Source: Bacteroidales bacterium
GTDB lineage: Bacteria; Bacteroidota; Bacteroidia; Bacteroidales; UBA932
Direction: 5' to 3'
DNA: 32,100 nucleotides
NCBI GenBank assembly: GCA_024402135.1
Contig: JAKSJN010000022.1
Span: 1 to 32,100 of the forward strand
Part shown: piece by piece, positions 1-32,100 of the stretch
How positions within the stretch are numbered: position 1 is the stretch's first letter
Layout of the letters: every line of letters begins with the position of its first letter
Notes under the pieces: model-generated
The model's database searches: none
What the model saw: the letters and a program-made list of their open reading frames with translations, nothing else
Told to the model about the DNA's origin: nothing
Program-made: the position numbers and the translations under genes

Positions 1-1014
1 CAATAAAAGAACACCATGACTCCATATTGAAATCATGGTGCAAATCTAAAAGAGGAATCCGAGCAGCTGGATCTCGGTGTCGATGCGCATTTCTTCCGCA
101 GCCGTCTTTCAATGACTGCCGACTTTTATTCGAAACTGAACCGTAACCTCCTGGTATCGGTGACACCGTCTTATACCACCGGTCAGTCATCGGTATTTAT
201 GAATGCCGGTTCTGTAAGAAACCGAGGTGTCGAATTTGAAGTGAGTTGGAATGATTCCATGGGAGATTTAGTCTATGGCATCGATGCAAATATTGCTAGC
301 AATAAGAATCTGGTCACGGATCTTGCCAATTCGATTACACGTATAAGAGGCGCATCGGTCGATAAAGGTCATGATTGCACCTACTTCCAGAAAGGCTATC
401 CTATCTGGTACATGTATGGCTATGTCTTTGACGGAGTTGATCCTGATACGGGCAACGGTATCTATAGAGACATCGATGGCGATGGAGTTCTCACGACATC
501 GGACATGACTATGATCGGATGTGCCCAGCCTGATTTCACTTATGGTATTTCATTGATGGCAGAGTATAAAGGCTTTGATTTCATCCTGTCGGGAAATGGT
601 ACCCAGGGTAACGATATCTGGTTCGCTGGAATACGTACCAATCATATGAAGAATCTTCCGGTCATTTTTTATGATCGGGCATGGAAGCGCCCCGGCGATA
701 TAACCGGATATCCGAGAATCAGCCAGGTCATCACTTCAAGCTACCTACGTTCGTCTGCATGCGTATATGACGGATCATATTTCAGGATTAATCAGCTGCA
801 GATCGGATATTCACTGCCAGACGGAATCATATCCAAGTCTGGTCTGGATAAAGTCAGGTTGTTCCTGTCTATGGATGACTACTTCACATTCTCGAGATAT
901 ATAGGTTTCGATCCGGTTACGGCAGGAGATGATGCCAGTTCAGGAAACGGAATTGACAGAGGCTCCTATCCGATACCTCGCAAGTTGACATTTGGAGTCA
1001 ATATCACTCTTTAA
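1..1014 (+). CDS. SusC-like TonB-dependent outer-membrane receptor, C-terminal part (5' end outside window, apparent frameshift)
   Basis: C-terminal third of a SusC/RagA outer-membrane beta-barrel receptor, the channel that works with a SusD lipoprotein to import bound ligands using TonB energy. The barrel segment reads from a conserved NLKEESEQLDLGVD block at about 43-84, through NAGSVRNRGVEFE, to the terminal strand LTFGVNITL, and aligns by eye with the second SusC at 5917-9006. The first ATG (112) lies inside the barrel, so it is not a true start. This frame has a TGA at 28-30. Bases 3-26 in another frame read IKEHHDSI, which resembles the DDTIVFG segment just before this block in the second SusC. 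A small indel near 27-30 is therefore likely, making the gene frameshifted or the read erroneous. The SusD gene follows after 5 bp. Confidence 0.85.
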
Positions 1015-1019
1015 TTATT

Positions 1020-2750
1020 ATGAACAGGGTATTCAGATCATTCATAGCCATCTTTACCTTCCTGGTCCTCGTGTCATGCAACGAGGGCCGCTTGGATATC
1101 CCTCAGAAAGGAGTGTATGCAGAGGAGGAGTTTTACAAGACGGACGAAGACTGTGAGCAGGCTGTTGCGGCGATCTATTCGGATATCAGGTCTGCGTTCC
1201 TGTACTATCACTTCTGTATCACCGAACTGCCGGGGGATGACTGCTATAAAGGTGCATCCGGATACAAACTTGATGACTGTCATACATTGATGCTCTCGTT
1301 GTTCGACGAGAATCATGATTATATCAGACACGAGTTCCAGAAGCTATATTCGATAGTGTACAGGTGCAACCTGGTAATCGACCATTTCAAGGATGATGAT
1401 TCACCGGTAAAGAAACAGGGCGTTGCCGAGGCTTTGACGCTTCGAAGCTGGGCATATATCTATCTGATCCAGATTTGGGGACATCCTCCTATCGTGGATC
1501 ATGTGTTGCGTACAAGCGACGAATTCCAGCAGCCGAATGCTTTCAGGAGGACTCTTTGGGATTTTGTCATAAATTCTCTTGATGAGGCAATTGAATCCAA
1601 TGCGATGCAGAGCAAGAAAGGTGTTCATGACAAAACTGCCGTTCGTGCTACAAGAGAGTTCGCGATGGCACTCAAAGGCAAGGCTCAGGTCATTGCTGGT
1701 GACTATGCCCAGGCCAAGGAGACTCTCCGCAAGGTCATTGATTCCGGCAAATACGAGCTCATACCATCCGAAGACCTGTCAAGACTGTTTTTCTCCTCGG
1801 AGGGTAATCATAACTGCGAGAGCATCTTCGAGACTAATATCGGTATGAACAAATCAAATTACAAGAAAGTGTCGTCTTATGATAACTGGTATTCATACTG
1901 CGCACTGCGTGTCGATAAACTGCCGATTATGCCGAAATCCTATCTCAGCAGATACATTGACGGCTGGCAGTATTTCCAGCCGACAGAACCTTTCCTCAGG
2001 GACATTATAGCCAACGAGGGAACCCAGTCATACAGATTCAAGGCGTGGTTCTATACATATGAAGACATGCAGGAACTTGGTCTGGGCAGCTTGAATGCGC
2101 ACAGGTCGGAAAAGACGCAGCAGTTGCTGGACAGTTTTCCGGCAGACGAGCCGAACCCTGACCTTGAGTCGAATACCACAATGGATCATACAGGCGAGAT
2201 GATGGGCATATGGCACAGGAAGTTCCTGATGGGGCCCGATGAACCGTTCAACGGGGATGCTAATTGTGATGGTGTCGACAGGCGCTATTTCCGTTACGCG
2301 GAAGTTCTTCTTCTCTATGCAGAGGCATGCGCTCAGCTGGGGGAGACTGGCGGAGACGGTCTTAATGCGCTGAACGAAGTCGCCTCCAGGGCCGGTGCTC
2401 CAACCTACGATATCCTTACACTGGACAATGTCAAGAAAGAAAAGCGCTATGAGATGTGGGGAGAGGGCACGAGATTCTTTGACCTTGTAAGATGGGGCGA
2501 TGCTGCATCGGTCCTTTCGGAACATTGGAACAGACTGCCGGTATTCTATGGCTACAAGGAGGGAAAGTCAAAGGAAGATATCAGTCCTGACGGACGAAAC
2601 ATCTTTGACGTGTACGAGATTCGCATGTTTGACCTTGAGAAGTTTACCAATACATCGTATTCTTTCCAGGTCGGTAAACATGAGTACATGCCATATCCTG
2701 CCAGCGAGCTGGCAAACAATCCTCTCTTGAGGCAGAATGTCGGGTGGTAG
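1020..2750 (+). CDS. SusD/RagB-like outer-membrane lipoprotein
   Basis: Surface lipoprotein that caps a SusC barrel and binds ligand. A signal peptide ends in a lipobox (LVSC, lipidated Cys20), followed by the SusD-type start LDIPQKGVYAEEEFYKTD. TPR-like helices follow in the N-terminal half, and the C-terminal RagB/SusD signature EGTRFFDLVRWGD lies near residue 485. The length of 576 aa is normal for the family. It starts 5 bp after the SusC stop, so the two are translationally close, and it is a paralog of the SusD at 9013-10749, sharing LDIPQKGV and the FFDLVRWGDA block. The ligand cannot be read from sequence. The ECF sigma gene follows 36 bp later, which suggests one transcript. Confidence 0.95.
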   Translation: MNRVFRSFIAIFTFLVLVSCNEGRLDIPQKGVYAEEEFYKTDEDCEQAVAAIYSDIRSAFLYYHFCITELPGDDCYKGASGYKLDDCHTLMLSLFDENHDYIRHEFQKLYSIVYRCNLVIDHFKDDDSPVKKQGVAEALTLRSWAYIYLIQIWGHPPIVDHVLRTSDEFQQPNAFRRTLWDFVINSLDEAIESNAMQSKKGVHDKTAVRATREFAMALKGKAQVIAGDYAQAKETLRKVIDSGKYELIPSEDLSRLFFSSEGNHNCESIFETNIGMNKSNYKKVSSYDNWYSYCALRVDKLPIMPKSYLSRYIDGWQYFQPTEPFLRDIIANEGTQSYRFKAWFYTYEDMQELGLGSLNAHRSEKTQQLLDSFPADEPNPDLESNTTMDHTGEMMGIWHRKFLMGPDEPFNGDANCDGVDRRYFRYAEVLLLYAEACAQLGETGGDGLNALNEVASRAGAPTYDILTLDNVKKEKRYEMWGEGTRFFDLVRWGDAASVLSEHWNRLPVFYGYKEGKSKEDISPDGRNIFDVYEIRMFDLEKFTNTSYSFQVGKHEYMPYPASELANNPLLRQNVGW

Positions 2751-2786
2751 GCCATTGATGACTATATTCAGGAAACAGTATTTGAC

Positions 2787-3347
2787 ATGAAGATAGATTC
2801 AAAGGATTTCAACAAGATGTTCTCGGAGTACCGTCCAAGGTTCATCCGATTTGCAGAATCGTATCTGAAAGACAGTTTCCTAGCTGAGGATATCTATGTC
2901 GATTCCATGATGACTTTCTGGCAGAACAGGGATTCGCTTCCGCAGGATGTCAATGCGCCTGCCTATGTACTTCGTGTCCTCAAGAACAAATGCATTGATC
3001 ATCTCCGCAGGAACCGTCTCAATGAATCATATTGTGATCAGCTTGGAAAGGCGGGGGTGTGGGACCTTGATTTCCGCATCTCCTGTCTCGAGAAGTTTGT
3101 TCCCGAGGACGTCTTCAGGCATGAAATAGAAGGTGTTGTAAGCCAAGCCTTGTCCGATATGTCTGCTGATACAAGAAAAGTCTTTGTACTCAGCAGGAGG
3201 GAAGGGAAGAGCGTCAAGGAGATCGCGGCCATCATGGGACTGACTGAAAAAGGTGTCGAATATCATATAACAAAAGTCACAAAGGTTCTTCGAGTCAGGC
3301 TCAAGGACTATGTGTCGATTGCGATACTGATTTTTTTGTTGTCATAA
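2787..3347 (+). CDS. ECF-type RNA polymerase sigma-70 factor
   Basis: Small (186 aa) sigma factor with only the two ECF domains. Region 2 covers about residues 10-75 (AEDIYVDSMMTFWQNRD, then YVLRVLKNKCIDHLRR). Region 4 covers about residues 125-172 with a helix-turn-helix (GKSVKEIAAIMGLTEKGVEY). It ends in a hydrophobic tail (VSIAILIFLLS). It would direct RNA polymerase to a specific set of promoters when released by its anti-sigma factor, here almost certainly the FecR protein encoded 50 bp downstream. Such pairs in Bacteroidales usually control nearby SusCD genes. The start at 2787 keeps the full region 2 and lies 36 bp after SusD. Confidence 0.93.
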   Translation: MKIDSKDFNKMFSEYRPRFIRFAESYLKDSFLAEDIYVDSMMTFWQNRDSLPQDVNAPAYVLRVLKNKCIDHLRRNRLNESYCDQLGKAGVWDLDFRISCLEKFVPEDVFRHEIEGVVSQALSDMSADTRKVFVLSRREGKSVKEIAAIMGLTEKGVEYHITKVTKVLRVRLKDYVSIAILIFLLS

Positions 3348-3397
3348 ACTGATTATTCAACTAGGGAAAGCAAATACTCATTCGTTATTATTATAGT

Positions 3398-4345
3398 ATG
3401 GAAATTAAAAGAGACCAATTTTTCCTTTTCTTCAAAGGCGAACTTAGCCCGGAACAGAATGCCGAGATCATGGCATGGGCTGACGAGTCGGAAGAAAACT
3501 ATGCCATGCTCCAGGAGGAGAGAATGATCTTCGACATGGTCAACCTCGCCTCTGATGCAGAGCCGGCAGCACCTTCCGTGAGGAAGCTGCATTTCTCTTG
3601 GAAGGCTGCAGCGATTGCGGCCTGCTTTGTGGCATTATTGTCCACTGGACTGTTCCTCAGCCGTACTGCATCTCCTAAGGTGGACATTATGGCCGAGACC
3701 TGTGTGACAGCACCATCGGGAACCCGAAGCCAGGTTACACTCCCGGACGGAACTCAGGTATGGCTCAACTCCGGTTCGACCATGAGATACTCCGCCTTTC
3801 CAGAAGGAAAGGGAAAGAGGGAGGTCATCCTTGATGGTCAGGCAAAGTTTGATGTGGCCAAGGATGCCGATCATCCTTTCGTGGTCCACACCTATCTCGC
3901 CGACATCGAAGTTCTGGGAACAAGTTTCGATGTTATTGCCGACAGAGAAAGGAACAGATTTGAAACTGCACTGTTCACAGGCAAGGTAAGTATCACACAG
4001 CCAGGTGTAAACGGCAACCATTACGAATTGGCACCTTCCCAGAAGATGACCCTTGCCGGATCGGAACTGAAGCTTGGGCAGATCGAGGACTACGACATCT
4101 ACAGCTGGGTCGACGGTCTTTACTGTTTCACTGACAAACCGTTCTCCCAGGTGCTGTCCGACATGGAGAACTACTTCGACATCAAAGTTGTGTGTGAAGT
4201 GGATCAGAAGGAACAGGATGCAAGACTGACAGGAAAGTTCCGACTGAGTGATGGACTGGATTATGCCCTGAGGCTGTTTCAGCTGAGTACCGGCCTCCAA
4301 TATTCGTACGACTCCAATAATGCAGTCGTGACAATTACAAGATAA
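3398..4345 (+). CDS. FecR-family anti-sigma factor with DUF4974 domain
   Basis: Inner-membrane anti-sigma factor of 315 aa. An N-terminal cytosolic segment of about 65 residues would hold the sigma factor. One membrane helix lies at about residues 70-88. A periplasmic FecR domain (about 100-195, TAPSGTRSQVTLPDG then LDGQAKFDV) is followed by a DUF4974 domain at the C-terminus (about 235-310, FTDKPFSQVLSDMENYFDI). In this family the periplasmic part receives a signal from the N-terminal STN domain of a TonB receptor. The downstream SusC (5917-9006) has no STN domain, so the partner is more likely the first SusC, whose N-terminus lies outside the window. The pairing is inferred from context. 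Confidence 0.93.
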   Translation: MEIKRDQFFLFFKGELSPEQNAEIMAWADESEENYAMLQEERMIFDMVNLASDAEPAAPSVRKLHFSWKAAAIAACFVALLSTGLFLSRTASPKVDIMAETCVTAPSGTRSQVTLPDGTQVWLNSGSTMRYSAFPEGKGKREVILDGQAKFDVAKDADHPFVVHTYLADIEVLGTSFDVIADRERNRFETALFTGKVSITQPGVNGNHYELAPSQKMTLAGSELKLGQIEDYDIYSWVDGLYCFTDKPFSQVLSDMENYFDIKVVCEVDQKEQDARLTGKFRLSDGLDYALRLFQLSTGLQYSYDSNNAVVTITR

Positions 4346-4374
4346 CCATTCGCAATAATAATAACACTGAGTAT

Positions 4375-5712
4375 ATGAAAAGACTGATAATCACCTCCCT
4401 GGCTCTTGTCCTGGCTTTAGGATTGCATGCCCAGGATGCAAAGAGCCTGATTGCCGAGAATCCCGACAGGGTTGGAAACAACATGCACTCATACGAGTTC
4501 TGCGAGATTCAGGACACTCCGGCTCCAAAGGGTTTCAAGCCGTTCTATATCAACCATTACGGCAGACATGGCTCACGGTATGAACAGAATTCCACCTTTG
4601 CCATTCCATCTCTGGAGGGTTTCCGTGTCCTGGATTCTCTTCACCTTTTGAACGAGGCTGGAAAGGCACTCTATGCAGATGTTGCTGCCATCCAGGAAGC
4701 ACATGTAGGCATGGAAGGATCTCTCAGCCCAAGAGGTGCCCAGGAACATAGAAAGCTGGCAGCCAGGATGGCAAAGCGTTTCCCTTCAGTCTTCAAGAAC
4801 AAGGATCGCCAGGAGGTTGACTGTTTTGCAAGTACCAGCCAGCGCTGCATCATCAGCATGACCAACTTCTCATATGGGCTTAAGGAACAGTATCCGACAC
4901 TTGATTTCAACTTTACCAGTGCAGATAAGTTCATGAAGTACATCAATCCGAGCCTCAGGGTATATGCTCCAGGCAATGAACCGCCACAGCCGGCTCAGCC
5001 AGTCATGCCGGCAACATTCCCTGCTGTCCGTCGTCCTGCTCCTGTCCAGAAACCGCCATTCGCTTCGACTCCAGGATATGACTTCTCGAGATTTGTGTCC
5101 GGCATAGTCACTGACAAGAACGCCGCTCTTGCTGTTCTTGGCAATCCCGAGCCTTTCGTACATGGTATCTATCACGCCGGCCGCTACTGCCAGCTTCTTG
5201 ATTTCATGGGCATCGAGATCCTCAGAAAGTATTTCACCGTAGATGAACTTGAGTACTTCTGGGCAAGCAACAACGATGACATCTACAGGCAGTGGGGCAA
5301 TTCCAAGGAGAAAGGAGATAATGTGAGATGGGCGGCAAGACCTCTCCTTCAGAATTTCATCGACACCGCAGACAAGGCTCTCCAGGACGGAAGCCACAGA
5401 GCCGCAGACCTTCGTTTCGGCCATGATACCGCAGTACTTCCACTGTTCGCCCTCCTCGGACTTGACGACACCCAGGCAAGAAGCCTTCCATACAAGGAGG
5501 CTCATGCATATGGCTGGTATGCCTTCTTCCAGGTTCCTATGGCAACCAACTGCCAGATGATCTATTACAAGAACAAGAAGGGAGAGATCCTTACAAAGAT
5601 TCTCTATAACGAGAAAGAGGTGACCCTTCCTGGTCTTAAGACCGATATGGCCCCATACTACCGTTGGGATGACCTCCGAGCTTATTTCGTGAAGCTCATC
5701 GCCTGGGAGTAG
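4375..5712 (+). CDS. Secreted histidine-type acid phosphatase (MINPP/phytase-like)
   Basis: Histidine acid phosphatase of 445 aa with an N-terminal signal peptide ending near LGLHAQ (residue 20), so periplasmic or exported. The phospho-acceptor motif RHGSR is at residues 64-68 with His65 as the likely nucleophile, and an HD pair, the usual proton-donor motif, is at 350-351 in RFGHDTAVLPL. This branch includes multiple inositol polyphosphate phosphatases and phytases, but the exact substrate is not readable. A proline-rich insert at about residues 202-235 is unusual for the fold and may be a flexible surface loop. The gene starts 29 bp after fecR and appears to be the last gene of that operon, with a hairpin downstream. 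A phosphate-scavenging role alongside SusCD is inference. Confidence 0.88.
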   Translation: MKRLIITSLALVLALGLHAQDAKSLIAENPDRVGNNMHSYEFCEIQDTPAPKGFKPFYINHYGRHGSRYEQNSTFAIPSLEGFRVLDSLHLLNEAGKALYADVAAIQEAHVGMEGSLSPRGAQEHRKLAARMAKRFPSVFKNKDRQEVDCFASTSQRCIISMTNFSYGLKEQYPTLDFNFTSADKFMKYINPSLRVYAPGNEPPQPAQPVMPATFPAVRRPAPVQKPPFASTPGYDFSRFVSGIVTDKNAALAVLGNPEPFVHGIYHAGRYCQLLDFMGIEILRKYFTVDELEYFWASNNDDIYRQWGNSKEKGDNVRWAARPLLQNFIDTADKALQDGSHRAADLRFGHDTAVLPLFALLGLDDTQARSLPYKEAHAYGWYAFFQVPMATNCQMIYYKNKKGEILTKILYNEKEVTLPGLKTDMAPYYRWDDLRAYFVKLIAWE

Positions 5713-5745
5713 AATCCCATTTCAATCAGATATCTTTTTTCTTGA

Positions 5746-5792
5746 CCATGCGGCCCATCTCTACGGGCTGCATGGTGAGAGAATTATTTTTT
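5746..5792 (+). terminator. Hairpin with T-tract downstream of the phosphatase gene
   Basis: An 11-bp stem (CCATGCGGCCC at 5746-5756 with GGGCTGCATGG at 5765-5775, one G-T pair) has an 8-nt loop. A run of six T follows at 5787-5792, about 11 nt after the stem. That gap is longer than in an ideal intrinsic terminator, so function is likely but not certain. It separates the operon ending at 5712 from the second SusC. Confidence 0.55.
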
Positions 5793-5916
5793 CATAACCC
5801 CGTTCTTTCCCATACTGCAGCACACCTTAACGAATTTAATAAGAGCAACCGTATTCTTCCCCGCCAATAGAATAACATACTATTAACACTAAGTTTAACT
5901 AATTCTCTAATCACTT
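5793..5916 (+). other. AT-rich leader of the second SusC gene
   Basis: About 124 bp between the hairpin and the SusC start. No TAnnTTTG element was found here, unlike upstream of many other genes in the window. This would fit use of an alternative sigma factor, such as the ECF sigma encoded at 2787, but no specific ECF box could be recognised. Confidence 0.3.
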
Positions 5917-8900
5917 ATGAGTAGCAAAAAACTCATGGCATTCATCGCGTCTATGTTCATTGCGGTGACTGCGTTTGCTCAGAGAGTCCAGGTTAGCGGA
6001 ACTGTGCTTGACGCATCCGGTCAGCCTGTCATCGGAGCAACTGTTCTTGAAGTGGGAGCTAAGGTTGTCAATGGCGTTGTCACTGACGTTGATGGAAAAT
6101 TCACCATCGGTGTTCCTGCCAACTCGTCTCTCCAGGTCGATTGCATCGGTTATGTGACCCAGACTGTCAAGGCCGCCAACGGTGTCGTTGTCATTCTCCA
6201 GGAAGACGCTGAACTTCTCGAGGAGACCGTAGTTGTGGGTTATGGTGTCCAGAGAAAGAGCGATCTTACCGGATCTGTGGCTTCTGTCAAGGCGGAGGAT
6301 CTTACTTCCCGTTCCGTAAGCGATGCTGCTTCTGCGCTTCAGGGAAAGGCCGCCGGTGTCCAGATTCTGAGCGCTTCAGGTGCTCCTGGCCAGAGCCAGT
6401 CTATCCGAGTACGTGGTATTTCATCCAACAGCAGTTCCGGTCTTGGTCCGCTTCTTATCGTCGATGGTTTGAAGGTGGACAACATCCAGTACCTCGATCC
6501 TGATATGATCGAGTCCATGGAGGTCCTCAAGGACGCCGCTTCTGCTGCAATCTATGGTGCACAGGCCGGTAACGGTGTCATCCTCATCACCACCAAGAGC
6601 GGTGCAAAGTCTAAGGATGGTACCATCTTCTACAATATGAAATACACTGTCACCAGTCTTGGACGTTATGCGCAGGTCATGAAGGCTGAGGATTATATCA
6701 ATTTCCAGCATCAGACCGGCAACCTCGGAACCAGAGAAGAAATCATCGAGAATGGCACCTGGGACGGTGTTACCGATACCAACTGGGCTGACGTGCTGTA
6801 TGGCAAGGGTATCACCCAGAACCACACACTGGGCTTCCAGGGCGGAAACGACCGCGGAAACTACTATCTTTCACTCAACTGGAACGACCAGAACGGTATG
6901 GCCCGTGGAGACAAGGATACCTACAAGCGTCTTACCGCACAGCTGAATGCCGACTACAAGATCAAGAAGTGGTTGACTGTCGGCACAAATACTTCTATCG
7001 AGAGAAATGAAAAGCAGAACCTTAGTGAAGGTTCCGAGTATTCAGGTTCAACTCTTCTCGGTACAGTCGTGCTTGACCCTCTTACCCCTGAGTATTTCAA
7101 GTCATTCGATGAACTTACCTCAGGAATGCAGAGAGCCATCCTGGCAGGTCAGCAGAAGGTCTACAGCCCTGCAGACCATCCTGACTGGTGGTATTCTACC
7201 TCAAAGATCAAGGAAGGTGATGCGATCAACCCTCTCATCGGAGTCATGAGAAACAACAGTAAGAGTGAGGGATGGAACATAAGAGGTACTGTCTTTGGAA
7301 ACCTGACTCCTGTCAAGAATCTTGTATTGACATCTCGTCTTGGATTCCGTATCGGCCAGAGCTACAGCAGCAATTTCAATGAGCCTTACTATGTGAACGA
7401 CAAGAACCACAGTGAGACATATTCGATCTCGGCCAGCTCAAGCCAGAACTACTACTATCAGTGGGAAAACTTTGCAAACTATACCGCAAAGATCGCCAGG
7501 AAGCATGATATCAGCGTGATGGGTGGTATGTCGTACACCTTCTCTGACAGCCGAGGCGTTAACGCCGGCCTTACCGGTACCGACCCTCTGAAGGGCTATG
7601 CAGAGAACTTCCTCTATATCTCACAGGACAATGGTTCAGGTATCAAGACCATCGGTGGCGGTACTCCAAGCCAGTCTTCACAGATTTCCTACTACGGTCG
7701 TCTTACCTATTCATACGACAACCGTTACAGTCTCCAGACCAACTTCCGTGCAGATGCATTCGACTCATCGAAGCTCTCGAAGACCAACCGCTGGGGCTAT
7801 TTCCCTTCAATTTCTGCAGGTTGGACAATCAGCAATGAGTCTTTCATCAAGGATAATATCGACAAGAACATCCTGAGCTTCCTCAAGATCCGCGCATCAT
7901 GGGGCCGCAACGGTAATATCGCGGTTCTTTCCGGTTATCCATACTCGACTTCTATTTCGTACAACAGCGAGAAGTATCAGTGGGATCCAGCTGATGACAC
8001 CATCGTATTCGGTTCAGTTCCTAGTGGTCTTGCCAATCCGAAGCTCAAGTGGGAGACATCCGAGCAGACCGACTTCGGTCTTGATATGAGATTGTTCAAC
8101 AACAGACTCTCATTCAGTGCTGACTGGTTCAACAAGGATACCAAGGACCTTCTTGTCAAGATCGCTCCTGTAGCGGAGGTCGGTATCAGCAGCACCACCG
8201 TCAACGCCGGATCAGTAAACAACAATGGTCTTGAGTTTGAGGCAGGATGGAAGGACAGTATCGGTGATCTGGGATACAGCATCAACGGTAACTTCTCTAC
8301 TCTCAACAACAAGGTTACTTATCTTGAGCCTTCTGTAGGACGTATCCAGGGCTCACATTTCTCAGACCACAAGCTTTACACCTACTTTGAGGAAGGCTAT
8401 CCAATCTGGTATCTCCGTGGTTACAAGTACATGGGTATGAATGACGAAGGAAATGCTCTTTACGAATCAAGCACAGGCGAACTGATCGAGAATCCTACTG
8501 ACAGTGACCTGACATTTATCGGCAGCGCTCTTCCTTCATTCACCTATGGTCTTACCCTCCACCTTGATTACAAAGACTTTGACCTCACCGTGTTCGGACA
8601 GGGTGCAGGTGGCAACACACTCGTTCCATGTATCTACCGTCCTCAGCATTCACAGATCAATGGTCTGAAGTACTTCCTTGACGAAGCTGGAAAGTCAATA
8701 CCGGAGGTCGGCAAGATGTACAACAGCGTTACGTTCTGGAGTTCATCAGCAACATGCTTCAAGGGTGACTACTTCAAGATCAAGCAGATCCAGATCGGCT
8801 ATACCATGCCTCGTGCGTGGACAAAGAAGGTTCTTATCAACACCCTTCGCGCTTATGTATCGTTTGATGACTATTTCCTTTTCACCAAGTATCCTGGCTT

Positions 8901-9006
8901 CGATCCTGAGACTGCATCAACCGGATCAAGCACTGGCAACGGTCTTGACAAGGGAACGTACCCTAATTCAAAGAAACTTCTCTTCGGTATCAATGTGTCA
9001 TTCTAA
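5917..9006 (+). CDS. SusC/RagA-like TonB-linked outer-membrane receptor
   Basis: Complete SusC receptor of 1029 aa. A signal peptide ends at about residue 22 (VTAFAQ). A carboxypeptidase-regulatory-like domain follows (VSGTVLDASGQPVIGATV to about residue 95), then a TonB-box-like segment (EETVVVGYGVQRK, residues 102-114), a plug domain (GVQILSASGAPGQSQSIRVRG and the DVIESMEVLKDAASAAIYG-type block) and a C-terminal barrel ending LLFGINVSF. No STN signalling domain lies between the signal peptide and the regulatory domain, so it should not signal directly to FecR. Its SusD partner starts 6 bp downstream. It is a paralog of the SusC fragment at 1-1014. Codon use looks strongly biased, as in well-expressed genes; this is an impression, not a calculation. 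Confidence 0.96.
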   Translation: MSSKKLMAFIASMFIAVTAFAQRVQVSGTVLDASGQPVIGATVLEVGAKVVNGVVTDVDGKFTIGVPANSSLQVDCIGYVTQTVKAANGVVVILQEDAELLEETVVVGYGVQRKSDLTGSVASVKAEDLTSRSVSDAASALQGKAAGVQILSASGAPGQSQSIRVRGISSNSSSGLGPLLIVDGLKVDNIQYLDPDMIESMEVLKDAASAAIYGAQAGNGVILITTKSGAKSKDGTIFYNMKYTVTSLGRYAQVMKAEDYINFQHQTGNLGTREEIIENGTWDGVTDTNWADVLYGKGITQNHTLGFQGGNDRGNYYLSLNWNDQNGMARGDKDTYKRLTAQLNADYKIKKWLTVGTNTSIERNEKQNLSEGSEYSGSTLLGTVVLDPLTPEYFKSFDELTSGMQRAILAGQQKVYSPADHPDWWYSTSKIKEGDAINPLIGVMRNNSKSEGWNIRGTVFGNLTPVKNLVLTSRLGFRIGQSYSSNFNEPYYVNDKNHSETYSISASSSQNYYYQWENFANYTAKIARKHDISVMGGMSYTFSDSRGVNAGLTGTDPLKGYAENFLYISQDNGSGIKTIGGGTPSQSSQISYYGRLTYSYDNRYSLQTNFRADAFDSSKLSKTNRWGYFPSISAGWTISNESFIKDNIDKNILSFLKIRASWGRNGNIAVLSGYPYSTSISYNSEKYQWDPADDTIVFGSVPSGLANPKLKWETSEQTDFGLDMRLFNNRLSFSADWFNKDTKDLLVKIAPVAEVGISSTTVNAGSVNNNGLEFEAGWKDSIGDLGYSINGNFSTLNNKVTYLEPSVGRIQGSHFSDHKLYTYFEEGYPIWYLRGYKYMGMNDEGNALYESSTGELIENPTDSDLTFIGSALPSFTYGLTLHLDYKDFDLTVFGQGAGGNTLVPCIYRPQHSQINGLKYFLDEAGKSIPEVGKMYNSVTFWSSSATCFKGDYFKIKQIQIGYTMPRAWTKKVLINTLRAYVSFDDYFLFTKYPGFDPETASTGSSTGNGLDKGTYPNSKKLLFGINVSF

Positions 9007-9012
9007 TTCGAT

Positions 9013-10749
9013 ATGATTATGAAAAACTATATACTCTTTGGAGCAGCCGCTGCTTTGACTCTGATGGCAACCACTTCGTGTAAGCAGAGTCTCCTTGACA
9101 TCCCGCAGAAGGGAGTCATCGCCATTGAAGATTTCTACCATACAGACGAGGAGGCTGAATCTGCTCTTATTTCATGTTATGCCCAGCTTATCACGCTGGA
9201 TGGCATGAACGGATCCAACACTCCATCATGGAATGCTCTTACCAGAGCTCCTGGAGATGAACTCTACTGGGGTGGCGGAAAGGCTGATGATGTCCACACA
9301 GAACAGGAAATCAATGAATTCCGTGGCTCATTCAATAACAACAACAAGCATCTCGCAAACGTCTACAAGAAGCTGTACGCCATCATCTACAGATGTAACC
9401 TGCTTATGGACAATTTCTATGGAGAGGACGGTGAACTCTGTGACTCTGACGTAAAGAAGCAGTGCGTTGCCGAGGCACGTGTCATCCGTGCATGGTGTCA
9501 TTTCAATCTTGCCATCATGTTCTACAATCCACCTCTCGTAGAGCACGTCCTTCCTGGTGATGCCCGTCCGGTCAACTATGATCATGACGAGCTTATCAAG
9601 TGGTCCATCAAGGAATTCCAGATTGCGGAGCCTGACCTTCCTGAGCGCAAGGGCCCAGGCGACAAACTTGGTGCTGTCCGTATCACAAAGGGCGCATGTC
9701 AGGCATTCTGCGGCAAGGCACAGCTTTTCGACAAGGATTACGCTGGAGCCAAGGCCTCACTCAAGAAGGTCATCGCTTCAGGCAACTATGAGCTTACTCC
9801 GACTGCACAGCTTGGCGAACTCTTCCACCGTGCAGGTGACGGTAACTGCGAGAAGGTCTTTGAGTTCAATGTCGTTGACAACGAAAACATTTCTTCAACC
9901 AGCTCAAGATACCACTATCAGCGCAACCAGTCTTTGTTCTTCCGTCAGCTCAAGGCGTTCCCTGACATAACCATCCAGTATGTAGGTTGGGGCAACAATG
10001 TCGGCCCTACCAAGAAGTTTGTGGATGCAATGCTTGAGAATGAGCCTAATTCAGCACGTCGCAAGCTCTGGTTCATATCTTATGAGGATCTCCTCACTGA
10101 GTATCCATATTCTTTGCTTGATGCTAAGTGTGCCACCAAAGAAGAGAAACTTATGGATCCTAACCGCGGACTGGATTTCAACAAGTATGATGAACTCTAT
10201 TCCAACTACGGCTATTTCTGGATAAAGTTCCTGCCTTACCAGTCAGATCTGATTCATAACAGCACCACTGTTACTGATGAAAACCGTATCATCATGCGTT
10301 ATGCGGAAGTTCTCCTCATGTATGCTGAGGCTTGTGCCGTGACCAATGATAATGATGGTCTTCAGTATCTCCAGATGGTTCAGAGACGTGCCGAGGCACC
10401 TGTAAGCGAGACTCTCACCCTTGATGCTGTCAAAAAAGAGAAGTGGTTTGAGCTTGCATGGGAAGGCCAGCGCTTCTTCGATCTCGTCCGCTGGGGCGAT
10501 GCTGAGAAGGAACTCTATTTCAAGTGTCATGACCTTACTCCATACCTCTTCGACAAGTTCTATGTATACGGATCAAAGGGCAAGAAGAAGTCAGGACTTC
10601 CTCACGAGGCGGAAATCCATTACATCGATAATGGTTGGGACAAGCTCGGTGGAGGCTTCAAGAAGAACCACAATGAGTACTATCCTATCCCATTCTCGGT
10701 TCTTGAGATCAATCCTGAACTGAAACAGAATCCATATTGGGCAGACTGA
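9013..10749 (+). CDS. SusD/RagB-like outer-membrane lipoprotein
   Basis: Ligand-binding lid of the preceding SusC. A signal peptide ends in lipobox TTSC with lipidated Cys23, followed by LLDIPQKGVIAIEDFYHTDEE. The C-terminal RagB/SusD signature WEGQRFFDLVRWGDAEKE is present. The length is 578 aa. ATG at 9019 is an equally possible start because the first codons read M-I-M-K. It is a paralog of the SusD at 1020-2750 and ends in the family's usual YPIP...NPELKQNP closing block. The ligand is unknown. The neighbouring convergent GH51 gene hints at arabinose-containing glycans but is not in the same transcript. Confidence 0.96.
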   Translation: MIMKNYILFGAAAALTLMATTSCKQSLLDIPQKGVIAIEDFYHTDEEAESALISCYAQLITLDGMNGSNTPSWNALTRAPGDELYWGGGKADDVHTEQEINEFRGSFNNNNKHLANVYKKLYAIIYRCNLLMDNFYGEDGELCDSDVKKQCVAEARVIRAWCHFNLAIMFYNPPLVEHVLPGDARPVNYDHDELIKWSIKEFQIAEPDLPERKGPGDKLGAVRITKGACQAFCGKAQLFDKDYAGAKASLKKVIASGNYELTPTAQLGELFHRAGDGNCEKVFEFNVVDNENISSTSSRYHYQRNQSLFFRQLKAFPDITIQYVGWGNNVGPTKKFVDAMLENEPNSARRKLWFISYEDLLTEYPYSLLDAKCATKEEKLMDPNRGLDFNKYDELYSNYGYFWIKFLPYQSDLIHNSTTVTDENRIIMRYAEVLLMYAEACAVTNDNDGLQYLQMVQRRAEAPVSETLTLDAVKKEKWFELAWEGQRFFDLVRWGDAEKELYFKCHDLTPYLFDKFYVYGSKGKKKSGLPHEAEIHYIDNGWDKLGGGFKKNHNEYYPIPFSVLEINPELKQNPYWAD

Positions 10750-10766
10750 TAAAGTCTGTGACATAA

Positions 10767-10800
10767 AAGAAGAACGCACCCGAAAGGATGCGTTCTTCTT
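10767..10800. terminator. Bidirectional terminator between SusD and GH51 genes
   Basis: A perfect 12-bp stem (AAGAAGAACGCA at 10767-10778 with TGCGTTCTTCTT at 10789-10800) encloses a loop that can close further as CC-GAAA-GG. T-rich sequence follows on the + strand and TTTTAT on the - strand. It therefore suits both the SusD transcript and the convergent GH51 transcript. Confidence 0.85.
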
Positions 10801-10820
10801 ATTTGTTGTGCAAGAGTATG

Positions 10821-12359
10821 TTATTTTATGGTGATTGTAACGACAGACTTTGCAGGAAGCTCGATCTCGACGTTGTCACCCTTTACCTTGAAGCCCTTGA
10901 AGTTCTGGATGTTGACTGACTCAGCCTTGCCGAAATCGTTGTAAGCGTGGATGTCCTTTGCGGTGATGATCTCGCCGCTGATTGCCTTGCCCTTGAGTGC
11001 GCTGAGCTCTACGGTAACCTTCTGGTCCTTCTTGAGGTCAGGGTTTACGAGAGAAACGTGGATGTCACCCTGTGCGTCACGTGATGCGGTTGCGCTTACG
11101 AGCGGCATGGTACGGTCAAGAGGGGTAGCTACGCTTTCTGCGTTGCAGCTTACTGGCAGGTACTGTGCATCCTGGTGTACGTTGTACATCTTGAATACAT
11201 AGTAGGTAGGGGTCTTGATCATCTGGCCCTCAGCGTTGGTGAGGAGCATTGCCTGGAGCACGTTGACAACCTGTGCGATGTTGGCCATCTTGAGTCGGTC
11301 GGTGTAACGGTGGAAGATGTTGAAGTTGAGACCTGCCACGATAGCGTCACGCATGGTGTTCTGCTGATAGAGGTGACCAGGGTTGGTGCCTGGCTCAACA
11401 TTGAACCATGTACCCCACTCGTCGAGGAGAAGACCGATCTTCTTCTGAGGATCTACTGAATCCATGATAGCGCAGTGACGTGCGATTACAGGCTCGACCT
11501 CGAGGGTCTTGCCGATGATCTCGTAGTACTCGTCATCGGTGAAATTGGTTGCCGATCCCTTGTCGTTCCAATTGTTTACTGAGTAGTAGTGGAGAGATAC
11601 ACCATCCATCTTGTTGCCGATTGCCTTCATGAGGGTCTCGGTCCAGTCATAGTCATAGTCAGAAGCGCCGCTGGCGATCTTGTAGAGCTTGTTTCCGTGA
11701 TAGTCGCGGAGATAGGTAGAGAATGCACGGTACTGGTTTGAATAGTACTCTGCAGTCATGTTGCCACCGCAGCCCCAAGCCTCGTTGCCGATACCGAAGT
11801 ACTTTACCTTCCAAGGCTCCTTGCGGCCGTTTGCTGCACGCTCGTCGGCCATATGACCGTTTGCAGCTGTCATGTACTCAACCCACTTTGACATTTCCTC
11901 TACGGTGCCGGAACCTACGTTGCCGCTGATGTATGGCTCGCAGTCAAGCATTTCGCAAAGGTTGAGGAACTCGTGGGTACCGAATGAGTTGTCCTCGAGG
12001 GTGCCGCCCCAGTTGTTGTTCACGATGTGAGGACGGTTTGCCTGTGGGCCGATACCGTCACGCCAGTGGTAGTCGTCAGCGAAGCATCCGCCTGGCCAGC
12101 GCATTACAGGGACCTTGAGCTCCTTGAGAGCCTCGAATACGTCCTTTCTGTAACCGTTGATGTTAGGAATGTTTGAGTCTGGTCCAACCCAGAGACCACC
12201 GTAGATACATGATCCGAGGTGCTCTGAGAACTGGCCATAGAGTTCCTTGGCGATGATCTGCTTTTCCATCGGGTCGGTCTCGACTCTGACAGTGATGTTC
12301 TGTGCATTGAGGAAAAGAGGCATGAGGGCCGCCAATGCGATTGTAAAGGTTCTTTTCAT
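10821..12359 (-). CDS. Secreted alpha-L-arabinofuranosidase, GH51 family
   Basis: Glycoside hydrolase of 512 aa that removes terminal arabinofuranose from arabinan or arabinoxylan. The signal peptide is MKRTFTIALAALMPLFLNAQ, with no lipobox, so periplasmic or exported. The clan-A TIM barrel carries the acid/base Glu193 in GIGNEAWG and the nucleophile Glu314 in LLLDEWGTW. The N-terminal YGQFSEHLG and VMRWPGGCFADDYHW blocks are typical of GH51, and the last 120 residues form the family's beta-sandwich. It sits alone between two convergent or divergent neighbours, with no regulator beside it. A weak TAAATTGC-like sequence lies on the minus strand at 12402-12409, but no good promoter could be called. 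Confidence 0.95.
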   Translation of the reverse strand: MKRTFTIALAALMPLFLNAQNITVRVETDPMEKQIIAKELYGQFSEHLGSCIYGGLWVGPDSNIPNINGYRKDVFEALKELKVPVMRWPGGCFADDYHWRDGIGPQANRPHIVNNNWGGTLEDNSFGTHEFLNLCEMLDCEPYISGNVGSGTVEEMSKWVEYMTAANGHMADERAANGRKEPWKVKYFGIGNEAWGCGGNMTAEYYSNQYRAFSTYLRDYHGNKLYKIASGASDYDYDWTETLMKAIGNKMDGVSLHYYSVNNWNDKGSATNFTDDEYYEIIGKTLEVEPVIARHCAIMDSVDPQKKIGLLLDEWGTWFNVEPGTNPGHLYQQNTMRDAIVAGLNFNIFHRYTDRLKMANIAQVVNVLQAMLLTNAEGQMIKTPTYYVFKMYNVHQDAQYLPVSCNAESVATPLDRTMPLVSATASRDAQGDIHVSLVNPDLKKDQKVTVELSALKGKAISGEIITAKDIHAYNDFGKAESVNIQNFKGFKVKGDNVEIELPAKSVVTITIK

Positions 12360-12484
12360 AATTGTTATTGAATTTTGGTATTATCTATCGTGTGAAGAGT
12401 CTGCAATTTATCATAAAAAAGTAAGAAATGGAAAAATCGCTCGACGGTTTTTTACCTTTTCTTCCGGAAGGTCTGTCCCTCGGG

Positions 12485-12492
12485 TATTTTTG
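12485..12492 (+). promoter_or_regulatory. -7 promoter element of the fimbrillin-like gene
   Basis: TATTTTTG matches the Bacteroidota TAnnTTTG element and lies 22 bp before the ATG at 12515. No TTTG box is present about 19 bp further upstream. A 10-bp palindrome, CTTCCGGAAG, occupies that place at 12461-12470 and could be a protein-binding site. Confidence 0.5.
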
Positions 12493-12514
12493 TCTCAAAA
12501 CTAAGTAAACTGAA

Positions 12515-13870
12515 ATGTTTGATCAATTTCTCGTTGCCCAAGGGGGAGGGAGCGCTTCTGCCATGGGGCGTCCGCCTCGGATCGGTCTGGTCCATATGAT
12601 ACTATGCTTGCTTACTCTCTGCGCTCCCTTTCTCGTGGGCGGTTGCTCCGGCCATGATGCCCTGGCTCAGGATGACGTCCTGGAAGATGTCGTGATTGAA
12701 TTCAAGGCCGTCGGTACGGAAGTCATAACGCGCAGTGGCATGTCCGATGCTGCATCTTTCGTCCGTTCGGCAAATCTGATCCGCAGACTGGATGTGTTCA
12801 TTTACGATGGTGACGCATCAGGTGAATTGGATAGCTGGCAATCGTTTGATGTCGCTTCTGCCGGAACTGTAAGAATGACGTCCCGTGCCGGACATAAAAG
12901 AGCTGTCGTACTGGCCAACATGAATCCCTACAGATTGACAAAGGCTGTAACCTCGTCGTATGACGCAATACGACGTCTCAAGTCCATGTTGACAGATGAG
13001 GATCCTGATTTTCCTGTAATGAGCGGCGAGGCTGAATTTGATGCAGGTGCTGCCACTGTCGTCGAAGTAATCCTCAATCCGCTCATGTCCAAGGTTCTTC
13101 TGTCTTCAGTCTGTGCCGATTTCAGCGGGACACAGTACGACGGCCAGAAACTGCGCAATGCGTCGGCATACCTTATCAATGTCAGTGCCTCCTGTGATGT
13201 CTTGAGCAATGCCGGTTTTTCTCCTGAAGTCGTTCTCAATAGTGGTGGACTGGTCGAGTCCGACATGGAATCACTGAAGAACGACTCCATGCTGTACAGA
13301 CGGCTTGGAGACATCGGACGGGTAAGGAACTACTATCTTTATGATTACGTGTGCTATCCCAATGATATTGAAGAAGAGGAACTCGGCCGTCCGTTCACCC
13401 GTTTTGTACTTCAGGGCGATATTGATGGAAAAACATGGTATTATCCTGTGAATATCAACCAGAATGGCTTCGGATATACCATGGGAACGCACGGTATTGG
13501 CCGTAACATTTATCATGTGCTGGACCTGACTGTGACGAGGACTGGCAGTACGGACCCTGATGTAATCATAGAAGACGCAGATATCGAGACAAAAGGATGG
13601 ATTGAACTTCATCCAGGAAATATAGTGACAGGACATGATGGAGATACCATACATGTATATGTTGATGTTTATCCGAAGGAAACGATGGTTGATATAAGCA
13701 GGGAAGACTTGGATTACGATGTTGAACGTGGCATATATGAGTATGAGCTTGATCCGGATGGACGTGGCGTCAGCCTGCTGCTTCTCAAAGGTGGAACAGG
13801 CATGTTTACAATAGATGCAGGGCCTCCTGTAAACGCCGGATTCCTTGTGATTGTGGTCTGCAATCCATAA
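12515..13870 (+). CDS. Fimbrillin-like (FimA/Mfa-type) cell-surface lipoprotein
   Basis: Lipoprotein of 451 aa resembling Bacteroidales fimbrial subunits or tip proteins. It has a lipobox (LVGGC, Cys44), then a beta-rich N-domain with the family-like pattern of a strand, 'IRRLDVFIYDGD' and 'HKRAVVLANMNPY'. The second domain ends with 'GRNIYHVLDLTVTRTG' before a C-terminal beta segment. The segment before the hydrophobic core is unusually long at 27 residues. Starting at Met17 (12563) would give a more normal signal peptide, but the -7 element at 12485 fits 12515. It stands alone with no other fimbrial genes nearby. The fold assignment is from pattern recognition, and the exact subfamily (FimA, Mfa1 or Mfa2) is not settled. 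Confidence 0.65.
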   Translation: MFDQFLVAQGGGSASAMGRPPRIGLVHMILCLLTLCAPFLVGGCSGHDALAQDDVLEDVVIEFKAVGTEVITRSGMSDAASFVRSANLIRRLDVFIYDGDASGELDSWQSFDVASAGTVRMTSRAGHKRAVVLANMNPYRLTKAVTSSYDAIRRLKSMLTDEDPDFPVMSGEAEFDAGAATVVEVILNPLMSKVLLSSVCADFSGTQYDGQKLRNASAYLINVSASCDVLSNAGFSPEVVLNSGGLVESDMESLKNDSMLYRRLGDIGRVRNYYLYDYVCYPNDIEEEELGRPFTRFVLQGDIDGKTWYYPVNINQNGFGYTMGTHGIGRNIYHVLDLTVTRTGSTDPDVIIEDADIETKGWIELHPGNIVTGHDGDTIHVYVDVYPKETMVDISREDLDYDVERGIYEYELDPDGRGVSLLLLKGGTGMFTIDAGPPVNAGFLVIVVCNP

Positions 13871-13894
13871 GGAGTGTGAATAAAATGATATAAA

Positions 13895-13923
13895 AAAACC
13901 GACTGAGTTTCTCAGTCGGTTTT
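13895..13923. terminator. Bidirectional terminator between fimbrillin-like gene and nqrF
   Basis: A perfect 13-bp stem (AAAACCGACTGAG / CTCAGTCGGTTTT) with a 3-nt TTT loop has A-runs on its left and T-runs on its right. It would terminate both the rightward fimbrillin-like transcript and the leftward nqr operon. Confidence 0.92.
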
Positions 13924-13942
13924 CTTATTATGTATCGGAGGA

Positions 13943-15238
13943 TTAACCACCGAAGTTGTCGAAGCGGATCATGTTGTCCTCTACGCCGAGGCTGTGGAGA
14001 AGGTCGAGAACGGTCTTGGCCATCATAGGAGGACCGCAGAGGTAGTACTCGATATCCTCTGGAGCTTCGTGAGCCTTGAGGTAGGTGTCGCCGAGAACGT
14101 TTGCAATGAATCCTGCAGTGTACTTCACTCCAAGACCATCTGCCTTTGGATCCGGACGGTCGAGGGCAAGGTGGAAGTGGAAGTTAGGGAACTTCTCCTC
14201 AAGCTCGAGGAAGTCTTCCATGAAGAATACTTCGTCGATAGCACGTGCACCGTAGAAGTAATGCATCTCACGGTCAGTGGTGTTGAGGGTCTTCAGCATG
14301 TGCATGATCTGTGAGCGGAGAGGAGCCATACCGGCACCACCACCAACCCAGATCATTTCAGCCTTAGAGTTGAAGTTAGGAGCGAACTCACCGTAAGGAC
14401 CGCTCATGATACACTTGTCACCTGGCTTGAGGCTGAAGATGTATGAAGATGCGATACCGGCAGGTACGCCGTCCACGAACTCAGGGCCGCCTGACTTGCA
14501 CTGATCCTTCGGCTTGAATGGAGGAGTAGCGATACGCACGGTAAGTGTGATGATATCTCCCTCATCAGGATAGTTGGCCATAGAGTATGCACGTACGGTA
14601 GGAGTATCGTTCTTTGCCTTGAGGGTGAAGATGTTGAATCTCTCCCATGTAGGAACGTACAGGTCGCCGATGAGACTCTTGTCGATATCTACGTTGTAGT
14701 CGATGTCGTATACAGGAATCTTGATCTGTGCGTAAGAACCAGGAACGAAGTTCATGTGCTCTCCTGGAGGCAGCTGAACCTTGAACTCCTTGATGAAGCT
14801 TGCAACGTTCTTATTGCTGATGACGGTGCACTCCCACTCCTTTACGCCGAGAGCTGACTCAGAAATCTGAATCTTGAGGTCTTCCTTGACCTTTACCTGG
14901 CAACCGAGTCTCCAGTTGTTCTGGATCTGCTTGCGGCTGAAGAAACCAACCTCGGTAGGGAGGATTGAACCACCACCTTCGAGGACACGGCACTTGCACT
15001 GTCCGCAGCTACCCTTTCCACCACATGCTGATGAAAGGAAGATTCTCTCGTTTGCGAGAGTTGAAAGAAGTGATGAACCTGGGGTTACCTCGATCTCCTT
15101 CTTGCCGTCATTGATATTGATCTTGACCTTGCCTGATGGTGTGAGCTTGGCCTTGACGAACAGGAGGATAGCAACGAGGATGAGGGTGATGACAGTGACT
15201 GCCACCACTGAACAGAGTATACTCAAAATCAATTCCAT
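13943..15238 (-). CDS. nqrF: Na+-translocating NADH:quinone oxidoreductase subunit F
   Basis: NADH-oxidising entry subunit of Na+-NQR, 431 aa. One N-terminal membrane helix (about residues 3-28) anchors it. A 2Fe-2S ferredoxin domain has ligands Cys72, Cys78, Cys81 and Cys113. The FAD-binding block RAYSMANYP is followed by the NADH-binding block VGGGAGMAPLRSQ and the C-terminal YLCGPPMM motif. Electrons pass from NADH to FAD to the 2Fe-2S cluster and on to the membrane subunits. It is the last gene of the operon, 15 bp after nqrE, and is followed by a terminator. No apbE flavin transferase gene follows it, although NqrB and NqrC need one. Confidence 0.97.
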   Translation of the reverse strand: MELILSILCSVVAVTVITLILVAILLFVKAKLTPSGKVKININDGKKEIEVTPGSSLLSTLANERIFLSSACGGKGSCGQCKCRVLEGGGSILPTEVGFFSRKQIQNNWRLGCQVKVKEDLKIQISESALGVKEWECTVISNKNVASFIKEFKVQLPPGEHMNFVPGSYAQIKIPVYDIDYNVDIDKSLIGDLYVPTWERFNIFTLKAKNDTPTVRAYSMANYPDEGDIITLTVRIATPPFKPKDQCKSGGPEFVDGVPAGIASSYIFSLKPGDKCIMSGPYGEFAPNFNSKAEMIWVGGGAGMAPLRSQIMHMLKTLNTTDREMHYFYGARAIDEVFFMEDFLELEEKFPNFHFHLALDRPDPKADGLGVKYTAGFIANVLGDTYLKAHEAPEDIEYYLCGPPMMAKTVLDLLHSLGVEDNMIRFDNFGG

Positions 15239-15253
15239 TTCTTGTTCCTCCTA

Positions 15254-15868
15254 TTAAAGTTTGATACCCATGAATGTCATGAATGCGATACCCATAAGAC
15301 CTACGGTGATGAAAGTGATTCCAAGGCCCTTGAGAGGGGCTGGAACGTTAGAGTATGCGGTCTTCTCGCGGATTGCTGCAAGAGCAACGATAGCGAGGTA
15401 CCAGCCGATACCTGAACCGAGGGCGTAAACGGCAGATTCTCCAACGTTGGCGAAAGCTCTCTCCTGCATGAAGAGGGATCCACCGAGGATCGCGCAGTTA
15501 ACGGCGATCAATGGGAGGAAGATACCGAGTGATGAGTAGAGTGCCGGTGCGAACTTCTCGACAACCATCTCTACGACCTGAACGATTGCAGCGATGACCG
15601 CGATGAACACGATGTAGCTGAGGAAGCTGAGGTCAAGGGCAGCGTACTTGTCACCAAGCCATGCGAGTGCACCTGGCTGGAGAAGGTACTTGTTGAGGAG
15701 ATAGTTGATAGGAAGGGTCACCAGAAGGACGAAGATAACAGCAACACCCAAACCGTTGGCTGTCTTCACATTCTTCGATACTGCAAGGTATGAGCACATA
15801 CCAAGGAAGTACGCGAAGATCATATTGTCCACAAAGATGGACTTTACGAATAAGCTTAAATATTCCAT
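15254..15868 (-). CDS. nqrE: Na+-translocating NADH:quinone oxidoreductase subunit E
   Basis: Integral membrane subunit of 204 aa with about six helices, homologous to RnfA. The block [18 protein letters not shown] near the N-terminus carries one of the conserved cysteines of the NqrD/NqrE pair (Cys25), and [11 protein letters not shown] carries the second. In known complexes these cysteines hold an iron centre within the membrane. It starts 18 bp after nqrD. Confidence 0.97.
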
Positions 15869-15886
15869 TTCGATTCGAGTTTGATG

Positions 15887-16507
15887 TTATTTCTCCTGAA
15901 GGTCTTTCTGGATTGATCTCTGGATCCAGATGACACATCCGAGGAGGATGAGGGCCATAGGAGGCAGAATCATGAGACCGTTGTTAACATAGCCTGCATC
16001 ATAGATGAACTGAGGGATGACGCGGAGACCGAAGATGGTTCCAGATCCGAGAAGCTCACGTACGAAAGCGACTACAACGAGGATGAGACCGTAACCGGCA
16101 CCGTTTGCGAGACCGTCAAGGAGTGAAGGGATAGGCTTGTTGCCAAGAGCGAAAGCCTCGATACGTCCCATGACGATACAGTTGGTGATGATAAGGCCGA
16201 TGTAGACAGAGAGGGTCTTGCTGACGCTGTATGCGAAAGCCTTGAGCACCTGGTCTACAAGGATAACCATCATGGCAACTACAACGAGCTGAACGATGAT
16301 TCGGATACGGTTAGGAATGGTGTTGCGGAGAAGTGAAACCACGAAGCTTGAGAGACCGGTCACGATGATAACTGAGAGTGCCATCACGAGGGCTCCCTGG
16401 AGCTGTACGGTTACAGCCAGTGAAGAGCAGATACCGAGGACAAGGACAGTGATTGGATTGCCCTTGAAAATAGGTTTCAACAATGTTTCTTTCATATTTG
16501 CATCCAT
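15887..16507 (-). CDS. nqrD: Na+-translocating NADH:quinone oxidoreductase subunit D
   Basis: Membrane subunit of 206 aa, homologous to RnfE and the inverted partner of NqrE. The blocks LGICSSLAVT and ITNCIVMGRIEAFAL carry the two conserved cysteines expected at the intramembrane iron site. It starts 3 bp after the nqrC stop; Met5 is an alternative start. It ends in a short charged tail (WIQRSIQKDLQEK). Confidence 0.96.
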   Translation of the reverse strand: MDANMKETLLKPIFKGNPITVLVLGICSSLAVTVQLQGALVMALSVIIVTGLSSFVVSLLRNTIPNRIRIIVQLVVVAMMVILVDQVLKAFAYSVSKTLSVYIGLIITNCIVMGRIEAFALGNKPIPSLLDGLANGAGYGLILVVVAFVRELLGSGTIFGLRVIPQFIYDAGYVNNGLMILPPMALILLGCVIWIQRSIQKDLQEK

Positions 16508-16510
16508 GGC

Positions 16511-17293
16511 TTAGTCCTCCTGGTTTTCTGAAGTTTCACATTCACATTCATCTTCGCAGCAATCCTCACCAGCAGGCTGCGCGCACTTTGCAATGTACTC
16601 CTTGTACTGGCCGAGCCAGATCTTGAGGGTAGCGTCGAGAGCCTGGGAAGTGATGGTTGCACCGCTGATGGCGTCAACAGCGTTGATGTCGCCCTTAGGA
16701 GCACCACCCTTGATGATGGATACTGCAACGACTTCGCCGTTCTTTGCGATCTGCTTGCCTGCGAACTGCTCGCGGAACCATGGCTCGGTTGCGATCTTTG
16801 CACCGAGGCCTGGAGTCTCACCCTTATGGTCGAATACGACACCTGCGATGGTGTTCATATCCGGCTTGAGAGCTACATATCCCCAGATTGGTCCCCAGAG
16901 TCCTGCTCCGTAGCAAGGAAGCACTGTGATCACTTCGTTATTAACATTGAACTTGTAAACAGGGAGCTTTACGCTCTTGCCTGCCTTGATGTTGTCATTC
17001 TCAGCCTTGAGGTCTGAAGTTACCTTTACCTCACCCTCGGCAAGCTTGCCTACAGGCTCGCCGGCAGCGTCGACGAGGAATGCCTCGACGAGGTTCTGGG
17101 AGTAAACGGTCTTAGCATCGCATCCGTCCTCGTAGAGTCCGGCTGCGGTGATGATCTTGCTGATGGTCTCTGCCTTGACATTGTCATCCTGTCTTGACTT
17201 GAGAGAGCTTGCTGCAAAGGCGAGAACCGCTGCGACTACCATTACGAGGATAGTCGAATATACTACTGTATATGTATTACTGTTTGTATTCAT
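16511..17293 (-). CDS. nqrC: Na+-translocating NADH:quinone oxidoreductase subunit C, with Cys-rich tail
   Basis: Subunit with one N-terminal membrane helix (about residues 8-30) and an FMN-binding domain outside the cytoplasm, 260 aa. The flavinylation motif DAISGATITS is present; Thr213 would carry FMN through a phosphoester bond. The last 25 residues are unusual: after the fold ends near YKEYIAK there are five cysteines (C-x8-CC-x3-C-x-C) among mostly acidic residues. Nothing in the known electron path needs such a tail. It could bind metal or be redox-active, or be dispensable. The reading frame there is open and ends just before nqrD, so it is not an obvious frameshift product. Confidence 0.96.
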   Translation of the reverse strand: MNTNSNTYTVVYSTILVMVVAAVLAFAASSLKSRQDDNVKAETISKIITAAGLYEDGCDAKTVYSQNLVEAFLVDAAGEPVGKLAEGEVKVTSDLKAENDNIKAGKSVKLPVYKFNVNNEVITVLPCYGAGLWGPIWGYVALKPDMNTIAGVVFDHKGETPGLGAKIATEPWFREQFAGKQIAKNGEVVAVSIIKGGAPKGDINAVDAISGATITSQALDATLKIWLGQYKEYIAKCAQPAGEDCCEDECECETSENQED

Positions 17294-17305
17294 ATCCCGT
17301 ATTGA

Positions 17306-18484
17306 TTATGCGTTTACCTTTGCTTTCTTAGCCTTCTTCGCGATAGATCTGGTGATGACACAGTGGTCGATCAGAGGTGCGAAGGTGTTGAGGAGGAGGA
17401 TAGCGAGCATCATTCCCTCAGGGTATCCTGGGTTCCAGAGACGTACTACTACTGCGAGAGCACCGATAAGGAAGCCGTAGATCCACTTGCCACACTCGGT
17501 CTGTGCTGAGGTTACAGGGTCGGTTGCCATGAATACGGTACCGAACATGAAACCACCCATTACGAGCTGATAGTAGCCAGGGAGCTCGGTAGCACCGCCC
17601 CAGTATCCGAGGTAACCGATGAGGAGACCGCCGGCGATTGATGATACCATGATCTTCCAGCTTGCGACACCGGTCCAGATGAGGATGGCAGCACCGAGAA
17701 GGATAGCGATCACTGAAGTCTCGCCGACAGCACCAGGAATGGTACCTACGAACATGTCGGTGAACCAGCCGCAGTCAGGAGTAGCGGTTCCGAGGTTTGC
17801 GAGAGGGGTTGCGCCTGAGAAGCCGTCAACGAGTGAATCGGAACCCTGGAAGCAGTGACCCTTTGCAAGGAACTTGCTGAGACCACCGGTCCATACGGTG
17901 TCACCTGACATCTTGCTAGGATATGAGAAGAAGAGGAATGCACGGGTGAGGAGAGCCGGGTTCCAGATATTCATACCGGTACCGCCGAAGACCTCCTTGC
18001 CGAAGATGACAGCGAAAGCGACTGCGATCGCGAGCATCCAGAGTGGAACGTCAACAGGAACGATGAGCGGGATGAGGAAACCGGTTACGAGGTAACCCTC
18101 GGTAAGCTCATGACCGCGGAGCTGAGCTCCGGTGAACTCGATTGCAAGACCTACAAGGTAAGATACGATGAAGAGAGGTGCAACCTTGAGGAGACCGTAC
18201 CAGAACATCTGGCCGAAGCCCCAGTCGAGGCCGAAGGCTGCTGAGTGCTGGAGACCCACGTTGTACATACCGAAAAGCATGGCAGGAACGAGGGCGAGCA
18301 CAACCATGATCATGACACGCTTGATATCGTTGCAGTCACGGACGTGTGAGCCTTTCTTGGTGGTGGTGTTTGGTACGAATGCAAATGTCTCGAATGCATC
18401 GAAAGTCGAATGAAGGAATCCGAGCTTGCCGCCTTCGCTGAAGGTCGGCGCCATGTTGTCAAAAAGTTTGCGTAATGCGTTCAT
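17306..18484 (-). CDS. nqrB: Na+-translocating NADH:quinone oxidoreductase subunit B
   Basis: Polytopic membrane subunit of 392 aa, related to RnfD, that carries a covalent FMN and the Na+ path. The flavinylation motif FSGATPLANLG places FMN on Thr226. Conserved blocks include MLFGMYNVGLQ near residue 70, IFGKEVFGGTGMNIWNPAL and MATDPVTSAQT. The gene starts 12 bp after nqrA. Length and order match the standard operon. Confidence 0.97.
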   Translation of the reverse strand: MNALRKLFDNMAPTFSEGGKLGFLHSTFDAFETFAFVPNTTTKKGSHVRDCNDIKRVMIMVVLALVPAMLFGMYNVGLQHSAAFGLDWGFGQMFWYGLLKVAPLFIVSYLVGLAIEFTGAQLRGHELTEGYLVTGFLIPLIVPVDVPLWMLAIAVAFAVIFGKEVFGGTGMNIWNPALLTRAFLFFSYPSKMSGDTVWTGGLSKFLAKGHCFQGSDSLVDGFSGATPLANLGTATPDCGWFTDMFVGTIPGAVGETSVIAILLGAAILIWTGVASWKIMVSSIAGGLLIGYLGYWGGATELPGYYQLVMGGFMFGTVFMATDPVTSAQTECGKWIYGFLIGALAVVVRLWNPGYPEGMMLAILLLNTFAPLIDHCVITRSIAKKAKKAKVNA

Positions 18485-18496
18485 AACTTCCGAGTA

Positions 18497-19846
18497 TTAA
18501 GCCATTTCTTTCAACATGAGTGCGATACCGTCGGCGATGATGGACTGGATCTCAATCTTTGAAGGGTCCACGTACTCGCAGAGAGCGAGGTCCTCAGGAA
18601 GAACTTCATAGATTCCGAATTTTTCCATGTCGTCGATGTTGTTGGTAAGGCAAGCCTTGCAGAGGTATACAGGATAGATGTCCATAGGGAGCACCTTCGA
18701 ATATACGTCAGAGAGAACGAATGGACGTACGCCACCATGGGTGTTGGTGTCCATGTCGTACTTCTTCTTAGGGCAGAGCCAAGAGAAGTAGGTGCGGGCG
18801 AAGCTGTGGAGCTTTGGTCTTGCCGGCTTTGCCCAACCGAGCATCTCGTAATAGTTTCCTTCAGAAAGGAGGGTTACCTGGTTGTCGAAGAATCCGAGGT
18901 AGCCGTCTGCGCCGACTGCAGTGCCGGAGAGAACGTCGCCGCTTACCCAGCGGATGTCGCTCTCGCCCTGTGCAGCGAAGCATGCGAACTCGCTCATCGA
19001 GGTTCCAGGAAGAGCCTCGACATATGCAGGGTCGTTTGCTCTAGGACCGGTAACGGCGATCTTTCTGGTAAGGTCGAGCTTGCCGGTGTTGAGGAGTTTG
19101 CCAATTGCTGCAGCACCCTGGAGGGATACTGTCCATACGGTGTCACCCTTCATGATAGGGGAGATCTGGCTGATCTGTACGCCTACGTTGCCTGCAGGGT
19201 GCTTGCCCTCTACAACGTGTGCCTTCACACCCTTGAGAGCGCTGAATTTTGAAGAAGCGCTGTTGGTGCAGACATGGACGCCGCCTGCGGTGAGCTTGGC
19301 GAGAGCGTCAACTGCTGTCTGGATGTTTTCCACTTCAGCTCCGAGAGTGTACTCGAGGTCGGCTGCCAGAGGAGCGGTCGAGAAAGCGGAGATGAAGATT
19401 GCCTTTGGCTGAACGGTTGGGTCAGCAAGGATGCCGTAAGGTCTCTGGACGATGAATGGCCATACGCCGCTCTTGAGGAGCTGCTCCTTGATCTCTTCGG
19501 CCTTCATGCCTGCGACGTTCTTCTTGCCGAAGTCGATGGCCTCGTTCTGGGCATCAGCCTTGATGAGGACTGCAAGAAGCTTTCTTCTGTCTCCACGTAC
19601 GATCTCGGCAACGGTACCGCTGACCGGTGAAGCGAAGATGATGTCAGGACATTTCTTGTCGGCAAGAACAGGTGAGCCTGCCAGAACCTTGTCGCCTTCC
19701 CTTACGAGAAGTCTCAGGGTGCAACCCCTGAAATCCGTAGGCTTGATTGCGACAACGTCAGCTGCGACCGTTTTGCTGGTCTTGAGGGCCGCTGCTCCGT
19801 TGACCGGAAGATCAAGCCCTCGTTTCAATACGATGTTGTTTGACAT
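18497..19846 (-). CDS. nqrA: Na+-translocating NADH:quinone oxidoreductase subunit A
   Basis: Peripheral cytoplasmic subunit of 449 aa and first gene of the operon. The start is placed at the ATG ending at 19846 (MSNNIVLKRGLDLPVNG), which is the usual NqrA beginning. The frame is open further upstream to 19909, but that extension would overlap the -7 element at 19907-19914 and adds non-family sequence. Blocks such as FRGCTLRLLVREGDKVLAG (lipoyl-like) and the C-terminal DIYPVYLCKACLTNNIDDM are recognisable. The Nqr complex pumps Na+ during NADH oxidation by quinone, giving a sodium gradient. Confidence 0.96.
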   Translation of the reverse strand: MSNNIVLKRGLDLPVNGAAALKTSKTVAADVVAIKPTDFRGCTLRLLVREGDKVLAGSPVLADKKCPDIIFASPVSGTVAEIVRGDRRKLLAVLIKADAQNEAIDFGKKNVAGMKAEEIKEQLLKSGVWPFIVQRPYGILADPTVQPKAIFISAFSTAPLAADLEYTLGAEVENIQTAVDALAKLTAGGVHVCTNSASSKFSALKGVKAHVVEGKHPAGNVGVQISQISPIMKGDTVWTVSLQGAAAIGKLLNTGKLDLTRKIAVTGPRANDPAYVEALPGTSMSEFACFAAQGESDIRWVSGDVLSGTAVGADGYLGFFDNQVTLLSEGNYYEMLGWAKPARPKLHSFARTYFSWLCPKKKYDMDTNTHGGVRPFVLSDVYSKVLPMDIYPVYLCKACLTNNIDDMEKFGIYEVLPEDLALCEYVDPSKIEIQSIIADGIALMLKEMA

Positions 19847-19906
19847 TATGTAATTGTTTGACAATAAATTAGATTTCGTCTTGGGGAAATTTTGAAAAAT
19901 CCGTCG

Positions 19907-19914
19907 CAAATTTA
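19907..19914 (-). promoter_or_regulatory. -7 promoter element of the nqr operon
   Basis: On the minus strand TAAATTTG (followed by CG) matches the Bacteroidota TAnnTTTG element. It predicts transcription start near 19900 and a leader of about 55 nt before nqrA at 19846. No matching TTTG box was found about 19 bp upstream. Confidence 0.6.
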
Positions 19915-19927
19915 CTCAAAAAAATCG

Positions 19928-19935
19928 TAATTTCG
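19928..19935 (+). promoter_or_regulatory. Possible -7 element of pcrA
   Basis: TAATTTCG differs from TAnnTTTG by one base and ends 7 bp before the pcrA ATG at 19943. If used, the mRNA would start within a few bases of the start codon. It lies only 13 bp from the opposing nqr element. Confidence 0.4.
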
Positions 19936-19942
19936 TGCCATT

Positions 19943-22366
19943 ATGGAAAACAATGCAGACGCTATTTTTGAAGGATTGAACAGCGAGCAGCGCAATGCTG
20001 TCGCATGTTTGGAGGGGCCGGTGCTGATAATAGCCGGAGCAGGTTCGGGAAAGACCCGTGTGTTGACTTCCAGAGTGGCCTATCTTCTTGAAAAGGGCTT
20101 TGATCCATCATCCATTCTGTGCCTTACTTTCACCAAGAAAGCGGCAACCGAGATGAAGGAAAGAATATCCCTGATGGTAGGCGAGAGAAGGGCAAGGAGG
20201 GTATGGATGGGCACATTCCATTCGGTATTCATCCGCTTCCTCCGCGAGTATGCGGAGAAACTCGGATATCCATCGTCATTCACGATCTATGACACCAGTG
20301 ACTCGGTCAGTGCGATCAAGTCATGTGTCAAGGAACTTCAGCTCGACGACAAGATCTACAAGCCGAAGGAGGTCCTTGCCAGGATTTCCATGGCGAAGAA
20401 TAACCTCATAACCGACCAGGTCTATCGCAACCGCTCGGAGATCACGATCGAGGACAGCCATTCGCGCAAGCCAAGAATCTGTGATATCTACTCGCTCTAC
20501 GTGAAGAAATGCCGTCAGAACGGTGTCATGGATTTCGATGACATCCTGCTGAACATGAACATACTTCTCCGCGACTTTCCGGAGGCACTTGAGGCAATCT
20601 CGGCCCGCTTCACCCACATCCTCGTGGATGAGTACCAGGATACAAACTTCTCCCAGTATCTGATCATAAAGAAGCTGAGCATGCATCACCGCAACATCTG
20701 CGTTGTGGGTGACGATTCGCAGTCGATCTACGCTTTCCGTGGCGCCAAGATCGAGAACATACTCAATTTCAGGAAGGACTATCCCGAGGCCAGGCTGTTC
20801 AAGCTTGAACGCAACTATCGCTCGACAGGAAACATCGTCAATGCCGCAAATTCACTGATCGACAAGAACAAGAACCGTCTGCCGAAAGAGTGTTACTCGG
20901 TCGGTGAAGATGGCGACAAGATAAGGCTCATAAAATCATACAGCGAACAGGAGGAAGCTGTCCTCATTACCAGTGGAATACTTGATACGGTACGTAAGGA
21001 AAGCGCCAGATATCAGGATTTTGCGATTCTTTACAGGACAAATGCCCAGTCAAGAGCCCTGGAGGAGGCGCTGCGAAAGCGCAACATCCCGTACATGATT
21101 TATTCCGGCAATTCCTTCTTCGACAGAGCCGAGGTGAAGGACCTCATGGCATACTTCAAGCTTGTGGTCAACCCTAATGACGACGAGTCGTTCAAGAGAG
21201 TCGTCAACAAGCCCGCACGAGGCATAGGCGGCACTTCCGAAGACGCGCTTGCAATGGCAGCCAGAACTCTTGGCTGTACTCTTTTCCGAGCTGTCTATTC
21301 TGAGCGTCTGCTGGACTTCGGGCTGAAGAGCGCGGCGATAGCCAAGCTCCGTGCCTTCACAGACATGATCGACAGGCTCTCCCAGCTGGTCGCTACGACC
21401 GATGCCGAGACGTTGGCCAAGAAAATAGCTGATGACAGCGGGCTCTATCGTTTCTACAGGGAGGACACCAGTATTGAAGGCCAGGCCAGGACGGCAAATG
21501 TCGAGGAACTTGTAAGCAGCGTGGCTTCCTATGTCCAGGATCGCAAGGCTGAGTTCGAGGCTGAACAGGAATCCGAGGGAACCGTCGGCGAGATGCCGGT
21601 CGTGAGGCTTGACGAATTCCTTGAGAACATATCTCTTCTCAGCAATATCGACATTGAAGATGAGGAGGATACCAATAACAAGGTATCCCTCATGACAGTT
21701 CATTCCTCCAAGGGTCTGGAGTTTCCGTATGTATATGTGGCCGGAATGGAGGAAAACCTGTTCCCTTCAGGTGGTTCGCTCGCTTCATCTTCCGATATCG
21801 AGGAAGAAAGGCGCCTGTTTTACGTTGCCATCACCCGTGCAGGCCGTAAGCTGGCACTGAGCTTCGCAGACAGCCGAATGCGCAATGGCAAGACCGAGAA
21901 CAACTCGCCGAGCCGTTTCATACGAGAGATAGACAGCCGCTACATCGAGAATCCTCTTGAGGAGGCTCGTGTGTTCGGAGGCGGAGGAACTCAGTCATTC
22001 AGTACAGGAAGGAACTCTTATGGCCAATCCGGAAGGCCCGTAAGGATGCCTCGCCAAGGTTTGCCGCAGCAATCTCAGTATGGATCACGGCAGTCTGCTC
22101 CCGCGTCTCGTCCGTCGATACAGTCGCGCCCTTCAGTTCCGGCTGCACCGCAGGGAAACAGATACAATGAGGCGACTTTCATCGCGGCACCTATGGCGTC
22201 TTTTTCCATCGGGCAGCGCATCGAGCATCTCCGTTTCGGCCCGGGAATGATCCTGGATCTCAGTGGACGTGTCCCGGATGTCAAGGCAAAGATAAAGTTC
22301 GATGATTTCCCGGAACCCAAGATAATTCTCCTCAAATATGCCAAGATGAGAGCGGAGGAGAAGTGA
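19943..22366 (+). CDS. pcrA: ATP-dependent 3'-5' DNA helicase, UvrD/PcrA family
   Basis: Superfamily 1A helicase of 807 aa for DNA repair and replication restart. Motifs in order: Q motif LNSEQRNAV (12-20), Walker A AGAGSGKT (31-38), Ia LTFTKKAATEMK, Walker B DEYQD (from residue 229), III GDDSQSIYAFRGA, IV ERNYRSTGNI, V MTVHSSKGLEFPYVYV and VI ERRLFYVAITRA. A low-complexity Q/S/P/R linker (about 680-750) leads to a Tudor-like C-terminal domain (IGQRIEHLRFGPGMI to the end) that in PcrA contacts RNA polymerase. The start at 19943 matches the family's N-terminus. It diverges from nqrA with a 96-bp gap. Whether to name it pcrA or uvrD is a convention. Confidence 0.96.
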   Translation: MENNADAIFEGLNSEQRNAVACLEGPVLIIAGAGSGKTRVLTSRVAYLLEKGFDPSSILCLTFTKKAATEMKERISLMVGERRARRVWMGTFHSVFIRFLREYAEKLGYPSSFTIYDTSDSVSAIKSCVKELQLDDKIYKPKEVLARISMAKNNLITDQVYRNRSEITIEDSHSRKPRICDIYSLYVKKCRQNGVMDFDDILLNMNILLRDFPEALEAISARFTHILVDEYQDTNFSQYLIIKKLSMHHRNICVVGDDSQSIYAFRGAKIENILNFRKDYPEARLFKLERNYRSTGNIVNAANSLIDKNKNRLPKECYSVGEDGDKIRLIKSYSEQEEAVLITSGILDTVRKESARYQDFAILYRTNAQSRALEEALRKRNIPYMIYSGNSFFDRAEVKDLMAYFKLVVNPNDDESFKRVVNKPARGIGGTSEDALAMAARTLGCTLFRAVYSERLLDFGLKSAAIAKLRAFTDMIDRLSQLVATTDAETLAKKIADDSGLYRFYREDTSIEGQARTANVEELVSSVASYVQDRKAEFEAEQESEGTVGEMPVVRLDEFLENISLLSNIDIEDEEDTNNKVSLMTVHSSKGLEFPYVYVAGMEENLFPSGGSLASSSDIEEERRLFYVAITRAGRKLALSFADSRMRNGKTENNSPSRFIREIDSRYIENPLEEARVFGGGGTQSFSTGRNSYGQSGRPVRMPRQGLPQQSQYGSRQSAPASRPSIQSRPSVPAAPQGNRYNEATFIAAPMASFSIGQRIEHLRFGPGMILDLSGRVPDVKAKIKFDDFPEPKIILLKYAKMRAEEK

Positions 22367-22373
22367 GAAATAA

Positions 22374-22404
22374 TTTGGTAACTACAAAATTATGATTACT
22401 TTTG
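22374..22404 (+). promoter_or_regulatory. Consensus Bacteroidota promoter (-33 TTTG, 19-bp spacer, -7 TACTTTTG)
   Basis: TTTG at 22374-22377 and TACTTTTG at 22397-22404 are separated by exactly 19 bp, the known spacing of the phylum's housekeeping promoter. It is the only complete -33/-7 pair noticed in the window. It begins 8 bp after the pcrA stop. It predicts transcription start near 22410, just ahead of a gene-free hairpin. Confidence 0.75.
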
Positions 22405-22409
22405 CCTTG

Positions 22410-22492
22410 AAGTTTTTCATAGTTTAAGTTTAGGTTAAGTAGCGGGATCGAACGTAGTGATACGACGGTCCCGCAATTTTTTATCTTTTTTT
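22410..22492 (+). ncRNA. Candidate small RNA, about 80 nt
   Basis: A consensus promoter at 22374-22404 is followed after about 80 nt by a strong terminator hairpin, and no ORF lies between. The 5' part is U- and A-rich with a near-repeat (GTTTAA, GTTTAG, GTTAAG at 22422-22440). The 3' part is the hairpin of 22442-22474 with a U-rich end. I do not recognise it. The plan of promoter, hairpin and terminator resembles small RNAs predicted in Bacteroidales, such as the Bacteroidales-1 motif, but I cannot claim that match. It may instead be a leader or attenuator for the gene at 22623, or simply the pcrA terminator beside an unrelated promoter. Confidence 0.5.
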
Positions 22493-22495
22493 ACG
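22442..22495 (+). terminator. Intrinsic terminator with GNRA-capped two-part hairpin
   Basis: The outer 9-bp stem is GCGGGATCG (22442-22450) with CGGTCCCGC (22466-22474), one G-T pair. An internal loop (AA opposite A) follows, then an inner 4-bp stem CGTA/TACG closed by a GTGA (GNRA) tetraloop. Downstream is AATTTTTTATCTTTTTTT. It can end the candidate small RNA and also pcrA read-through. Confidence 0.85.
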
Positions 22496-22578
22496 CTCCG
22501 CTGAATGTCAAAAAGACAAAAGATAGGTTTTTGTTAAAAATTGAAATATTTTCGGGGCTGAACGACTTCCGGCATGGA

Positions 22579-22586
22579 TAATTTTG
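22579..22586 (+). promoter_or_regulatory. -7 promoter element of the DUF4493/DUF6359 lipoprotein gene
   Basis: TAATTTTG matches TAnnTTTG and lies about 36 bp before the ATG at 22623. It overlaps a possible TTG start at 22584, which argues against that longer reading. A second, weaker candidate, TATTTTCG, is at 22547-22554. Confidence 0.5.
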
Positions 22587-22622
22587 GGCAATCCGCAATA
22601 TGGCGGAGCAACCGGAAAAAAC

Positions 22623-23705
22623 ATGCTTATGAGAACAAAAAGACAACATTTCGTGCCAATGGCACTCCTGTCGTTGCTGCTGGCTTCTTCGTGCAATGAA
22701 TGGCTTACGCCTCTGGGACAGGGCGAGCTGACATTCAGCTTCAACCCTGATGTAAGATCCATGATCACCAAATCTGCTGTCAGCGCAATCCCTGATACGA
22801 ACAATTTCATACTGAAGGTAAGTGATGCCTCTGGTAAGGCTCTGTACGAGGGACTCTATTCTTCTGTGCCGGAACCGATGAGTCTGGATCCAGGCAGCTA
22901 CACTGTCCGTGCAGTCTCGAATGCATTCAGTAAACCTGATTTTTCAATTCCTCAGTTCGGTGATGAACAGCTTGTCGTCATCAAGGCAGGGGAGCGTACC
23001 GATGTGTCACTCAACTGTGTAAGGATGAATGCCGGAATAAGACTGAAGATAGCATCCTCCTTCATTGAGAACTGTCCTTCAGCTGTGCTGTTTCTCAAAA
23101 ACTCCGCCGGTAAGCTGATGTACTCGTACCGTGAGTCGAGATTCGCCTATTTCGCTCCTGGCAATGTTTCTCTTGTGATGAATGAGGACGGTGCCGACAA
23201 GGTGCTTGATACGCGTCTTATGGATGCGGGTGACATGCTGACTCTCAATGTGTCGGCGTCATCCAAAAGCTCGGTCGGCAAGGGCATCTCGATAGGGGTG
23301 GATACGACCGGCAACTGGATTACCGACAGCTATGTGATAGGTGGTCCCGGCAATGGTGGGTCGTCGGGTGAGACTCTGGGCGTAAATGATGCCAGGAATG
23401 CGATTGGCAAGACCGGGGTATGGGTTACAGGATATATCGTAGGAGGGGATATGTCTTCGTCGAAAATCAAATTCACCGGCCCCTTCTCTTCCCAGACCCA
23501 TGTAGCAATCGCCGGCCGTTCCTCCTGTACGGACAGGGATATGTGCATGTCGGTTCAGCTTAACAAGGGAGACATAAGGGACAATCTGAATATCGCTTCG
23601 AATCCATCCAATCTCGGCCGCAAGGTGTACGTAAAAGGGGATATCGTAGCTTCATACTACGGTATCCCCGGTATTCAGAATATTACTGAGTACAGGATTG
23701 AATGA
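22623..23705 (+). CDS. Surface lipoprotein with DUF4493 and DUF6359 domains
   Basis: Lipoprotein of about 360 aa of unknown function. The signal peptide ends in lipobox ASSC. The N-terminal half is a DUF4493-like beta domain (GQGELTFSFNPD, then LDPGSYTVRAVSN and INAGIRLKI-like strands), a pattern common in Bacteroidales outer-surface proteins. The C-terminal third is DUF6359-like and probably OB-fold (GVWVTGYIVGGDMSSSKIKF, then GRKVYVKGDIVASYYGIPGI). A Gly-rich linker joins them near residue 240. ATG 22623 and ATG 22629 are both plausible; the upstream TTG at 22584 is rejected because it sits inside the -7 element. It runs convergent with the M16 peptidase, with only 14 bp between the stops and no visible terminator. 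Confidence 0.75.
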   Translation: MLMRTKRQHFVPMALLSLLLASSCNEWLTPLGQGELTFSFNPDVRSMITKSAVSAIPDTNNFILKVSDASGKALYEGLYSSVPEPMSLDPGSYTVRAVSNAFSKPDFSIPQFGDEQLVVIKAGERTDVSLNCVRMNAGIRLKIASSFIENCPSAVLFLKNSAGKLMYSYRESRFAYFAPGNVSLVMNEDGADKVLDTRLMDAGDMLTLNVSASSKSSVGKGISIGVDTTGNWITDSYVIGGPGNGGSSGETLGVNDARNAIGKTGVWVTGYIVGGDMSSSKIKFTGPFSSQTHVAIAGRSSCTDRDMCMSVQLNKGDIRDNLNIASNPSNLGRKVYVKGDIVASYYGIPGIQNITEYRIE

Positions 23706-23719
23706 TCCCGTCTCAGCCG

Positions 23720-26617
23720 TTAGTAGCCGAAGATCTCTTCGAGGCTGAGGAGGCGTACAGGACCGAGCGTACGGAGGAAGTCCATGTCCATGTCCTTGTA
23801 GTTTCCAAGGAGACCGTAGATGTAGGTGCGGTCCTTGACGTACTTCTGCTGCGCCTTGATGACATCCTGCATGGTCATTCCAGGAAGAACCTCGTATATC
23901 TTTCTTGCCACAGGTTCTGTCCTGCCTATCTCTCTGTCGTTGAGATAGCTTGTAAGAACACTCATGCCGGAAGTCCTTTGTGTACGGAGAGTTCCGTCAA
24001 GTGAAGTCTTGGCGATCTCGAACGCCTTGTCGCTTTCCGGCATGTCGTTTATGATCATGTCGAATGCTTCTACGGCTGTCTGGAGCTTGTCGTTCTGTGA
24101 TCCGATGGTGGCGTTGAATGAGTAGCTGTCGTCAGCGAATGCAGGTGTGGCGAGGTTTGCGCGGGCTGAGTAAGCGAGAGCTCTTGCTTCTCTCATCTCC
24201 TGGAATACGATGGCATTCATGCCGCTTCCGAAATAGAGATTGTAAAGTCTCAGCATCGCGTCGTCTTCCGCCTCGTACTTTTCGCCCATGTTGGTGTACT
24301 GGATGTAGTTGAACTGACGGGAATCGTATGGAGCGATGAAGACGGCAGGAGATGGGGTCTGGAGCTTCTGGGCGTAAACCTTGACAAGCGGCTCGAGTTC
24401 GCCGGCAACGTCATGATGGTCGTTGAGGAGCTCCTTTACTGCATCCTCGTCCTGAGGGCCGTAATAGAGCACTGTGTGCTGCTTGGTGAGGATGTTTGTG
24501 ACCTTAGCCAGAAGTTCCTCGGAAGTGAGCGCCATGACCTGGGCATCGGTCAGGTTGGTCTTCTTTACATATTCTGGACCGTACATCACGTAATTGTTCA
24601 GAGCCCTTGAGCAGGCACTCTGGCTGAACTTGTTGTCGTTGCGGGACTTGATGAAGTCAGCCTTGTATGCGTTGAGGATGTCGTCGTCGGCAGCTGCGTT
24701 GGCAATGATGTCTTCTACGATTTCAAGTGCGCTTCCGAGGTTGTCGCTGAGGCCGCTCACGGAATACTGGATGGTGTTGTCGCCCGCCCTCATGCTGTAG
24801 TTGCAGGCAAGCTTGTACATTTCGAGCGCAATCTCTTCAGCTGTACGTGTCTCGGTTCCGAGGTAGCTGACATAATCGATGGCTACCGCGAGTGAAGGAT
24901 CGGTGAGCAATCCCTCGTCGAAGATGAAGGAAAGCTGTCCGATGTCGTTTGTCTCGTTCTTTTTATAGAGTACCTCGACACCATCCTGCATGCTGAACTT
25001 AGACATATCCTTCGAGTAGTCTACGAAAACCGGCTCGATCGGCTCAGGTACCGAATTCTGGAGCTCGGTGAGGAAGTCACTGGTCTTGTCTCGGTTCGTT
25101 GCGATAGGAGTGATCTTCGGCGCTACAATCTTCTGGTTTTTCGGGTTTGCACCAAGGTGCTTGTATGTAGCTACATAACTGTTCTCTCCGAGGTATTCGT
25201 TAGCCCATGCGACTACATCCTCCTTGGTGACCTTTGACAACCTGTCCATGAGTGTGACATCGTCAGCCCACTTGTGTCCTGCGATGAAAGAATTCACATA
25301 TTTCGAAGCCCTGGAACTGTTGTTTTCGCTTCTGCGCATCTCGCTGAGCTTCATGTTCGCCACTGCTGCGGAAATAAGCTCTTCATTGAAATCGCCGGCA
25401 CGGAGCTTCGCAACCTCGGCGAGGAGAAGATCACGGACTTCGTCAAGGCTCTGCCCCTCCTTAGGGTAGCCTTCCATAAGGAATTCACCATAGTCGACTC
25501 TTGTGGAATTTCCGGCGCTTGCGCCAAGCATCTTCTGCTGCTGGGTTATGTCGATGTCGATGAGGCCGGCCATGCCGTTCTGGAGAACTGCACCTGCGAT
25601 GCTGCCTACCTCACTGGCCTTGTCCTTGCTTCCCGGAGTCCTCCATCCAAGGAGAATAAACTCGGACATTGTACCGTAGACGTCCTTGCGGACGGGACTT
25701 GTGATAGGCTCCTCAGGTGCATACTTGAGCTCCGGAACAGATGGATTAGGCTCCCAGTCGCCGAAATACTTCTCCACGATTGCCACGAACTCGTCCGGAT
25801 CAAAGTCTCCGGATACGCAGATTGCACAGTTGTTAGGAACGTACATCAGCGACTTCTGCTTCTTGATGGCCTTGATTGAAGGATTCTTGAGGTGGTCCGA
25901 AGTTCCGATCACTGACTGCAGTCCGTAAGGGTGATTCTTGAAGAGGACGGAATCCATGGCCATCATGGCGTTCTCGCCGTCTTCGTTGAGGTACATGTTA
26001 TACTCCTCATATACGGTTTCAAGCTCGGTGTGGAAGCCTCTGATAACCATGTTCTTGAATCTGTCTGACTGAACCTTTGCCCAGTTCTCGATCTGGTTTG
26101 AAGGAATGTTTTCCTGGTAGCAGGTGACGTCGTTCGAGGTATATGCGTTTGAGCCTGTGGCGCCGATGACTGCCATCGACTTGTCGTACTCGTTTGGAAT
26201 CGAGATCAGCGATGCCTGATAGCTGAGAGAGTCTATGGTATGGTAGATGGCTCTTCTCTCGGCATCGTCGGTCTTTGTCCTGTAGACTTCGTAAAGATCC
26301 TCGATCTGGTCGAGAATGACTTTCTCGGCTTCGTAATCCGTGGTGCCGAGGGACTCGGAACCCTTGAACATCAGATGCTCGAGATAGTGTGCGAGACCGG
26401 TGTTGTCCGAAGGGTCGTTCTTGCCGCCGCTTCGTACGGCAATGTATGTCTGGATGCGGGGCTCGTTCTTGTTTACCGACATATACACCTTGAGCCCATT
26501 GTCGAGTGTGTAGATCTTTGTTCCCAGCGGGTCGCCGCTGACTGTCTCGTACTTAGGCGTACAAGATACCATGAACAGGAAGATTCCTGCCATGACGGCC
26601 AATGCTCTGTTTTTCAT
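23720..26617 (-). CDS. M16-family zinc metallopeptidase lipoprotein
   Basis: Large (965 aa) two-lobed insulinase/pitrilysin-type peptidase. The signal peptide ends in lipobox MVSC (Cys19), so it is membrane-anchored outside the cytoplasm. The inverted zinc motif HYLEH has ligands His77 and His81 and catalytic Glu80. A downstream EL-x5-EE segment at 198-205 supplies the expected third ligand, probably Glu205. The second half (about 520-965) repeats the M16 fold without HxxEH, as is usual for the inactive lobe that closes the chamber. The two halves are fused here, whereas some bacteria encode them as separate proteins. It probably degrades peptides or small proteins in the envelope; the substrate is unknown. 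The -7 element and an inverted repeat lie upstream. Confidence 0.94.
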   Translation of the reverse strand: MKNRALAVMAGIFLFMVSCTPKYETVSGDPLGTKIYTLDNGLKVYMSVNKNEPRIQTYIAVRSGGKNDPSDNTGLAHYLEHLMFKGSESLGTTDYEAEKVILDQIEDLYEVYRTKTDDAERRAIYHTIDSLSYQASLISIPNEYDKSMAVIGATGSNAYTSNDVTCYQENIPSNQIENWAKVQSDRFKNMVIRGFHTELETVYEEYNMYLNEDGENAMMAMDSVLFKNHPYGLQSVIGTSDHLKNPSIKAIKKQKSLMYVPNNCAICVSGDFDPDEFVAIVEKYFGDWEPNPSVPELKYAPEEPITSPVRKDVYGTMSEFILLGWRTPGSKDKASEVGSIAGAVLQNGMAGLIDIDITQQQKMLGASAGNSTRVDYGEFLMEGYPKEGQSLDEVRDLLLAEVAKLRAGDFNEELISAAVANMKLSEMRRSENNSSRASKYVNSFIAGHKWADDVTLMDRLSKVTKEDVVAWANEYLGENSYVATYKHLGANPKNQKIVAPKITPIATNRDKTSDFLTELQNSVPEPIEPVFVDYSKDMSKFSMQDGVEVLYKKNETNDIGQLSFIFDEGLLTDPSLAVAIDYVSYLGTETRTAEEIALEMYKLACNYSMRAGDNTIQYSVSGLSDNLGSALEIVEDIIANAAADDDILNAYKADFIKSRNDNKFSQSACSRALNNYVMYGPEYVKKTNLTDAQVMALTSEELLAKVTNILTKQHTVLYYGPQDEDAVKELLNDHHDVAGELEPLVKVYAQKLQTPSPAVFIAPYDSRQFNYIQYTNMGEKYEAEDDAMLRLYNLYFGSGMNAIVFQEMREARALAYSARANLATPAFADDSYSFNATIGSQNDKLQTAVEAFDMIINDMPESDKAFEIAKTSLDGTLRTQRTSGMSVLTSYLNDREIGRTEPVARKIYEVLPGMTMQDVIKAQQKYVKDRTYIYGLLGNYKDMDMDFLRTLGPVRLLSLEEIFGY

Positions 26618-26657
26618 AAAGAGATATATGGTTTTGATTTATCCGGTTTTCGGGGCG

Positions 26658-26665
26658 CAAAATTA
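26658..26665 (-). promoter_or_regulatory. -7 promoter element of the M16 peptidase gene
   Basis: On the minus strand TAATTTTG followed by CG matches TAnnTTTG. It predicts transcription start near 26652 and a leader of about 35 nt. Nineteen bases upstream there is TTTT rather than TTTG. Confidence 0.6.
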
Positions 26666-26679
26666 TGGATAATCCATAA
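26663..26679. promoter_or_regulatory. Inverted repeat overlapping the M16 peptidase promoter, possible operator
   Basis: TTATGGATAATCCATAA is a perfect 8+1+8 inverted repeat. Its left end overlaps the -7 element at 26658-26665, and the rest lies in the spacer where RNA polymerase would sit. A dimeric repressor is one possible reader. No regulator gene is adjacent. Confidence 0.4.
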
Positions 26680-26683
26680 AAAA

Positions 26684-26713
26684 GAAAAGGAAACGGGGGT
26701 CCGTTTCCTTTTC
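26684..26713 (-). terminator. Terminator of the GH43 gene
   Basis: A perfect 13-bp stem (GAAAAGGAAACGG / CCGTTTCCTTTTC) with a GGGT loop is followed on the minus strand by TTTCTTTTTT-like sequence. It lies 20 bp after the GH43 stop and just upstream of the peptidase promoter, so it insulates the two co-directional genes. Confidence 0.82.
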
Positions 26714-26733
26714 CTGTATCGAATCTTTGCCTG

Positions 26734-27744
26734 TTACTCGTCGATTCCCTCGATGGTCTCGATGTTTCCATCAGCGTCGAAGGTCAGTTCGCAAACCTTG
26801 AGGCTGCGGAGCCATGACTTGCCGCCTGAAGGAACGCTGTCATGATGGAACAGATACCACTTGCCTTCATATTCGATGATTGCGTGGTGGGTAGTCCAGC
26901 CGACAACAGGTGTGAGGATCACTCCCTTGTATGTGAAAGGACCGTAGATGTTGTCACCTACTGCGTAGCAGAGAAGGTGGCTGTCGCCGGTAGAATAGGT
27001 GAAGTAATACTTGCCGTCCTTCTTGAAGGTCCATGAAGCCTCGAAGAAGCGATGTGGGTCATCAGCGGCGAGAGGCTTGCCCTCCTCGTCAACGACTACA
27101 ACCGGCTTTGGCTCCTCGCCGAACTGGAGCATGTCAGGAGAAAGCTTCACTACTCGGCTAGGGATTGCAGGCTGGTCGCCATGAGGGAGGTTCGGGCTGT
27201 CAGGAGTGTTGTTCTTCGCAGGATCCTCGATGCCGATATTGTCCCTGTATGACTGGAGCTGACCACCCCAGAGGCCTCCGAAGTACATGTAGTACTCGCC
27301 TTCGTCCTTGAGGACTGCCATATCGATAGAGTAGCTGCCGTGAACCGGCTCTGGCTGAGGAATGAACGGACCTGCAGGATTGTCGGCGATAGCGACACCG
27401 TGACGGAACACCTCATTCTTGTCCTTCATAGGGAAGTACATGTAGTACTTGCCGTCCTTTTCCTGGACGTCGCAGTCCCAGAGCTGGCGTCCGTGCCATG
27501 CGATGTCCTCGAGGTCGAGTACCTTGCCGTGATCGGTTACGGTACCGTTCATAGGATCTCCGTCGATAGAGAGGACGTGGTAGTCCTTCATGATATACTG
27601 GTCACCGCTGTCATCCTCTACGTTTGAATCGTCCTCCCAGTCGTGAGAAGGATAGATGTAGATCTTGCCATTGAAGACATGAACTGATGGATCTGCCATG
27701 TAATCGGCAGGAAGGAGATAGCGTTTTGCGACTTTCTTTGCCAT
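26734..27744 (-). CDS. Cytoplasmic glycoside hydrolase family 43 (beta-xylosidase/arabinofuranosidase type)
   Basis: Five-bladed propeller enzyme of 336 aa acting on xylo- or arabino-oligosaccharides. The expected catalytic triad can be placed: general base Asp18 (YMADPSVHVF), pKa-setting Asp141 (SYSIDMAVL) and acid Glu235 (FFEASW). There is no signal peptide (it begins MAKKVAKRYLL), so it should act on oligosaccharides already brought into the cell, perhaps by the symporter at 29463. Length is that of a single catalytic domain without a binding module. The gene diverges from xylulokinase. Xylosidase and arabinofuranosidase activity cannot be told apart here. Confidence 0.92.
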   Translation of the reverse strand: MAKKVAKRYLLPADYMADPSVHVFNGKIYIYPSHDWEDDSNVEDDSGDQYIMKDYHVLSIDGDPMNGTVTDHGKVLDLEDIAWHGRQLWDCDVQEKDGKYYMYFPMKDKNEVFRHGVAIADNPAGPFIPQPEPVHGSYSIDMAVLKDEGEYYMYFGGLWGGQLQSYRDNIGIEDPAKNNTPDSPNLPHGDQPAIPSRVVKLSPDMLQFGEEPKPVVVVDEEGKPLAADDPHRFFEASWTFKKDGKYYFTYSTGDSHLLCYAVGDNIYGPFTYKGVILTPVVGWTTHHAIIEYEGKWYLFHHDSVPSGGKSWLRSLKVCELTFDADGNIETIEGIDE

Positions 27745-27831
27745 AGTTGTGATGTATTGTAATGTGGTTAATATATTGATTCTTAGCTACATGGATGGCG
27801 TGCCTGATATCCGGGCCCTTCATCCTGTTCC

Positions 27832-27839
27832 CAAATATA
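27832..27839 (-). promoter_or_regulatory. -7 promoter element of the GH43 gene
   Basis: On the minus strand TATATTTG matches TAnnTTTG and predicts a leader of about 80 nt before 27744. A TTTG lies upstream at 27852-27855, but only 12 bp away, shorter than the usual 19-21. Confidence 0.5.
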
Positions 27840-27903
27840 ATGTTTTTTTGTCAAATGCCTTGACCAATGCCGGTTAAATGACGCTTTTTTCCGGAATTAT
27901 TCA

Positions 27904-27911
27904 TATATTTG
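27904..27911 (+). promoter_or_regulatory. -7 promoter element of the xylulokinase operon
   Basis: TATATTTG followed by CGTC matches TAnnTTTG and gives a leader of about 50 nt before the ATG at 27970. The same 12 bases, TATATTTGCGTC, recur before the NifU-like gene at 30982. Confidence 0.6.
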
Positions 27912-27969
27912 CGTCAATGGACTAATGCGTCCCAACTGATAAAACAACCAACAAAACTGATAACTTACA

Positions 27970-29436
27970 ATGTATTCTCTTGGTATTGATATCGGATCTT
28001 CATCCATCAAGGTATCGCTTCTCGACATCCAGAAGGGCACATGTCTGTCCTCATCGACAAATCCTAAGACCGAAATGCCTATCTCGGCTCCCAACAAGGG
28101 ATGGGCAGAGCAGAACCCTGAGCTCTGGTGGCGCTATATCTGTGAAGGAATCAAGGATATCTCGACCCAGTGCGACATGTCAAAGGTCGTTTCTGTGGGT
28201 GTTACCTATCAGATGCACGGTCTCGTTGCCGTAGACCGTAACGTAAAGCCTGTACGCGACGCCATTATCTGGTGTGATTCACGTGCAGTCGGTATCGGTG
28301 CCGAGGCTCTCCAGACCATCGGATATGACAAGTGCATGAGCCACCTGCTCAACTCTCCTGGCAACTTCACCGCTTCAAAGCTCGCATGGGTGAAGCGCAA
28401 CGAGCCGGAGAACTATGCAAAGATCTGGAAGTTCATGCTTCCTGGCGACTATGCAGTATACAAGCTTTCAGGTGACGTAGGCACTACCGAGACCGGTCTC
28501 TCAGAGCAGATCCTCTGGGATTTCAAGGAGGGCAAGATGGCTTCATTCGTTGCCGAGTATTATGGCATCGATCCTGAACTCATCCCTGAGATCAAGCCTT
28601 CAATCGGTGTTGCTGCACGCACATCAGCAGAAATAGAGGCACTCCTCGGTATCCCTGCAGGAACTCCTATTTCTTACCGCGCAGGTGACCAGCCAAACAA
28701 TGCATTCTCACTCAACGTCCTCAATCCTGGTGAAATCGCTGCTACCGGCGGTACCAGCGGCGTTGTATACGGCGTTACCGACAAGCCAAAGGCTGACTCG
28801 GCTTCACGCGTCAATACCTTCCTCCATGTGAACAATACTGCTGATGCGGCACGTCTCGGCGTACTTCTCTGCATCAACGGAACCGGTATCATGAACTCAT
28901 GGGTACACCGCAACATCGTTCCTTCTCTCACCTATGCCGAGATGAACGACCTCGCTGCAAACGCTCCTGTAGGTTCAGACGGCCTCATCGTGCTTCCATT
29001 CGGTAACGGTGCCGAGCGCGTTCTCGAGAACCGCTGCATGGGTGCTCGTTTCGCAGGCATCGACCTCGTGCGTCACAGCCAGGCTCACATCCTCCGTGCA
29101 ACCCAGGAGGGTATCGCATTCTCATTCCGCTACGGTATCGACATCATGAAGGACCTCGGGCTCGAGCCTAACGTGATCCGCGCAGGAAAGGCAAACCTCT
29201 TCCTCAGCCCTCTGTTCCGCAGCACTCTCGCAACCCTCTGCGACTCACGCATCGAGCTCTTCAATACTGACGGTGCTCTCGGTGCAGCTCGCGGTGCAGC
29301 TCTCGGTGCAGGTTACTACACCAGCGAGGCTGAAGCATTCTCAACCCTTGCGAAGGTTGGTGAGGTTGAGCCTGAGGCAGCTTGGAAGAACGCCCTCGAG
29401 GAGAACTACATCCAGTGGAAGGAGAACTTGAAATAA
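27970..29436 (+). CDS. xylB: Xylulokinase, FGGY family
   Basis: Carbohydrate kinase of 488 aa that phosphorylates D-xylulose to xylulose-5-phosphate for the pentose phosphate pathway. The N-terminal phosphate loop is LGIDIGSSSIKVSLLD. The substrate-contact motif YQMHG has Met82-His83. The catalytic base is Asp240 in YRAGDQPNNA. The ATP-side block is ATGGTSGVVYG, and the C-terminal GALGAARGAALGAG completes the second actin-like domain. These motifs favour xylulokinase over other FGGY kinases. No xylose isomerase gene lies in the window. The symporter gene follows after 26 bp and is probably co-transcribed. Confidence 0.92.
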   Translation: MYSLGIDIGSSSIKVSLLDIQKGTCLSSSTNPKTEMPISAPNKGWAEQNPELWWRYICEGIKDISTQCDMSKVVSVGVTYQMHGLVAVDRNVKPVRDAIIWCDSRAVGIGAEALQTIGYDKCMSHLLNSPGNFTASKLAWVKRNEPENYAKIWKFMLPGDYAVYKLSGDVGTTETGLSEQILWDFKEGKMASFVAEYYGIDPELIPEIKPSIGVAARTSAEIEALLGIPAGTPISYRAGDQPNNAFSLNVLNPGEIAATGGTSGVVYGVTDKPKADSASRVNTFLHVNNTADAARLGVLLCINGTGIMNSWVHRNIVPSLTYAEMNDLAANAPVGSDGLIVLPFGNGAERVLENRCMGARFAGIDLVRHSQAHILRATQEGIAFSFRYGIDIMKDLGLEPNVIRAGKANLFLSPLFRSTLATLCDSRIELFNTDGALGAARGAALGAGYYTSEAEAFSTLAKVGEVEPEAAWKNALEENYIQWKENLK

Positions 29437-29462
29437 TATAACCACACAAGCTAATAATCATT

Positions 29463-30860
29463 ATGGCAAACAACGCAAGTGAAGCTAAAGGCTTCTACAA
29501 GCTTTCATGGATGCAGAGGATCGGTTTCGGTTCCGGCGACCTCGCACAGAACCTGATCTTCCAGACGGTAGCATGCTTCCTCATGCTCTACCTCACAACG
29601 GTATTGAAAATCAGCCCAGCTTTCGTCGGTGGCCTTATTCTCGGAGTCAGAATCCTCGACTGTTTCTGGAGCCCTGTAGTAGGAACCTACATCGACAACC
29701 ATAACCCTAAGCTTGGCAAGTACCGCACCTACCTCCTCTACGGTGGTATTCCTCTTACTGTTGCAGCATGTCTCCTTATGCTTCCTGCTGCAGCCGGCTG
29801 GTCAATGGGTGCCAAGATTGCATACGCGACAATCAGCTACACAGTGCTCAGCATGATCTATTCGGTAGTTAACATTCCTTACGGCTCGATCATGGCCAGC
29901 ATGACCAGAGACAACGACGAGGTCCTCATTCTTACCTCTACCCGTATGGTCTGCGCAAATATCGGTCAGATCATCGTACAGGCTGGATTCCCTATCGGTC
30001 TTGCAATGATCGTAGGTATCGCAGTTGACTGGAACCAGGCTGTATTCATGGCTATCGGTACGATTCCTGCCTTCATCATTCTCCCATCTCTTCCAGTTCT
30101 CAAGAAGTGGTTCGGAAAGAAGGGCCTCTACTACCTGCTCCTTGCAGTCGGTATCATCGGATTCATCATTCTCTTCATCATCGGCAAGTTCCTTGACGTG
30201 ACAAGTCTCAACACAGTCGTCCAGGCAGCCAAGGTCATGACTGGTGTCGGCCTTCTCGTAGGTTCGCTCATGTGGGCTCTCGTTCCTGAGGTAATCACCG
30301 AGGCTGAGTATCGCACCGGCAACAGACCGGCAGCTACCGTCAACGCACTCGCAGGTGTTGCATTCAAGGCAGGTTTCTCAATCGCAGGATGGATCACACC
30401 TCTCGTAATGGGCATGATCGGATTCAACCTTGCAAGCGAATCATCCGCACTTCCTACAGACCCTAAGGCATGGTTCACTGTAACATGCATCTTTGCTATC
30501 GCAGGTCTCGCTCTTCTCACATTCTGTTTCCTTGGCAGCAAGGAGAACATCACTACAACTCCTGAGAAGCCAGCTACCTTCGGAGAGATGTGGACTGAGT
30601 TCAAGGCCAACAAGTGCCTCCAGCTCGTACTTGGCATCTTCGTGACCGTATTCCTTGCAACATTCATCAGCTCACCTGTAAACGCTTATTACACAAAGCT
30701 GAACGAGTATGACGCAACCGCTCAGAATGCGATCCTTCTTTTCACTACCATCATCCCGGCAATTCTCCTGGTTGTCGTAGGCTGCCTCATCTACAAGTAT
30801 CCTCTTACAGACGAGAAGCTCAACGAGATCAACAAGGAAATCGAAGCAAGAAAAGCATAG
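29463..30860 (+). CDS. GPH-family sugar:cation symporter (pentoside/xyloside type)
   Basis: Inner-membrane transporter of 465 aa with about twelve helices, in the glycoside-pentoside-hexuronide:cation family (MelB/XynP relatives). Recognisable parts are the first helix start RIGFGSGDLAQNLIFQ, the cytoplasmic loop NPKLGKYRTYLLYGG after helix 2, and the central block LVPEVITEAEYRTGNRPAA before the second six-helix bundle. Co-transcription with xylulokinase and the divergent cytoplasmic GH43 point to xylose or xylo-oligosaccharides as cargo. That is inference, since cargo cannot be read directly. Family members use Na+ or H+, and the Nqr pump in this window would supply a Na+ gradient. Confidence 0.88.
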   Translation: MANNASEAKGFYKLSWMQRIGFGSGDLAQNLIFQTVACFLMLYLTTVLKISPAFVGGLILGVRILDCFWSPVVGTYIDNHNPKLGKYRTYLLYGGIPLTVAACLLMLPAAAGWSMGAKIAYATISYTVLSMIYSVVNIPYGSIMASMTRDNDEVLILTSTRMVCANIGQIIVQAGFPIGLAMIVGIAVDWNQAVFMAIGTIPAFIILPSLPVLKKWFGKKGLYYLLLAVGIIGFIILFIIGKFLDVTSLNTVVQAAKVMTGVGLLVGSLMWALVPEVITEAEYRTGNRPAATVNALAGVAFKAGFSIAGWITPLVMGMIGFNLASESSALPTDPKAWFTVTCIFAIAGLALLTFCFLGSKENITTTPEKPATFGEMWTEFKANKCLQLVLGIFVTVFLATFISSPVNAYYTKLNEYDATAQNAILLFTTIIPAILLVVVGCLIYKYPLTDEKLNEINKEIEARKA

Positions 30861-30885
30861 TTTTCCCCTTTTGAAATATTTGATG

Positions 30886-30912
30886 AAGCCGTCCCTTCCG
30901 GGGCGGCTTTTT
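30886..30912 (+). terminator. Intrinsic terminator after the symporter gene
   Basis: A stem of about ten pairs (AAGCCGTCCC / GGGGCGGCTT, one G-T pair) with a TTCC loop runs directly into a T-run. It closes the xylulokinase-symporter transcript 25 bp after the stop. Confidence 0.88.
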
Positions 30913-30981
30913 CTGTACACATCTTTGCTTTTTCTGGTAGTAATAATCATATTGACTATACCGAAAGACAGGATAATTATT

Positions 30982-30989
30982 TATATTTG
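30982..30989 (+). promoter_or_regulatory. -7 promoter element of the NifU-like/GGGtGRT operon
   Basis: TATATTTG followed by CGTC matches TAnnTTTG and lies 30 bp before the ATG at 31020. It overlaps a possible TTG start at 30987, arguing for the ATG. Confidence 0.6.
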
Positions 30990-31019
30990 CGTCGCGAAAT
31001 ATCATTTAATTACACAGAT

Positions 31020-31712
31020 ATGATCTACACAAAAGAAGTGCAGCAGATGTGCTGCGTAGCAAAGGGCGCCAATCACGCCAATGCTCCTATTCCTGAGGAA
31101 GGAAAGTGGGTGCATGCTAAAGAAATCAAGGATATCTCCGGTCTTACCCACGGTATCGGCTGGTGCGCTCCTCAGCAGGGTTGCTGCAAGCTTACCCTCA
31201 ATGTCAAGGACGGCATCATCGAGGAGGCTCTCGTTGAGACTCTCGGTTGCTCAGGTATGACACACTCAGCTGCTATGGCATCTGAGATCCTTCCTGGCAA
31301 GACTCTTCTCGAGGCACTTAACCAGGACCTCGTTTGCGATGCTATCAACACCGCAATGCGCGAGCTCTTCCTCCAGATTGTTTACGGACGTACCCAGTCA
31401 GCTTTCTCTGAGGGTGGTCTTCCAGTGGGTGCTTCACTCGAGGACCTCGGAAAGAACCTCCGCAGCCAGGTTGGTACCATGTTCGGTACCCGTGCAAAGG
31501 GTTCACGTTATCTCGAGATGACCGAGGGTTATTGCACCCAGATGGCTCTCGACGCTAACGATGAGGTTATCGGTTATGAGTTCGTAAACCTTGGCAAGCT
31601 CATGGATGCTCTCAAGGCTGGCGCTACCGGTCCAGAGGCTATCGAGAAGGCAAAGGGTACCTATGGCCGTTTCAAGGATGCAGTTAAGTATATTGACCCA
31701 CGTAAAGCATAA
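31020..31712 (+). CDS. NifU/IscU-like iron-sulfur scaffold family protein
   Basis: Protein of 230 aa with an IscU-type core. The segment from Cys55-Cys56 (CCKLTLNVKDGIIEEALVET) to Cys77 (LGCSGMTHSAAMASEI) and the following GKTLLEAL track the IscU pattern of strand, Cys and helix. The place where IscU has its third cluster cysteine (HCSxLA) reads PVGASLEDL, with no cysteine. Extra cysteines occur at 11-12, 49 and 106. A C-terminal extension (about 150-230) is absent from plain IscU. The start is put at 31020 because the longer TTG reading overlaps the -7 element. It is followed 5 bp later by a GGGtGRT-family gene, a pairing I recall from other anaerobes. Its exact role in cluster handling is unknown. 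Confidence 0.82.
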   Translation: MIYTKEVQQMCCVAKGANHANAPIPEEGKWVHAKEIKDISGLTHGIGWCAPQQGCCKLTLNVKDGIIEEALVETLGCSGMTHSAAMASEILPGKTLLEALNQDLVCDAINTAMRELFLQIVYGRTQSAFSEGGLPVGASLEDLGKNLRSQVGTMFGTRAKGSRYLEMTEGYCTQMALDANDEVIGYEFVNLGKLMDALKAGATGPEAIEKAKGTYGRFKDAVKYIDPRKA

Positions 31713-31717
31713 GCACT

Positions 31718-32100
31718 ATGGCACTTTTTGAAAGCTACGAGCGTCGTATTGACCAGGTCAATGCAGCTCTTAACAAGTATGGTATCAAGGACCTCGAAGA
31801 GGCTAAGGCTATCTGCGACGAGAAGGGCATCGATCCTTACAAGATGTGTGAGGACACCCAGAAGATCTGCTTCGAGAATGCAAAGTGGGCTTATGTTGCC
31901 GGTGCAGCTATCGCAATCAAGAAGGGTTGCGCAGTTGCTGCTGACGCTGCCGAGGCTATCGGTGAGGGTCTCCAGGCATTCTGTATCCCTGGATCAGTAG
32001 CAGACGACCGTAAGGTTGGTCTCGGCCACGGAAACCTCGCAGCCCGTCTTCTCCGTGAGGAGACCGAGTGCTTCGCTTTCCTCGCAGGTCACGAGTCTTA
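31718..32100 (+). CDS. GGGtGRT-family protein, N-terminal part (cut by window end)
   Basis: The first 127 codons of an ORF beginning MALFESYERRIDQVNAALNK are open to the window edge. The segment includes many cysteines (CDEKG, MCEDTQKICFEN, KKGCAV, AFCIPGS) and the block VGLGHGNLAARLLREET. I recognise it as the start of the GGGtGRT family, whose naming motif lies in the part beyond the window. The function of this family is not established. It starts 5 bp after the NifU-like gene and is surely co-transcribed with it, so a link to iron-sulfur or other metal chemistry is plausible but unproven. Recognition is from memory of the family's N-terminus. Confidence 0.75.
   Translation, partial: MALFESYERRIDQVNAALNKYGIKDLEEAKAICDEKGIDPYKMCEDTQKICFENAKWAYVAGAAIAIKKGCAVAADAAEAIGEGLQAFCIPGSVADDRKVGLGHGNLAARLLREETECFAFLAGHES

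Follow-up and report, generated by a model that had tools for sequence, protein, structure and literature searches.

Does the short intergenic stretch behind pcrA in the genome of this uncultured gut Bacteroidales bacterium encode a small RNA (sRNA) of its own, or does it merely serve its neighbors? A preliminary description of the window (the whole 32,100-nt stretch of DNA analyzed here) had read it as a compact promoter-to-terminator unit, the gene of a candidate new sRNA of about 80 nt. The promoter is where it had been placed. A TTTG box begins 8 nt past the pcrA stop (22366) and is followed, across a spacer of 19 nt, by TACTTTTG, in agreement with the σABfr consensus TAnnTTTG/TTTG (PMC7366714, excerpt). 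As had also been stated, this is the sole full-consensus promoter in the window (a single match to TTTG-N18..21-TAnnTTTG). By itself the match would be weak evidence for a gene: the expected number is 0.13, and one occurs in 13 of 100 shuffled windows. The unit stands beyond chance because of its conservation, not because of the promoter match. It is indeed free of ORFs (none of at least 50 aa over 22409-22483 on either strand), and the GTTTAA/GTTTAG/GTTAAG near-repeats that had been pointed out are present in its 5' part. The features are collected in Table 1.

Table 1. Features of the sRNA locus and its neighbors (positions in the window)
Feature	Position	Strand	Evidence or remark
-33 box TTTG, σABfr-type promoter	22374..22377	+	TTG close to place in 60/73 sequences
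-7 box TACTTTTG (consensus TAnnTTTG)	22397..22404	+	TAnnTTnG, exact same place in 58/73 sequences
5' unpaired, nearly invariant region, proposed seed GAAGUUUUUCAU...	22409..22440	+	1.71-2.00 bits/column, 73 sequences
Terminator hairpin: 9 bp + 2x1 internal loop + 4 bp + GUGA loop	22442..22474	+	Fold; stem covariation
U-tract, transcript end ~22483	22477..22482	+	Conservation at background from 22483 on
pcrA/uvrD-type helicase gene, upstream neighbor	19943..22366	+	UvrD-helicase, UvrD_C
DUF4493-DUF6359 lipoprotein-like gene, downstream neighbor	22623..23705	+	Same family downstream in many relatives; ATG at 22623 or 22629; domain search from 22626

We infer a transcription start at 22408-22410, coincident with the front of the conserved 5' region. 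In the predicted fold the first 23 nt of the RNA are unpaired, and the arms of the outer 9-bp stem are 22442-22450 and 22466-22474. The hairpin had been described exactly, from its two stems and internal loop to the tetraloop and U-tract; its fold z-score is -3.24, with 1 of 200 shuffles equally stable, and it is absent from the list of a simple terminator scan of the window. Across 73 distinct sequences, selected by an exact 23-nt core (22412-22434), conservation is 0.40 bits/column upstream, 0.42 in the spacer and 1.19 in the -7 box: the promoter boxes are kept across relatives while the spacer drifts, and TAnnTTnG stands at the right distance in 62 of the 73 copies, which we count as having their own σABfr promoter. 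Conservation then rises to 1.79 at 22409 and to 2.00 throughout 22410-22437 (28 consecutive invariant letters), stays at 1.71-1.79 on to 22440, drops to 0.70 in the hairpin and is below 0.2 from 22483 onward. Part of the invariance inside a selection core follows from the selection itself, an effect that does not touch columns 22409-22411 and 22435-22440 or the pcrA-anchored count given below. Because the columns flanking the 22412-22434 core are about equally conserved, the conservation is more than a product of selection. Alignment A1 (60 rows) was selected by an exact 26-nt core, for want of which 5 of 75 blast hits were left out: a contig end truncates one, another is an intermediate in G050, two are sister-type copies and one is a chance hit.

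In the relatives, 90.1% of the 832 cells of a 14-bp stem are paired, with double-sided changes in 13 of the 14 pairs. The stem covariation of 0.543 compares with 0.213 after shuffling (0/500 reach the real value) and with at most 0.152 for slid versions. Thus, compensatory stem changes and a conserved promoter, the two signs for which a covariance search had been suggested, were both found in relatives, and the pattern named as a refutation, conservation of the terminator stem only, is the opposite of what we observed: the 5' part and the -7 box outdo the stem sequence. One element did not survive this comparison. The GNRA loop, which had been regarded as a special feature, is often GUGA but is swapped for other loops in some relatives, for example TTTT (L036) or ATCT (L059), which rules it out as a functional motif. 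Conservation bears out the proposal of a discrete unit, with a predicted length of ~75-80 nt and a U/A-rich 5' part that could pair. On this comparative evidence the locus shows itself to be a putative sRNA gene, more than a mere terminator.

A blastn search with 22367-22500 found the sRNA in 33 of 61 genomes; 30 of these are among the 37 of the same genus (the window's own counted) and 3 among the 24 of other families. Of 150 genomes of the genus with a completeness of at least 90%, 144 gave a match of the R1 covariance model, built here, to the sRNA or a close paralogue. Counted by hand, 103 of those 150 have a best match at E<=1e-8, 41 have weaker matches only, of the strength that a sister RNA (see below) gives, and 6 have none. 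The same model gave a single match in the sRNA's own genome and 0-4 per genome across the genus (L110 carries two tandem copies); of 295 genomes sampled from the whole order, 73 contain the sRNA or relatives. When 80 loci from named genomes were anchored on pcrA, 34 had the core 37-132 nt past the pcrA stop on the same strand, 33 of them without a mismatch over 27 nt (L089 has one). At three pcrA loci the sRNA lies elsewhere in the fetched DNA (~2 kb on in L032 and L108; on the opposite strand in L085). The remaining loci have no copy behind pcrA with up to 6 edits allowed; at L104 the sequence downstream of pcrA is 43 nt long. Two further genera of the family likewise have the sRNA behind pcrA, at 100 nt (L152) and 471 nt (L153) from the end of the pcrA match, with pcrA proteins 42% and 38% identical to that of the window. 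In the species that share the seed, the pcrA protein mostly has 38-64% identity to that of the window, and we judge a nearly invariant 30-nt seed despite such divergence to be unusual and to point to many simultaneous targets. The closest named pcrA (L031, 94%) comes from a Bacteroidales MAG of horse faeces, and several other relatives are named Cryptobacteroides; the window may belong to this group or lie close to it. Mobile or phage spread of this variant was rejected, as the exact core is absent from viral contigs and neither plasmids nor phages gave a blastn match at E<=0.01. A literature search on Cryptobacteroides small RNAs returned no paper naming Cryptobacteroides among the best-ranked open-licence matches, and one on a pcrA-linked conserved Bacteroidales small RNA returned nothing among them.

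Whether the sRNA is new, as the preliminary description had it, depends on the level considered. An Rfam scan of the window gave no family at its cut-off, so to that extent the word holds; at a greater distance the RNA appears to be a relative of FopS (RF04319), and to that extent it does not. FopS is the best sub-threshold match (26.2 bits versus a gathering threshold of 56; E 0.016 in a 101-nt search), covering positions 1-71 of the 71 in the model and starting at 22410. Over the whole of the sRNA's own genome, the FopS model finds nothing at E<=0.01. Among the 37 genomes of the genus, 8 have weak matches to it (E 0.001-0.01), of which three are at the window's locus type (G007, G009 and G011) and five at the sister type; 8 further loci of the window's type gave no match at E<=0.5. 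In the reverse direction, the R1 covariance model hits five of the six loci with FopS over the cut-off (L111-L115; E 9e-4 to 0.06, 50 kb), and the sixth, L116, has E 0.48.

Three bridging sequences, intermediates from other families, seem to us a stronger argument for kinship than the direct match. L168, found by the R1 covariance model at E 4e-7, has a FopS score of 60.7, above the cut-off of 56, and L117 and L177, both found by the same model, score 43 and 44.8. Side by side, the seeds read GUUUUUCAUGGUAUUAGAUUUAAGGUUAA (FopS, L111), GUUUUUCAUAGUUUAAGAUUUUAGGUUAA (L117), GUUUUUCAUAGUUUAAGUUUAGGUUAA (window) and UUUUUUCAUAGUUAAGGUUUAGGUUAA (type B, other families). From this series of similarities we conclude that the window's putative sRNA is homologous to FopS, yet outside the Rfam family as defined. 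Most of L154-L176, from other Bacteroidales families, are the type B relatives, which consist of AAATTTTTTCATAGTTAAGGTTTAGGTTAAA plus a hairpin. Against FopS, L158 scores 33.4 bits, and L154 and L162 are without a match at E<=0.5; it is possible that type B constitutes a separate Rfam family.

Like FopS of Bacteroides thetaiotaomicron, the RNA has an unpaired 5' part of the form (G)UUUUUCAU(A/G)GU...AGGUUAA followed by a terminator hairpin. Both have a σABfr promoter; the predicted length is ~75 nt, that of FopS ~65-70 nt (PMC11697453, excerpt). Unlike FopS, with its 12-15 copies per genome, the sRNA has one copy per genome here, and its seed is two letters shorter and differs in its first letters. 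Two other Rfam families gave faint matches: GibS (RF04182; 17.8 bits versus a gathering threshold of 115), whose model is twice as long, and BTnc231 (RF04180; 20.5 bits versus a cut-off of 80.4), whose model is also longer (154 nt). GibS has an R1-type 5' end in common with FopS (PMC11697453, excerpt) and in addition a second seed of its own, R2, and a PM2 promoter (excerpts of PMC11697453 and PMC7366714). FopS has been called highly conserved within Bacteroidaceae on the basis of BLASTn at word size 28 (PMC11697453, excerpt); the relatives found here extend over many Bacteroidales families. The main text of PMC11697453 does not mention pcrA, Prevotella or Parabacteroides. Among the open-licence matches listed, the papers naming FopS are PMC11697453, the discovery paper, and PMC12119571, which cites it (PMC12119571, excerpt).

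How might such an RNA act? The locus is probably a stand-alone sRNA gene whose product represses by start-codon pairing, although we infer its expression, exact ends, repression and targets; the basis from this analysis is a sharp-edged conserved unit, stem covariation, homology to FopS and an in silico preference for start sites. A transcript from ~22409 to ~22483 would be driven by its own σABfr-type promoter, and its conserved unpaired 5' end, GAAGUUUUUCAUAGUUUAAGUUUAGGUUAAG, would be the seed. On an mRNA, the CAU of the seed and the U-run before it would base-pair over the start codon and the codons that open the reading frame (AUG-AAA-AA...), and the seed's A/U part would bind immediately upstream of the start codon. 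By analogy with what has been published for the distant relative FopS, this pairing would block ribosome entry. The hairpin would end and protect the RNA, and its sequence would be free to change.

The UUUUUCAU of the seed is complementary to AUG-AAA-AA, with which genes for exported proteins commonly begin. Pairing energies were computed on contig C1, which represents 15% of the genome and on which gene starts were assigned by simple rules with no gene finder. Among its 321 genes, 15 start sites reach -16 or lower, compared with 3.8 for dinucleotide shuffles of the seed (0/100 reach the real count); internal windows have no excess at the same threshold (4 versus 4.3). When CAU was kept in the shuffles, 11/60 reached the real count at -16 and 0/60 at -20, and 30/60 matched the real seed in mean start-site energy. 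When UUUUUCAU was kept, the excess at -16 was gone (35/60), 6/60 reached the count at -20 and 48/60 were as good or better in mean energy. The difference between start site and internal AUG, taken over 320 C1 genes, is -0.48 kcal/mol for the real seed versus +1.01 (sd 0.40) for CAU-kept shuffles, none of 150 of which reach it. The same test gave +0.17 for a FopS seed, -0.05 for a type B seed and -0.07 for a sister seed, each also under the shuffle mean. What distinguishes the real seed is its avoidance of internal AUGs and a few strongest sites, a result that fits a seed tuned to start sites. Start-codon pairing leading to translational repression is the best mechanism on this in silico basis, and the targets it suggests are candidates.

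Three kinds of candidate were considered, with gene starts in the relatives and at the SusC and DUF4493 loci likewise assigned by simple rules. The strongest C1 site (-26.9) belongs to an alpha/beta-hydrolase family gene and was rejected, as it is not conserved: 0/18 scored relatives are under -16.4, two loci without a scorable ORF being left out. SusC genes, the published targets of FopS, which binds near start codons (PMC11697453, excerpt), showed no energetic preference in silico across 17 loci (one a fragment), with first-ATG energies of -5.8 to -14.7; one reaches -16.4 at its second ATG. The window itself contains a SusC/RagA-type outer-membrane protein gene at 5989-9003 and a fragment of one at 43-1011, at the contig start, and the genome has 30 SusC/RagA-type matches, 16 of them over the family cut-off. 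For the adjacent DUF4493 gene, 7 of 28 start sites are at or below -16 versus 0.6 expected (0/300 CAU-kept shuffles), and a Mann-Whitney test against 67 lipoprotein-like genes gives P 0.008, with the reservation that this excess was noticed after the fact and the relatives are not independent. The window's own DUF4493 start site reaches only -10.4. This is suggestive of the DUF4493 gene as a target in some species, not in the window itself. At L020 (G001), a DUF4493 start site ~100 nt downstream of the sRNA pairs at -23.2 kcal/mol and is a possible local target. A genus-wide search for the seed complement gave scattered matches beyond the sRNA genes themselves; the reversed pattern gives 20.

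Of the other ways to read the locus, the one that survives best, though we hold it improbable, is a sponge or decoy whose invariant 5' part is the site of an RNA-binding protein and no antisense seed. The 28 consecutive invariant letters seem beyond the needs of one seed, and in B. theta the RRM-1 protein RbpB binds the 5' portions of FopS and antagonizes it (PMC11697453, excerpt). However, no RRM_1 protein was found in the sRNA's own genome (98.1% complete) or, with some assemblies incomplete, in 36 of the 37 genomes of the genus. The search was able to find such proteins, since 16 of the 24 genomes from other families and a single member of the genus gave a match; G056 and G060, two of the six genomes with FopS over the cut-off, also lack RRM_1. 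Unlike FopS in Bacteroides, the sRNA must work without an RbpB-type RRM protein in most of the genus. A decoy would also leave the preference for start sites over internal AUGs unexplained. Protein binding and antisense seeding may coexist, and a genus that keeps the sRNA nearly letter for letter without the FopS-antagonizing RRM type offers a natural test of the purpose of RbpB.

It is rather unlikely that the unit is a cis element, either the pcrA terminator only or a leader or attenuator of the lipoprotein gene that follows. Transcripts of pcrA can end at the hairpin, and a DUF4493 gene lies downstream on the same strand in 23 of 32 sRNA-bearing pcrA loci with at least 1.5 kb downstream. 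Against this, the unit has its own promoter boxes at conserved places and a 5' part far more conserved than its stem, copies also occur away from pcrA (L032, L108 and L085, above), and at 21 of 63 loci the ORF that comes next is convergent, on the other strand. In eight loci (L033, L038, L052, L055, L058, L100, L101 and L102), moreover, the DUF4493 lipoprotein gene comes directly after pcrA, at 75-176 nt, and the sRNA is missing; this clean absence indicates gain or loss of the sRNA as a unit. Equally unlikely is genuine orthology to FopS with SusC repression unaltered from Bacteroides: the homology, the type of promoter and the layout agree with it, but the RNA is under the Rfam cut-off, has one copy and no RRM_1 protein in its genome, and shows no preference for SusC start sites in silico. 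Finally, a very short peptide gene, although a six-codon frame (TTG AAG TTT TTC ATA GTT TAA at 22408) can be read in the window, is ruled out, as the column of the first TTG base (22408) is variable (0.87 bits) and all codon positions from 22410 are invariant, a pattern unlike coding constraint.

Beyond repression by a stand-alone sRNA, we offer a wider picture that is possible but tentative. Across the order Bacteroidales there may be an sRNA superfamily whose common feature is a 5' end antisense to start codons, with FopS as one of its branches. In this genus the superfamily would do without RbpB and have one copy under a housekeeping promoter and, in many species, a sister copy under σ54 control, so that the same type of seed would answer constitutive and enhancer-driven signals; the targets would be genes for the envelope and for lipoproteins, in some species with the adjacent DUF4493 gene among them.

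The sister sRNA, with the seed ATAGTTTTTTCATAGGTTAA(A/G)TTTTAGGTTAG or close variants, occurs in 24 of 41 genus genomes (L200-L227); in the genome studied here there is none at up to 3 mismatches. Among the best-ranked open-licence matches, no title concerned σ54-driven Bacteroides sRNAs. A σ54-like TGGCAC-N5-TTGCA box (at least 9/11 letters) precedes 24 of the 27 sister copies with enough upstream sequence and ends 14-16 nt before TAG, its best score being matched in 0.19% of shuffled upstream regions; the remaining 3 of the 27 carry a TATATTT-type box. Among the 73 copies of the window's type, four (L109, two in L110, and L153) also have a σ54-like box (10/11), 11-12 nt before the transcript. 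These divergent pcrA-linked loci represent a promoter swap before an unchanged seed.
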